Below, one piece after another: positions 1 through 48,197 of a stretch of 48,197 nucleotides of DNA (positions within the stretch are counted from its first letter, which is position 1; each line of letters begins with the position of its first letter). The translations under genes were made by a program, and so were the position numbers. The DNA is from a virus, in the IMG/VR virus record IMGVR_UViG_3300038428_000157, positions 1-48,197 of that record; one strand, written 5' to 3'. Under the pieces are notes generated by a model. That model saw only the letters and a program-made list of their open reading frames with translations, ran no database searches and was not told the origin of the DNA.

Positions 1-1
1 C

Positions 2-181
2 CGTGTGATTCTTGGAAAGTTCGGTCTGCCGAGTGCCACTTCTCCGACCTACATCTCTGTCATAGACTTCACAGGTGCGGTGCTACCCAAGATAGACCTC
101 ACTGTGCCGATTGCAGACAGGGTTGCCCTAGACCTGCCTTGGTATGCTACCGGAGCCTCAGTCCATGTCTTGACTCCTTGA
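2..181 (+). CDS. C-terminal end of a virion/tail protein (partial)
   Basis: An open frame runs in from the left edge and stops at TGA 179-181, giving 59 residues. It is rich in beta-branched residues, glycine and proline, like the tail genes downstream, and contains no transmembrane segment. It directly precedes the tail module, so a structural (head-tail or tail tube) protein is likely, but the fragment is too short to assign a family. Confidence 0.6.
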   Translation, partial: RVILGKFGLPSATSPTYISVIDFTGAVLPKIDLTVPIADRVALDLPWYATGASVHVLTP

Positions 182-197
182 TAGTTAGGCAGAAAGG

Positions 198-205
198 TTT
201 ATAAA
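198..205 (+). promoter_or_regulatory. TATA box for the 228 gene
   Basis: TTTATAAA lies 30 bases before the ATG at 228, the spacing expected for an archaeal TATA box driving a leaderless mRNA. Confidence 0.7.
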
Positions 206-227
206 GTCTCATGACTACCCACAGGGT

Positions 228-539
228 ATGATAGGACAAAGAGAAATCTTCGGGATTGCGATATTAGCGTTCTTAGGGTCAATTGTAGGACTTTCTATGC
301 TAGGAGCAGACATCGCATCTGCAATTGGCGGTGGCTTTGTAGTAGCGTTCTTCGCAGGAATCGGAGTCGCCTTTTCGACAGTTGACCGTAAAACTCCGTC
401 TTTCATTCCCAGAAGCCAGCCCTATGAAAGTGCCAAGTTTGGGACTGCCGCCAGTGAGATTCAGCAAATCAGATTGGGATTCGTGACTAAGGATGTTGCC
501 ACGATGAATAAGGAACTCGAAGAAAGGTTACGCGGCTAG
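228..539 (+). CDS. small two-helix membrane protein
   Basis: This is a 103-residue protein of unknown function. Residues about 7-27 and 31-50 form two hydrophobic segments separated by a short Gly/Ala-Asp stretch, followed by a soluble tail of about 50 residues with charged helices. The ATG at 228 is supported by a TATA box 30 bases upstream and no visible ribosome site, so a leaderless start is likely. It sits between virion genes and may be a virion membrane or lysis-related component, but nothing in the sequence decides this. Confidence 0.65.
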   Translation: MIGQREIFGIAILAFLGSIVGLSMLGADIASAIGGGFVVAFFAGIGVAFSTVDRKTPSFIPRSQPYESAKFGTAASEIQQIRLGFVTKDVATMNKELEERLRG

Positions 540-544
540 TAATC

Positions 545-552
545 TTTATATA
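545..552 (+). promoter_or_regulatory. TATA box for the tail chaperone gene
   Basis: TTTATATA starts 30 bases before the GTG at 575. The same spacing at the 228 gene favours this GTG over the TTG at 569. Confidence 0.65.
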
Positions 553-574
553 GTCTCCCGTTCTTCTATTGCTT

Positions 575-898
575 GTGTCTACCGAAACCAAGCAAGTGAC
601 TGTAAGAGGCACGAACTACACTATCAAACGCTTCAATCTTGAAGAGGGCAGTCTTGTAGATAGGCTCCTTGCTTCTAACAAGGACAAACTGGTAGAACAG
701 CAAGCCATTATGGTCTTCTATGGAACAGCCGAACCCAAGTTTGAGTCTATAGAGGCAGTGAAAGCATCAGACAGGGAGACGGTTCTCCACCTTTGGGTTG
801 AGATACAGAGGTTCAATACCTATGAAACCAGTTTTTTATCACTCTTAAAGAACTTACCGTTACCGGAGTCACCAACACTAAAGACGCGGAGACGTTAG
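575..898 (+). CDS. tail assembly chaperone, short form (gpG-like)
   Basis: The zero-frame product has 107 residues, is mixed alpha/beta and acidic in the middle, and ends at TAG 896-898. Its length, its place just before the tape measure gene, and a -1 open frame overlapping its 3' end match the tail assembly chaperones of long-tailed phages (lambda G/GT, HK97-like). In that family the short form is the major product and coats the tape measure protein during tail polymerisation. I chose GTG 575 because it lies 30 bases after a TATA box; TTG 569 is the alternative. The family is assigned from gene order and frameshift architecture, not from sequence similarity. Confidence 0.75.
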   Translation: MSTETKQVTVRGTNYTIKRFNLEEGSLVDRLLASNKDKLVEQQAIMVFYGTAEPKFESIEAVKASDRETVLHLWVEIQRFNTYETSFLSLLKNLPLPESPTLKTRRR

Positions 899-1119
899 AC
901 GAAGCCAAGGTCATACTTGGTAAGTATGACAAATACACCGTTCTAAAGACGCTTCAAGACTTGATGGGCATCCCTAGAGAGGAAGCCCTCAAAATGTCGG
1001 CTCTTGAAGTGAGGGAACTGCTTCTAGCCCACAGGTTCGCTGTTGAAGCCGAGAACAAGAGGCGTGAGAAGAAACGTCAAAGGGAGCAAGCCCTAGCCCA
1101 ATCGCCGACACCCTTATAA
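826..1119 (+). CDS. tail assembly chaperone -1 frame extension (gpGT-like)
   Basis: The -1 frame relative to the 575 gene is open from 826 to TAA 1117-1119 and has no start codon of its own near its beginning. A shift at the slippery site 832-838 would fuse 88 zero-frame residues to 93 residues from this frame, giving a protein of about 181 residues. The extension is helical and ends in a basic segment rich in Arg, Lys and Gln, as is usual for the T domain that contacts the tape measure and tail tube proteins. It ends 27 bases before the tape measure gene. Confidence 0.75.
   Translation, partial: NQFFITLKELTVTGVTNTKDAETLDEAKVILGKYDKYTVLKTLQDLMGIPREEALKMSALEVRELLLAHRFAVEAENKRREKKRQREQALAQSPTPL
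832..838 (+). promoter_or_regulatory. -1 ribosomal frameshift slippery heptamer
   Basis: The heptamer T TTT TTA fits the X XXY YYZ rule in the zero frame (codons TTT 833-835 and TTA 836-838). Tandem slippage re-pairs both tRNAs on TTT codons. The -1 frame opens only six bases before it, after a stop at 823-825, so the shift must occur within the 826-897 overlap. Confidence 0.75.
1114..1119 (+). promoter_or_regulatory. possible TATA box for the tape measure gene
   Basis: TTATAA lies 32 bases before the ATG at 1146 and overlaps the stop codon of the frameshift product. Confidence 0.45.
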
Positions 1120-1145
1120 CCTAGAAAGTAGCCTTATAAGGTAGT

Positions 1146-2216
1146 ATGAGTGAGAGAGCAGAAGCCATTAAAGCAATGGCCTCAGACCTGAAAGAATTGA
1201 ATGTGGCCTATGAAGAGGGTGCTATTTCTGCAAGAGAATACACAGGCGCGATAAAGGAAGTAGCAGAAGCGCAGTATGGGCTGACGGCAGGTGAGCAAGC
1301 AGGTGTAGTGGCAACAAAGATGCTTACTTCTGTCATGACGAATTGGAATAATGCTTTCAATGCGGCGGCTGATTTAGCGGCACATAACATTGATGAGTTG
1401 GTGAACCTGTATAACGCGCAAATCACCATGATTCGCACTCAGAATACTTACACACAAGCCATTGCCTTGCAGTCTGCCGCCGTTGCTATCTATGGTCGCA
1501 ACTCAGAGCAAGCAACAAGAGCGACCACTGCCGCAAACTACGTTGGTGCTCTCTATGAGCAGAGCAAGAAGAACGAAGTAGTGGCCGCAAACGCCTATGC
1601 GACAGCATCGGCTACCAATGTGGCGAAGATAGCATCGTCCATTGTGGACGCGGCAACCAGTGTGAGCCAGTTCTTGGTCGCCTTTGCCGTTTGGAGAACT
1701 GCCCATACTGTGGCTCAAGCCCAGATAGAAATGGAGACTGAGGCTGATACTGCGGCAACTGTAGCAAGCCAAGCCCAAACTGTGGCAACAACCGAAGCCA
1801 CGACAGCGATAGTGGCTCAAACTACGGCTGAAGCCGGACTTGCGACTACTATGGCCGCAGGTGCGGCAACTGCGGGTGCGGCAGGAGCCATGAACATTCT
1901 ACCAGACATAGAGACGGCGGCAGGGTTGATGGGAATGATGTCCTTGGATATGTTCATGCAACATGGCGGTTTCATCCCTAAGACTGGCCCTTACATCCTT
2001 CATGCTGGCGAGACCGTAGTTTCTCCGCAAGGCAATGTCGAAGGCGTTCCGGCCAGCACCGTGTTTTCGGGCGGTGGCGGTGGGACATACTCGCCCAACA
2101 TCGAGATTCATATCCATGCCACAAGCAACGTAGATTTGGCTAGAATTAGGATGGAAGTGGAAGCGGCTTTGGCTAAGACCCTACTGGCCTCACAGAAACA
2201 GAGGGGTGTATACTGA
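1146..2216 (+). CDS. tape measure protein
   Basis: This 356-residue protein has a long Ala/Thr/Gln-rich helical body (residues about 60-250), a hydrophobic glycine-rich patch near 255-275, and a C-terminal GGFIPKTGPYILHAGETVV segment (residues about 274-292). That HAGE-V motif is typical of tape measure C-termini. The protein sets tail length and lies inside the tail tube. At roughly 1.5 angstrom per residue, a known relation for this family, it would specify a short tail of about 50 nm. It follows the frameshifted chaperone, as in siphoviruses and myoviruses. Its stop overlaps the next start by one base (TGATG). Confidence 0.85.
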   Translation: MSERAEAIKAMASDLKELNVAYEEGAISAREYTGAIKEVAEAQYGLTAGEQAGVVATKMLTSVMTNWNNAFNAAADLAAHNIDELVNLYNAQITMIRTQNTYTQAIALQSAAVAIYGRNSEQATRATTAANYVGALYEQSKKNEVVAANAYATASATNVAKIASSIVDAATSVSQFLVAFAVWRTAHTVAQAQIEMETEADTAATVASQAQTVATTEATTAIVAQTTAEAGLATTMAAGAATAGAAGAMNILPDIETAAGLMGMMSLDMFMQHGGFIPKTGPYILHAGETVVSPQGNVEGVPASTVFSGGGGGTYSPNIEIHIHATSNVDLARIRMEVEAALAKTLLASQKQRGVY

Positions 2217-5200
2217 TGTCTAACATCATCAATTACGTTGTCTCATACGACTCAGACTACCTGATGCCAGACGGAAAGACGGTCAACCCTTCGGCCATCG
2301 TTCTTCAGAATGTCACTAGCATAGAGTTTCAGAGGAACATTGCCCCTTCAGAAGACAATGCAACCATCACCTTCGGTGGGATACAGAAGATTGTAGCGGC
2401 CAGAGAAATCTACATCTACCGTGTCAACTCTGACGGAACCTACACTCTCAAGTTCAGAGGGATGACCACCAATCCAGAGTATGACGTTTCGGATGCCGGA
2501 CTTGTGACCACCTTTGAGGTCAACAGCCTATGGTATATGCTCTCGACACGGCTCTTCCAGATAGCAGGGAAGAGTCCACCGCCTCTTCAGCCTAACACCA
2601 ACCCATACATGGTGTATCTCAATCCGACACTAGGCTTGAGGTTCGGTCAACTTTGGACGGACATCCTTGTGACCGCGTTCCAGACATCTTACTCTACAGG
2701 GCATCTGCCAGTCTTTCAGTTGGCCAACTTCGCTGACATTGGGTATGTGAACCCTGTCACTCATCAGACTACCTTCCTGAATCCCAACATCCCAACCTTC
2801 ACCGACTTCGATAACATCGTTGTGAATGACAACATGAACGTCCAGTATCAGAATGTCTCTGCTACCATAGACAGACTGGTGACATCTGCTCTCTTCAATC
2901 CTAATCAGAGCCAGCCGTTCTTGGCCGAGTATAGGTTGGACATAGGAGACTATATGCCGCCCAACTGTTTCAAGGGTGTGACCACAACCGGAACTACTTC
3001 AACGGTGCTTCATGACACCACTCTCTCGCTAACCACAAACGCCCTAATAGGATACGAACTGTATTACAACAGTGGAACCGCCGTCAACCAGTTTGGGACG
3101 ATTACAGCGAACACTGCGACCACGATTACTGTTGGCACGCCCTTCTTTCCAGCACCCGCTACTAGCGGTGACTACTATGCGGTCTGGCCACCTGAGACCG
3201 TCCAGCCCAAGATACCTACAGCAACGGTCATGCTCTTCGACCCTGTTCACAGCAAACTAGGCAACGGCAACAATAGGACAGGTATAAACTTGGGAGACAA
3301 CTCCATTGACCCCTTTGGGACGATACCATCTGCTCTTGCAAGTCCCATGAGTTATGTCGAGTTCGGGGTCACAAACGGATACCTTCCGATGGATACCATA
3401 GTGTTCTCAGAAGGCGACAACTTCGTTTCAGCCAAACTCAAATACGACTACATAGCCATGAACAACAGTTTCGTCCTTACTGGTGGCAGTTTCCAAGGTT
3501 CGGATGTAGTGGCCATTCCGATTGACAACCAGAGGAGCATCGCTGAGTTCGGACTGAAGCAGACCAACCAGACGCTCAACAACGTGGTAGACCAAGGAGA
3601 GATACAGAGATATGTCGGGACGAGCATCAACTTCTTCCAGCACCCCATCCCTAACATCACCATAAAGCCGGACTACGTTTACGCAAGCACGCACACCCTG
3701 TATCCGGGCGACTACGTTCTGGTCAACGCTCCGAGTCTCGCTGGCGTTCTTGAGGACAGCAACGGCAATCTTTTGGAAGGGTCTTACAATCCTGTAGGCG
3801 GTCTCATAACAGTCGCTTTCACTGCCAGAATCAAGACCGTAGACATATCATGGGATTCAACGGGCGCGGAAGACATCACTCTCACTCTCACCTTCCCCGT
3901 TCAGAACGTCCCGATAGAGGAATGGAACGCCGTCAACAGTTTCCAGCAACAGGGTTCTTATGGTGGAGCGATGCAGTTCATGTATACCACAGTCGAGCCA
4001 GCCGCAAAGACCCTCTTGGGAAGAGGAAGACAGCAGGAAGGGGCGGCAACCCATCAGGGCGGTGGAGACTTCATCACCAATAGGGCCACTCCTTTCACGA
4101 TAAAGTGCTCGGATGGTGGAACTAGCGGCTCTCCCATTCCAGACTCGGAAGCCCAACCCGTCCCTATCTATGCCCAGACTGTGCCTAACACGATGACTGC
4201 CATAGACACGGCTCTCGCTTCTGTGAAGGCAGACGACATCCTTCTGTATCAGTTTGGGGTTGAGGTTGACGCTACTAACGCTCCATCGGCAGACTCGACT
4301 TCGACCACGACTGTCACACCAACCAATGTCATTCTGACCGTCCTTCAGCCAGACGGGATGGCCATCTATGACGGAGTAATCGGTCTCAACCAGATGGCGA
4401 ACATCCTCACTCTCATTTCCAAGTCCCATGTCTCTCCGACAAGCCCTACCAGTTCCGCTTCCTTCTTCACTGACGACAGTGGAAACGCTAACGTAAGCGG
4501 GAGTTACTCAATCATAGTTCGGAATACGGGAGCGATTGCATGGTGTCCCAATCCCTTGTTCGCAACGCTTCCTGCGCCCTCTAACTTCAGTGGCGGTGCG
4601 GGTGGAACAATGTGGTTCCCATCCTTCATATACTGTCCTGTCAACTCCAATGGTGACGAGTTCGGGATGTCGTTTGAAGGGGCTTCTGGCAATGTTCCTT
4701 ACACCGACATTCATGGCACGCACTATATGACCTTCAGTTGGCCAGCAGTGATAGACCCAACTACAGGGTCGCCTTGCACTCGTTACAACATCTATGTGTA
4801 TCAGGCTCCTGTCCCTTGGACGTTCCAGACCTTCCCTGTTAGCAACTACGTCTACTATGACCATACTGCCACTAACTCGTATAGTGATGGTGGCCCCGAT
4901 TCTGGGCCAGCCAACACCCAACCTTACGACCAGTCGCTCCCTCTGACCTATCAGCCTACAGGGTTGAATGTAGCATACAACGGCATCGCGGTTGATACAG
5001 CAACCTCATCCCTTCTTGCAACGGACTACTATTGGTATGTTGTGACGGCCATAAACCCAGACAACCAAGAGACCGAGTGCTCTCAGAACAACTCTGCGTT
5101 CAACCATCCTCTCGCTTATGCCAACAGGAACCTTGTGAGCGAACCTCACAACAACATCGTGCCAGAGTGCGGGACGACCAACGCCTCTCAGGTTTCTGGA

Positions 5201-5779
5201 ACAGCCACAGGTTCGACATCAACGGTTCTGACAGATTCGGGTCAATCGTGGACTGCCAATGCTTTTGCAGGTTTCATTCTGACCTACACAAGCGGCCCTG
5301 CTTCTGGACAGCAGAAGGCGATTATCTCTAACACTTCGACAACGATAGTCACTTCCGCATTCTCGCCAGCACCAGACGCAAGCGGTGACTCGTATGCTGT
5401 TCTGCCATCGGAGATTGTGGTCTCTTGGTCGGCGGTTCCCTACGCCATAGGTTACAAGGTCTACAGGGCTAACAGTAGCACGATGCCTACTTCCAACACT
5501 CAATATGGGTATCTTTGTGAAGTGGACAATCCGGCTCCACTGGTCATAGTAGATGATGGAACCACATACCCGATAGACATGGGAACCCACCCGCCTACCA
5601 CTACAACTCTCTTCAAGGCCAACAACCTTTACACGGTATACATCAACTACTCCTACCAAGCCAACCCCAAGTTCACCAAGGCCATCATCAACGCTCAGAC
5701 GACCAACCCGAATAACGCGGTTGTGTTCGACCCCACTCAGCAGTGGGTGTATCAAGCCCACCCATATGTGGCTCCTTAG
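2216..5779 (+). CDS. large baseplate/tail hub-like protein
   Basis: This 1187-residue beta-rich protein follows the tape measure gene, the usual place of distal tail, hub and tail-associated proteins. The N-terminal 120 residues suggest a hub-type beta domain. The rest is a chain of beta modules rich in Thr, Ser, Asn and Pro. A module of about 70 residues occurs at residues ~253-325 and again at ~991-1060 (both contain T-STVL, a TI-or-II-NT tract and -SGD-YAV); a third copy is in the next gene. Fibronectin-like stretches (SWSAVPYAIGYKVYR near 1068) flank the second copy. The start follows a GAGGGGTG ribosome site and shares one base with the upstream stop. The exact family is unproven. Confidence 0.7.
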   Translation: MSNIINYVVSYDSDYLMPDGKTVNPSAIVLQNVTSIEFQRNIAPSEDNATITFGGIQKIVAAREIYIYRVNSDGTYTLKFRGMTTNPEYDVSDAGLVTTFEVNSLWYMLSTRLFQIAGKSPPPLQPNTNPYMVYLNPTLGLRFGQLWTDILVTAFQTSYSTGHLPVFQLANFADIGYVNPVTHQTTFLNPNIPTFTDFDNIVVNDNMNVQYQNVSATIDRLVTSALFNPNQSQPFLAEYRLDIGDYMPPNCFKGVTTTGTTSTVLHDTTLSLTTNALIGYELYYNSGTAVNQFGTITANTATTITVGTPFFPAPATSGDYYAVWPPETVQPKIPTATVMLFDPVHSKLGNGNNRTGINLGDNSIDPFGTIPSALASPMSYVEFGVTNGYLPMDTIVFSEGDNFVSAKLKYDYIAMNNSFVLTGGSFQGSDVVAIPIDNQRSIAEFGLKQTNQTLNNVVDQGEIQRYVGTSINFFQHPIPNITIKPDYVYASTHTLYPGDYVLVNAPSLAGVLEDSNGNLLEGSYNPVGGLITVAFTARIKTVDISWDSTGAEDITLTLTFPVQNVPIEEWNAVNSFQQQGSYGGAMQFMYTTVEPAAKTLLGRGRQQEGAATHQGGGDFITNRATPFTIKCSDGGTSGSPIPDSEAQPVPIYAQTVPNTMTAIDTALASVKADDILLYQFGVEVDATNAPSADSTSTTTVTPTNVILTVLQPDGMAIYDGVIGLNQMANILTLISKSHVSPTSPTSSASFFTDDSGNANVSGSYSIIVRNTGAIAWCPNPLFATLPAPSNFSGGAGGTMWFPSFIYCPVNSNGDEFGMSFEGASGNVPYTDIHGTHYMTFSWPAVIDPTTGSPCTRYNIYVYQAPVPWTFQTFPVSNYVYYDHTATNSYSDGGPDSGPANTQPYDQSLPLTYQPTGLNVAYNGIAVDTATSSLLATDYYWYVVTAINPDNQETECSQNNSAFNHPLAYANRNLVSEPHNNIVPECGTTNASQVSGTATGSTSTVLTDSGQSWTANAFAGFILTYTSGPASGQQKAIISNTSTTIVTSAFSPAPDASGDSYAVLPSEIVVSWSAVPYAIGYKVYRANSSTMPTSNTQYGYLCEVDNPAPLVIVDDGTTYPIDMGTHPPTTTTLFKANNLYTVYINYSYQANPKFTKAIINAQTTNPNNAVVFDPTQQWVYQAHPYVAP

Positions 5780-5787
5780 AGACAACC

Positions 5788-5794
5788 TTTATAA
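5788..5794 (+). promoter_or_regulatory. TATA box for the 5821 gene
   Basis: TTTATAA lies 32-33 bases before the ATG at 5821 and just after the stop of the upstream gene. Confidence 0.65.
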
Positions 5795-5820
5795 GCCGTC
5801 AAGCCCCTAAAAATCCTAGT

Positions 5821-7341
5821 ATGGTCGCGCCTACGGTCTCGAATGTCTTCTGGATAGGGGTAGACAACGCTCTGATTCAAGTGCCTCAGAACTACACGGT
5901 TCCGGCCAACCCACCGTCAACCCCTAATCCGCCCGTCAACAGCGTCATCGCTTCAGGAACGGCTCAGATTTTCACGACCAACACGGTTCTGTATACCACT
6001 CTTTTGATGACTCCGAATGCGTATGTCGGTTACATTCTGACCTACACTACTGGCCCTGCGGCTGGCGAAACCGAGATAATCCTCTCGAACACCGCAAGCA
6101 CGATAACCACCAATCCCTTCCCGTCTACGCCAGTGCCGGGTAACTCGTTCCAAGTGATTCTGCCTACGCCGACTAGCGGTGGCACTACGACTACCAAGGA
6201 CTCGGTTACGGTCTATGTTTCGGCCATCAAAGGGTTCAACAACCCTCTAACGCTGTCCTTCTTTTTGCAGAAGGTGGACTCTACTGTAGACCCCAATATC
6301 TCTGCCATTGACTCCACTGTGGCCGATTGGGTAGGGAATATAGGCACATCTCCGACCTCTTGGACGACTGGCACATACACGACTTTGCCCACTACTGAGA
6401 GTGGTTGGGCGGGTTACATTCCTGCTTACTCTGGCGGCAATGCCATACTTCAGCCTAACTCTGGGAACGTCCTCAATACCTACGCCACCACTAACTACCA
6501 GACGCTCTTCATCAATCCTGAGACCACTGGCGGTGTCATCAATCCTTCCTTCCCGCCCTCTTACAAGGTCAACATCTTCGCCTACGATTCTGTGACCAAC
6601 ACCTATGCCGCTTGCAGTTTCACGCTTGTAGTCCTGCCTAGTGTAGCGACCTATGGGTTGGGAGTCCTACAGAAGACGGCAACGGCCAACACCTATGTAA
6701 ATGTGGATAGCAGTGGTCTTGTTCTCCATGTGAAGTCAACCAAGGGATTTGAAGTGGGTCAACAGATAGTCATAGGGAAGAATACGGCCAGATGCGAAGT
6801 CGCTACCATCGGAGTAGTCAACGCAACTCCTGTGTCGTTCTTCGCTCTCAATACAGGGCCAATGACATATTCTCATACTGCCGCCGAAGCCGATACTGTA
6901 AGCGGGAACATGGTTTTCACTAACTCTGTGAACCTTCTTAGGAATGGCCACGACCCGTCTATAGGCAGTTTCGTCACTCTGTATTACTACTTCTACCCTC
7001 TAGAGCCTACCGCTTCTGTGCCTAATCCTATAACCATCACGCTACAGGACTTCAGCAGTCAACTGATAGACACCACCAACTCCACCATAAGCAGTCCGTA
7101 TTATTCGGGTGGGACTCCGGTAGCCCTCAGTGCGTATACCAATCAGATTGTCATACCTTCGTCTCCTACTTCGATTACTAGGGACAACATATCTCAGCCA
7201 GTCATAGTGACTCTCTATCTAGCCAATGTGACTTACAACGCATCCGACCCCACGACATATCACACTTTGCTCAAACTGATAGGAACCGACATAAACGGTG
7301 TGACCACTACATCCTATACAGTGGTGACATCTGCCAATTAG
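5821..7341 (+). CDS. beta-rich tail/baseplate protein
   Basis: This 506-residue protein is rich in Thr, Ser, Pro and Asn. Residues ~41-114 carry the module found twice in the preceding gene (ILTYTTGPAAGE, STITTNPF). The middle and C-terminal parts look like repeated immunoglobulin-like beta sandwiches. The reading frame extends 26 codons further upstream into the previous gene, but the TATA box at 5788 and the absence of a ribosome site support ATG 5821. It is probably a baseplate or fibre-base component exposed on the virion. No catalytic motif is visible. Confidence 0.7.
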   Translation: MVAPTVSNVFWIGVDNALIQVPQNYTVPANPPSTPNPPVNSVIASGTAQIFTTNTVLYTTLLMTPNAYVGYILTYTTGPAAGETEIILSNTASTITTNPFPSTPVPGNSFQVILPTPTSGGTTTTKDSVTVYVSAIKGFNNPLTLSFFLQKVDSTVDPNISAIDSTVADWVGNIGTSPTSWTTGTYTTLPTTESGWAGYIPAYSGGNAILQPNSGNVLNTYATTNYQTLFINPETTGGVINPSFPPSYKVNIFAYDSVTNTYAACSFTLVVLPSVATYGLGVLQKTATANTYVNVDSSGLVLHVKSTKGFEVGQQIVIGKNTARCEVATIGVVNATPVSFFALNTGPMTYSHTAAEADTVSGNMVFTNSVNLLRNGHDPSIGSFVTLYYYFYPLEPTASVPNPITITLQDFSSQLIDTTNSTISSPYYSGGTPVALSAYTNQIVIPSSPTSITRDNISQPVIVTLYLANVTYNASDPTTYHTLLKLIGTDINGVTTTSYTVVTSAN

Positions 7342-7349
7342 GTGAGAAG

Positions 7350-9434
7350 ATGGCCTCTACTACAATACCCAATGGCCTTGAGATAAGGCGGCTCTGCTGG
7401 AAGGACGACTCCTTCAGGCAAGCCGACCATGAGCCAACGCCCAAATATGGAATGCTTGGATGGTGGGACAACACCATTTCAGGTGGGAACGCCATCACCT
7501 TTTCCAACACTGGCAGTAGTCTCGTTACGTCTAGCAACCCTGTGTATGGCGGAGTTGTCACGCCCGGTGTGTTCGGCCTTGAGAGTCCGGCTTTCACAAA
7601 CGGAGATGAACTCTATCTTCCGGCTCCGACTGAGGTAGAGAAGGACTTTCCAGTTGGGATTCCAGTCAACATCATGGCCTTTCTCAGACTTAGGGCAAGA
7701 AACGCTGGCCTTGGAACCTCTACTCTTACCGTCATTCTCATAGATTCGTCACATTCCCCGCTTGCCTACGGAACCTTCACCATCACTTTGGCTTCGTCTT
7801 TGTATACCCACTACTCGCTTCCCATCTTCTTTGCCGCCGGACACTATGATGCCACTGGCTCTTGCTATGGAATCATAATGTATTGTAGCAACGGAGCCGT
7901 CATAGACTATGTGGCTCTCGCTTCTGATGACTTCATCAATCAGGGCGGTCAAAGTCTGGATGTGACCATACCCAAGAAGACCGACTCCCAAGCCGTTCCC
8001 ATGTCAATAGACATCATCCAACAGATGGGCATCTCAAGCAGGAGCAAGGCGGTGACGATACCTAAGATTTCTACAACGGCCTACAGGTGGCTAGAGGACA
8101 AGATGGATAGAAGCATCCCTCTAGAACTCGTCACTCCTACTCAGCAAGCCACCGGATACCTCAGTGACCAGAAGAGGCATTCTGAGGCCGGGTGGGTAGG
8201 TGTTCCTCTCCCATCTAACGACTCTCTTGCCATCACTGCTCGAACACAGCAGTTGTATGACGTTTCCTTCTCTCTGATAAAGGCAGACAACGAAGTGAAC
8301 ATAGACCTCACCTGTCCTGTGCTTCCGCCCACGCCACCGTATCCAGACATCAATACTCAGTTTGATGTGGCAGTAACGGTGGGTTTCAATGACGCTAATG
8401 ATATGCCCATGATTTTATTTGCGAATGGTCTCTTCTGGGTCTTCTATAGTGGTAATGCTGACAAGTGCTATTACAAGACTAGCAGTGATGGAAACACATG
8501 GAGCACCACGCATTTGCTCAGTTCAAGTTTCACTCTTGGTTACGGTGGTGGAGTGCTCTACTATCCTAACTTGAATCGTCTCTACTACGCATTCCAGAGT
8601 GGTGGGAACATCCTCTACTGGCGATGGGGAACGCCCAATTCAAATGGCACAATGTCATGGGGCATTGCAGAGCAACATTTCGACACGCCTTACGCCAATG
8701 CGTTTCCCACTTTTGATGTAGACTCGGCTGGCAACTTTTGGGCCGCAACCTTGTATGGCGCACCGTATAGTGGTGGGGTTCAAGGTTGGGCGATTTGGAA
8801 GAATGGTGTCCAGAACTACTTCATTACAGAGTCCGGCGTTGACTTTTCATGGGTTCTTGACGCTCCTAAACTTTTGGTTTCCAAGTCAAATCCTGACAAC
8901 ATCTGTTTCTATGGTAAAGAGTTGCACACTCAATCTACTCTCTATTACACTACCGATGGCGGTTCCACATGGAACCATTTCAGTATGCCTAGACCTTTTA
9001 TCCAATTCATGGGAGATGCAGTTGCGGTGGGGAACACGATTTACATAGTCTATCCTCAGAACACTTCGGGATGGGGTAACGTCTATACTGTCTCTTACAA
9101 CATTGGGGATGGTTCAACAAGCACAGAGACGTTGCTTGGCACAATCCCTGCCGGGTCGGAAGACACGCCCGGAGTTGGGATAACGACCAATCAAGTTAGC
9201 GACTTGATTGCTGTTTGGACTGACCAAGAGAGCATTATATATGCAACAGTGAGCCACGACCTTGGCGCAACATGGGGAACACCCGAAGTGCTAGTAACGA
9301 CAGGTGGACTTGGGTATTACCCTTGTTCGGTTTCCGACCTTGCAGGTTCTAATCAAACTGTGGGTCTTGGTTACATTGGGCCATTCAATGGGGCCACCTA
9401 TCCCTTGTTTGCGGGTGGCGCAACTTACACTTAG
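7350..9434 (+). CDS. receptor-binding tail fibre candidate with Asp-box beta-propeller
   Basis: This 694-residue protein has an N-terminal jelly-roll-like beta region (about 1-200), a linker, and a C-terminal domain from about residue 335. The C-terminal domain carries Asp-box motifs of the sialidase/BNR type, S-x-D-x-G-x-T-W (SSDGNTW, TTDGGSTW, SHDLGATW). This fold often binds or cleaves glycans, but I cannot see a full sialidase active site, so a binding role is the safer reading. A GGTGAG ribosome site sits just before the ATG, eight bases after the previous stop. The propeller is duplicated in the next gene. Confidence 0.75.
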   Translation: MASTTIPNGLEIRRLCWKDDSFRQADHEPTPKYGMLGWWDNTISGGNAITFSNTGSSLVTSSNPVYGGVVTPGVFGLESPAFTNGDELYLPAPTEVEKDFPVGIPVNIMAFLRLRARNAGLGTSTLTVILIDSSHSPLAYGTFTITLASSLYTHYSLPIFFAAGHYDATGSCYGIIMYCSNGAVIDYVALASDDFINQGGQSLDVTIPKKTDSQAVPMSIDIIQQMGISSRSKAVTIPKISTTAYRWLEDKMDRSIPLELVTPTQQATGYLSDQKRHSEAGWVGVPLPSNDSLAITARTQQLYDVSFSLIKADNEVNIDLTCPVLPPTPPYPDINTQFDVAVTVGFNDANDMPMILFANGLFWVFYSGNADKCYYKTSSDGNTWSTTHLLSSSFTLGYGGGVLYYPNLNRLYYAFQSGGNILYWRWGTPNSNGTMSWGIAEQHFDTPYANAFPTFDVDSAGNFWAATLYGAPYSGGVQGWAIWKNGVQNYFITESGVDFSWVLDAPKLLVSKSNPDNICFYGKELHTQSTLYYTTDGGSTWNHFSMPRPFIQFMGDAVAVGNTIYIVYPQNTSGWGNVYTVSYNIGDGSTSTETLLGTIPAGSEDTPGVGITTNQVSDLIAVWTDQESIIYATVSHDLGATWGTPEVLVTTGGLGYYPCSVSDLAGSNQTVGLGYIGPFNGATYPLFAGGATYT
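8401..8566 (+). repeat. direct repeat copy 1 in propeller domain
   Basis: These 166 bases match 9944-10109 with one mismatch (8417 versus 9960). Bases 8418-8566 are identical to 9961-10109 over 149 bases. Similarity drops sharply outside, although the proteins remain homologous. Confidence 0.95.
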
Positions 9435-9452
9435 AGCACTTGTTTGGGAAGG

Positions 9453-9459
9453 TATATAA
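9453..9459 (+). promoter_or_regulatory. TATA box for the 9484 gene
   Basis: TATATAA lies about 30 bases before the ATG at 9484. Confidence 0.7.
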
Positions 9460-9483
9460 GGGGCTTCAACCCTTCTTTACTCG

Positions 9484-10980
9484 ATGCCTCAGATTGCGCT
9501 TCAGCCCGTCAACTTTGTCGGAACAGCACAAGGGAGTCCCATCTTCCTAGAGGTCGCTACCTTTGACGAATCGCGGAAAGCCAAACTTAGGACGTATTCC
9601 CGCGTCCAAGCCTTTTCTGACACTTCTTTGATTGTCGGAGTCTATAATCCAGACTTCACAATATCCGTTGCCGTTCCACAGGACTTCTCTAGCGGAGAGG
9701 ACATTGAGACACTGTTGGCTGGCCTTGAAGGTCAAGACCAACTCTTTTTGGACGCAGAAGGGATGATGAGAAGAGTGAGGGTTCTGAACGTCTCTACTTC
9801 GCATAGCGGTGGCCAACCCTCTTACTACACAGCAAACATCACTATGAAAGCCTTGGATAACACTGTGACTCAGCCACTCGTCTATCCAAGCATCAACACT
9901 AAGGTTGTTGTGACAACTTCTGCGGGTCTTAATCTCACTACCAATATGCCCATGATTTTCTTTGCGAATGGTCTCTTCTGGGTCTTCTATAGTGGTAATG
10001 CTGACAAGTGCTATTACAAGACTAGCAGTGATGGAAACACATGGAGCACCACGCATTTGCTCAGTTCAAGTTTCACTCTTGGTTACGGTGGTGGAGTGCT
10101 CTACTATCCCCATTTGAATCGCTTCTACTATGGATTCTATCAGATGGACATCAACATCTTCTACTGGCGGTGGGGAACGCCTAATGCAAATGGCACGATA
10201 GCGTGGGGCATTTCAGAGCAGAATTTCGCCACGCCTTACGCTTATGAGTTTCCTACTTTCGATGTAGATTCAACAGGTCTCTTCTGGACGGCAACCCTAT
10301 ATGGCGCACCGTTTAGTGGCGGCATTCAAGATTGGGCGATTTGGAAGAATAGTGCTCTCAATCTCACTGTTCCACAATCTGGTGTAGATACTTCATGGAA
10401 TATCGGTAGCCCGAAACTCATGGTTTCCAAATCGAATGCTAACAATGTCTGTTTCTTTGGAAAGGAGTTGGCCACTCAATCTACTCTCTACTATACCACC
10501 AATGGCGGCACTTCATGGAGCAACTTCAATATGCCAAGAGTCTTCAATCAGACGTATGCGGATGCGGTTGTGGTAGGGAATGTGGTCTACATAGTCTATC
10601 CGCAGAATAGTGGTGGGACGGGCAACGTCTATTTTGTCACTTACAACATCGGAGACGGTGCTACAAGTTCAGAGAAGTTGCTCGGCACAATCCCTGTCGG
10701 GTCGGTAAGCCCCGGAGTTTCGATAACAACCAATCAAGTCAACGACTTGGTTGTTGTTTGGGCTGACCAACTTAGCAACATATACAGAACGCTGAGTCAT
10801 AACCTTGGGGCAATATGGGACGCTCCCAAGGTGATGATAGCGATAAGTGGCACAATCGGTGCTCTACCCGTTTCAGTCTTCGACCTTACGAGTTATAACC
10901 AAGTCTTGGCTTTGGCCTATCTTGGGCCATTCAATGGGGCCGGGTTTCCTCTGTTCGCAGGTGGGGCATCCTTCACCTAG
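9484..10980 (+). CDS. second receptor-binding candidate with Asp-box beta-propeller
   Basis: This 498-residue protein has a distinct N-terminal domain of about 150 residues, presumably for virion attachment. A beta-propeller from residue ~155 to the end is homologous along its whole length to that of the 7350 gene. One Asp-box is intact (SSDGNTW) and later ones are degenerate (TTNGGTSW, SHNLGAIW). It has its own TATA box, unlike the preceding fibre gene. The pair looks like a duplication with different N-termini and diverging binding faces, so the two may bind different host glycans or replace one another on the virion. This role is inferred. Confidence 0.75.
   Translation: MPQIALQPVNFVGTAQGSPIFLEVATFDESRKAKLRTYSRVQAFSDTSLIVGVYNPDFTISVAVPQDFSSGEDIETLLAGLEGQDQLFLDAEGMMRRVRVLNVSTSHSGGQPSYYTANITMKALDNTVTQPLVYPSINTKVVVTTSAGLNLTTNMPMIFFANGLFWVFYSGNADKCYYKTSSDGNTWSTTHLLSSSFTLGYGGGVLYYPHLNRFYYGFYQMDINIFYWRWGTPNANGTIAWGISEQNFATPYAYEFPTFDVDSTGLFWTATLYGAPFSGGIQDWAIWKNSALNLTVPQSGVDTSWNIGSPKLMVSKSNANNVCFFGKELATQSTLYYTTNGGTSWSNFNMPRVFNQTYADAVVVGNVVYIVYPQNSGGTGNVYFVTYNIGDGATSSEKLLGTIPVGSVSPGVSITTNQVNDLVVVWADQLSNIYRTLSHNLGAIWDAPKVMIAISGTIGALPVSVFDLTSYNQVLALAYLGPFNGAGFPLFAGGASFT
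9944..10109 (+). repeat. direct repeat copy 2 in propeller domain
   Basis: This is the partner of 8401-8566. The identical core is 9961-10109 (149 bases). Confidence 0.95.
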
Positions 10981-10998
10981 AATCCTTATTAGGAAGTC

Positions 10999-11012
10999 GG
11001 GGATATATCCCC
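10999..11012 (+). promoter_or_regulatory. perfect palindrome GGGGATATATCCCC upstream of the 11017 gene
   Basis: A 14-base perfect palindrome lies immediately before the ATG at 11017 and about 8 bases after a weak TATA-like CTTATTA (10985-10991). It could be an operator site or a hairpin at the 3' end of the fibre transcript. Confidence 0.4.
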
Positions 11013-11016
11013 ATAT

Positions 11017-11265
11017 ATGGACTACTACCTTGTCGGCACAATAGCATTCGGAGTGGGAGTCGTGGTTCTGACTCTTCTAGTCATAGGTCTCATGGGCTTG
11101 CTAAAGGACGTTGTGAAGCACCAGAGGCTTCTGCTGGCCAACTACAAGGCCGATTTGGAGATGGTTCTGCTCAACGTCCATGACTTTGACGAGTTCCTGA
11201 AGATGAATCAGGAAGCCGTAATAAAGAAGGCATTAGACCCAGAGACTACTTACTACATAAAGTGA
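11017..11265 (+). CDS. small single-helix membrane protein
   Basis: This 82-residue protein has a strong N-terminal membrane segment (residues ~4-27) and a charged cytoplasmic helical tail. It is the last gene of the tail transcript and follows the fibre genes. The position would suit a lysis or virion membrane role, but there is no motif to prove either. A weak TATA-like sequence lies 31 bases upstream and a palindrome lies in between. The function is unknown. Confidence 0.6.
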   Translation: MDYYLVGTIAFGVGVVVLTLLVIGLMGLLKDVVKHQRLLLANYKADLEMVLLNVHDFDEFLKMNQEAVIKKALDPETTYYIK

Positions 11266-11332
11266 GAGATACTAGAGGGTCGTCTGCTTCGTCTTTTCCT
11301 TGGTTGGCTTCTCTTTCTTATACTTGGAAAGA

Positions 11333-11339
11333 TTTATAA
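11333..11339 (+). promoter_or_regulatory. TATA box for the HNH-like gene
   Basis: TTTATAA lies 30 bases before the ATG at 11363. It is preceded by pyrimidine-rich tracts (11290-11320) that could end the upstream tail transcript. Confidence 0.65.
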
Positions 11340-11362
11340 GATAGCAAATCTATAGAGATTGT

Positions 11363-11887
11363 ATGCAATGTTGCAGATGTGGAGTAGAACTTACAGATGA
11401 AAATTGGCCCACCTATCTGAGAAATAGGAAAGGTTACAAAGGGCGAACCTATCCTGAATACATATGCGCCAATTGTCTCTCGAAGAGAAGGTTAGATTGG
11501 TGCAATGTTAACCGAAAGGAATTGAATCAATACTATCGTGACCGCTATCCAGACCATAAAGACAGTTACGATTCTTCTAGACGCAAACACGAAGCCCGTC
11601 TTAAGTTAGAAGTTCTTACTCACTATTCCACAAAGTCGTATCCTGTTTGTGCTGACCTTTATCATTTACATCTTCCAAATGACCCATTCCTTACAGACAT
11701 TGATTCCCTTTCTCTAGATTTGATAAAAGGTGGGCATCGTAGAAGTGGAATACCGTATGGAAGCGTTCTCTATGAGAAACTCAAGAAAGAAGGCTATCCA
11801 AAAGGTTGGCAAGTGTTATGCTTCAATTGCCAATGGAAGAAGAGACGAATCAACCGAGAGTTGTTTGAGAAGAACCCAACTCCTTAG
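11363..11887 (+). CDS. HNH endonuclease-like protein with a lost active-site histidine
   Basis: This 174-residue protein has an N-terminal zinc knuckle (CCRCG ... CANC) and a C-terminal Y-x-x-L-K-x-x-GYP-x-G-x-QVLC-x-NCQW-K block. It shares both with the intact HNH gene at 28716. There the active-site strand reads LTIDHIDDNG; here the aligned stretch reads LSLDLIKGG, so the first catalytic histidine is replaced by leucine. It is probably a decayed homing nuclease or one recruited for DNA binding. The gene is AT-richer than its neighbours, has its own promoter, and its 3' end overlaps the convergent polymerase gene by 38 bases. Confidence 0.7.
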   Translation: MQCCRCGVELTDENWPTYLRNRKGYKGRTYPEYICANCLSKRRLDWCNVNRKELNQYYRDRYPDHKDSYDSSRRKHEARLKLEVLTHYSTKSYPVCADLYHLHLPNDPFLTDIDSLSLDLIKGGHRRSGIPYGSVLYEKLKKEGYPKGWQVLCFNCQWKKRRINRELFEKNPTP

Positions 11888-13973
11888 TCTTGTGGTATTT
11901 GGTTACGGCTTCGATGATGCCAAGTCTCCACACGATGGGGTCTATCTGCTTCGTCACATACCACTGGTAGTCTATCTCTCCCTCTTTCGTTAGGTTGGTG
12001 AGTTTTGGCCCGTCTCTCGTCATGAAGTATTGGACTACCCCATACTGCACCATGTCGTTGGGAACCCACCCCGTCTCAAGGGCGTTCTTGAAAGCCTTAA
12101 CGTGCTGTGGAATCCCTGCTTTGTGCATCTTTCCAGACTTGCCCATCTTCTCCTTTCCATACTCTAAGACATCCTTGCTCATGTGCTTCTCAAGCACTAG
12201 CAAGGGGTCATACCGCCCTTTGTAGAGGTTGACCTTCGTTACCTCATAGAAGTTCAGCATCCTCTCCTTTGGAACCCCGTTGACTTGCATCTTCTTCAGA
12301 GCCTCTTGAAGCATCTGGGCCAGTTCAGTCCAATCTCCTCTAAGGGTCTCCATCCCGGCCTCTTCAAACCTATTCACCACTTCTCCGGTCTTGTCTCTGT
12401 GGACTATGCCGTAATACTTCTTCTTGGCCTTCTCACCCTTTGTGCTTCTGGGGAACCCTATCACCTTCCAGTGGTTCTCAAGTCCGAACTTGATGTTGTC
12501 CATGTTGTAGGTGCGCTTCACGAAGTCGTTGATTAGGTTGTGAATGGTCTCCCTCTCTTCCCACGTTCCATGAACGAAGATGGAGTCTGTGTCCATGTAG
12601 TAGACCACATAGCCCAGACTTCTCAGGAACTCTGCCGTGTGGGTGAGGATGTCTCTTCCATGAAAGCAGGTCTGGTCTGAGACCTCTACCGCTTTGAATC
12701 TGTAGAAGGTGCTGGCGAAGATGCCGTAGAGGGCGTTGACCGAAATCTTGTAGGCCCACCTTTCTACCTTGTCTTTAGCATTGCGTTTGCCAGCCAAGAG
12801 GTCACGGACTATAGGTTCTATGAGGTCGAAGTGGCCTTGCGGGGCCAGTTTGTATGCAAGTATCACGTTGGGATACAGGGAATCAACATCGAACTGAAGC
12901 ACGTTGTCGAAGAACCCTCTCTCGTAGACTTCGACCCATGCTCCTGTATATTTGGGTCTCTGGTTGTATCCACTCTTGCAGGGCAATACATATCCTAGTT
13001 TGTGTGCATATTTCAAGAAGTATTGGTCAAGGACAGGGGTGACTGTGATGGTCTTCTTGATTGGGTGGACTCCGAAGATTTGGTCTGGGAAGATGTGACC
13101 CTGTTTCGCCATCTGGATACAGACCTTGCTATAATCCTTGGGCGCGTTGGTTAGTAAGTTCTTGGCCGTGTCTATCATTTCTGTGACTTCTGCATCCCAC
13201 AGCACCCTCTCCTTCAGTTGCTCTGTTGGGAGTAGACTGAGCCTTGTGTTGGTAAAGGGCTTCTTCATGTCAAAGAACCTCTTGCCCACCTTCTCTAAAG
13301 ACCACTGGCTTCGGAAGTTCTTCTCCATGAAACGGTAGGCCAGCGAGAGGTCTAGGAACCTAGTCGAATTGTAGTCGAATCGCACGTTGCTGTAGGCCAT
13401 TCTCTTCATAAAGAAGGGAACGTCCCAGAACTTGCTGTTCCAACCCTTCATCAGACCAATCTTGTTCTCTCCGATGAAGTCCACTGCGCCTTGTAGGATG
13501 CCCTTTTCTAGCCCTGTCCAAGCATACTTCTGTCCCTTGTAGATGATGCCTATAGCCGTTATCGGGACGTTGGCCGTCTCTGGGTCTGGCTTCACTCCTG
13601 AGTCGTCCTCTTCTGTGTCCCATGAAGCCACATTCGGATAATCACCACATACATAATCGTTGTCCAGCATCCATACTCCTACATACTTCTTGTCGGCCTC
13701 ATAGACGGACACGCTCTTCGCCTCTTGGAAGTTCCTGAAGAACTTGACGTTCTGAGGCACGTTGAAGGTGTATCTCTTCACGTTCTCTCCTGTGTCGAAG
13801 GTCTTGAAGTCCGTCCTCTCCATCTTGGCTTGCGTCTGTATCTCGTTCTTGGACGGCGCAAAACAGTAGGGCAGAGGCGTGGGGTCTATGACCTCAATCA
13901 CTCCGTTCCGGTAGACTTTCATCTTGACCTTTCCGACTTCAGTGAAGTAGTTGGCCGACTCGAATGGTATCAT
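11850..13973 (-). CDS. polB: family B DNA polymerase
   Basis: This 707-residue replicative polymerase carries a 3'-5' exonuclease: Exo I WDTEED (D119), Exo II GWNSKFWD (residues ~177-184), and an Exo III-like LWDAE near 260. The polymerase motifs are all intact: motif A DVDSLYP (~362-368), motif B KISVNALYG (~409-417) and motif C YMDTDS (~459-464). A KKKYYG motif precedes the thumb. I see no terminal-protein insertion signature, so RNA-primed synthesis with the primase at 18020 is likely. ATG 13973 overlaps the upstream stop (ATGA); an upstream in-frame ATG at 14000 would overlap that gene by 31 bases. It is the last gene of a three-gene replication operon. Confidence 0.95.
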   Translation of the reverse strand: MIPFESANYFTEVGKVKMKVYRNGVIEVIDPTPLPYCFAPSKNEIQTQAKMERTDFKTFDTGENVKRYTFNVPQNVKFFRNFQEAKSVSVYEADKKYVGVWMLDNDYVCGDYPNVASWDTEEDDSGVKPDPETANVPITAIGIIYKGQKYAWTGLEKGILQGAVDFIGENKIGLMKGWNSKFWDVPFFMKRMAYSNVRFDYNSTRFLDLSLAYRFMEKNFRSQWSLEKVGKRFFDMKKPFTNTRLSLLPTEQLKERVLWDAEVTEMIDTAKNLLTNAPKDYSKVCIQMAKQGHIFPDQIFGVHPIKKTITVTPVLDQYFLKYAHKLGYVLPCKSGYNQRPKYTGAWVEVYERGFFDNVLQFDVDSLYPNVILAYKLAPQGHFDLIEPIVRDLLAGKRNAKDKVERWAYKISVNALYGIFASTFYRFKAVEVSDQTCFHGRDILTHTAEFLRSLGYVVYYMDTDSIFVHGTWEERETIHNLINDFVKRTYNMDNIKFGLENHWKVIGFPRSTKGEKAKKKYYGIVHRDKTGEVVNRFEEAGMETLRGDWTELAQMLQEALKKMQVNGVPKERMLNFYEVTKVNLYKGRYDPLLVLEKHMSKDVLEYGKEKMGKSGKMHKAGIPQHVKAFKNALETGWVPNDMVQYGVVQYFMTRDGPKLTNLTKEGEIDYQWYVTKQIDPIVWRLGIIEAVTKYHKTKELGSSQTTLG

Positions 13974-14374
13974 CCTATCGCCCTCTCTATGATGGCCCAC
14001 AAATCGGGGTCGTTGGTCATAAGTGTTTCCTGTTTGGGTGGCTTGAGGCCACCTTCGATGGTCGGCACATAGTCCACATATTGCTCGACCTTGCTAATGA
14101 CAGCAGGGCAGGGCTTCAGTTCGTCGCACCCTTTCAAGTATTCTGTTATCAGTTTTATCGCGCTCTCTCTGTCCATCTTCAGGATGCTTATGGTGTAGGG
14201 AGCCAAGACGAGCCAGAGGAGCCTATTGCGGCCATCTGTGACGGGCGTGAGAAGGAGTTTCGCTATGTAGGTATAGCCCTCACTACTGCCACCACTACTG
14301 CTACTCTTTCCAGACTCTACTTCCTTGTGGAATTGGGCCTTGAATATCTCTGTGTTGAAAGGGTCATCGCTCAA
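13970..14374 (-). CDS. small replication-operon protein, unknown
   Basis: This 134-residue protein has a Ser/Gly-rich linker at ~23-32, a beta-rich middle and a helical C-terminus. It overlaps both the RadA-like gene upstream and the polymerase downstream by ATGA, so it is translationally coupled to both and probably works with one of them, for example as a polymerase or loader accessory. I do not recognise the family. Confidence 0.65.
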   Translation of the reverse strand: MSDDPFNTEIFKAQFHKEVESGKSSSSGGSSEGYTYIAKLLLTPVTDGRNRLLWLVLAPYTISILKMDRESAIKLITEYLKGCDELKPCPAVISKVEQYVDYVPTIEGGLKPPKQETLMTNDPDLWAIIERAIG

Positions 14375-15351
14375 GATTCCTTCGCCTCTTGTCTCTCAGC
14401 CTTTTGCTCTTCTTTCACGACCTTGAGTTCTGCGGCTGATGTTCTGACAAAGCCCTTATCAGTGATGAGAAGGTTATACATTTTGCCATAGTCTGGAAGA
14501 GTCGGAAATCTCATTACCCAGACTTCTCTCGCACCGTGAGGCGTTTGCTTCGGTTTGAAGCCATACAGCACTTTGGTATTGTAACCCACTGCTCCACCAC
14601 CCTTCTCATGGAGTTCCTTCTCAATCATTGTGGCTGTGAAGGGGTCTGTCGGGTTGTTGGTGATGTGGTTGGTGGTCATGATATAGGTGCTCTTCTTGAC
14701 CGATTGGCCGTATCTGGTGACTAGGCGTTGCATGGTGTTGAGGAACGTCTCTTCAAGTTGCGCTCTGATGTTGAAGTTCTGTCTCCCACCGCTTATCAGT
14801 TCGTCAAAGGGGTTGGTGAAGGAGTCAACCACGATGTAGCGTATGTCGTGCGCGTTGAGCATCTTGACCAGAGGCGAGTTCTCAGTGTCCACTTTGATGG
14901 TCTTGAAAGCGAGTGTGCTACCCTTCTGTTTCTCCTCTGCGTCCTTCTTTGCCTTTTCCTCTCTCTTGGCTCTGTCTTCTGGGGTCTCTCCCTTTATGTC
15001 CTTCAAGGGCTTTGGTGTGGACACGCTTGCTTCGGTGATTATGACCTTTCCCTCTTGTCCAATGAAGCGCATCATGTCTTCAGCAGTCGGACACCATACC
15101 CAATGAATCACTGGCTCAACGCCATACTTCTCGGTAAAGACCTTATCCCACCCCGGATGCTCGTCTATTGCAATGGTGAACATGAAGTCGGTAGGCTCTT
15201 CTGTCGAAATCCACAGAATCTCACCGCCTTCTTCTTTCACTATCTTGAAGCCCAACTCACGCGAGTAGAGGCTCTTTCCCGTTTGCTTCTTGCCGCACGT
15301 CCCCATTATGATGAAGGGAACCATCGGTTCATCTAACTCAAGGAATTTCAT
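14371..15351 (-). CDS. RadA/RecA-like P-loop ATPase
   Basis: This 326-residue protein has Walker A GTCGKKQTGKS (residues 17-27), Walker B YIVVDS near 172-176, and a TTNHI segment like the RadA strand after Walker B. A GGGAVGY segment resembles the late RadA core (GG-x-x-x motif). A Lys/Glu-rich insertion (~125-150) splits the core. The N-terminal helix-hairpin-helix domain of cellular RadA is missing. Such short RecA-fold ATPases in viruses act in strand exchange or helicase loading. It heads the operon with PolB and has a TATA box 29 bases upstream of its ATG. Confidence 0.8.
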   Translation of the reverse strand: MKFLELDEPMVPFIIMGTCGKKQTGKSLYSRELGFKIVKEEGGEILWISTEEPTDFMFTIAIDEHPGWDKVFTEKYGVEPVIHWVWCPTAEDMMRFIGQEGKVIITEASVSTPKPLKDIKGETPEDRAKREEKAKKDAEEKQKGSTLAFKTIKVDTENSPLVKMLNAHDIRYIVVDSFTNPFDELISGGRQNFNIRAQLEETFLNTMQRLVTRYGQSVKKSTYIMTTNHITNNPTDPFTATMIEKELHEKGGGAVGYNTKVLYGFKPKQTPHGAREVWVMRFPTLPDYGKMYNLLITDKGFVRTSAAELKVVKEEQKAERQEAKES

Positions 15352-15373
15352 GTGACTACCTTCGGGTTGACAC

Positions 15374-15380
15374 TATTTAA
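15374..15380 (-). promoter_or_regulatory. TATA box for the RadA-PolB operon
   Basis: On the minus strand TTAAATA begins 29 bases before the ATG at 15351. Confidence 0.7.
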
Positions 15381-15386
15381 GGATTC

Positions 15387-16067
15387 TTAGTTCGTTCTGT
15401 AAGCGTAGTAGTCCTTTCCGAGTTCCACTTCATCTCCGTCATATCCAGCGATGACCGAACCGCGCCCGTCTGACTCGATGACATACTTGGCTAGTTTCGT
15501 GGAATCAACCTGTGCGAACTGTTTGAAGGCTTCGTCTCCGAACTCTCTAATATACCAGTCAATGATGCTGTCGTTGCCCTGCCAGTCCTCTCTGAGTTGG
15601 TCGGCAAACTCCTCTTCTGAGGCCACGTTCTTCTTGGCCATCTCCTCATCCAGTCTGGTCTCGAACTCTGGGTCGCTTGACGGCTCTTCCCTTATGTTCT
15701 CGATATAATTGTCAACCGATTCGGATAGGGCGGTCTCGAAGTCGTCCTCATTCAGCACAAAGTCCTTCCATTCTACTGAGAAACCCTCTTGTCCCGTCTC
15801 TTCAAAGGTATCTACAACGCTCTGTTCTGCGAACTCATCGGCCTCTTGGTCGTTCATGATGAACCATGTCTCATGGCCTACTTCGACTTCAACATAGGGA
15901 GAGGGGTCTACGTTGTGGATGTCGCCAACATTGTAACCTAGATGGTAGAGCAACTGCACTATAGCCTCAAGATGAGGCGCATCTACGTCTGGGAATCGGT
16001 CTTCCATCTCGCTTGTGGCGACCTTTCCTTCTGCTGGCTTCGGTGTTTCCTCTGGCGGCTCTGCCAT
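15387..16067 (-). CDS. conserved acidic phage-type protein
   Basis: This 226-residue, strongly acidic protein has a WFIMNDQEADEFAEQ-type segment near residue 70. It ends in a RGSVIAGYDGDEVELGKDY-YRTN block, which resembles the C-terminus of a hypothetical protein family seen in many tailed phages. I recall that similarity from memory and have not searched for it. I chose ATG 16067 because a minus-strand TATA box (TTTAAATA, 16091-16098) lies 29-30 bases upstream; longer in-frame starts would run through the non-coding region. The function is unknown; acidic phage proteins of this kind are often DNA mimics or inhibitors, which is speculation here. Confidence 0.7.
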   Translation of the reverse strand: MAEPPEETPKPAEGKVATSEMEDRFPDVDAPHLEAIVQLLYHLGYNVGDIHNVDPSPYVEVEVGHETWFIMNDQEADEFAEQSVVDTFEETGQEGFSVEWKDFVLNEDDFETALSESVDNYIENIREEPSSDPEFETRLDEEMAKKNVASEEEFADQLREDWQGNDSIIDWYIREFGDEAFKQFAQVDSTKLAKYVIESDGRGSVIAGYDGDEVELGKDYYAYRTN

Positions 16068-16090
16068 AGACAAACTATAGCCAAGCGGTC

Positions 16091-16098
16091 TATTTAAA
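16091..16098 (-). promoter_or_regulatory. TATA box for the 16067 gene
   Basis: On the minus strand TTTAAATA lies 30 bases before the ATG at 16067. It is divergent from the ncRNA promoter 27 bases away. Confidence 0.7.
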
Positions 16099-16124
16099 GG
16101 CTTGCAGACGAGCATGACGCAATG

Positions 16125-16131
16125 TTTATAA
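16125..16131 (+). promoter_or_regulatory. orphan TATA box for the candidate ncRNA
   Basis: TTTATAA stands 30 bases before about 16155, where no start codon of a credible gene occurs. By the spacing rule of this genome it should begin a transcript there. Confidence 0.55.
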
Positions 16132-16154
16132 GATGACAAAACCATAGGGTGGAG

Positions 16155-16392
16155 TGACAAGGGGAAGTTCCGAAGGGTGGGGTTTCTCCACTCAGGAACC
16201 CTGAGTAACTTGTGCCACCGCGTTTGTGGTAACGGTTTACTTGGGCGCATAGTATCCTTCGAGTCGTCCACGTTCCGACTGAGTGACTGAATGACGGAAG
16301 ACCGACAAGGCATCCGCCGTAAATGACCTGCGGCACAAGTGGGGAGTGATGACCTCATTCGGGGCCGCCGGGGTGGATTCATCTCCACCCCG
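16155..16392 (+). ncRNA. candidate structured non-coding RNA (possible origin region)
   Basis: No gene fits the 383 bases between 16068 and 16450. Strong pairing potential includes a 7-bp hairpin with a three-base loop (16190-16206) and a perfect 9-bp long-range helix between 16208-16216 and 16332-16340. There is also a 5-bp hairpin (16262-16280) and a perfect 9-bp GC-rich hairpin with a six-base loop (16369-16392), which could be the 3' end. An orphan TATA box precedes it. The region also lies between the divergent replication operons, so it may include the replication origin. I could not match it to a known RNA class. Confidence 0.5.
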
Positions 16393-16421
16393 TATTCATA
16401 TTCAACTTGTCTCAAAATCCT

Positions 16422-16427
16422 TTTATA
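16422..16427 (+). promoter_or_regulatory. TATA box for the helicase gene
   Basis: TTTATA lies 29 bases before ATG 16451. Confidence 0.65.
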
Positions 16428-16450
16428 GTGTGTTTGGTAGGGATAGAGTA

Positions 16451-17797
16451 ATGTCTGAGAGCAATCGTGTTTTGAATACGTTTCAACAGATTCGCGCCCT
16501 CTATCAGAGGTCTGATGTTGAGAAGACACCAGAAGGAATCACGATTAGCGTGGGAGCGAAACTCTACATCGCCTACCCCACTACGATTGCATCGCCAGTC
16601 TACATCGTGGACACGAAGAACATCATCCACAGCAAGAAGATTTCCCTACCTCTGATGGAGATGGACATCAAGGCGTTGGATGAGATTTTCGACCTGAAGG
16701 ACAGGGACTACATCACGAAGCGGATAGGAGACGACCCACGAATCAAGGGGTGGGATGACTTGGGACTTTACACCTTTGGGACGGATTACTCGTTCAACGA
16801 CCTCACTTTAGGCAAGTGGCTCGATGTCTCAACTGGACAGGTGACGGAAGAGTGGACTAAACTTCTGGCCGACATCATAGAATACAACTGTGTCCGAGAC
16901 CCTGCTCTGGCCCTCTCCAACAAAGCCACTTTGCCAAGAGGCTATGTTATGAGGTATCAGCCGCACGAACTTCAAATCACGCCACCTAATACGGGCAAGA
17001 GCACGTTCTTTGAACTCATAGGCAAGAATGTGGATAAGGCCACTAAGAACACCCTGTTGGGTTCTGTCAAGTGGACAGACGACAAGGCGGCTGGATTGTT
17101 CGCTGACCAATACTTTGCGCTTGCCATAGACCAGATAGAGAGCCAGACCATAGAGAACATGGCTGGATTCCTTCTGGGTCATCTAGAATCTGGAAAGTCC
17201 AGAGTAGCGGGTGGCGGTGGGGAGATGATGGTTCAAGGCGCGTGTCCCTTAGTCATAACGGCCAACCCACTGGCTTTGTCTGGAAGTCATACCGCAATTA
17301 TGCGCGACATCTTGGGCTTCCTCTGTCGTAACAGTTATGCTATGGGCAGAAGGTTCGGCATCATAAACTATGGTGGCTATGCTCCATTGGTGGACAAGGG
17401 CTATGATGATGTCGAGCATCGGAGATTGGTCGAGACCTATAGGGCTTTAGAGGAGAGGCTGACCGACACCCTTCAGAAGTTCTGGCTCCATCCCAAGATT
17501 AAGGCGTATTGCAATCAGCCCATCTATGACCCGTCTCTCTATGACAAGATAGAGGCGTGCGACACGGTAGAGGTTAGGTCGTTCTTCTTAGCCCATTACG
17601 CCCATTCATATCCCCATCTTAGAGGCGGTGCTCTGAACTGCGCCTTGTCCGACAATCTGCCCAAACTGGCGAAGATAGACGTTCTTATGATGGATGACTT
17701 GGACAAGATAGTGGACGACATAATCGAGAAGGCCAACGAGTATGCTGAACTGCTTAAGGTGATAAATATTGCCAGTATCGAATACACCCTCTCCTGA
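16451..17797 (+). CDS. AAA+/SF3-type replicative helicase
   Basis: This 448-residue protein has a helicase ATPase core: Walker A NTGKSTF (residues ~181-187), Walker B FALAIDQ (~221-227), and a sensor-1 strand LVITANP (~266-272). The arrangement fits superfamily 3 (D5-like) or related AAA+ helicases; MCM is less likely because the MCM arginine-finger block is not evident. It should unwind DNA at the viral fork. ATG 16451 is set by the TATA box; an in-frame ATG at 16346 would lie inside the hairpin region. It heads an operon with a zinc ribbon protein and the primase. Confidence 0.8.
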   Translation: MSESNRVLNTFQQIRALYQRSDVEKTPEGITISVGAKLYIAYPTTIASPVYIVDTKNIIHSKKISLPLMEMDIKALDEIFDLKDRDYITKRIGDDPRIKGWDDLGLYTFGTDYSFNDLTLGKWLDVSTGQVTEEWTKLLADIIEYNCVRDPALALSNKATLPRGYVMRYQPHELQITPPNTGKSTFFELIGKNVDKATKNTLLGSVKWTDDKAAGLFADQYFALAIDQIESQTIENMAGFLLGHLESGKSRVAGGGGEMMVQGACPLVITANPLALSGSHTAIMRDILGFLCRNSYAMGRRFGIINYGGYAPLVDKGYDDVEHRRLVETYRALEERLTDTLQKFWLHPKIKAYCNQPIYDPSLYDKIEACDTVEVRSFFLAHYAHSYPHLRGGALNCALSDNLPKLAKIDVLMMDDLDKIVDDIIEKANEYAELLKVINIASIEYTLS

Positions 17798-18023
17798 CCC
17801 CTTCTGGTGGCGGCAGTATAGCCCTTTCTTGGGTTACTGTCCTCAATGTGGAGCAGACGGTCTTGTGATTGCGGCAGATGGATTCATATGGTTCGACTTC
17901 CTCAGTTACGACATTCCTTTTGCCGAATGGAAGTGTTGGATGTGCGGCTTCGTTGTAAGGAACCCAACCTTAGAGGAAATTGAGGAGATGCGGAAGCACT
18001 CGACAGGTGGATGGTGGGCATGA
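17769..18023 (+). CDS. small zinc ribbon protein
   Basis: This 84-residue protein has two paired cysteine knuckles, CPQC (~24-27) and CWMC (~57-60), with aromatic residues between them. The only plausible start is TTG 17769, since a stop lies at 17763-17765 and no ATG follows until the C-terminus. It overlaps the helicase end by 29 bases and the primase start by ATGA. Its place between helicase and primase suggests a primase-helicase accessory or DNA-binding role. Confidence 0.7.
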   Translation: MPVSNTPSPDPFWWRQYSPFLGYCPQCGADGLVIAADGFIWFDFLSYDIPFAEWKCWMCGFVVRNPTLEEIEEMRKHSTGGWWA

Positions 18024-18745
18024 GCCTTCCTTTCTTAGAGACTTGCCGAAAATGGTGGGACAGAGACTTCTCCACCTTCCCATCTGACAACATAGGGTTA
18101 TACAGGTATAAGGCCCAGACCCAAGCCGACTACTATGAATATATCCTTGGGAAGTTGGCCGATGTAGATGACGCTTACTTCCCGTTCTATGTGCCAACCG
18201 TGACCAAGGAATGGACTGAGGAGCAGAAACAGGATGTCATCATAAGGCGGCTCTTTCTTGATATGGATGTGCGAGAGAACGAAGAGGGTAAGAAGGACAC
18301 TTTGGAGTCTATATGGGAAAAGGGCCGCTTCTTCGCCAAGCGGTTCTGGCCCAATATGGAACTCTTCTTCAGTGCTGGCAAGGGCTTCCACTTTTATGTC
18401 CACATAGTTCCTACGACTTATGGTGAGTTGCGTGAGCATAGGGAGACGCTCTATTGGAACTTGAGCACTTGGCTCCAATATTTGATTGACAAGCGCACCT
18501 TCATCAGTCTGGATAGAATCTGTCGCATAACTCTGACCAAGCATTCTATAGACCCCGACTTCCCTACCCCGATACGCTGGAAGGTTCCCATCCGACCTGA
18601 GATGAATATGACTGAGATTCTGAGATATAGCCAGTTTCCGACCAACTTCAAGGACGACTTTCTGAGGCTATATGAGAGGCCCATAGAACCCTTGGACTAT
18701 AAGATATTCTTACGGTCTCCCCACGAACTTCTTAGAAAGATTTAA
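18020..18745 (+). CDS. priS: archaeo-eukaryotic primase catalytic subunit (PriS-like)
   Basis: This 241-residue protein has the three hallmark motifs of the AEP superfamily: LDMDV (DxD metal site, ~81), SAGKGFHFYV (SxxxGxHx, ~118-127) and RITLTKHSID (the basic/hS motif, ~169-178). It makes primers for PolB. It is shorter than cellular PriS and has no large-subunit partner in the window. ATG 18020 overlaps the preceding stop (ATGA) and follows a GGTGG ribosome site. ATG 18011 is the alternative. Confidence 0.85.
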   Translation: MSLPFLETCRKWWDRDFSTFPSDNIGLYRYKAQTQADYYEYILGKLADVDDAYFPFYVPTVTKEWTEEQKQDVIIRRLFLDMDVRENEEGKKDTLESIWEKGRFFAKRFWPNMELFFSAGKGFHFYVHIVPTTYGELREHRETLYWNLSTWLQYLIDKRTFISLDRICRITLTKHSIDPDFPTPIRWKVPIRPEMNMTEILRYSQFPTNFKDDFLRLYERPIEPLDYKIFLRSPHELLRKI

Positions 18746-18748
18746 ATA
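18741..18748 (+). promoter_or_regulatory. TATA box for the endonuclease VII-like gene
   Basis: TTTAAATA begins 31 bases before ATG 18772 and overlaps the primase stop codon. Confidence 0.65.
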
Positions 18749-18771
18749 AGTGAAAGTGTATATTTCTGTAT

Positions 18772-19302
18772 ATGCCCTATGCTAATTTAGAGAATAAGAA
18801 GAGTTACAATCAGAGGTATAGAGAGTCGCACAAAGAAGAGTTAGTTCTCTATTCCAAACAGTATTATCAAACCCATAAAAGCACAAGTCTTCTCAAGGAT
18901 AAAGAACGCTATGAGGGAAAGAAGGACGAAATCACTGCAAAACGAAGAGCCGACTATATCAAGTTATCAGAAGACGAGAAAGAGGCGTTGTTCAAAACAC
19001 AGAAGCAATATCGGCAAGCGCACCCAGAAAGACAACGAGATTACAGACTACAAGCAAGGTATGGGATTTCTTTAGACGACTATAACAGACTTCGTTCAGT
19101 CCAGAACAACAGATGTCTTTTGTGTAGCCGAGTTTTTGAGAAGAGTCCAGATGTAGACCATGACCATAAGACTGGACGGATTAGAGGTCTCTTATGTAGA
19201 AAATGCAATACTTTGATAGGTCTTTTGGAAAATCAGAATGTTTCGTTATCTCGTTTGCATCGCTTCCTCAAGAGTCCACACCTTATCATACAGAATCCTT
19301 AA
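18772..19302 (+). CDS. recombination endonuclease VII-like HNH protein
   Basis: This 176-residue protein has a long basic helical N-terminus (about 100 residues of Lys/Arg/Tyr/Glu). Its C-terminal zinc/HNH domain reads CLLC ... VDHDHKTGRIRGLLCRKCN (~residues 112-144), with NTLIGLLEN following. This matches the endonuclease VII fold (Holliday junction or homing nuclease). Its AT-rich coding sequence, private promoter and position after the primase suggest a mobile homing gene, but a resolvase role in virus recombination is equally possible. Confidence 0.85.
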   Translation: MPYANLENKKSYNQRYRESHKEELVLYSKQYYQTHKSTSLLKDKERYEGKKDEITAKRRADYIKLSEDEKEALFKTQKQYRQAHPERQRDYRLQARYGISLDDYNRLRSVQNNRCLLCSRVFEKSPDVDHDHKTGRIRGLLCRKCNTLIGLLENQNVSLSRLHRFLKSPHLIIQNP

Positions 19303-19305
19303 TAA
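19298..19305 (+). promoter_or_regulatory. TATA box for the 19330 gene
   Basis: CTTAATAA lies 31-32 bases before ATG 19330 and only about 10 bases before the in-frame ATG 19309, which favours the later start. Confidence 0.5.
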
Positions 19306-19329
19306 GCCATGTCCCGTAGGGATGCGGAT

Positions 19330-19470
19330 ATGAGACCTGACCAAGAGACCTATTACGCTTGTAGGATTCATCCATGCGCTCTCTCCTTTGAAGAGGCCGC
19401 TTTCTTAGTTGCGCTTCTAGCAGACTGTCCGATGTGTGGCTGTTGTCTTGGCGCACATATAGAGGTATAA
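19330..19470 (+). CDS. tiny cysteine-rich protein (46 aa)
   Basis: A short gene encodes about 46 residues with a Cys/His pair near the N-terminus (ACRIHPC) and CPMCGCC near the C-terminus, likely one zinc site. It ends three bases before the next gene. ATG 19309 would add seven residues. The function is unknown. Confidence 0.55.
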   Translation: MRPDQETYYACRIHPCALSFEEAAFLVALLADCPMCGCCLGAHIEV

Positions 19471-19473
19471 GAC

Positions 19474-19770
19474 ATGGCAATAGAGACATCAATACTGGAT
19501 GAAATGCAACTGAAGAGGCTTGCAACTGTTCTGAGGTTTGGAGAGTTTGACCTACTTACAGGTGAAGAGATAGAGGCGATTGCATTAACTCTTGAAGCCC
19601 TTGCAAAGAAGGAAGCGTTGAAATGCAAGAAGTGTCGTGGTCATGGACAACTCATCACCTTTCTCCCAGACGAAGTGCATTCACCCTACTTCATCCCTTG
19701 CCCAGACTGTCATGGGACAGGTGAGGAGCCTGAATCCTTAAATAGCGTCAAGACAGAGGGTAAGCCATGA
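19474..19770 (+). CDS. small protein with a DnaJ-like zinc knuckle pair
   Basis: This 98-residue protein is helical over its first 50 residues. It then has CKKCRGHG (~50-57) and CPDCHGTG (~75-82), two CxxCxGxG knuckles as in the DnaJ central zinc domain. A GAGGT ribosome site lies before the ATG, and the stop overlaps the next start (ATGA). It precedes the ssDNA-binding protein gene. The same knuckle type recurs in the genes at 20666 and 26672. Confidence 0.7.
   Translation: MAIETSILDEMQLKRLATVLRFGEFDLLTGEEIEAIALTLEALAKKEALKCKKCRGHGQLITFLPDEVHSPYFIPCPDCHGTGEEPESLNSVKTEGKP
19738..19744 (+). promoter_or_regulatory. internal TATA box for the RPA-like gene
   Basis: TTAAATA inside the 3' end of the upstream gene lies 29 bases before ATG 19767. 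Confidence 0.55.
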
Positions 19771-20606
19771 CACAACTAACGATTGAGGAAATCCTCAAGA
19801 AAGTCCCTGCTCTCAAGCGATATGAGGGCAATCCAGAAGCAATCCGCACAGTCTACGCAGAACTCAATCCAAAGAAAGACCTCAGTGGTCTGATAGAGGG
19901 AGAGTTCGTGAACGGAGCCGAAGTCCTTATTGTAAGGATTCTGAACGAATCTTTCTACATAGGATGCCCGACTTGTTTCACAAAGAAAGACGGCATGGAA
20001 GAGGGCGTCGTTTTCGACTGTCCTAGCCAGAGATGCAACACACAGAGAGTCGCAACCAAACTCCCAAGATGGTCTATACTGGCCGGAGACGAGACTACAA
20101 AGGCCATACTGGACTTCCCACCTTTCGGTTACAAACTCACCGATGGCAACGCTCTGATAGGCAAAGTTGTGGCCATCAAGGGCAATGTCACGGCTTTGAG
20201 AGACCAAAAGGTGAAGGGAGAGGTCAAGGGTCAAACGCCAGTCATAATGGTGAGAGACCTTAAGGTGGTCTCCGACATCAGAGACAGCGTTCCAGAGACG
20301 ATAGGGGAGCGAATCACCAAGTCAACGCTGGCAGAAGCGGCCAAGTTCCCACTTGGAGAGGGGCCAGAAGGTCTACCCAACCCACTCGTCTCACCAAACA
20401 CAGGGATGATACCTGCACCCAAACTCACGGCTCTTCAGACTTGGATGAACGCTGTAGGCAAAGGCAACCCTGTAGCGGAAGACCAAGTGAAGATGTATGT
20501 TGAGAACAATCTCAAACTTACGTTTGCGGATGTCCTGCCTCTTCTGGATAAGAGCCACTCCGACCAAGAGAACAAGACTCTATACGCGCTCAAGCCTCAG
20601 AAGTAA
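19767..20606 (+). CDS. RPA-like single-stranded DNA-binding protein
   Basis: This 279-residue protein has an N-terminal helical region, then a zinc ribbon with CPTC (~72-75) and CPSQRC (~88-93). A beta-rich OB-fold-like stretch (~100-175, ending in VIMVRDLKVV) follows. The C-terminus has a Pro-rich linker and a helical tail, probably for protein contacts. A zinc ribbon joined to an OB fold is typical of archaeal RPA subunits. It is expected to coat single-stranded DNA for PolB, helicase and primase. It is coupled by ATGA to the upstream gene and also has an internal TATA box. Confidence 0.65.
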   Translation: MTQLTIEEILKKVPALKRYEGNPEAIRTVYAELNPKKDLSGLIEGEFVNGAEVLIVRILNESFYIGCPTCFTKKDGMEEGVVFDCPSQRCNTQRVATKLPRWSILAGDETTKAILDFPPFGYKLTDGNALIGKVVAIKGNVTALRDQKVKGEVKGQTPVIMVRDLKVVSDIRDSVPETIGERITKSTLAEAAKFPLGEGPEGLPNPLVSPNTGMIPAPKLTALQTWMNAVGKGNPVAEDQVKMYVENNLKLTFADVLPLLDKSHSDQENKTLYALKPQK

Positions 20607-20632
20607 GGCTTGGGCCTCTTCTTTCTGACACC

Positions 20633-20640
20633 TTTAAATA
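20633..20640 (+). promoter_or_regulatory. TATA box for the JAMM protein gene
   Basis: TTTAAATA lies 33 bases before ATG 20666, preferred over GTG 20648. Confidence 0.65.
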
Positions 20641-20665
20641 GTCGGTAGTGCTAAATCCATGTAGT

Positions 20666-22168
20666 ATGCAACCGCCCTATCAGCCAGCAGAGCCTCACGA
20701 ACCTGCCCCGAAGGTAGGGCAGAAGAACTATCCCAACATTGAGAAGTTCAACGAGCAGGTTCCAAACCCACAGACTAAGACAGGTGGGCCACCCCTACCC
20801 AAAGCCACAGAGATAGAGAGCTATGAGGCTCAGATTGCCAACCTTCAGAAGCAGATAGACAATCTGGACATGGCCCACGAAGAGTTGTGGAACGATGTGA
20901 TTTCTGGCCGTTCTCCATTAGAACGGAGCGAAGAGGAGATGGACTACTTCAGGTGCGAGTTCTGTCACGAACTGATTGACCCTGTAGAAGAGTATCACAC
21001 CCATGAGGGTAGGAAGTATTACGGCCACGCCAAGAATGAGGAAGGGATAGGCGGGTGGACTTTCGACTGTCCCAAGTGCAACGGGACAGGAAAGATAGGT
21101 GACTCTGATTGCGACAAGTGCGATGGGACGGGTGGTGTCTACGAGAGTGGGAAGCACTACAAGCCAGAAGAGGGGCAGAACGCATGGTGCTATCGTCACG
21201 ACAAGACAGTGAACGAGCACAACGATGATGAACTCGATGAGGATGAAGAGAAAGGGACAGAGAACTATGAAGAGAAACCAGAAGGTTGTGGCCCTGATTG
21301 TAAAGACCCTAATTGTGACTATGGTGGCCCCTGTGATTGTGGGGATTGTGAAGGTTGCACCGATGAAACAGGAGATTGGATTCCAGAGAAAGGAGAGCCA
21401 GACCCTAGCAATCCAGACAAGGAACTTGATAAAGACCCTGACATCCCAGAGCCAGCCGAGCCTACAGAGCCTACGTCTCAGCACGTTACAGCCGATGGGC
21501 TGGACGTTCCAGACAAGGTTGAGATACCTGAAAGGCTCTACAACGACCTCATGATGATGATTGAATACTCCACGACCAACGACAACGAAGCGGGTGGCTT
21601 TCTTATCAAGGCTAAACACGGTGACTTGGGAGTTGTAGGGGAGCAGTTTGGCAAGGATAGAGAGATAGTTTTGGAGCCTAACGAGCAACTTCATGAAGGA
21701 GAGGAGTTGGTAGGCACAGTCCATATGCACCCTGTCACCCCGACAGCCAGCACAGGGGATGTGGCTGGCTATCTCAACGATGAGAACGAGAAGGTCATGG
21801 TAGTTGTGGGAGCCGACAAGTCTATCAATGTCTTTTTCAAGACCTCTTTCACGGCAGAGGGCGACTACGGGGATGAGATTTCAGACAACTTCGAGCAGTC
21901 CGATATGGGGATGCTGGCAGAGGGTCTGGGCTTTATATGGTATAGAGGAGAGGAGTCGGATAGGACTGTCCTCAACATCATCACCAATGTAGTGGATGAT
22001 GTGGAACTGAATGTCGTGGACGAGACTTGGCCTATAGAGGACTTGGTAAAGGCTTTGGGAATCAAAGGCGTAGACCAAATTCCTTCCGAATACAGCACCA
22101 AGAAGACTCCACTCAAGTTGCAAATTCCCTTCAGTTTCCGTTGTAAAGATGCAATTCTTACAGGATAG
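20666..22168 (+). CDS. JAMM (JAB/MPN) metallopeptidase-like protein with DnaJ-like zinc modules
   Basis: This 500-residue protein has a Pro-rich N-terminus and a coiled coil (~55-75). A double CxxCxGxG zinc module (CPKCNGTG ... CDKCDGTG, ~134-158) follows, then a Cys cluster (CGPDC ... CDCGDCEGC, ~207-232), an acidic linker, and a JAB/MPN domain from ~285. The JAMM residues are all present: E in NEAGGFL (~307) and H-M-H-P-x6-S-x2-D (~353-366). JAMM enzymes cleave isopeptide bonds of ubiquitin-like tags or act as proteases; in phages some serve in tail or head maturation. Both zinc modules recur in the ATPase at 26672, which suggests the two proteins act on one target. Confidence 0.8.
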   Translation: MQPPYQPAEPHEPAPKVGQKNYPNIEKFNEQVPNPQTKTGGPPLPKATEIESYEAQIANLQKQIDNLDMAHEELWNDVISGRSPLERSEEEMDYFRCEFCHELIDPVEEYHTHEGRKYYGHAKNEEGIGGWTFDCPKCNGTGKIGDSDCDKCDGTGGVYESGKHYKPEEGQNAWCYRHDKTVNEHNDDELDEDEEKGTENYEEKPEGCGPDCKDPNCDYGGPCDCGDCEGCTDETGDWIPEKGEPDPSNPDKELDKDPDIPEPAEPTEPTSQHVTADGLDVPDKVEIPERLYNDLMMMIEYSTTNDNEAGGFLIKAKHGDLGVVGEQFGKDREIVLEPNEQLHEGEELVGTVHMHPVTPTASTGDVAGYLNDENEKVMVVVGADKSINVFFKTSFTAEGDYGDEISDNFEQSDMGMLAEGLGFIWYRGEESDRTVLNIITNVVDDVELNVVDETWPIEDLVKALGIKGVDQIPSEYSTKKTPLKLQIPFSFRCKDAILTG

Positions 22169-22200
22169 GGGATATACTATATACCCTTTAAAAGAGAACC

Positions 22201-22207
22201 CTTATAA
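22201..22207 (+). promoter_or_regulatory. TATA box for the 22231 gene
   Basis: CTTATAA lies 29-30 bases before ATG 22231. Confidence 0.65.
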
Positions 22208-22230
22208 GACATGGAATCGAAGGGTATGCT

Positions 22231-22464
22231 ATGTCCGTAACCTCAACAGAGATAACCGACTACCTCAAGGACAGGGTGATGTTCATCCTTTCGGCCCTTG
22301 AGTTTGCCGTAGTGGGCGGCATCGGCGGAAGCGTTGTTGGCTACTTCATGGGCTATCTATCGCAGATACCCTTTGTAGGCAACCCTCTCGCCACCCTTGG
22401 TGCGCTAGGCGCAACCGCAGGGTTCTTCGTCCCATTTGTAAAGAGGGCAATCAAGTCTGCATAG
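22231..22464 (+). CDS. small glycine-rich membrane protein
   Basis: This 77-residue protein has two hydrophobic helices (~18-42 and ~48-70) rich in Gly/Ala with small-residue packing motifs, a short charged N-terminus and a basic C-terminus. The size and helix pattern would suit a holin-like or virion membrane protein, but no family motif is seen. A hairpin with a T-tract overlaps and follows its end. Confidence 0.65.
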   Translation: MSVTSTEITDYLKDRVMFILSALEFAVVGGIGGSVVGYFMGYLSQIPFVGNPLATLGALGATAGFFVPFVKRAIKSA

Positions 22465-22490
22465 ACAACTAGCCCTCTTTCTCTTTTTTT
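22441..22490 (+). terminator. inverted repeat followed by oligo-T
   Basis: AAGAGGGC (22441-22448) pairs perfectly with GCCCTCTT (22472-22479), followed by CTCTTTTTTT. Archaeal termination mainly needs the T-tract; the 8-bp stem with a 23-base loop overlaps the end of the coding sequence. Confidence 0.6.
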
Positions 22491-22510
22491 CCAGTTTACT
22501 CCATAGAAGG

Positions 22511-22530
22511 TTTATAAAATGTTTATATAG
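22511..22530 (+). promoter_or_regulatory. double TATA-like region before the 22560 gene
   Basis: TTTATAAAA and GTTTATATAG occur in tandem. The second lies about 37 bases before GTG 22560, so the mRNA may have a short leader. Confidence 0.5.
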
Positions 22531-22559
22531 TCCAAAATCCTACACAAGTATAGATTCTT

Positions 22560-22934
22560 GTGAAGATTTGCAAAGGCTGGATTGAAATCCGTGAAGCCGA
22601 CAACTACTGGCACTCTGTCATGAGAATCACAGCCCTTATCCCTCAAGCCCCAGACGTAACCGCCGTCCTGTTCGATGTGGACAACCTTAAGGCCGTCAAG
22701 CCCATTGCCAGCAACAGGGGTATGCCGCACGACATTTCTGACGAAGTGGCCTTTGACTACGACAAGGACAAGGAATGGGCGCACTTCGATACTTGGATTC
22801 GGCCCTCTGAAATCGCCCAAGTCTTCAAAGTCAAGGAGATAGTGAAGGGGTGGTCGGTGGTCTTCTCTCTTATGGGTGTCTTGGGAGAGATATACCAAGA
22901 CCATAACGTGCGATTAATTTGTTGGTTCATATAG
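22560..22934 (+). CDS. hypothetical protein (124 aa)
   Basis: This is a soluble alpha/beta protein with many Trp and Asp residues and no recognised motif. The GTG at 22560 is the first standard start after an in-frame stop at 22551-22553. It lies between two membrane protein genes and its 3' end reaches close to the next promoter. The function is unknown. Confidence 0.55.
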   Translation: MKICKGWIEIREADNYWHSVMRITALIPQAPDVTAVLFDVDNLKAVKPIASNRGMPHDISDEVAFDYDKDKEWAHFDTWIRPSEIAQVFKVKEIVKGWSVVFSLMGVLGEIYQDHNVRLICWFI

Positions 22935-22942
22935 CCACAATG

Positions 22943-22949
22943 TTTATAA
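22943..22949 (+). promoter_or_regulatory. TATA box for the Thr/Gln-rich surface protein
   Basis: TTTATAA lies 30 bases before ATG 22973, which decides against the longer open frame beginning at 22919. Confidence 0.65.
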
Positions 22950-22972
22950 ACCCTAGAAGCAAGGGATATGCT

Positions 22973-23683
22973 ATGAGGTCGAAGAGTCTCGCATCCTACG
23001 CCATAGTCCTGACGCTCATCGCTCTTGCGTTGACCCTCAGTCTTGCTCCTGTATTGGCTTGCACGACCACTTCATCCACCACCCCAACTAAGACGGTAAC
23101 AGTTACAGCAACGTCTACAGTGACGACACCAACCACTACCACAGTGACACAGACACAAACCAATACCGAGACTCAGACCTCAACACAGAATCAGACTATC
23201 ACCCAAACTCAGACACAGACTGTGATTCAGAACCAGACCCTAACTCAGACAGAGACGACAACTCAGAACCAAACCCTAACCCAAACTCAGACCACAACTC
23301 AGACTAAGACTCACACAAAGACGCTCTCGCCAATTACAGTGACAACTACACAGATTCAGACAGAAACTCAAAATGTCACTGTAACTCAAACCCAGACTCA
23401 GACTGAGACAGGGACAGTGACAACGACTACTCTCACAGTAGTCCTCATCAAGATAGGTGGCAATGTAACAATGACAACCACTGTCACCACAACCCTTCCA
23501 CCTGTCACAAGCACAGTTACTCAGACGGTGACTCCAACAAATACGTCTACCGCGTCTTCAGTCCAGTCCTTCTCCCTTGGCGAACTGTTGGGCATAGGAC
23601 TCCTTCTGTTCATGATAGGACTCTTGGCTGGCATAATCATTGATGCCGCCTTTCTTGTAGGGAAGAACAAGGAGTCTAGATAA
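22973..23683 (+). CDS. secreted Thr/Gln-rich glycoprotein-like membrane-anchored protein
   Basis: This 236-residue protein has an N-terminal signal peptide (residues ~9-29) ending in VLAC, a lipobox-like site with Cys30. About 165 residues of low-complexity Thr/Gln/Ser/Val follow, with six N-x-T/S sequons (NQT three times, NVT twice, NTS once). A transmembrane helix (~204-228) and a short basic tail end the protein. This is the layout of a mucin-like or S-layer-type surface protein, probably heavily glycosylated on the host envelope or on the virion. Superinfection exclusion or surface masking is a plausible role (inference). The DNA is a degenerate ACTCAGAC-type repeat, so copy number may vary. 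Confidence 0.75.
   Translation: MRSKSLASYAIVLTLIALALTLSLAPVLACTTTSSTTPTKTVTVTATSTVTTPTTTTVTQTQTNTETQTSTQNQTITQTQTQTVIQNQTLTQTETTTQNQTLTQTQTTTQTKTHTKTLSPITVTTTQIQTETQNVTVTQTQTQTETGTVTTTTLTVVLIKIGGNVTMTTTVTTTLPPVTSTVTQTVTPTNTSTASSVQSFSLGELLGIGLLLFMIGLLAGIIIDAAFLVGKNKESR
23081..23430 (+). repeat. degenerate short tandem repeats encoding Thr/Gln
   Basis: Repeated ACTCAGAC / ACACAGAC / AACCAGAC units of about 6-9 bases fill this part of the surface-protein gene. The copies are imperfect. Confidence 0.7.
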
Positions 23684-23990
23684 CGACTCCGAGCAGATAG
23701 AGTATCGTTAGGATTGTGGCTGTGAAACCTGCCGCCCCACTTAAGGTGATGCCAACCTTCTTTGCAAAGTCCTTGTAGTCTGTAGACGTTCTGTTGACCG
23801 ATTCGAGTTTGCCGATTCGGTCTGCCATCAGGGTGCTGTTGTGATTCATAATGGCACAACTATCCTTAATCGCGTCTACCTTTACTGTAAGTGTGGCTAT
23901 GTCAGCAGTGCTTTGAGCCATGAAACTGGCCAACTTCCCGTTCAGTTGGAGCAGTAGTTCTCGAATCGTGTTTCCGTTGTCACTCATCAT
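23676..23990 (-). CDS. small coiled-coil protein with C-terminal membrane helix
   Basis: This 104-residue protein has a helical region with heptad-like spacing (~5-70) and a C-terminal hydrophobic segment (~83-103). The start overlaps the upstream stop (ATGA) and follows a GGGTGA ribosome site. Its end overlaps the convergent surface-protein gene by eight bases. The layout resembles virion spike-tail or haemolysin XhlA-type phage proteins (coiled coil plus membrane anchor), but this is only an analogy. Confidence 0.65.
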   Translation of the reverse strand: MMSDNGNTIRELLLQLNGKLASFMAQSTADIATLTVKVDAIKDSCAIMNHNSTLMADRIGKLESVNRTSTDYKDFAKKVGITLSGAAGFTATILTILYLLGVVI

Positions 23991-24571
23991 GCTTCACCCT
24001 TCTCTGGCTCTTTCGCTCTAGGTTCTGAAAGGATGTCGGAACTAGGCTCTGGCTCTGCTAGGTCTCCAACTGGATAGCCCATCGCTTTGGCATCCTTTAG
24101 CGTCTGTGAGATGTTGTTGAGGAGTTCTATGGCCGCATCTATCTTGTCCATGTCGAGAGTCTCAACATCCTTTACGAACTCTTCAATCCCTTTAACAAGG
24201 TCGCTTGCGTCTACAAAGGCTTTGTCTAGGGCGTGTTTGACTGCGCCAGCGTCAAGAGGCGTTACTTCCTCTTCTCCTTTTGGCCCTGTTGTTCCTGTTA
24301 GTAACTCAAAACATCTATCGCAAAATGGGCCTTCACCAACATCATCATAATGGCCTTTTCCATCATAATGATTAGTGCATTCTATACAAGAATACTCTTC
24401 TCCCTTTTCTGCTTCCGCAAGGGCTTCCTCTGCTTCCTTCATAGCCTTCTCGTCATAGTAGGCGTGTTCGACACCCCTCACCTTGTCTATCTCAGTCATA
24501 GGGTCATCACGGCTGTAGAAGTCCTCTACCTTCTTGACAGCCTCTTCAGCCTTTTGCAAGGGGGATACCAT
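23987..24571 (-). CDS. coiled-coil zinc protein next to portal
   Basis: This 194-residue acidic protein has a Glu/Ala-rich N-terminal helix region (~1-58) and a zinc knuckle CIEC (~62-65) ... CDRC (~84-87). Long helices (~108-160) and a Pro/Glu tail follow. It lies 46 bases after the portal gene on the same strand, so a head-morphogenesis role (scaffold-like or portal accessory) is likely but not proven. A TTAAATA box (24603-24609) lies 38 bases upstream of the ATG. Confidence 0.6.
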   Translation of the reverse strand: MVSPLQKAEEAVKKVEDFYSRDDPMTEIDKVRGVEHAYYDEKAMKEAEEALAEAEKGEEYSCIECTNHYDGKGHYDDVGEGPFCDRCFELLTGTTGPKGEEEVTPLDAGAVKHALDKAFVDASDLVKGIEEFVKDVETLDMDKIDAAIELLNNISQTLKDAKAMGYPVGDLAEPEPSSDILSEPRAKEPEKGEA

Positions 24572-24617
24572 ATACCTGTCAAGGCATATAAAGCGAAAGG
24601 GCTATTTAAGGATGCTG

Positions 24618-26498
24618 TTACTTCTGAGGAGTGGCCTTCTTGAGCCTATCTATCTCGTCCTGAATCGTCTGTTCTGTGAACGGCTCTTCCTTCAGGAACC
24701 GCCTCTTGAGGTCTTCGATTCCCTCTTCGAGTTCTTCTATCCTCTCATCAACATCCTGTTCTCCCTTGGTGAAGATGTCGCCCTCTGCTTCTAGCGGTCT
24801 CTCTCCCTCTGGCGCAGTTTCTTTTCCTAACTCAGACCCCGGTTGGCCGGGTCTTGAAGCCATCTCACGGTCTGGACTACCGAAGGTTGGAGTCCCTTCT
24901 CTAGTCATTCCCTGCCCACCCACACCTGCCATCGGTGGAACGGTTTCGCCTAACTCTTCAGTCAACTCATCTTCATCTATAGGCTCGAAGCCTAGTGCCT
25001 TTCTCACTTCATCTCTGGTGAGGATGCGGCTTGCATACAGAGGCATATAGGTCTTGGCCTTGTCCTCAAGGGAGTCCTCTTTGACTGGCTTCCAGATGAA
25101 CTTCGGAACGTCATACTCATGGATGAGTTCGTCGGCCACTTTGCCATACAGAGACCTCATGACCATTATCATCACCGTCCTCTCTAGTTGGCTGTTGAGG
25201 GACTGGCGATTGCTGTTGATGAATGTGAAGTATCCTCTCTCTACTGTCTGGGCTGTTGCCCTGTTCAGACCCGCAGGGTCGGTGAAGAACTTCGGCACTG
25301 AGAGAGCGTAGGTTCTCATGTTGTGGAGCCATTGAAGCCAGAAGGATGTAGACTGCATTCTGTCAATGGGTGGGTTGATTGGCTCTACATGGATTGGGGT
25401 AGCGGCTCTGACTACGATGGACTGTCCCGGCTGGCTAGTCTGGAAGTATTTCCTCACTGCTTGATACTGTGCCGTAGTCACTTCCTGTCCCATTATGCCT
25501 TGGTCATTCATGCCAACATGGACTAGGAACATGGGCTTCAGGAAGACGTTCATGATGGCTCCCATCGTCTCTTCATAGTTCTTCATGAGTTCCTGATGGA
25601 AGAGGATGGGGCGTAGCATTGAGACACCGTAGACCGATTCATACGTCCATGAAGTGGGCATATAGCGGAGATGAATCATCTCATCTGCTAGGAAGGTGAC
25701 TAGAGGGAACACATAGTATTGGACGTATCCAAGGATGGTTCCATAGGCATCCCTTCTGACCCGCATATACATGGGGTCAAGGGGCTTGAATCGGGTAATC
25801 TCTCCGTAGGGATTCTCCAATTTGTGGGTAGGATACATCTTGTTGTGCCTATCCGCGATGTCCACTCTGTCTGTCCACCAATAACTGTCCTGTCCGTTCT
25901 TGCCTTCGACCTCATAAGAAATTCTGAGAGCCTGAAGGTCGTGGCCAGTTTCGTGACAATACCAAGTTCTGACGACCTCAGTATACGAGTTGCCGAAGAC
26001 TAGCATATCCTTCACCATTATCTTCAGAAGGTTGAGGAAATCGTGCCTATCAAGAAATTGCTTGATGTCCTTAATCACAGTAGGCAGAGGATAGTCTAGT
26101 TCGTAGCCTTGAGAGATGGTCATCTGGGTGTGGAAGTCTATCGTGGCCCTAATGAAAGGCTCCTGAACGTAGTATTGCTTGTATTTCTGGTAGTCTTCTG
26201 TCGGGACTGCACCCCATATCTTCTCCCATACAGCAACGTAAGGATAGACTGTGAACCCAAGTCCAAGTCCGGGCAGTTCCTTAGTCGCATACTCTTCCCA
26301 AGCAAAGTCTCTCCACCAAGCCTCACCCCTCTCTATCTGTCCAATCTGCGTTTCGATAGGTGGTTTGTATGAGGCGGATAGGGTGGGGTCGTCCAGACTC
26401 CTTGGAGAACCTGTTTGCCTTGGGCCGATTATCCTAGTCGCTCGTAACGCACGAATAACGGCGTTCTCGTCCTGACTGGAATCTTGTGCCGCAGACAT
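24618..26498 (-). CDS. portal protein
   Basis: This 626-residue protein has a typical portal layout. An N-terminal arm is followed by a wing region with KIWGAVPTEDYQ, YKQYYVQEPFIRATIDFH and MLVFGNSYTEVVR. After a large beta-rich middle come a stem/clip with FFTDPAGLNRATAQTVERGYF and a Glu/Lys-rich C-terminal coiled coil. Phage portals commonly show the GNSYxE and PxxLxRATAxxxxR patterns. It forms the dodecameric ring at the capsid vertex and docks the terminase and tail. An ERGEAWWRDFAWEEY peptide at residues ~58-72 recurs in the gene at 35516. A TATA-like TTAAATA lies 37 bases before the ATG. Confidence 0.85.
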   Translation of the reverse strand: MSAAQDSSQDENAVIRALRATRIIGPRQTGSPRSLDDPTLSASYKPPIETQIGQIERGEAWWRDFAWEEYATKELPGLGLGFTVYPYVAVWEKIWGAVPTEDYQKYKQYYVQEPFIRATIDFHTQMTISQGYELDYPLPTVIKDIKQFLDRHDFLNLLKIMVKDMLVFGNSYTEVVRTWYCHETGHDLQALRISYEVEGKNGQDSYWWTDRVDIADRHNKMYPTHKLENPYGEITRFKPLDPMYMRVRRDAYGTILGYVQYYVFPLVTFLADEMIHLRYMPTSWTYESVYGVSMLRPILFHQELMKNYEETMGAIMNVFLKPMFLVHVGMNDQGIMGQEVTTAQYQAVRKYFQTSQPGQSIVVRAATPIHVEPINPPIDRMQSTSFWLQWLHNMRTYALSVPKFFTDPAGLNRATAQTVERGYFTFINSNRQSLNSQLERTVMIMVMRSLYGKVADELIHEYDVPKFIWKPVKEDSLEDKAKTYMPLYASRILTRDEVRKALGFEPIDEDELTEELGETVPPMAGVGGQGMTREGTPTFGSPDREMASRPGQPGSELGKETAPEGERPLEAEGDIFTKGEQDVDERIEELEEGIEDLKRRFLKEEPFTEQTIQDEIDRLKKATPQK

Positions 26499-26671
26499 CC
26501 TTATCGAAGGTATTTAAGCGTTCTGCTCTATTTAAGGATTATCTGGGATGGGTAACTGCCATCTGCCCTCACGGAGCAGACCCACTCTCGTTTGTCTGTG
26601 GTAGCAAGAGTGCTCGAAAGTTGCTATCCATCCCAAGGCTTATATACAACCAAGCCCTTTTAAACCTTAGT
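26499..26671 (+). other. divergent promoter region with cloverleaf-like inverted repeats
   Basis: This 173-base gap separates the portal operon from the ATPase gene. It holds two TTAAATA boxes for the minus strand (26511-26517 and 26529-26535). An 8-bp perfect long-range inverted repeat (TGGGATGG 26544-26551 with CCATCCCA 26628-26635) encloses two hairpins: 26562-26580 (5 bp) and 26602-26626 (6 bp). It might be an operator complex or a small RNA of about 92 bases. Confidence 0.4.
26640..26646 (+). promoter_or_regulatory. TATA box for the ATPase gene
   Basis: TTATATA lies 32 bases before ATG 26672. The open frame continues 62 codons upstream, but the extra residues run through the portal promoter. 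Confidence 0.6.
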
Positions 26672-28681
26672 ATGAGTGACAAGTCGGTTACGAAGACCCT
26701 TGATTGGCCTAACCACCGAGTAGGTTCCTCACCTTCAGACCCCATCCGGTTTGAGGATGAAAGGGAGTTCAACCCTGCCATAAGTGAGGGATTTGAGGCG
26801 ATGGCAGACGAAGACTGCGACCTACATAACAAGCCCTACAAGGAGCATTCTCAAACCGAGTTGGATGAGGATGTCACGGAAGTCATGCCCGATGAGAAGG
26901 GAGAGGTCAATCCTATGACCGAGCCTCACGACATTGCGCCCTATGACCAAAATAAGGTGGTTGATATAGTCAACAGGATAGAGTCAACCCAAGACTATGA
27001 GACCCCAGAGGACATGGCTGTAGATGTTCAGTATCTCATTGATACAGGGGTCATCTACGAACTTCAGGGTTCCTACCAACGGCTGGCTCAGTCTATGATT
27101 GACGCTGGCCTCTGTCATGCCCAGACCACAATGCGGGAACAGCAAGACCCCTCTCAACAGTTGAATCCTACTAGCCAACAGAACGTCACACCCTTCAGTC
27201 AGGGCCAGTATATGCCGTCTGGAAGCGAGACGATTTCACCAATCATGCCTCAAGCCCCTATGAGAGAGGAAGACCCAAGCCTTTGGGTGGAGCCTTGTCC
27301 AATGTGTGAAGGCACTGGCACGAATGAAGTAAGTGGCCGTCCCTGCGATTATTGCGAAGGGAAGGGTAAGATTCCTAAATATGAAGAGGGCGGAGACATA
27401 GACGACACGACTCTAGAGGATGTGCCAGAAGACTGTGGGCCTAGTTGTTGCGACATAACGGATGAGGGCGGTTGCGATTGCGGAGATTGTGCAGGGTGTC
27501 TGGGAGACGAACCTAAAGTAGACTGGCGCGATTTGGATGAGGAACTCAAAGACCCACGCATTGGGATAGACAAAGAGAAGGGGAAGGACAAGGAGAAGTC
27601 CATGTCACCAGAGGCCCAGAAGATTTCTGGCACTGACCCCGCGAGTGTAGAGGCCAAGGAGAAGGCGAAGCCCAAACTTGAGGTTGATGTCTCTGACAAG
27701 ATTACCGTTCTAGGCAAGACGGGTTCGGGCAAGACCAACCTCATCAAAGTCCTCATTTCTGACATTCTGCCAGACTTCAAGTTCGTCATTCTGGATGCTC
27801 TTGGCAACCTCAGTGAGTATGACGGCCAGCCTAACATGGATTATCATCAGGTCACGCCTTCCGACCAAGCGACTGTGGATGAGGTAATCTACAATGCTCT
27901 CGAAGCAGGAAACTGTATGGTCGTCATGGATGAGGTAGACCGCTATTCAGCCAAGCCAGATTCGATGCTCAACGAGTTGGTGAACTTGGGTCGGAACTAT
28001 GGTGTCGGTGCTATCTTTGCGGCCAGACGCACAGCCGATGTGAATAAGGACATCTTAGCCAATTCGCCTTTCATCTTCACGTTCCAACACATCCTGCCTC
28101 AAGACCTAGACGTTCTGATTGACTGGTTCGCCCAACCTGAAGAGACCTTTAGAGACCTACAGGAGTTTGAGGCCATACTCTTCAAGGACGGTGAGCAGGT
28201 ATGGGTAGGCAAGGTTCCAGAGAAGCCAACGACCAAGCCCACTGCCAAGCCCAGACAGCCCAAGAAGCCGAAGGGTAAGGATAAGGACAAGGAGCCAGAG
28301 GATAAGGAGAAACCAAAGGAGAAGGAACCAGAGAGTAAGGAGCCAGAACCAAAGGAACCAGAGTCAAAGGAACCAGAAGCACCACCTGAAGAGAAGCCAA
28401 CAGAAGAGCCGCCCGAAGAGGAGCCGCCCGAAGAAGCCCCAAAAGAACCAACTGAAGAGAAGACTGAGGAGAAGGAAAGGGTGCAATGGTGCGCTGGATG
28501 TGGTGGGCAGTTCGAGTCTAGGAAAGACCTCTTCACCCATCAGAGACAGACAGGAGATTCAGGAACTATAGAAGGGACTGCGGAGAAAGCAGAGGAACGC
28601 CCGTTCAAGTGCGACCAATGCCCTGATGCTTACAAGTATGAAAAAGATTTTTTGAATCATATTGTAGAGAAGCACTCATAA
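26672..28681 (+). CDS. FtsK/HerA-superfamily ATPase with DnaJ-like and C2H2 zinc modules
   Basis: This 669-residue protein has an acidic N-terminal half containing the CxxCxGxG pair (CPMCEGTG ... CDYCEGKG, ~208-233) and the CGPSC ... CDCGDCAGC cluster (~255-277). A P-loop ATPase core has Walker A GKTGSGKT (~348-355) and Walker B MVVMDE (~415-420). A Lys/Pro/Glu low-complexity region (~520-600) and two C-terminal C2H2-like fingers follow. The last finger is a perfect C-x2-C-x12-H-x4-H; the first lacks a clear second histidine. HerA/FtsK ATPases pump or resect DNA. It may move or package viral DNA, or be recruited by its fingers to DNA. The zinc modules are shared with the JAMM protein at 20666. 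Confidence 0.75.
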   Translation: MSDKSVTKTLDWPNHRVGSSPSDPIRFEDEREFNPAISEGFEAMADEDCDLHNKPYKEHSQTELDEDVTEVMPDEKGEVNPMTEPHDIAPYDQNKVVDIVNRIESTQDYETPEDMAVDVQYLIDTGVIYELQGSYQRLAQSMIDAGLCHAQTTMREQQDPSQQLNPTSQQNVTPFSQGQYMPSGSETISPIMPQAPMREEDPSLWVEPCPMCEGTGTNEVSGRPCDYCEGKGKIPKYEEGGDIDDTTLEDVPEDCGPSCCDITDEGGCDCGDCAGCLGDEPKVDWRDLDEELKDPRIGIDKEKGKDKEKSMSPEAQKISGTDPASVEAKEKAKPKLEVDVSDKITVLGKTGSGKTNLIKVLISDILPDFKFVILDALGNLSEYDGQPNMDYHQVTPSDQATVDEVIYNALEAGNCMVVMDEVDRYSAKPDSMLNELVNLGRNYGVGAIFAARRTADVNKDILANSPFIFTFQHILPQDLDVLIDWFAQPEETFRDLQEFEAILFKDGEQVWVGKVPEKPTTKPTAKPRQPKKPKGKDKDKEPEDKEKPKEKEPESKEPEPKEPESKEPEAPPEEKPTEEPPEEEPPEEAPKEPTEEKTEEKERVQWCAGCGGQFESRKDLFTHQRQTGDSGTIEGTAEKAEERPFKCDQCPDAYKYEKDFLNHIVEKHS

Positions 28682-28683
28682 CT

Positions 28684-28691
28684 CTTAAATA
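28684..28691 (+). promoter_or_regulatory. TATA box for the HNH gene
   Basis: CTTAAATA begins 32 bases before ATG 28716. Confidence 0.65.
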
Positions 28692-28715
28692 CTAGAGTCA
28701 CCCTTCATATACTTG

Positions 28716-29207
28716 ATGTCTAATTGTAGAGTATGCGGAGCAGTCCTAACTTCTGCCAATTGGTGGAAGGGAATGCAAAGACATAACAACAAAATGTGCA
28801 ACTCATGTAACTCGAAGAAGACTATTGCTTACCGTAAGAATCGTTATAAGGATGACACAGAGTTTCGTGGCCATGAATGTGCGAGAGGTAAAAGGTCTAG
28901 AGATAAACTCAAACTTGAGACTTTTATTCACTACTCTGGAACCAATCCACCCCAATGTGCCAATCTCTTTGGAGAGCATAAGGAACCTTACACAACGATT
29001 GCCGCTTTAACTATTGACCACATTGATGACAATGGAGCAGAAGAGAGAGAACGAATCTTCCATAACAAACATAAAGCAGGAATTGACTTTTACAGGTGGC
29101 TCCGAAAGAACGGCTACCCAGAGGGATACCAAGTATTGTGCTTCAACTGTCAATGGATAAAGAGAGACAAAGACTTAAAAGGTAGGATACCTCAATTACT
29201 TAGTTGA
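28716..29207 (+). CDS. HNH endonuclease (probable homing nuclease)
   Basis: This 163-residue protein has an N-terminal zinc knuckle (CRVCG ... CNSC) and an HNH core LTIDHIDDNG (~103-112). It ends with GYPEGYQVLCFNCQW-K (~136-152). It is paralogous to the decayed gene at 11363 but keeps the DH active-site pair. The gene is AT-rich, has its own TATA box, and sits at the end of a long operon gene, as free-standing homing endonucleases do. ATG 28716 is favoured over TTG 28713 by spacing. Confidence 0.85.
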   Translation: MSNCRVCGAVLTSANWWKGMQRHNNKMCNSCNSKKTIAYRKNRYKDDTEFRGHECARGKRSRDKLKLETFIHYSGTNPPQCANLFGEHKEPYTTIAALTIDHIDDNGAEERERIFHNKHKAGIDFYRWLRKNGYPEGYQVLCFNCQWIKRDKDLKGRIPQLLS

Positions 29208-29212
29208 CAAGC

Positions 29213-29449
29213 ATGGACAGCACTGATGCGTTTGTTCTCGCTACTGCCTTTGTGTTCGGTCTCGTCTATGCTCTCATAGAACTTACTTTCGTTCACGCGC
29301 CCACCTACCTTTCCTTTGCTCTTGGCCTTGTTTTGGTAGGTGTAGCATACATAAATTATGAATGGAAGTTGTGGGGAGCAAGCATTTTGGTTGCCACCGT
29401 TACAACCATCCTTGCCTACAACCTTTGGGAATACATTCTGAGGCTGTAG
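29213..29449 (+). CDS. small membrane protein with three helices
   Basis: This 78-residue protein is almost wholly hydrophobic, with three predicted membrane segments (~6-27, ~32-50, ~54-74). ATG 29213 lies 37 bases after a TTAAAA sequence; TTG 29204 would add three residues. The function is unknown. Confidence 0.6.
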   Translation: MDSTDAFVLATAFVFGLVYALIELTFVHAPTYLSFALGLVLVGVAYINYEWKLWGASILVATVTTILAYNLWEYILRL

Positions 29450-29450
29450 A

Positions 29451-29467
29451 AATGCTTATAAGGCATT
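29451..29467 (+). promoter_or_regulatory. TATA box framed by an inverted repeat
   Basis: AATGC (29451-29455) and GCATT (29463-29467) flank the TATA box CTTATAAG for the gene at 29485 (start 29 bases after TTATAA). A symmetric frame around a TATA box could be a repressor site. Confidence 0.5.
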
Positions 29468-29484
29468 GAAGTGAGACTCTATTC

Positions 29485-29703
29485 ATGGACAAACGGACAC
29501 TGAGAGCGAGAATCGAGAAGAAGGACATCTCGAAGAACGAAATCGCCCAAGTGATAAAGAGGCCGATACCACCCTGTATATGCGGAAGACCTGCCTATAG
29601 ATTGAATGAAAATTACCCTTCAGTGTGTAGTCAATGTAATGAACCTGATGGAGTTTGTGAATGCAAACCTGTTGACGAAAAGACGAAGACGCTAATATCC
29701 TAG
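29485..29703 (+). CDS. small zinc-binding protein
   Basis: This 72-residue protein has a basic N-terminus, then CICG (~31-34) and CSQC ... CEC (~48-60). A single zinc site is likely. It ends with a four-base overlap with the convergent nucleotidyltransferase gene. The function is unknown. Confidence 0.65.
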   Translation: MDKRTLRARIEKKDISKNEIAQVIKRPIPPCICGRPAYRLNENYPSVCSQCNEPDGVCECKPVDEKTKTLIS

Positions 29704-30320
29704 AGGCCGTTTCCCTCTAAGTCTTCCAGCCTTGCATTGAGAAGTATCCCTCTCAGCACATCTTCTGGAAGTCGTTCCTCTAAGGTTGAGATTTTGTAGG
29801 CTTCGTCAAGGGACTTGAGCAGTGGGTCTATCTCAGACCGATTGCCTTTGTATGGCTCGAAGAAGAGGTTCCCTGTGTTGAGATAGGAGATTCCCATTCT
29901 CAGCAGTCGTAGTATCATGTTGACCTTCTTGGGTCTGAAGTCTAGTTCGTCCTGATAGAGTTTGACGTTGTGGACGGCCATCCCTCTGCAAGAATGGTAG
30001 AGGTTTCTAGGCGGGTGCTTCGTGAAGAGGTCAACCAGTTCCTTGTGGACAGGGCTAGTCTGTTCCACGATTGGAGACATCACACCTATGACGAAGTTGA
30101 GGTTGCCCTTTAGCAGTTGGTTCACTACGGTCTGTATCTCATGTCGGGCTATGTCTCTATTGCTCTCCTTGTGAGGCTCGAAGAAACTTCGTATCCCACC
30201 CGTCCCTCTGAGCAAATCTAGGGTCGGGGTCTGGTAGCATTCAAAGACATCCGTATCGGAACCCTTATGTTCCATACTCCATATGTGAGCACCTGTCACT
30301 GTTTTGAACAGCACTTTCAT
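29700..30320 (-). CDS. RlaP-like nucleotidyltransferase
   Basis: This 206-residue protein has the Pol-beta superfamily signature G-x-H-x-W-S-x5-GSDTDVF (residues ~10-27), which corresponds to the GSxxYGTxxxxSDxD motif of the RlaP-type family. A helical C-terminal part includes HSCRGMAVHN (~109-118) and LNTGNLFFEPY. Members are thought to transfer nucleotides to RNA or small molecules, often in phages and near RNA ligases; no RNA ligase is visible here. It is the 3'-most gene of the minus-strand array. Confidence 0.75.
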   Translation of the reverse strand: MKVLFKTVTGAHIWSMEHKGSDTDVFECYQTPTLDLLRGTGGIRSFFEPHKESNRDIARHEIQTVVNQLLKGNLNFVIGVMSPIVEQTSPVHKELVDLFTKHPPRNLYHSCRGMAVHNVKLYQDELDFRPKKVNMILRLLRMGISYLNTGNLFFEPYKGNRSEIDPLLKSLDEAYKISTLEERLPEDVLRGILLNARLEDLEGNGL

Positions 30321-30327
30321 GCTTCAT

Positions 30328-30549
30328 TCAACCTCTGAATCTGTTGTTGCACCTGTAGTAAGCAGAGACGAGACCACACTTCGGGCAGATGGTAAGCGGT
30401 ATCGGGTCTCCCCAGAGTTTGACCTCTCGACCTTTGAAGACATGGACACCGTTCTTGCCATGCGGTGGCATACATTCAGGAAGTCCATCCTTCAGCCTTG
30501 CTCCATGTTGGTGGCTGGCTATCGTGCATTCCTTATGGGGTTGGCTCAT
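30328..30549 (-). CDS. small Cys/His-rich protein
   Basis: This 73-residue protein has CPKCG near the C-terminus and scattered His/Cys residues upstream (ECTIASHQH, ECMPPHGK), consistent with one or two zinc sites. The ATG at 30549 overlaps the upstream stop (ATGA); the upstream ATG at 30573 is less likely. The function is unknown. Confidence 0.6.
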   Translation of the reverse strand: MSQPHKECTIASHQHGARLKDGLPECMPPHGKNGVHVFKGREVKLWGDPIPLTICPKCGLVSAYYRCNNRFRG

Positions 30550-30779
30550 GGTGTATCTCCTGTCCACAACCAATAGGCAATCTCAAAGACCACGATTGAA
30601 CTACCAATTATCAAGCCAATCATTCCAAGTAAGACGAGTAGGCCAATCGCAATTGGCCATCCTGCTAAGAGTATAGTCGCTCCTTCGCTAATGCCTATCA
30701 GAAAGGCAACAGTCAATATCTTCCGAAGGTAGTTCCAAAGGTTACTCTCAGGTATCGGGGCAGGGTCTCCGAGACTCAT
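30546..30779 (-). CDS. small membrane protein
   Basis: This 77-residue protein has two strong hydrophobic helices (~20-42 and ~45-72) after a short polar N-terminus. It is ATGA-coupled on both sides. The function is unknown. Confidence 0.65.
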   Translation of the reverse strand: MSLGDPAPIPESNLWNYLRKILTVAFLIGISEGATILLAGWPIAIGLLVLLGMIGLIIGSSIVVFEIAYWLWTGDTP

Positions 30780-30883
30780 CTCTTCTTCTCCCCTTCATGC
30801 GTTCTTTGTTCTAGAAGATGTTGATGCGAAGTATGCCTACGCTTCTTGATGACGTTCCACTTCTTGCGTCTTGCGAAGGTCAT
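30776..30883 (-). CDS. tiny basic protein (35 aa)
   Basis: A short open frame encodes about 35 residues, very rich in Arg, Lys and His (MTFARRKKWNVIKKRRH...). It overlaps its neighbours by ATGA at both ends, which is strong support for translation in this operon. A nucleic-acid-binding role is plausible. Confidence 0.6.
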   Translation of the reverse strand: MTFARRKKWNVIKKRRHTSHQHLLEQRTHEGEKKR

Positions 30884-31101
30884 TTAGAAGAGAACTCCGT
30901 TACCATCCAAAGGATGAAACTAACCGCACAGACTTCTGCTATGATGACTAGGCTTCCAACATCGAAGTTCCATGCAAGGGCAATCAGAGCCAACCATGCT
31001 AGGAATGTCACTGCTAGGGTTAGGAATGATGCAAAGAACAGCACGAAGAAACCCATGCTCCATGTCCACTTCGTCTTCAACTTTGGTGCGGGTATTGCCA
31101 T
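30880..31101 (-). CDS. small two-helix membrane protein
   Basis: This 73-residue protein has two adjacent membrane segments (~18-40 and ~43-66). ATG 31101 is supported by a TATA-like CTAAATA (31125-31131) 30 bases upstream, inside the RNase H gene; the open frame extends further but without promoter support. The function is unknown. Confidence 0.65.
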   Translation of the reverse strand: MAIPAPKLKTKWTWSMGFFVLFFASFLTLAVTFLAWLALIALAWNFDVGSLVIIAEVCAVSFILWMVTEFSSK

Positions 31102-31105
31102 ATCA

Positions 31106-31564
31106 CTACCCTCTCCTCTGCGGGTATTTAGGTGTTTTCCCTGTGGCTCTACAGTAGTCTTTGTAGACCTGTTCCGTGATAGCATCGGCCTCTTCGTTCT
31201 CTTCTCTGGGTATCCATTGGAACTTGAGGTTGGCGAACCTGTCTCTCATGGCCTTGGCCTTGAGATAGAACTCCAAGTAGTATCCCTTCACGGCTTTCCA
31301 TTCACCCGACATCTGCTTGGCCAGCACTTGGGAGTCGGTGTAGACAATAATCTCCCTATACGATAGACACTTCCTTTCTAGAGTGTCTAAAGCATCGAGC
31401 AAAGCCCGATACTCGCTGACGTTGCTCGACATACCCTGTCCCTCACCTATGAAACCCGCACCCCTGTAGATTTGCTTCTTGCCATCTCTTATGATGCAAG
31501 CGTAAGTCCCTACTCCGTTAGGGTTCTTCTCTGCACACATTCCATCTATGAATACTGTTATCAT
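31106..31564 (-). CDS. rnhA: ribonuclease HI
   Basis: This 152-residue protein has all four carboxylates of the RNase H active site: D7 (VFIDG), E51 (SNVSEYRAL), D77 (VYTDSQ) and D127 (NEEADAI). It removes RNA from RNA-DNA hybrids, such as primers made by the viral primase. ATG 31564 overlaps the upstream stop (ATGA), which decides it against the longer open frame. Its location far from the replication cluster suggests separate acquisition. Confidence 0.9.
   Translation of the reverse strand: MITVFIDGMCAEKNPNGVGTYACIIRDGKKQIYRGAGFIGEGQGMSSNVSEYRALLDALDTLERKCLSYREIIVYTDSQVLAKQMSGEWKAVKGYYLEFYLKAKAMRDRFANLKFQWIPREENEEADAITEQVYKDYCRATGKTPKYPQRRG
31125..31131 (-). promoter_or_regulatory. internal TATA box for the 31101 gene
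   Basis: The minus-strand CTAAATA begins 30 bases before ATG 31101 and lies in the 3' end of the RNase H gene. Confidence 0.5.
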
Positions 31565-31866
31565 CTCTGCACTACCTCTATCACCTTGACCGACTTGAAG
31601 ATGACGCGCCATTTGTTCTCGAAGAACTTCTCCTTGCCCAAGACCTTGACAATCATCAGGTCTCCATCTGGCTTTGGTTTGACCTTGCGGTTCAAGACGA
31701 ACCCCAACACGGCTCTGGCTCCGGCCACAGTCTTGGCGGCTGAGATTCCATGCTTCCCACCATACCTCATTCGGTCTGTAGGGAGTAGGATTTGTCTGGC
31801 GTTCCCCATCCCCAGACTGTAGAAGTTGCCGCCCTTGGTGAACACGGCCTTGTAAGCGAGACTCAT
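31561..31866 (-). CDS. hypothetical basic protein (101 aa)
   Basis: This 101-residue protein is basic and beta-rich, with a Gly/Lys-rich centre and a KVLGKEKFFENKW C-terminal part. It is ATGA-coupled upstream to the ADP-ribosyltransferase-like gene and downstream to RNase HI. The family is not recognised. Confidence 0.6.
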   Translation of the reverse strand: MSLAYKAVFTKGGNFYSLGMGNARQILLPTDRMRYGGKHGISAAKTVAGARAVLGFVLNRKVKPKPDGDLMIVKVLGKEKFFENKWRVIFKSVKVIEVVQR

Positions 31867-32141
31867 GGGTAGAGCCTCATGCTGTATGGGACTTCAAACT
31901 TCCACTTCTGTTCTACAATGTGTGTGTTTACGAAGTGCTTGAGGATAAAGGCTCTGTGCCGTCTGGGGTCGGGCTTCATATCGGCTCTATCAATCTCTAA
32001 GGTGTAGACGTAGACGGTCTGGCTCCCGCTTTCGTAGGCTCGTCTGAAGCCGAACTTCCATGCGTCTCTTATGTTCTTGGTGACGAAACTTCCCTCTAGT
32101 AGACAGTTGAGTTCTTGGTCGGTTCCATGATAGACTTTCAT
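31863..32141 (-). CDS. ADP-ribosyltransferase-like small protein
   Basis: This 92-residue protein opens with MKVYHGTDQEL, close to the Y/F-HGT motif that begins the NAD-binding core of Arr-type and related ADP-ribosyltransferases. A G-x-FVTKNIRDAWKFGFRRA segment follows, at the place of the second motif, and then VYVYTLEID. The fold would be complete only if minimal; I see no clear ART-turn glutamate. It might modify a host protein or be a degenerate NAD-binding protein. It is ATGA-coupled on both sides. Confidence 0.5.
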   Translation of the reverse strand: MKVYHGTDQELNCLLEGSFVTKNIRDAWKFGFRRAYESGSQTVYVYTLEIDRADMKPDPRRHRAFILKHFVNTHIVEQKWKFEVPYSMRLYP

Positions 32142-32233
32142 GGCGGTCTAAACCCATGAACGTGACCGTAGCAATCACAGACCGCAGGAGCAGAAGAAGG
32201 GCAACCACAGGTAGGGCATCGTTTATCTATCAA
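32138..32233 (-). CDS. tiny zinc ribbon-like protein (31 aa)
   Basis: A short frame encodes about 31 residues with CPTCGC and CDCYGH, enough for one zinc site. It starts at TTG in a TTGA overlap with the upstream stop and ends in an ATGA overlap with the next gene. Confidence 0.5.
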   Translation of the reverse strand: MIDKRCPTCGCPSSAPAVCDCYGHVHGFRPP

Positions 32234-32454
32234 GGTATATCGGCCTCATAGATGATGTCTCCCTTCTCATCTGAAACCCACGCGCTCAGTATCTTCCCTA
32301 TGATGTTCTCGACTGAGGTTCCCTTCCCATCGTAGACGGGTTGGCCTATCATGCTGTGAGCAATCTCCCTTAGAGATTCAGTATCAAGGAGAATGTCGAA
32401 TGAGCCTTTGAGGTCGGTCTTTGTTTTCAGTTTGAGGGTGTGTTTGCTAATCAT
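32230..32454 (-). CDS. hypothetical protein (74 aa)
   Basis: This 74-residue alpha/beta protein has no recognised motif. It is ATGA-coupled to the upstream gene and TTGA-coupled downstream. Confidence 0.6.
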   Translation of the reverse strand: MISKHTLKLKTKTDLKGSFDILLDTESLREIAHSMIGQPVYDGKGTSVENIIGKILSAWVSDEKGDIIYEADIP

Positions 32455-32621
32455 CTTTCGGCCATCTCTTTAGCCTCTGCCATGAGGTCTTCGTATGGTG
32501 CGTAGGCTTCTATCTCGATGTCAATCTTCTTGGTCTCGGAAGGCGTGGTTGTGTCAATCGAGAAGTAGACTCTGGACTTGCTAGGCTCGTCTTTCTTCTT
32601 CCAGAACTTCAAACCTACCAA
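32451..32621 (-). CDS. hypothetical protein (about 56 aa)
   Basis: A short gene encodes a charged beta-strand/helix protein (SRVYFSIDTTTPSETKK, then an EIEAYAPYEDLMAEAKEMAER helix). The stop forms ATGA with the next gene. TTG 32621 overlaps the previous stop; TTG 32612 is an alternative start. It is unrecognised. Confidence 0.5.
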   Translation of the reverse strand: MVGLKFWKKKDEPSKSRVYFSIDTTTPSETKKIDIEIEAYAPYEDLMAEAKEMAER

Positions 32622-32803
32622 CGCCGACCCCTCTCTTTCATCATCTGAATCAGGGTCTTGAGCCTTTCATCCAACAACTTCTGACTTGGGTTCCTTGAAT
32701 ATTGAATATCTATGTCTTTGAGAATTTGTTCTGTTGTTAGTTGAGATTCAATAACAACTGCCTCTTCTGTCATTTTATCTCTTGCTTCTAGTGCTTTGCT
32801 CAT
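32615..32803 (-). CDS. small helical protein (62 aa)
   Basis: This 62-residue protein is charged, probably a pair of amphipathic helices, and basic at the C-terminus. Its start forms ATGA with the homing endonuclease stop. The function is unknown. Confidence 0.55.
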   Translation of the reverse strand: MSKALEARDKMTEEAVVIESQLTTEQILKDIDIQYSRNPSQKLLDERLKTLIQMMKERGRRW

Positions 32804-33228
32804 ATTTTCATCTTCATAAGACGATTGTGAAGTTTTTCACGATTTGTTATTTGGCCTTTATCAAGTGGCCTTCCTTGTCCGACATGATTAGAATCCATTG
32901 AATCTTGAAATTCGATTCCTATCTCTGCTTGCTCACCTTTTATAACAAGGTAGGGACATACTGCCTCAAGGAAGTCTCTAGCCTTTCTTGCTCTCACAAC
33001 GAAACGCCACAGTGGTTTATGATTTACTCTCTTAGAGGGTATTACCACTGCCGCACCCATGTTCCATGTATCTTTCAGCCAATGAATCATACGTTTATCT
33101 GTGTTCACAATTTGAACAATTAGTGTATAATAGGGTCGTACAGACGTAGGATGCTGTGTTTTGTTTATACCGATACAACCCTCTCCATCAAGTAAGCCAG
33201 CAGAATAAGCAATATCACATTTGTCCAT
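32800..33228 (-). CDS. LAGLIDADG homing endonuclease
   Basis: This 142-residue protein has one LAGLIDADG motif, AGLLDGEGCIGI (residues ~10-21), so it should act as a homodimer. Its C-terminal half carries the conserved KARDFLEAVCPYLVIKGEQAEI block of this family. It has its own TATA box, is AT-richer than its neighbours, and interrupts the small-gene array as a free-standing mobile gene. ATG 33228 fits the promoter spacing; ATG 33234 is the alternative. Confidence 0.9.
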   Translation of the reverse strand: MDKCDIAYSAGLLDGEGCIGINKTQHPTSVRPYYTLIVQIVNTDKRMIHWLKDTWNMGAAVVIPSKRVNHKPLWRFVVRARKARDFLEAVCPYLVIKGEQAEIGIEFQDSMDSNHVGQGRPLDKGQITNREKLHNRLMKMKI

Positions 33229-33251
33229 GTTCATACCCCTTGTTCTGAGGG

Positions 33252-33259
33252 TTTATAAG
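33252..33259 (-). promoter_or_regulatory. TATA box for the LAGLIDADG gene
   Basis: The minus-strand CTTATAAA puts TTATAA 30 bases before ATG 33228. Confidence 0.65.
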
Positions 33260-33265
33260 GATTGC

Positions 33266-33352
33266 TCAATGGTAGGGATTCCCCAATAGTATGACGATGA
33301 CTATCGCCAGTAGCATCAGAAACATGACGGCCCAGAACTGTCGTTGGTTCAA
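33266..33352 (-). CDS. tiny membrane peptide (28 aa)
   Basis: A short gene encodes a single hydrophobic helix (FWAVMFLMLLAIVIVILLG). It starts at TTG in a TTGA overlap with the upstream stop. Confidence 0.5.
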   Translation of the reverse strand: MNQRQFWAVMFLMLLAIVIVILLGNPYH

Positions 33353-33675
33353 AGTTCTCCCTCAAGTAGTGTAAGCACTTGGAGCCTTTGCTCTATCAGT
33401 TTCAGTAAGGAATTTGCAGAGTTCGGGGCCAAGTCCATAGACCTTAGAATCTCTATGGCTGAATCAATCCGCTTCTTCTGAGTCTGTTCCCTCTTGGAGA
33501 GGGCTTCGTAAGGCTTGAGAGAGGTGATAAGATAATTCAGCATTCCAATCATCCCGCCTTTTCCGTCTGGGTCTGCATTATTGTCTAAAATCTCAAAATG
33601 CCTCATTACCTCTAATCTCTCCAATACCTTCGGAAGCGGCTCTGCGAATTCTTCCAGCGTCTTGCCGTCGCTCAT
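33349..33675 (-). CDS. hypothetical helical protein (108 aa)
   Basis: This 108-residue protein is acidic to neutral and mostly helical, with a Gly-rich turn near residue 40. It is coupled upstream by ATGA and downstream by TTGA. The family is not recognised. Confidence 0.6.
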   Translation of the reverse strand: MSDGKTLEEFAEPLPKVLERLEVMRHFEILDNNADPDGKGGMIGMLNYLITSLKPYEALSKREQTQKKRIDSAIEILRSMDLAPNSANSLLKLIEQRLQVLTLLEGEL

Positions 33676-33773
33676 GGATTAACCACCAAAGAAATCAAGC
33701 CCAAGACCAGTAGCGCGATGTTTATGATGAGGAATGCTGTCATCCTTCTTGTCCACACTTCATCTAGTTCCAT
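33672..33773 (-). CDS. tiny membrane protein (33 aa)
   Basis: A short gene encodes an acidic/basic N-terminus and one membrane helix (FLIINIALLVLGLISLVV). It starts one base after the previous stop and ends in an ATGA overlap. Confidence 0.55.
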   Translation of the reverse strand: MELDEVWTRRMTAFLIINIALLVLGLISLVVNP

Positions 33774-33774
33774 G

Positions 33775-33993
33775 TCATGCACTCTCTTCGGCCTCATCTA
33801 CCTCTAGTTCCTCTGCTTGTGCTTGCTTGCGCTTGACGTTCTGTAGAGTCGTGAGGGTTTGGACGGCGGCTGTTGGAAACAACTTCTTGTAAGCGGCTTC
33901 AAAGAACGGGGCATCGTCCTTCGTGCATAGACACGCTAGACTACCATCAACGAAGAGAGTTCGGTTGAAGTTGATGTGCTGTGGTTCGCTCAA
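33775..33993 (-). CDS. hypothetical protein (72 aa)
   Basis: This 72-residue protein begins MSEPQHINFNRTLFVDG, has three Cys residues at ~20-25, and a Lys/Gln/Glu-rich helical tail. The TTG at 33993 overlaps the upstream stop (TTGA); an upstream in-frame ATG would overlap a whole small membrane gene. The function is unknown. Confidence 0.55.
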   Translation of the reverse strand: MSEPQHINFNRTLFVDGSLACLCTKDDAPFFEAAYKKLFPTAAVQTLTTLQNVKRKQAQAEELEVDEAEESA

Positions 33994-34091
33994 GGCAAAG
34001 GCCACCACGCCATTAAAGCAAGAAAGACCACAATGATAACCCAAAAAGGCCAATCTTCGCTCATGGACTCTCTACAATCACGACAATTCAT
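33990..34091 (-). CDS. tiny membrane protein with N-terminal CxxC (33 aa)
   Basis: A short gene encodes CRDC at residues 3-6, an acidic patch, and one membrane helix. It shares one base with the upstream stop (TAATG) and ends in a TTGA overlap. Confidence 0.55.
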   Translation of the reverse strand: MNCRDCRESMSEDWPFWVIIVVFLALMAWWPLP

Positions 34092-34261
34092 TATACTTCT
34101 CCCATTAGTGTGGCTGGCTGTGCTTTGTATTCGTTAATGACACATTCCATAGAGTCATAGTATCGGCATCTCTTTCCAGTCCTAAAGAAGATTCTAACTT
34201 CGATTGACCCTATTTCATTTACGATGTCTTGACCACACCACGCGCATATCTTGTTGCTCAT
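34091..34261 (-). CDS. tiny zinc-binding protein (56 aa)
   Basis: A short gene encodes CAWCG near the N-terminus, then R-C-R and E-C-V, so four Cys are available for one zinc site. It is ATGA-coupled to the upstream gene. Confidence 0.6.
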   Translation of the reverse strand: MSNKICAWCGQDIVNEIGSIEVRIFFRTGKRCRYYDSMECVINEYKAQPATLMGEV

Positions 34262-34725
34262 TTCGCTTCCTTCTCCTTCATCTTTGCCTCAGTGAACTTG
34301 TCCAAGGCTTCTATTAGGGCTTCGTCATAGATGGTGAAAAGAGCGCATCCTAGCATTTCATCTGTTACGTCTTTTACTCCATCCAACTGATAATCGCGGG
34401 TAATAGCGCAATAGAGCAACTGGCCTAGCCTCAGACTAGGGTAGGCATCCATCGCTCTAACCAAACTGGACAGCACTTGCCCTGTCATGTGGACTTCTCG
34501 GTGGTATCCCTTCATGAACTCATGGAACATTCGGTCTTCTTCTGCAATGTCTTTCTCTTGTGTAGGAGCGACAGCGAAGGGAGTCACACACATGGCTGGC
34601 CCTAAGTCTTTCTCTGCTTCGATGTCTTCCACTTGAGAAGGAAAGACTCTTTTCTTTCTCATCTCTTCATCTATTTGATGGGCCATGAAGTCTGGCTCTT
34701 CCTCTTCATCTTGGTCTTCGCTCAA
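34258..34725 (-). CDS. hypothetical acidic helical protein (155 aa)
   Basis: This 155-residue protein has an acidic N-terminus (SEDQDEEEEPDF) and then mostly helices, including RLGQLLYCAITRDYQLDGV. TTG 34725 lies in a TTGA overlap with the upstream membrane gene, so the longer open frame is rejected. The family is not recognised. Confidence 0.6.
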   Translation of the reverse strand: MSEDQDEEEEPDFMAHQIDEEMRKKRVFPSQVEDIEAEKDLGPAMCVTPFAVAPTQEKDIAEEDRMFHEFMKGYHREVHMTGQVLSSLVRAMDAYPSLRLGQLLYCAITRDYQLDGVKDVTDEMLGCALFTIYDEALIEALDKFTEAKMKEKEAK

Positions 34726-34970
34726 TCGAATGCACCATGCTCTGATGCTTTGACAAAGGCCCAGATTGTGAACAGGATTGAAGAGAGGAATCCGATTATG
34801 GCACAGAACCATCCAATCATAATTATGACTATGCCGATGCTAGACGGAATGTCGGTTGGGTTGTAATTGGCCATGTAGTTCCATCCGCCTAGACCGACCA
34901 TCACGCCCACATACGCGATACTAAGCACTGACAACAGAGCCAGCAATGCCACGACTATTGGATGTTTCAT
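34722..34970 (-). CDS. two-helix membrane protein (82 aa)
   Basis: This 82-residue protein has membrane segments at ~4-28 and ~46-70. A TATA box (34993-34999, TTAAATA) begins 29 bases before the ATG, so this gene can start its own transcript. Confidence 0.65.
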   Translation of the reverse strand: MKHPIVVALLALLSVLSIAYVGVMVGLGGWNYMANYNPTDIPSSIGIVIIMIGWFCAIIGFLSSILFTIWAFVKASEHGAFD

Positions 34971-34991
34971 AACACTACCCTAGTCTTAAGG

Positions 34992-35519
34992 CTATTTAAG
35001 GATTTTAGGTCGGGTGTTATTCTTGAACTCGACCCACCCTTTGTTGATGTCTTCTGGACTCATCTGCCCCATCTCTTTAAAGATGTGTGAATCTGCCAGT
35101 AGTGTCGCTCTGTCTGTTTGGTCGTCTCCATTGAAAGGCTGACTGCACGATACCAGTTCCTCAATAGGGGCAATGTAGAGTTTACCGTCCAAGCCAAAGG
35201 CCACTACGATGAAAGTAGGTATACCAGTGCGTTGCATACGCGGGATACCTTTGTCCCTTATGCCAGCGTTAATCCTGATGGTTCCCTTTCTCAAGAAGCC
35301 AGAGTCGTAAGCATTCAATCCTTTGATGTCAAACCGCTTTTGCGCCGTTGTATCTAGCCAGTCGTCATCGGGTGTGAGAGTAGTGTTTGTCGTCCTTTCA
35401 TACCATTCTTTGAACTGGAACTCTGCTACATTTCTCCATTTGCCAGTCTCCTTATCTTCGGCAACCGTCTCATCCATGTGCTTCAAACCACTACCGTTAT
35501 ATCCATAGGGGTCGCTCAT
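34992..35519 (-). CDS. hypothetical protein (175 aa)
   Basis: This 175-residue soluble alpha/beta protein has TFIVVAFGLDGKLYIAPIEEL (~120-140) and an E...D-K-like pattern earlier (FKEWYERTTNTTLTP, FDIKGLNAYD). That faintly suggests a PD-(D/E)xK nuclease fold, but I cannot confirm it. It is ATGA-coupled to the upstream zinc protein. Confidence 0.55.
   Translation of the reverse strand: MSDPYGYNGSGLKHMDETVAEDKETGKWRNVAEFQFKEWYERTTNTTLTPDDDWLDTTAQKRFDIKGLNAYDSGFLRKGTIRINAGIRDKGIPRMQRTGIPTFIVVAFGLDGKLYIAPIEELVSCSQPFNGDDQTDRATLLADSHIFKEMGQMSPEDINKGWVEFKNNTRPKILK
34993..34999 (-). promoter_or_regulatory. TATA box for the 34970 gene
   Basis: The minus-strand TTAAATA begins 29 bases before ATG 34970 and overlaps the end of the upstream gene. 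Confidence 0.65.
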
Positions 35520-35944
35520 CCAGATAACAACCCTATAGACTTGAACTTCTCAGATGCCCCAAGTAGTTTGTTGAAAGCATCAGCGTCTATTGCCCTTTGC
35601 AACTTTGTAGCGGAGTCTGACAAGGCTTCCACAGTCTTGTCGTAGTCCTTCTGAACGAAAGCACCCATCGGAGCGTATTCTCCTTCTATTGGTTTCCCAT
35701 AGAGTTCTGGCGTTGGAGACTTTGGGCCGAACCATGTGCCGCAATACTCACAGTGCCTTGTAGATGGGTTGAAGGGCGCACCGCAACAAGAGCAATGCAA
35801 GGCCACAAGTTCTTCCTTTGGTGCGGCCAGTGGTGTCGAAGCCCTTACTACTGCTTCATGTGGAATGTCTTGCCATGCAAAGTCTTGCCACCACGCTTCG
35901 CCTCTCTCAGTCTCAGTAGGCTTCTTGTGTCTGAAGAAACTCAT
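35516..35944 (-). CDS. zinc ribbon protein sharing a peptide with portal
   Basis: This 142-residue protein has an N-terminal ETERGEAWWQDFAWQD peptide (residues ~12-27) that nearly matches portal residues ~58-70. A zinc ribbon CSCCG ... CEYCG (~51-72) and a helical C-terminus follow. The shared peptide points to a common partner, perhaps the packaging machinery. ATG 35944 overlaps the upstream stop (ATGA). Confidence 0.65.
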   Translation of the reverse strand: MSFFRHKKPTETERGEAWWQDFAWQDIPHEAVVRASTPLAAPKEELVALHCSCCGAPFNPSTRHCEYCGTWFGPKSPTPELYGKPIEGEYAPMGAFVQKDYDKTVEALSDSATKLQRAIDADAFNKLLGASEKFKSIGLLSG

Positions 35945-36276
35945 GGGTCTATAACCTTCCCTATCCACTTCTTTCTCTCTGCCTCTTCTTGTTCTTTTTG
36001 CGCCCTTTCTGCCTTTCGAGCCTCAAACCATCGTTCATCTGAATAGGAAGACTCAAGCCGTTCATTGTAACTCTTCATGAACGCTTCTTTGAGTTTCACA
36101 TCGTTCTGAAGGTCTCTCTCCTTTATGTAGATTGTGACATTGGTTACTCTAGGTTCCTTAGTTAGAGGGTTTACGACACTACCTTTGACATTGGCAGTTA
36201 TCATAAGTCGTGGAGCCATCTTGTCAAAGAAGGTCTCTACCGTTGTCTTAACGACAGAGGTTATTGTGAAGTCCAT
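35941..36276 (-). CDS. hypothetical protein (111 aa)
   Basis: This 111-residue protein has a beta-rich N-terminal half and a long charged helix (~75-105) rich in Glu, Arg, Lys and Gln. It is ATGA-coupled downstream. The family is not recognised. Confidence 0.6.
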   Translation of the reverse strand: MDFTITSVVKTTVETFFDKMAPRLMITANVKGSVVNPLTKEPRVTNVTIYIKERDLQNDVKLKEAFMKSYNERLESSYSDERWFEARKAERAQKEQEEAERKKWIGKVIDP

Positions 36277-36372
36277 CTAGACCCCATCCTCTTCGTCTGA
36301 ATCCTCTTCCCATCCATCTTCTTCTCCACTCTCATCGAAGTCCTCATCCAGTTCGTTGTCTTCTTCTGACAT
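36277..36372 (-). CDS. tiny extremely acidic peptide (31 aa)
   Basis: A short gene encodes 31 residues, more than half Asp/Glu. It has a clear TATA box 30 bases upstream (36397-36402) and ends directly before the next ATG. A DNA-mimic-like role is possible but unproven. Confidence 0.55.
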   Translation of the reverse strand: MSEEDNELDEDFDESGEEDGWEEDSDEEDGV

Positions 36373-36396
36373 AGCCTACCCTCTCTGCTTGGTGGT

Positions 36397-36402
36397 TTAT
36401 AA
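36397..36402 (-). promoter_or_regulatory. TATA box for the acidic peptide gene
   Basis: The minus-strand TTATAA begins 30 bases before ATG 36372. Confidence 0.6.
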
Positions 36403-36873
36403 GGGTTGCTCATGGTTTAACTCTTCTGCTCTTCGCGTTAAGCGTCTACAGACTGGACAATCTTCAGAGTTATGAGTGGAGTCTGGAAACGGATGCTCTT
36501 CTGAAAGCCCTTCGGTATAGGACGAGCCACTACCCGTCAAGATGTCGGAGTAGAGACTTCTTACATCTTGGGTCGGAGAGTATTCTCCGGTGAAGCGAAC
36601 ATTGCTCACTGTGGCTCCTGTTCCTGATGTCACGTTGGGTGGTTGAATTGGTGTGCCTTGAACCGTCCAGTATCCTGTTCCCTCACCTTCTGCGCTAGGC
36701 CAGTATTCGGGTTGTGGTCTAGGCTCTGGCCTCTCTTTCTCATCGGTCTCCACCATCGAGTATTGGTAGTCTCCCACATAACACTGAGGGCATTTCTCAA
36801 GATGCAAGTCGCGGTTGCTAGTCTTGTAAGTGTGATTGCAAGTGAAGTAGTCCGTCCTCTTCCAAAAGGTCAC
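36397..36873 (-). CDS. zinc-binding protein with disordered centre (158 aa)
   Basis: This 158-residue protein has Cys/His at the N-terminus (CNHTY ... CPQC) and CPVC near the C-terminus, separated by a Pro/Gly/Ser/Thr-rich disordered stretch. The GTG start overlaps the upstream stop (GTGA). The function is unknown. Confidence 0.6.
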   Translation of the reverse strand: MTFWKRTDYFTCNHTYKTSNRDLHLEKCPQCYVGDYQYSMVETDEKERPEPRPQPEYWPSAEGEGTGYWTVQGTPIQPPNVTSGTGATVSNVRFTGEYSPTQDVRSLYSDILTGSGSSYTEGLSEEHPFPDSTHNSEDCPVCRRLTRRAEELNHEQPL

Positions 36874-36971
36874 TGTCTATCGCTCCCATCGTAGTCGCAA
36901 TCAGGATTGACGCAGTGCTTGAATCCGCAAGTGTATGCTATCATTTCTCTTCCACACTTTGGGCAGGTCAA
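36870..36971 (-). CDS. tiny zinc ribbon protein (33 aa)
   Basis: A short gene encodes CPKCG at residues 3-7, then C-x4-C-x4-C (TCGFKHCVNPDC). It has a TTG start in a TTGA overlap and a GTGA overlap at its end. Confidence 0.6.
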   Translation of the reverse strand: MTCPKCGREMIAYTCGFKHCVNPDCDYDGSDRQ

Positions 36972-37132
36972 TAGAGTCTCCCGCTTCCTTGGTCTATCTT
37001 CAGTTGGTTAGGGGTGCGCTCCACTATCTGACCCAACCTTCTTGCCAACGACTCGAAGTCGTCTGCAACCTCTACGCTGATGGGCATACAATGTCTTCCG
37101 TTGAGCCAGTAGTCTACGATGGGTCTAGTCAT
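36968..37132 (-). CDS. hypothetical protein (54 aa)
   Basis: A short gene encodes a small alpha/beta protein with a GRHCMPISVEVADDFESLARRL core, reminiscent of small DNA-binding or antitoxin-like folds; this is only an impression. It is ATGA-coupled upstream and TTGA-coupled downstream. Confidence 0.55.
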   Translation of the reverse strand: MTRPIVDYWLNGRHCMPISVEVADDFESLARRLGQIVERTPNQLKIDQGSGRLY

Positions 37133-37473
37133 TTTGGATGCGTCCTATTGTATTCTTTGATACATTCTCCACACATAAATACGTCCTTGTAATTGCCCTT
37201 TCCTATAGGGATGCTAGTTCCCATGTGCGCTTTTCTGCCTAAGTGCTTAGTGCATTCCCACTCTATCAATCCATGCTCTCTGAGGAGTTGGGCATCATGG
37301 TCTGAAAGGTCTACCACACCTAGCCAATACCAACTGTCTTGGTCGTCACAAGTTGGGTAGTAGTCTCCGACTTTGAGGACTTTGCCTTGTCCCATCTTTA
37401 GAGCCTCTTCACTATTCACATAGATTGGCTCATAGTGAATCTGAGAGCCTACTTTGAACTTGTCGAACTTCAC
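37129..37473 (-). CDS. hypothetical protein with terminal zinc knuckle (114 aa)
   Basis: This 114-residue protein has a beta-rich start (KFDKFKVGSQIHYEPIYV) and a likely zinc site made of C-T-K-H and CGEC near the end. The start is GTG 37473, because it forms a GTGA overlap with a real small gene upstream; the longer open frame to 37560 would overlap that gene by 91 bases. Confidence 0.6.
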   Translation of the reverse strand: MKFDKFKVGSQIHYEPIYVNSEEALKMGQGKVLKVGDYYPTCDDQDSWYWLGVVDLSDHDAQLLREHGLIEWECTKHLGRKAHMGTSIPIGKGNYKDVFMCGECIKEYNRTHPK

Positions 37474-37619
37474 TTTGGCTTCACTATCATTGTGCGTGGG
37501 AGTGGACGCTGATGCTTCCCATGTGTGATACAGTGTCGTGTGTGGTGTTTCACGCACCACGCCCTCTTGTGAGGACTCCGCATCTTACCCTTGACTCTTC
37601 CTTTTGGTTGTTCTGTCAC
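37470..37619 (-). CDS. tiny basic Cys/His protein (49 aa)
   Basis: A short gene encodes a very basic peptide with CVKHHTRHCITHGKH, a dense Cys/His cluster that could bind zinc. It has GTGA overlaps at both ends. Confidence 0.55.
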   Translation of the reverse strand: MTEQPKGRVKGKMRSPHKRAWCVKHHTRHCITHGKHQRPLPRTMIVKPK

Positions 37620-37777
37620 TTGATTATCACCACATTGCTAGGCAATGGTGGGGTGTCGTCTATGTGACGACCACACTTTTGACATCTGTAGCATTCGATG
37701 GGTGGGTAGGTCAAGACTGTTGTATGGGTCATCCTTCCACCACACTTGCCGCACTGTATCTGCTCTTCGGCCATCAT
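37616..37777 (-). CDS. tiny zinc ribbon protein (53 aa)
   Basis: A short gene encodes CGKC (~9-12) and CYRCQKC (~30-36), a classic small zinc ribbon. It starts at ATGATG overlapping the upstream stop and ends in a GTGA overlap. Confidence 0.65.
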   Translation of the reverse strand: MMAEEQIQCGKCGGRMTHTTVLTYPPIECYRCQKCGRHIDDTPPLPSNVVIIK

Positions 37778-37884
37778 TTGTCGAATGTCACCAGTTGCCT
37801 CAGTGCTTCCTGTGAGAACGGTGGCTTGGAATCAACCGCGACATCGTGCCATTCTCCATCCCAATACAGTTTGATGTATCTCAT
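37774..37884 (-). CDS. tiny protein (36 aa)
   Basis: A short gene encodes MRYIKLYWDGEWHDVAV and a short helix. It has ATGA overlaps at both ends. The function is unknown. Confidence 0.55.
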   Translation of the reverse strand: MRYIKLYWDGEWHDVAVDSKPPFSQEALRQLVTFDK

Positions 37885-38009
37885 TCTACTTGTGACCTCT
37901 TAACGTGGTTGTCACATATCACGAAGTCCAGTATCTTCCAGTGCATAGGGTCTTCCACATCGAAGACGAACCAACAGCCGCACATATACTCTAGACGGAA
38001 GCGTTTCAT
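37881..38009 (-). CDS. tiny protein with CxC (42 aa)
   Basis: A short gene encodes MCGCWFVFDVED and a later C-x3-H, perhaps one metal site. It has ATGA overlaps at both ends. Confidence 0.55.
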   Translation of the reverse strand: MKRFRLEYMCGCWFVFDVEDPMHWKILDFVICDNHVKRSQVE

Positions 38010-38176
38010 CTGAGTTGGCTCACGCTCGTTATCTTAACTAGGTCTGTCGGATGCTTGGTCTTAATTGAAGCGGTTGCCTCTTCGGGGCTGTTGGCCTCTA
38101 TCATCTCGCTAATCTTCGTGTAGGTGTCTGGCTTCGTGGCTTCTCCGATGAGATACGTTGTGCGATAAAGACCCAA
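38006..38176 (-). CDS. small protein (56 aa)
   Basis: A short gene encodes a YRTTYLIGEATKPDTYTKI beta part and a helix with NSPEEAT. The TTG start lies directly after the previous stop, and the end overlaps the next start by ATGA. The function is unknown. Confidence 0.5.
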   Translation of the reverse strand: MGLYRTTYLIGEATKPDTYTKISEMIEANSPEEATASIKTKHPTDLVKITSVSQLR

Positions 38177-38308
38177 CTAATTTCCCCTTGTCTGGTCTTC
38201 CATGTCTTGGAACTCCCAACTGCACCACACGCACTCTTCTAGCGGTGTCGCTCCTAGAACGATGTGATTCTGGTCATGCTCTGCTTTCGTTGGGAAGACG
38301 TATGCCAT
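38177..38308 (-). CDS. tiny protein with CVWC motif (43 aa)
   Basis: A short gene encodes an EECVWCSWEF zinc-knuckle half and a His-rich N-terminal part (EHDQNH). Its TATA box (38332-38337) begins 29 bases before the ATG. Confidence 0.6.
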   Translation of the reverse strand: MAYVFPTKAEHDQNHIVLGATPLEECVWCSWEFQDMEDQTRGN

Positions 38309-38311
38309 ACC

Positions 38312-38536
38312 CTACCCCTTCCTATGACCCCTTATAAGGGTTGTGGCTTCCTTCTCGTCTAGAGCGTTGGCTATCGTGAGCAGTTCCTTCAGAAGTCTCT
38401 CTCGGAACGCAGATGGCAGTTCATTGAAGACGCTCCATTGCTCTACCTTATAGCCTTTATCGTATCCTGCCATGACCCATTCGTAGAGTTTCTGGGTGTC
38501 GTCCTTATCCCGAATCTTGATTATGATGTAGGGCAT
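38312..38536 (-). CDS. hypothetical protein (74 aa)
   Basis: This 74-residue protein begins MPYIIIKIRDKDD and continues with helices. It is ferredoxin-like in pattern and has no motif. It follows the next gene upstream after nine bases; the TATA box of the 38308 gene lies in its last codons. Confidence 0.6.
   Translation of the reverse strand: MPYIIIKIRDKDDTQKLYEWVMAGYDKGYKVEQWSVFNELPSAFRERLLKELLTIANALDEKEATTLIRGHRKG
38332..38337 (-). promoter_or_regulatory. internal TATA box for the 38308 gene
   Basis: The minus-strand TTATAA begins 29 bases before ATG 38308. Confidence 0.6.
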
Positions 38537-38545
38537 TCTCTCAAC

Positions 38546-38773
38546 TCAATGTGGGCTGTAGTCGTGGTATTCGTTGTAAGGTGGATAACGTGAGTAGACT
38601 ATCTGAGGCACAGGTGGATAGACCTTTGGTTCGACCCTTACCAATGTCCATCCGTTCTTCTCGGCTATCTTCTTTGCCGCTTTGTAAGCGGTCTCCAAGT
38701 CGAAAGCATTGTAAGATGGCAACTCTTCTTTGAGAATTGCCTTTCCATCCCTGTAGGTTGCGATGTAGGTCAT
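38546..38773 (-). CDS. hypothetical protein (75 aa)
   Basis: This 75-residue protein has a beta-helix-beta pattern (ETAYKAAKKIAEKNGWTLVRVEP) and a Tyr/Pro-rich tail. It is ATGA-coupled upstream. The function is unknown. Confidence 0.6.
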   Translation of the reverse strand: MTYIATYRDGKAILKEELPSYNAFDLETAYKAAKKIAEKNGWTLVRVEPKVYPPVPQIVYSRYPPYNEYHDYSPH

Positions 38774-38910
38774 GCTATCTCCAACCCCGATTCTAGAGCC
38801 GCGATAACCGAGTCAATGTCTGCTATCTTGTAGTAGGCCCATTCCCCGTAGTCTCCTAACTCAGTATATCGGGCCTTTCGTAGAAGTTGTGCGAGTTCTG
38901 CTTTGCTCAT
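38770..38910 (-). CDS. small helical protein (46 aa)
   Basis: A short gene encodes helices with MSKAELAQLLRKARYTELGD and a second helix, like a minimal helix-turn-helix. It has ATGA overlaps at both ends. Confidence 0.55.
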   Translation of the reverse strand: MSKAELAQLLRKARYTELGDYGEWAYYKIADIDSVIAALESGLEIA

Positions 38911-39053
38911 AGTCCTACTAGCCTCTTGTTCTCTTCACGTTGCTTCCATCTGAGAAGGTCTGCAAGGTCTCGCTCCATCCTTCCCATCTCTGTAGAGTGT
39001 TGCTTCACTATCATCTCCAAGTAGTAGATGCGCTCTTCTGTTGTGGCTGTCAT
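38907..39053 (-). CDS. small coiled-coil protein (48 aa)
   Basis: This 48-residue protein is a single long amphipathic helix (EERIYYLEMIVKQHSTEM...). ATG 39053 comes one base after the upstream stop; the longer open frame would overlap the zinc finger gene. Confidence 0.55.
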   Translation of the reverse strand: MTATTEERIYYLEMIVKQHSTEMGRMERDLADLLRWKQREENKRLVGL

Positions 39054-39054
39054 G

Positions 39055-39333
39055 CTATCTCCCCACATGGCATGGGCCATCGTTCTCATGCTCATCCCAA
39101 CATCGAGTGCAGAGATATTGGCCGCAACCTTCGCACCACTTCTCCTTGAGACAACCATCGTCACAGTTAGAGCATAGTTCTCCGTTGTAGAATCGCTCTC
39201 CTAGTATCTCAGGGCTTAGTGGCTCTTGGCAGTTCGGCAGGGCTATGCTTGTCTTACTCATGCCAGCCCCTTTCTCCTGACCCTTTATAAAGGTATTGAC
39301 CATTCTATCAATTCGCTCTTCTTGGTCGCTCAT
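39055..39333 (-). CDS. B-box/AN1-like zinc finger protein
   Basis: This 92-residue protein (68 if the inner start is used) has CSNC-x3-C-x4-W-CEGC-x3-LC-x2-C-x2-EH-x5-C. The paired Cys plus E-H spacing resembles a B-box or AN1-type zinc finger, rare outside eukaryotes and archaea. ATG 39333 forms ATGA with the upstream gene. ATG 39261 lies 29 bases after an internal TATA box, so two forms may be made. Confidence 0.6.
   Translation of the reverse strand: MSDQEERIDRMVNTFIKGQEKGAGMSKTSIALPNCQEPLSPEILGERFYNGELCSNCDDGCLKEKWCEGCGQYLCTRCWDEHENDGPCHVGR
39284..39291 (-). promoter_or_regulatory. internal TATA box for the short zinc finger form
   Basis: The minus-strand TTTATAAA lies inside the open frame, with TTATAA 29 bases before ATG 39261. 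Confidence 0.5.
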
Positions 39334-39452
39334 GGGTATGCCACCCACTTCGCTATCATGTAGTGGTCTGACCAACTTACGAACCACCAATTCTGAGTCC
39401 TCATCTTTATGTGCGCGAAGGACTTGCATCGTCTTGTCAGGTCAGATGTCAT
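39330..39452 (-). CDS. tiny Trp/basic protein (40 aa)
   Basis: A short gene encodes MTSDLTRRCKSFAHIKM and a Trp-rich C-terminus. A GGTGA ribosome site precedes ATG 39452, and it ends in an ATGA overlap. An in-frame ATG at 39470 would add six residues. The 59 bases upstream of 39452 hold no credible gene. Confidence 0.45.
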   Translation of the reverse strand: MTSDLTRRCKSFAHIKMRTQNWWFVSWSDHYMIAKWVAYP

Positions 39453-39511
39453 GGTAGTTTCACCGAGCATCCGATTGATTTCATGCGCTCATGAAGTGGT
39501 TGGTCTCTCCA

Positions 39512-39742
39512 CTAACGTAGACTCTCATTGCACTTTTCACATGGCTTGCCACCATGCTTTATGTGCCAACATTTTGTGCAGGTGTTAGGATAAGCGGCAC
39601 TTCGGTCTATCTTGAAGTTGCTTCCGCATTTGGCACACTTCAATGTGCCATGCCAATAGGTGCGCCAAGAGCCACAATTAGGACAAGGGATAGGAATCTG
39701 GTCGGGCTGGCGTGGGTCGGTAGGCATCGTCTTCAGACTCAT
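39512..39742 (-). CDS. double zinc ribbon protein (76 aa)
   Basis: This 76-residue protein has CPNCG (~20-24), CAKCG (~36-40), CTKC (~55-58) and CEKC (~68-71), i.e. two zinc ribbons. It is ATGA-coupled upstream. It may be a nucleic-acid-binding or transcription-related protein. Confidence 0.7.
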   Translation of the reverse strand: MSLKTMPTDPRQPDQIPIPCPNCGSWRTYWHGTLKCAKCGSNFKIDRSAAYPNTCTKCWHIKHGGKPCEKCNESLR

Positions 39743-40086
39743 TGTCTGTGTCTCCTAGACTCAACGGCCAGTATAAGGTTCTCAAGTCCTGATGGCTCGG
39801 CAATCTCCAACTGTCTCATTCTGTCTTTCATGCGACACTTTTGATGGAAGAAGTGAACCGAAGTAAAGTTGTCTAGACAATCGCTTGCCTTGTGGAGTCC
39901 CATTTCCTCTAAGAGTAAGTGGGTCTTTTCGTGGCTGATGTAGTTCGTCATAATCTGGACGGTAGCATAGCCAAGGTAGGAATGCCAGCGTGAGGACGGA
40001 AAGAAGTAGGCGAATACCTTGCCCCTCTTCCTAGTTCCCATGTTGGGAATCTCGTCTCCAAGTTCTGTAGAGACCTTAAGTTTCAT
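39739..40086 (-). CDS. hypothetical protein (115 aa)
   Basis: This 115-residue basic alpha/beta protein has YATVQIMTNYISHEKTHLLLEE (~40-62) and a His/Cys patch (HFFHQKC). It is ATGA-coupled on both sides. The family is not recognised. Confidence 0.6.
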   Translation of the reverse strand: MKLKVSTELGDEIPNMGTRKRGKVFAYFFPSSRWHSYLGYATVQIMTNYISHEKTHLLLEEMGLHKASDCLDNFTSVHFFHQKCRMKDRMRQLEIAEPSGLENLILAVESRRHRQ

Positions 40087-40241
40087 GCTGGAACCGCGAC
40101 TCCCTCTACGAACTCGCTCTGAATCTTCACGACCTCATGGTTCCTGTGCTTGAGCGTCCAGTCAATGGCCTCTTGTGAGTTGGAGCCGTCACCGTAGTAG
40201 GGAACGTAGGCCAAGTCCTTGAGACAAAGGTAGAGCGTCAT
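40083..40241 (-). CDS. small protein (52 aa)
   Basis: A short gene encodes MTLYLCLKDLAYVPYYGDG and a helix with an EAIDWTLKHRNHEVVKI core. It has ATGA overlaps at both ends. The function is unknown. Confidence 0.55.
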   Translation of the reverse strand: MTLYLCLKDLAYVPYYGDGSNSQEAIDWTLKHRNHEVVKIQSEFVEGVAVPA

Positions 40242-40432
40242 TCAGATACCTCATGTGTGAAGGACAGATGCAGTGGCCAGTCTCCTCTTGGGTCAACCAG
40301 TTTGGAGTGCTTGAGACAGAGTTGAATTGTGAGCGACCCATTCTTCCAGTCTCTCGTCATGATTATGACTTTGCAATCGGGGCAATCCTTATAGATGAAC
40401 TGGTCTTTCCCTTCGAGAGTAAGTTGCTTCAT
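40238..40432 (-). CDS. small zinc knuckle protein (64 aa)
   Basis: This 64-residue protein has CPDC (~17-20) and C-L-K-H (~39-42), giving a C2-CH type zinc site. It is ATGA-coupled on both sides. Confidence 0.6.
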   Translation of the reverse strand: MKQLTLEGKDQFIYKDCPDCKVIIMTRDWKNGSLTIQLCLKHSKLVDPRGDWPLHLSFTHEVSE

Positions 40433-40833
40433 ATTAATGTGAGCCTCATGGTTAGAACGGGTTTCCCTGTCTTGCTAGTCCCTAGTCTCACGACTTGGTA
40501 TCCGAACTTGTTCAGCATTCCGATTGAAGGATGGTTCGAGACTCCCACCTTGGTCTGAAGGAACTTGAAGCCATGCTCCTTGGCCCACTGAATCTTTGCG
40601 TTCAAGAGAAGGGACGCTATCCCTGACCCACGACAATCGTGGTCTACCACTGTGATGGAATACTTGCTGTCCTTGCTCATGGCCGAGTATCCGACTATCT
40701 TCCCGTTCCTCTCTTCGATGAACCCGACCCGCACCCTTGAGCATTTCTTTGGGATGCCCAGAATGTGTCGGTCTCCGTTGGCTGTAATGAAGTCCACTAT
40801 TGCTTGGTAGTCGGCAGGGGTGTAGAGTCTCAT
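40429..40833 (-). CDS. GNAT-family N-acetyltransferase
   Basis: This 134-residue protein shows the GNAT fold order: an N-terminal helix, then RVGFIEERNGKIVGYSAM strands. Motif A follows, VVDHDCRGSGIASLLLNAKI (~62-81, with the R-G-x-G-x-A acetyl-CoA loop), then VGVSNHPSIGMLNKFGY (motif B). It should acetylate an amine of a protein or small molecule. It is ATGA-coupled on both sides in the same array as the amidoligase cassette. Confidence 0.9.
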   Translation of the reverse strand: MRLYTPADYQAIVDFITANGDRHILGIPKKCSRVRVGFIEERNGKIVGYSAMSKDSKYSITVVDHDCRGSGIASLLLNAKIQWAKEHGFKFLQTKVGVSNHPSIGMLNKFGYQVVRLGTSKTGKPVLTMRLTLI

Positions 40834-41012
40834 GTGCAGTAGTCCCTCAAGTATCCTTGTAAGAACAGGGTTAGGTCGTCCTTCGTTGCCCAGACTGTGA
40901 GTGTGTTGCCCTCTCGAAACATCTCACTGAAGACGTTCTTCAAGGCATCGAATGTCTCTTCGGCTTGCTCTGCCTCAGAGAAGACCACTTGAACCTTAAG
41001 ACGACCTATCAT
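40830..41012 (-). CDS. hypothetical protein (60 aa)
   Basis: This 60-residue protein has beta-alpha-beta character (LKVQVVFSEAEQAEETFDAL) and no motif. It starts one base after nothing but its own operon spacing allows and ends in an ATGA overlap with the acetyltransferase gene. Confidence 0.55.
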   Translation of the reverse strand: MIGRLKVQVVFSEAEQAEETFDALKNVFSEMFREGNTLTVWATKDDLTLFLQGYLRDYCT

Positions 41013-41013
41013 G

Positions 41014-41178
41014 CTACATTCTATCCCATTCAGGATTCCAAGTGTCGTGATGTCTAAGGTCGTGCTGAATCAAGACAGGACTCTTCCTATATGGACAACC
41101 TATCAAGTGTCTAGGGTCTTCATTGGATGAGACCAAGGCTTGGCAAGTATCGCATCTGTAGTCTTGATGAACTCCCAT
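41014..41178 (-). CDS. small zinc-binding protein (54 aa)
   Basis: This 54-residue protein has CDTC (~9-12), a later H-x3-C and a His-rich tail (HDLRHHD). ATG 41178 comes one base after the upstream stop and is preferred over the longer open frame. Confidence 0.6.
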   Translation of the reverse strand: MGVHQDYRCDTCQALVSSNEDPRHLIGCPYRKSPVLIQHDLRHHDTWNPEWDRM

Positions 41179-41179
41179 G

Positions 41180-41365
41180 CTAATCACACGAATGGGCATC
41201 TATCTCGGCTTGGATTCCACGATTGAATGCTTCATCCGACAAGTCGTCTAACAACCTCTTGAACTCTTCCCTCAAGTTGTCGCTATTCTCTCTGAAGATA
41301 ATCGTTCTACCAACTTCGGTGACTTGGTTTATCAAGGCATCCAACTTGTCTCTGGTCTCGGTCAT
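41180..41365 (-). CDS. small helical protein (61 aa)
   Basis: This 61-residue acidic helical protein is probably a coiled coil, with two or three helices. It is ATGA-coupled upstream. The function is unknown. Confidence 0.55.
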   Translation of the reverse strand: MTETRDKLDALINQVTEVGRTIIFRENSDNLREEFKRLLDDLSDEAFNRGIQAEIDAHSCD

Positions 41366-41589
41366 GATTCCAACCCTCTCTCGCGCCCCTTCTTAAAGGT
41401 TGTTGCCGTTCTCATGGCCTCTGTCCATCGAACTAGGGTGTGGCCATTGACCTTGCTTCCGCAGACGAAGAGCATACGGAGTAAGCCTCTTGGCTTCCAA
41501 TAGCCCTTACTCAGCCAGTGATGGAACCACGCTCTGATGTGTGAGTTGGTTCGGAAATTACAGTGGATGCAATAGTAGCGGGGCATCAT
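41362..41589 (-). CDS. C2H2-like zinc finger protein (75 aa)
   Basis: This 75-residue protein has YYCIHCNFRTNSHIRAWFHHW (~5-25), a C-x2-C followed by a His cluster at finger spacing, and a basic tail. It starts at ATGATG overlapping the upstream stop. It probably binds nucleic acid. Confidence 0.6.
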   Translation of the reverse strand: MMPRYYCIHCNFRTNSHIRAWFHHWLSKGYWKPRGLLRMLFVCGSKVNGHTLVRWTEAMRTATTFKKGRERGLES

Positions 41590-42641
41590 TTGATTAGGTT
41601 CTCCCTTGCGCTTTCATCATCGAAGTTGTGGAAGGAAGTCGCGTGTCCGAAGTAGTCGAACCCGTTCTTGAAGATTCTGCCGCAATAGCCGCATCCGACT
41701 GCATCTGGCTCACGCCTAGTGCGATACTCACTTCTCACATAGTCTTGGAGACGGTCTCTGTATTGCTCGTCATCTTCCTCTTCCTCTCTGTAAATGCGGT
41801 CAATCATGTCTCCATTGTGCGTCTCTGATGGTGGTCTTGCTGTGTCTGATATTGGTCTTGTTATGTAGTCTCTGTCTGGGTCTGAGCCAACGAATGTAGG
41901 TATCGGTGGTCTGTAGTCTGGCGCGGTGTCTCTCACGCGCTCATGTGTGGTGTCTGTTATCGCTTCTGCATTGTCGTGAAGCATATGATTGAATCTCTTT
42001 CTGTCTACATGGGCCTCTAAGTATCCCAAGTTCTCGAAGACCACGTTGCAGATTGAGCAACCCACGACTTGGCTTACGTCCATCCCTGTTGGCATTCTCT
42101 CTTCCGGTGGCAACGCCCTGACTCTAGCAATGAACATCTCGAAGTTGTGTGTCCGTGTGTTGTGAGTCTCGGCTGTTCTCCAATTCTCATAACGCCATCG
42201 AGTCGTGCCTCTGTCTGGCGTATTGTGAATCTGTCGGGCCATGCTGTAGAGTCTGTTAGCAACCCTGACCTTCCAGACTATGAACGGCTCGTCTGGTCTT
42301 CGGGCCTTGTCGTTCTCTGTTAATGCGGTCTCAGCCATCGTCATCTCGGTCTCTTCCTCTTCGTCCACCTCAACTCTTGAGGGTCGAATCAGATAACCAA
42401 GGCCAAGGCATCGTTGGTTTCCACTACACCGACAAGCGTTATGTTCCCAATAGCGGCACGTTGGTTCGTAGCACACACATTGGATTTGGAGATTCAGATT
42501 GTTAACTGTCTCAGAAAGTTCCATTGACATCCTCTCATTAGTTGCGGTGTCTCGCTCTGCCATGCCTTTCACTAGGGTCTCATGAAGGAGTTCGATTTCC
42601 TTCACGGCACACTGCATCGAAATGTCTAGTCTAAGCGGCAT
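41586..42641 (-). CDS. multi-zinc-finger protein (351 aa)
   Basis: The N-terminal ~75 residues end in a Cys cluster (CVCYEPTC ... CRCSGNQRC) and resemble the first part of the adjacent 42645 gene. A helical middle carries WRYENWRTAETHN. Two C2H2-like fingers follow, one with CSICNVVFENLGYLEAH (~196-212) and one with CGYCGRIFKNGFDYFGH-x4-H (~317-338). A Tyr/Asp/Arg-rich disordered linker separates them. Tandem C2H2 fingers point to DNA binding, perhaps regulation of viral genes. Confidence 0.7.
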   Translation of the reverse strand: MPLRLDISMQCAVKEIELLHETLVKGMAERDTATNERMSMELSETVNNLNLQIQCVCYEPTCRYWEHNACRCSGNQRCLGLGYLIRPSRVEVDEEEETEMTMAETALTENDKARRPDEPFIVWKVRVANRLYSMARQIHNTPDRGTTRWRYENWRTAETHNTRTHNFEMFIARVRALPPEERMPTGMDVSQVVGCSICNVVFENLGYLEAHVDRKRFNHMLHDNAEAITDTTHERVRDTAPDYRPPIPTFVGSDPDRDYITRPISDTARPPSETHNGDMIDRIYREEEEDDEQYRDRLQDYVRSEYRTRREPDAVGCGYCGRIFKNGFDYFGHATSFHNFDDESARENLIK

Positions 42642-42644
42642 GGT

Positions 42645-43103
42645 CTATCTCTGGGTCTCCGTTGATGCTAGGTAGTCCTCAAAGGCATGGGAGTCAAACC
42701 CTATCCCCTGATGTCTAGGGTCTGGTTCATGGCTCTCAGTGCGGCTGAACCCTTCGCCTATCTTGAAGACCTTATTGCCCCGATGTCCGATAACCTCTAA
42801 GTTCTTACAACTCAAGGCTGGCCTAGTTGTGGATTCCCAATCTACGCAAGTGCAGAAGCGGGTTCCATCGCTGTCTGACTCTACGAATGGGCAACGGTCA
42901 TCATGGCATTTGCAGACTATCTCAAGTTCCTTTGTCTTCTCAAGCATCTTCCTCACTGTCCATTGCTGAATCTTCGAGCCAGCAAGTCTGACCATCTCAA
43001 TGAGACGTTGCGCTTCCATGACTCTGCAAGGCAATGAAGTCGTCTTGACCTTCATCTTCTTGTAGTTGGTGATGGCTCTAGTCGCTGGATGGATTATTGT
43101 CAT
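42645..43103 (-). CDS. Cys-cluster protein related to its neighbour (152 aa)
   Basis: This 152-residue protein has a helical region (~25-60) followed by VCKCHDDRC ... FCTC. It shares the order helix then C-x-C-x4-C-x-n-C-x-C with the N-terminus of the 41586 gene, suggesting a duplicated domain. It is ATGA-coupled to the ATP-grasp gene. The function is unknown. Confidence 0.6.
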   Translation of the reverse strand: MTIIHPATRAITNYKKMKVKTTSLPCRVMEAQRLIEMVRLAGSKIQQWTVRKMLEKTKELEIVCKCHDDRCPFVESDSDGTRFCTCVDWESTTRPALSCKNLEVIGHRGNKVFKIGEGFSRTESHEPDPRHQGIGFDSHAFEDYLASTETQR

Positions 43104-43879
43104 GCTAGGCTTTCAACCCATCTCTTGAAGTTCTTGGCGTAGCGATTGGTATCCTTGAGTTTCGGTGAAGTGTTTGCTTCGAGAATGTAAGCCTTGTCTC
43201 CTACCATGATTAGGTCTACGGCTCCGAAGTCCAGACCTAGAGCCTTGCAAGCCTTTACCGATTCGACTACCATCTCCTTGTAGTTCGGAACGGCCTCTTC
43301 CCTTTCCTCTCTCGCGTAGTAGACCAACTCCCACCCGTTCTCGAAGTTCCAGATAACAGGGTTCGGATTCTCTGCTGGCTTCTTCTCTGCTAGTCCGATA
43401 CACTGGCCTTGGAAGATGTGAAGTCTGAACTCTCTATCCTTCTCCAAGAACTGGACGTAATATCCGCTTCTCCTTTCGCGGGGTAGGCTGTCCGTTGGTC
43501 TTAGGCGAAGGATGTCTTGGCCTTGAATGTGGTGCTTGCGTCTCCGAAGGAAGTCGCAACCCAACTCACGACACTTGGCCTTGGCTGTCTCGAAGTCGTT
43601 CCAGAATAGGGGTGCGCTGACTCCTGCCTCTAAGAACTTGGCGTGTGCCTTGTCCTTATGGAGATTGCCATTGATGGCTCTGGCTGGATTCAAGACTGCC
43701 TTGGCTCCCTCATCCAACTCTGGGAATCTAGTTGAACCCCACCGAATCACAACGTATTCCTCTCTTGGTCTGCTCGTTGGATTCCTCACAACCTCTAGCC
43801 CGTCCTCTTCGAGCCTCTTGATAATCCGTTCCGGTGTCTCGGATTTACTCACACCGCAGTCAATGAAGACGACTATCAT
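43100..43879 (-). CDS. ATP-grasp ligase
   Basis: This 259-residue protein has the RimK-like ATP-grasp layout. It has an N-terminal Rossmann-like part (IVVFIDCGVSKSETPERI), a central Lys-rich ATP-binding region, and a YYVQFLEKDREFRLHIF strand pair. The C-terminal metal-binding block contains LGLDFGAVDLI and YILEANTSP (E and N as Mg ligands, ~232-242). Such enzymes make amide or peptide bonds through acyl phosphates. It lies in one transcript with the GAT-II-like and amidoligase genes, which makes peptide-tag or surface-molecule synthesis likely. ATG 43879 starts one base after the upstream stop. Confidence 0.85.
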   Translation of the reverse strand: MIVVFIDCGVSKSETPERIIKRLEEDGLEVVRNPTSRPREEYVVIRWGSTRFPELDEGAKAVLNPARAINGNLHKDKAHAKFLEAGVSAPLFWNDFETAKAKCRELGCDFLRRRKHHIQGQDILRLRPTDSLPRERRSGYYVQFLEKDREFRLHIFQGQCIGLAEKKPAENPNPVIWNFENGWELVYYAREEREEAVPNYKEMVVESVKACKALGLDFGAVDLIMVGDKAYILEANTSPKLKDTNRYAKNFKRWVESLA

Positions 43880-43880
43880 T

Positions 43881-44543
43881 TTAGTAGTATCCCCTTTCGT
43901 GCCAAGCCTTGGCAATATCGCTCAAGTCTACGGAGTTGTCGTCTTGTTTTGCGGCTCCCGCAGGAACCTCTTTTGGGTCGAGAAGCACCGTCCCGTCTTC
44001 GTCTGCCATCTCTTCCTTGTCGCTCTTGTCTGGAAGTGCTTTCTTCTTTGGCTCGTATTTCTGTGTGATTGGATTCCATTCGGTCTTCTCCTCTTCAGGT
44101 GTCCCTTCCTTCTTAGGAACGAAGGCAACGATTGGCTCAGTGAGAGGGTCATTCGAGTCCTTCACTTCTACCCTCTCCTTGGCATCCGCTTCGCCTTTCA
44201 GAATCCTGATGGGGAATCCGTTCTCAATAAGGGTCTCTGGTTCCATCGCTCCTTTAGAAGGTGGCTGACCCGTAGATGCTTCCACTAAGGCATTCATGAA
44301 TTGGGTGAAGGTCACATAAGAGCCAGACCTGTCGTTCAGTTCAAACTCTGTGAAGTTCGGAAGCCAGACCTTCAACTTGTAGTCGTTGCCATAACCTGAT
44401 TTTCTGGGTGTGACTTCGACCCGCATCACGGCTCCCGCTATCCTAATCTTCTGGTCATTCTCCTTGAGTTTGATGCCCTTCGAGATTTTACTCTCGTCTT
44501 GGCCCGTCTTCCTTATCGGAATGTGGTCTGAGTTGTAGGACAA
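43881..44543 (-). CDS. amidoligase-cassette protein, unknown (220 aa)
   Basis: This 220-residue protein has a beta-rich N-terminal half (KIRIAGAVMRVEVTPRK, YKLKVWLPNFTEFEL), OB-fold-like in pattern, and a disordered Pro/Lys/Glu C-terminal half ending in a short helix (AKAWHERGYY). TTG 44543 follows the upstream stop after one base. It lies between the GAT-II-like and ATP-grasp genes and may be the carrier or substrate of the cassette, since its flexible tail has an exposed Tyr-Tyr end. That is speculation. Confidence 0.6.
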   Translation of the reverse strand: MSYNSDHIPIRKTGQDESKISKGIKLKENDQKIRIAGAVMRVEVTPRKSGYGNDYKLKVWLPNFTEFELNDRSGSYVTFTQFMNALVEASTGQPPSKGAMEPETLIENGFPIRILKGEADAKERVEVKDSNDPLTEPIVAFVPKKEGTPEEEKTEWNPITQKYEPKKKALPDKSDKEEMADEDGTVLLDPKEVPAGAAKQDDNSVDLSDIAKAWHERGYY

Positions 44544-44544
44544 T

Positions 44545-46188
44545 TTAGTTATTCCCCATGTCGAAGCACGTTTCCTTTACTAGCATTCCGTTCTGGTCGA
44601 AGCCACCGAAGCCTTGTTTGTGGTGAACTGTGCAAACCAGTCCAGCCTTGGGTCTGCAATCGCAACCCATCGGCCTCTGTTTTATCACGACGACCTCACG
44701 CTTTTGTCTGTTCAAGTCGTTCATGGGGTGCATCGCTTCTGAGAACCCACACCGTCCACAACTCCCTGAGTCTGTGTAGAACCTGCGCCCTGACTTGGGG
44801 TCTTCGTCTTCTATCTTCATATCTTGGTAGAAGTGCGTCTCTGGCCCGTCCTCTTTGTGGTTGCCAACTGCTCTGCTCTGGCCACAATCTTGGCAGTAGT
44901 CGCTCCCACCTAGTTTCTTGAACTCATGAGCCAAGTGGAGAACGCTGAAACTGGACTTCGTTCCGCACATACACTGAATGGTCGGGTAATTGAAGTCCCG
45001 CGTGAAGGGGTGTCTTTTGTCCCATTTGTCGTATTGGTCTTCTAGTTGGTCTTGTGTTTGCTCTGCGGCTCGGTTCCGATTCAGTTCTTGAAGAATTTTG
45101 TGGTAGGGTAGGCTCATCATGCACACATCGCAAGTTGCCATTCCTGAATCATCCTTCGTGCCAGATGGAACGAATGAGTGGTCTGATGGGTCGCTGTAAG
45201 TGTCGAAGTCTAAGGGTCGGCCCTTCTTGTCCACCATTGCTCTCATCTTTGCGTCCCAATGCGCCCCGTTTGCGATTGCCTTGTTGTAGTTCTGGGAAGA
45301 GAACCCTTTGACTCTTCCGCATTCCGATGGCATCACGCCCTGACCCTGTTGTAGTTCCCATGCCTCTGCGTTTTGAACTCCACCACCTAAGTCCCAAATG
45401 TCTGCGTCTGAGAAGACCTTGCGGTAGGTTCCGTTGCCAGCGTCTTGATAATAGGACGTTATCTGAGTCTGGCTCTTCACTTTCCACACATGGGCCTTAG
45501 TCTTGTAGGTCGTGCCTTTACCGTAGGCGATTGAACCGTAAGGCATCTCATCGAACTTGATTCCAAGTTTCTTGGCTTGCGCTTCGTCTAGCCATGCCTT
45601 GTCTGAAGAGACCACGATAATATCCCCGTCCTTGGTCTTCGAGATTCCAAGTGCTGACTCTGCCATCGCAACCCATTCGTCTGTCACGAAGTTGTAGAAG
45701 ATAAGATTGGCCCATCCTGTGATGTCCATCTCCTTGACCTTCTCGGTGAACTTCTTGGCTCTCTTCTCTAGGTTGCTCTCGTTGATGTCGGCCCAGATGT
45801 GAATGAAAACTTCGCTGTCAATCTCAGTCGTCATAATGTGCTTGTCTCTCAACATAAGTCTGGCATTCGTATCTTGAACGCATCCATTGTGAACCAGAAG
45901 CCAGTTGCCGCTTTTCAAGTCCTGTCTGTCTCGGCAGATGAACGGATGAGTCCCTTCGCCCTTCGTTGCCTTGCGGAAGTGAATGAGCATCCTATCATAA
46001 CTGCGCTCAAGTCGAGCCATGTCGTGGCTCTTCATGATTCGAGCCAAGTGCTTCTCTTCTCCCGTCTTCACCTTTGGGTAGTCTCGCCAGTAGCACCCAA
46101 CGCCATCGTCATTCGTTCCGGCCCACGCTGACTTGAATGCCAACTCGAAACTCTGAAGAGCCTTGTCGTTCCCAATTACTAATGCCAT
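44545..46188 (-). CDS. class II glutamine amidotransferase-like protein without the catalytic Cys
   Basis: This 547-residue protein has an N-terminal Ntn-hydrolase fold of the GATase-II type: LIHFRKATKG (matching GHTRYATHG), LVHNGCVQD (oxyanion Asn-Gly) and TEIDSEVF (matching ETDTEV). The normal nucleophile, Cys at position 2, is absent: the protein begins Met-Ala, and only six in-frame sense codons without a standard start precede it. The C-terminal half (~350-547) carries at least five Cys knuckles (CDVC, CMCG, CQDC, CGRC, CDC). It may be a non-hydrolytic or differently activated member that binds an amide substrate. It neighbours the amidoligase and ATP-grasp genes. Confidence 0.8.
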   Translation of the reverse strand: MALVIGNDKALQSFELAFKSAWAGTNDDGVGCYWRDYPKVKTGEEKHLARIMKSHDMARLERSYDRMLIHFRKATKGEGTHPFICRDRQDLKSGNWLLVHNGCVQDTNARLMLRDKHIMTTEIDSEVFIHIWADINESNLEKRAKKFTEKVKEMDITGWANLIFYNFVTDEWVAMAESALGISKTKDGDIIVVSSDKAWLDEAQAKKLGIKFDEMPYGSIAYGKGTTYKTKAHVWKVKSQTQITSYYQDAGNGTYRKVFSDADIWDLGGGVQNAEAWELQQGQGVMPSECGRVKGFSSQNYNKAIANGAHWDAKMRAMVDKKGRPLDFDTYSDPSDHSFVPSGTKDDSGMATCDVCMMSLPYHKILQELNRNRAAEQTQDQLEDQYDKWDKRHPFTRDFNYPTIQCMCGTKSSFSVLHLAHEFKKLGGSDYCQDCGQSRAVGNHKEDGPETHFYQDMKIEDEDPKSGRRFYTDSGSCGRCGFSEAMHPMNDLNRQKREVVVIKQRPMGCDCRPKAGLVCTVHHKQGFGGFDQNGMLVKETCFDMGNN

Positions 46189-46211
46189 TCTACAGATGGT
46201 TCTCTACCTCT

Positions 46212-47792
46212 CTATCCGTTGATTATCATCGCGTGAGAAGACGCATCGTAGAAGACCTTGAGTTCTGCCAAGGCTTTCGTGACTCGCTCGTTGGTGATTC
46301 CTAATAGGGCCGCGACCTTCGAGACCCAATCCTCTTCACTTACAGATTCAATCTCAGCCAGTGCGATTATCTTGTGCAGTTGTTTCGCTACGGGCGAAGT
46401 CTCGCTGACTAACTTCTCGGTGGTCTGCTGTGCTGGCTCTCGTTGCCTCACTGGATTCTCAATCAAATGCTTCACGCAATCCTTTTCAAACTCACTGAGG
46501 AAGGGGGCCAGTTCTCTTAGAAGTCTGATTGAATGCTCTCTCATGAATGCTTCGTCTTCTGGGGTGATTCCACTTCGAGCCTCTATCTTCTCGATAACGG
46601 CCTTGACTCGCTCCCATTGCTCCTTGTTGGTCTCTACGCTGATGAGTCCGAAGTTGCTCAGTTGTGCGCTCCTGAGAATCAATCCCTTAGTCAACGACCT
46701 TGCGCTCAAAATTTGCTCCATGTCGAATGTCGAGTCGGGTGTCCGAACCTCAATGTCGAATGCGTCCATCAGTGGCCTTGCGATTGGTGTGTCAACGAAA
46801 AAGAGTCCTGCTCTTGCCGTGTTATTGTTATGCTCGTTGAGTCCATTGGCCCATCCTGCCGAGAATGGGGAGCGTTTGTAATAGTGGAAGTGAGCGTAGA
46901 ACTGTCCGTCATGTTGTGAGTTGCGAATGAATCCAGTTTGTGGGCTATAGTTGCCGAAGAGATTCACGATTGCGGGGTAGTAGAACCTGTAGAGTTGCCA
47001 TAAGTTCTTGGCGATAACGCTCGGAATCCTCTCGATATTGTGAACTAACATAGCGTGAACGTGAAGACTGTTATGCTGACTTGGCACGAAGTATCGCTTA
47101 AGTTTTTGCAACGGGAACCGCTTTACGAACTCTTCGCTAGTGATATTGCTACCGTAGATAATGAACTCCCATCCTTCCACTGAAGCGTCCTTTTCAATGC
47201 TTCGGATAAGATTCTCTGGAAGGTGGTTCCAACATTCTGAACTCCCGCAACAAGGGCAATCGGGTAGTTTGTGGTAGGGAGTTGGGGCCAGTCCGTAATA
47301 CTCTGCAATCTCGCGCTCTGAAGGTGGACGTGTCCGATTCTTGAAGTCATATTCACATTCGAGACCGAGAACTAGGTTCTTGTTAAAGTAGGCTGTGAAG
47401 TCTTCCTTAGTCGCTTCCTTAGTCCTGAAACGCCAAGTCGGTTTCAGTGCGGCCTTCTTATGACCGATTCCTACAACCATTTCCTCTGAGTCGTCTACCT
47501 TCTCGGTGACTCCTTGTTTCACGCGGATGGTGGCCCAAACCTTCGAGTCTACTAGGCTCTTGTAGGCGTAGAAGATTCCGGCTTGGTTTGCACCGCATTC
47601 GTAAAGTCTACGGCAGACTGGCTCGTTGGCTAGTGTCGAATGAATGTGATGGTCGGGGTCTTCGTTTGAAGTGTGGGTCTCTGCCAACTCTCCGCAATAG
47701 GGACAATGGATTTCGTTTGTCGGATGCGGCACTAAGTCCGTGAACTTAATGGGGTCTTCGTCTAGCGTCAACGTCTCATTAGGGAAGGGCAT
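46212..47792 (-). CDS. amidoligase (glutamine synthetase-like COOH-NH2 ligase)
   Basis: This 526-residue protein has the amidoligase core: GLECEYDF (~143-150, metal-binding Glu pair), DASVEGWEFI (~203-212), SLHVHAML (~242-249, the H-V-H motif) and DIEVRTPDSTFD (~344-355, the I/E-x-R motif). A zinc knuckle pair (CPYCG, and CPCCGSSEC near 180) is inserted. The C-terminus is helical and ends in a winged-helix-like part. Amidoligases form amide bonds between amino groups and carboxylates. With the ATP-grasp and GAT-II-like proteins it resembles the modification cassettes described in bacteria and phages. Confidence 0.8.
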   Translation of the reverse strand: MPFPNETLTLDEDPIKFTDLVPHPTNEIHCPYCGELAETHTSNEDPDHHIHSTLANEPVCRRLYECGANQAGIFYAYKSLVDSKVWATIRVKQGVTEKVDDSEEMVVGIGHKKAALKPTWRFRTKEATKEDFTAYFNKNLVLGLECEYDFKNRTRPPSEREIAEYYGLAPTPYHKLPDCPCCGSSECWNHLPENLIRSIEKDASVEGWEFIIYGSNITSEEFVKRFPLQKLKRYFVPSQHNSLHVHAMLVHNIERIPSVIAKNLWQLYRFYYPAIVNLFGNYSPQTGFIRNSQHDGQFYAHFHYYKRSPFSAGWANGLNEHNNNTARAGLFFVDTPIARPLMDAFDIEVRTPDSTFDMEQILSARSLTKGLILRSAQLSNFGLISVETNKEQWERVKAVIEKIEARSGITPEDEAFMREHSIRLLRELAPFLSEFEKDCVKHLIENPVRQREPAQQTTEKLVSETSPVAKQLHKIIALAEIESVSEEDWVSKVAALLGITNERVTKALAELKVFYDASSHAMIING

Positions 47793-48086
47793 CTATTCAT
47801 TCCACCTGTCTGAATCTTCGTCTCGGTCTTGGCTGTCTTCAAGGGTATCTCTGTCTTGGTCTTCAATCCTTCGGACTCCGAGAACGCCTTGTGAAACCGT
47901 GTCCTTTTTCAAGAACTCGATGAGGCGATTTCGGCTCACAGCAATCGAGACCACGAACTCTTTACCTTCGTTCTCCTTGAGTTTCAAGGGCATCTCTTCG
48001 GTCACTTGAACGCTCTTCCTGACTCTCTTTCGGAATGCGTTTACCAATTCGCTGTCTTCTCCACCCTTGCGATTTTGTCGTGCCAT
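47793..48086 (-). CDS. small charged leader gene of the array (97 aa)
   Basis: This 97-residue protein has a basic N-terminus, a beta-strand core (KEFVVSIAVSRNRLIEFLKK) and an Asp/Arg/Glu-rich C-terminal tail. It is the first gene of the array, starts 29 bases after a TATA box and ends directly before the amidoligase ATG. The function is unknown. Confidence 0.6.
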   Translation of the reverse strand: MARQNRKGGEDSELVNAFRKRVRKSVQVTEEMPLKLKENEGKEFVVSIAVSRNRLIEFLKKDTVSQGVLGVRRIEDQDRDTLEDSQDRDEDSDRWNE

Positions 48087-48109
48087 TAAGCGACCCCACC
48101 ACTTGAGGG

Positions 48110-48116
48110 GATATAG
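48110..48116 (-). promoter_or_regulatory. TATA box at the head of the array
   Basis: The minus-strand sequence CTATATC puts the TATAT run about 29 bases before ATG 48086. Confidence 0.6.
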
Positions 48117-48129
48117 GTTAGGTGATTGT

Positions 48130-48182
48130 CTTCTGTTAACAGAAGGTCAACATCGGTTGACAAGTCTGGACTAGATTCTAGT
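48130..48182 (+). repeat. three consecutive inverted repeats upstream of the array
   Basis: In order they are: a perfect 16-base palindrome CTTCTGTTAACAGAAG (48130-48145); GTCAAC-ATCG-GTTGAC (48146-48161); and ACTAGA-T-TCTAGT (48170-48182). They lie upstream of the array promoter, next to the right edge, in a stretch with no gene. They could be operators or part of an origin. Confidence 0.75.
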
Positions 48183-48197
48183 TCCAAAAGTTCTTCA

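Follow-up and report, generated by a model that had tools for sequence, protein, structure and literature searches.

A divergent variant of the phage amidoligase/GAT-II/ATP-grasp cassette, with a putative near-cognate start codon in its glutaminase gene

The window, meaning the whole stretch of DNA analysed here, is a 48.2-kb fragment (48,197 nt) of virus record IMGVR_UViG_3300038428_000157, which represents a tailed virus known from metagenomes. Its right end is occupied by a compact minus-strand run of six genes, A to F, the first four of which form the cassette. The features are listed below from upstream to downstream, with dN/dS values taken from the comparison with a 105-kb relative.

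47793..48086, minus strand: conserved 97-aa ORF, immediately upstream of A and between both amidoligase genes
46212..47792, minus strand: A, predicted divergent GS-fold amidoligase of 526 aa (fold model, motifs, dN/dS 0.19)
46195..46197, minus strand: likely near-cognate start codon ATC of B, at which the 105-kb relative has ATG
44545..46197, minus strand: B, class II glutamine amidotransferase, GAT-II (PF13230, motifs, start context, dN/dS 0.23)
43881..44543, minus strand: C, 220-aa protein without a recognised family (ORF, dN/dS 0.17)
43100..43879, minus strand: D, RimK-like ATP-grasp ligase of 259 aa (phrog_2599, TIGR00768, dN/dS 0.20)
42645..43103, minus strand: E, conserved Cys/His-rich protein of 152 aa, overlapping D by 4 nt (dN/dS 0.22)
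41586..42641, minus strand: F, conserved protein of 351 aa that weakly matches C2H2 zinc fingers (dN/dS 0.36)

The first-pass annotation had described an amidoligase, a GAT-II, a protein without a family and an ATP-grasp ligase as consecutive and nearly gap-free, and this is borne out, with all four ORFs present and spacings of 14 nt (A-B), 1 nt (B-C) and 1 nt (C-D). The run continues with a 4-nt overlap between D and E (-4) and a gap of +3 nt between E and F, and these last two genes are probably co-transcribed with the cassette. Two starts were corrected. D begins at the ATG at 43879, one base past the stop of C, rather than at the ORF-finder TTG at 43915, which would overlap C; B was extended upstream of the ATG at 46188, back to the ATC at 46197-46195, as an N-terminal position of its catalytic cysteine would require. 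The GNAT acetyltransferase gene that had been noted further on is real (40429-40833), and was rejected as a fifth cassette member, having no detectable copy in the 105-kb relative. A PADLOC search of A to F for anti-phage defence genes returned nothing beyond noise.

The ATP-grasp ligase D matches phrog_2599 (E 4e-35) and TIGR00768 (E 9e-6), carries the motifs REFR, GLDFGAVD and LEAN, and aligns with phage ATP-grasps through the catalytic motif and weakly with RimK. It resembles RimK, the ribosomal protein S6:glutamate ligase, in its ATP-grasp fold and C-terminal catalytic motif, but reaches only 25 bits against the curated RimK family, below the cut-off of 143, and the window holds neither S6 nor a RimK operon context.

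The amidotransferase B scores above the family cut-off of PF13230 (E 8e-6), and its profile aligns with that of eight phage GAT-IIs (E 7.6e-5). The motifs HFRKATKG (H-x-R-x-AT-x-G) and HNG and the aspartate of EIDSE are in place, and the C-terminus carries CxxC zinc-ribbon-like motifs. The Cys1, R, HNG and D motifs of class II glutaminases are all found in B, Cys1 being conditional on an AUC start in the window and following an AUG in the relative.

The support for A as a GS-fold amidoligase, which comes from motifs and a structural model, is good but not final. No family was matched in Pfam, NCBIfam or PHROGs, and a PDB search gave no sequence match. Amidoligase_2 (PF12224), which was detected in all eight inspected phages of this cassette type, matched neither A (E<=1) nor its relatives and paralogs (E<=10). 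The sequence has an N-terminal zinc-ribbon-like stretch (CPYC), the motifs LECEY (144), KDASVEGWEF (201), SLHVH (242) and FDIEVR (345), and a C-terminal helical region. The AlphaFold model is of low confidence (mean pLDDT 52). A Foldseek search with it against viral structures placed amidoligases at ranks 1, 2, 4, 6, 10, 12 and 15 (best E 1.4e-4), and its PDB matches, at E 3e-3 or weaker, were led by the Pup ligase PafA in its complex with Pup, followed by glutamine synthetases, with low TM-scores that are attributed to the poor model. The predicted fold of A thus appears to be shared with PafA and glutamine synthetase, from which A differs in having no PDB sequence match and in that no Pup was recognised. 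A profile alignment with eight phage amidoligases superposes the DxS..G.E, S.HVH and E.R motifs and is, at E 0.021 and a probability of 2%, weak alone and only suggestive; a comparison with three phage amidoligases failed. Of the ATP- and metal-binding residues that the earlier reading wanted to see in structural models, the catalytic motifs are there in the sequence, while the models are too poor for a judgement.

A second, shorter amidoligase paralog lies upstream of A, beyond the right end of the window (L001:264-1430, L004:4506-5702 and L021:7884-9107). It is carried by both relatives that reach past that end, one of them a 38-kb near twin (G002) that is 99.96% identical to the window and extends 1.5 kb further, and a third record, L021, also holds it. 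The copy in the near twin is 34% identical to A, and the paralog was not assigned to PF14395 in a search at E<=10. The two amidoligases of this virus parallel the COOH.NH2 ligase and amidoligase of many phages.

Protein C consists of a basic N-terminal part, an acidic variable linker and a C-terminal tip. It has no family in Pfam, PHROGs or NCBIfam and no homolog in any phage record, and its predicted structure is unusable (pLDDT 35).

The 105-kb relative carries an 82-bp terminal repeat, and is therefore probably complete. It carries the complete set, arranged as in the window and the stretch beyond its right end: amidoligase 1, then small ORFs, amidoligase 2, GAT-II, C, the ATP-grasp gene, E and F, with protein identities of about 73-83% for the cassette genes. 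The dN/dS values of A to D (0.17-0.23) indicate purifying selection, and those listed above show that the cassette genes through F are all maintained; amidoligase 1 gives 0.22 and the DNA polymerase 0.08 in the same comparison. The co-conservation asked of the four genes is thus found, and their shared order and continued purifying selection in this relative make the association more than chance. The repeat of the relative corresponds to positions 39371-39452 of the window, which bridges the ends of that contig, and the virus genome is likely to be about 105 kb and circular or permuted.

The archaeal host assumed in the first-pass annotation is not upheld, as no archaeal signature was found in comparisons of TerL, PolB, capsid and portal. 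The TerL of the 105-kb relative best resembles those of Rossellomorea/Bacillus phages (about 27%), the PolB of this B-family polymerase virus is about as close to 5mdn, a PolB of archaeal origin, as to Pol II of E. coli, and neither capsid nor portal matched any phage record. Without support for an archaeal host, pseudomurein is not supported as a target either. Scans of genome contigs with the amidoligase and the polymerase, the polymerase peptide patterns being N-terminal and poor, gave no relative and hence no provirus or host. A plus-strand gene of the window at 26486-28681 encodes 731 aa and includes an ATPase domain of HerA/terminase type (PF01935, phrog_2666), although in the 105-kb relative the large terminase is a gene of its own (L013:4975-6564).

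Relatives of D were found in 314 phage records and relatives of the GAT-II of phage EK010 in 318, and the two sets are distributed over organisms in nearly the same way. EK010 has its amidoligase gene first, then GAT-II, two small ORFs and ATP-grasp, and seven phages besides EK010 carry the amidoligase/GAT-II/ATP-grasp trio in the same or other arrangements. In UFV-P2 the set comprises a COOH-NH2 ligase and an amidoligase together with GAT-II, small ORFs and ATP-grasp (PMC3890496). The kuraviruses (phiEco32, EK010, Paul) share with the window the order amidoligase, GAT-II, small ORF(s), ATP-grasp, the zinc-ribbon-like cysteine pairs at the end of the GAT-II, and a non-AUG start before its catalytic cysteine (AUU there, probably AUC in the window). 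The window differs from them in an amidoligase below HMM detection, two paralogous amidoligases (the second past the window end), a C unrelated to the small phage ORFs, the lack of a gamma-glutamyl cyclotransferase and of a hairpin before the start, and in belonging to a B-family polymerase virus. The cassettes of LUZ24/PaP3-like phages and Zobellviridae (UFV-P2, O4, T2S2) have, like the window virus, a paired ligase/amidoligase (in their case COOH-NH2 ligase and amidoligase) with GAT-II and ATP-grasp. Unlike those of the window, their amidoligases are recognised by Pfam (PF12224, PF14395) and several have a cyclotransferase or MazG-like gene, and in Zobellviridae the GAT-II lies upstream of the ligases.

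The window cassette is therefore not a new system but a diverged form of one already known from phages; what is new is this form itself and the unusual start codon of its GAT-II. The cassette occurs in more than 300 phage records, and a diverged version with a duplicated amidoligase shows that amidoligase, GAT-II and ATP-grasp are its constant parts, and the cyclotransferase and the small partners its variable ones.

Cassettes of this type had been predicted to make amide-linked modifications, and family matches, motifs and phage counterparts support this here. Given the established family-level gene identities, motifs, order, co-conservation and purifying selection, it is probable that the window encodes a distant form of the amidoligase/GAT-II/ATP-grasp cassette found in phages such as kuraviruses and LUZ24/PaP3-like phages, which would build amide bonds on a peptide target. 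Judging from the enzyme families, B would hydrolyse glutamine via its N-terminal cysteine and hand the ammonia to A, to the upstream paralog or to both; A and/or the paralog would draw on ATP for the amidation or ligation of a carboxylate; and D, acting in the fashion of RimK, would likewise consume ATP in attaching an amino acid to the carboxylate of a peptide or protein, presumably on a shared substrate. The likeliest target would be a host-side peptide (envelope, surface or soluble), whose change may exclude competing viruses or blunt the host response. The envelope or surface part of this reading derives from a statement on phiEco32 in PMC10580990 which, citing Iyer et al. 2009, suggests a cell-wall modification preventing superinfection; an envelope target is here a rather doubtful guess, and a literature search found no experimental test of the function of the cassette. 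Against the cassette reading stand the lack of a sequence family for A, its weak profile comparison and low-confidence fold model, the need for an AUC start if the window GAT-II is to keep its cysteine, and the lack of a phage counterpart for C. The gamma-glutamyl cyclotransferase (PF06094) that many such phages have is likewise absent from the window and two relatives, in searches that detected the controls.

The position of C, flanked by the GAT-II gene on one side and the ATP-grasp gene on the other at a distance of a single base, could instead point to an intracellular protein modification, in which C, or another viral or host protein, would be the acceptor, its tip extended by D as RimK extends S6 and the tail capped or branched by the amidoligases in a RimK- or Pup-like manner. 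RimK-type ligases are the closest named families of D, and the best PDB match of A is PafA in complex with Pup. The tip, WHERGYY, is identical in the window and the 105-kb relative while the acidic linker before it varies, and this is the one hint in favour of the tail as acceptor, a role proposed in the first-pass annotation that is otherwise not supported. A pupylation system would comprise a small modifier ending in GGE/GGQ and proteasome genes; C ends in WHERGYY. Interaction tails, too, typically have conserved C-termini, and the structure of C is not predictable. The absence of C homologs from phage records, together with the lack of resemblance between C and the small proteins encoded at the corresponding place in EK010 and GAP52, which have no such tail, also weighs against this explanation, which we consider unlikely.

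Less likely still is the synthesis of a small molecule, with the cassette glutamylating or amidating a cofactor or soluble metabolite such as a coenzyme resembling pterins or F420, or a metabolite acting against defence: D weakly matches both the tetrahydromethanopterin:glutamate ligase MptN and the RimK family, far below the cut-offs, but the MptN match is no better than that to RimK generally, neither an archaeal nor a methanogen host is indicated, and no other biosynthetic genes were recognised nearby.

The known phage system, to which the window cassette belongs on the preferred reading, has a recurrent peculiarity at the start of its GAT-II gene. In the 105-kb relative B begins with ATG-TGT (Met-Cys), and in the window and its near twin this position reads ATC-TGT. 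An in-frame stop lies shortly upstream of the window ATC, and the next ATG (46188) is two codons after the cysteine codon, so that B is either AUC-initiated or a dead enzyme, a start at AUG 46188 losing the catalytic cysteine. The ATG of the relative would fit a decaying cassette, in which a change of the start codon from ATG to ATC deprived the GAT-II of its nucleophile, leaving a system that no longer works, but the frame of B is intact and conserved, an SD-like GAGG lies about 8 nt upstream of the ATC, and in independent phage GAT-IIs this very codon is ATT or ATC, and decay is accordingly improbable. AUC initiation is favoured because AUU and AUC starts before the cysteine are found in other phage GAT-IIs: the 26 inspected cassette GAT-IIs start with ATG (16), GTG (2), TTG (1), ATT (5) or ATC (2), and the cysteine always comes next.

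Each of the six phage GAT-II genes with an ATT or ATC start is preceded by a perfect hairpin, whose end lies 14-15 nt ahead of the start. Its stem is 5-6 bp long, and the Shine-Dalgarno sequence lies between stem and start codon. The position criterion was derived from these first six cases, and a pattern scan of viral contigs (Shine-Dalgarno, ATH, Cys-Gly) served as an independent test. The scan gave 15 places, 14 of them GAT-II genes, although, as it required GGAGGA, it does not measure the frequency of such starts. Amidoligase and ATP-grasp genes were present in the examined stretch at many of these places, not all, some stretches being short. A hairpin ending 13-15 nt upstream was found in nine of the 11 distinct new leaders. 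Pooled, and ignoring kinship among the leaders, the hairpin occurs in 13/15 distinct AUU/AUC leaders outside the window virus and in 0/19 AUG/GUG/UUG genes, with a shuffled expectation below 1% per leader. The stem sequences differ among leaders, indicating that structure and not sequence is kept, and no Rfam family was matched at the gathering threshold. The hairpin is absent from the leader of the window B, and the common feature is the start codon type alone. The AUU/AUC starts with the hairpin pattern are at L005:5479, L043:401, L053:401, L056:401, L029:2810 and L031:3239, with others in L058, L061-L068, L070 and L071.

These starts may place the GAT-II gene under special translational control, with AUU or AUC right before the catalytic cysteine, in many phages with a conserved hairpin and strong Shine-Dalgarno sequence just ahead of it, and with the AUC start shared by the window virus. 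The ammonia-producing step would then be kept low, or switched, by IF3-like start-codon proofreading or by reinitiation from the upstream amidoligase, a proposal for which we see the chances as evenly balanced. The recurrent AUU/AUC start with its hairpin provides a direct way into the regulation of the cassette by phages.

Because of the AUU/AUC starts, GAT-II genes are often annotated without their catalytic cysteine. Deposited GAT-IIs lacking the nucleophile, with an annotated start 3' of its codon, include those at L005:5509 (EK010), L043:743 (Paul), L029:2861 (KpnP_VR7901), L031:3350 (O4) and L053:434 (BUCT695). In EK010-type phages (L005) and Aeromonas phage BUCT695 (L053), a conserved 9-codon leader ORF (MKGFTLQVD / MKGLTLQAD) lies upstream of the AUU and ends in a TAG stop three bases before it in the same frame, an arrangement that could possibly allow reinitiation, or readthrough with a cleaved propeptide.
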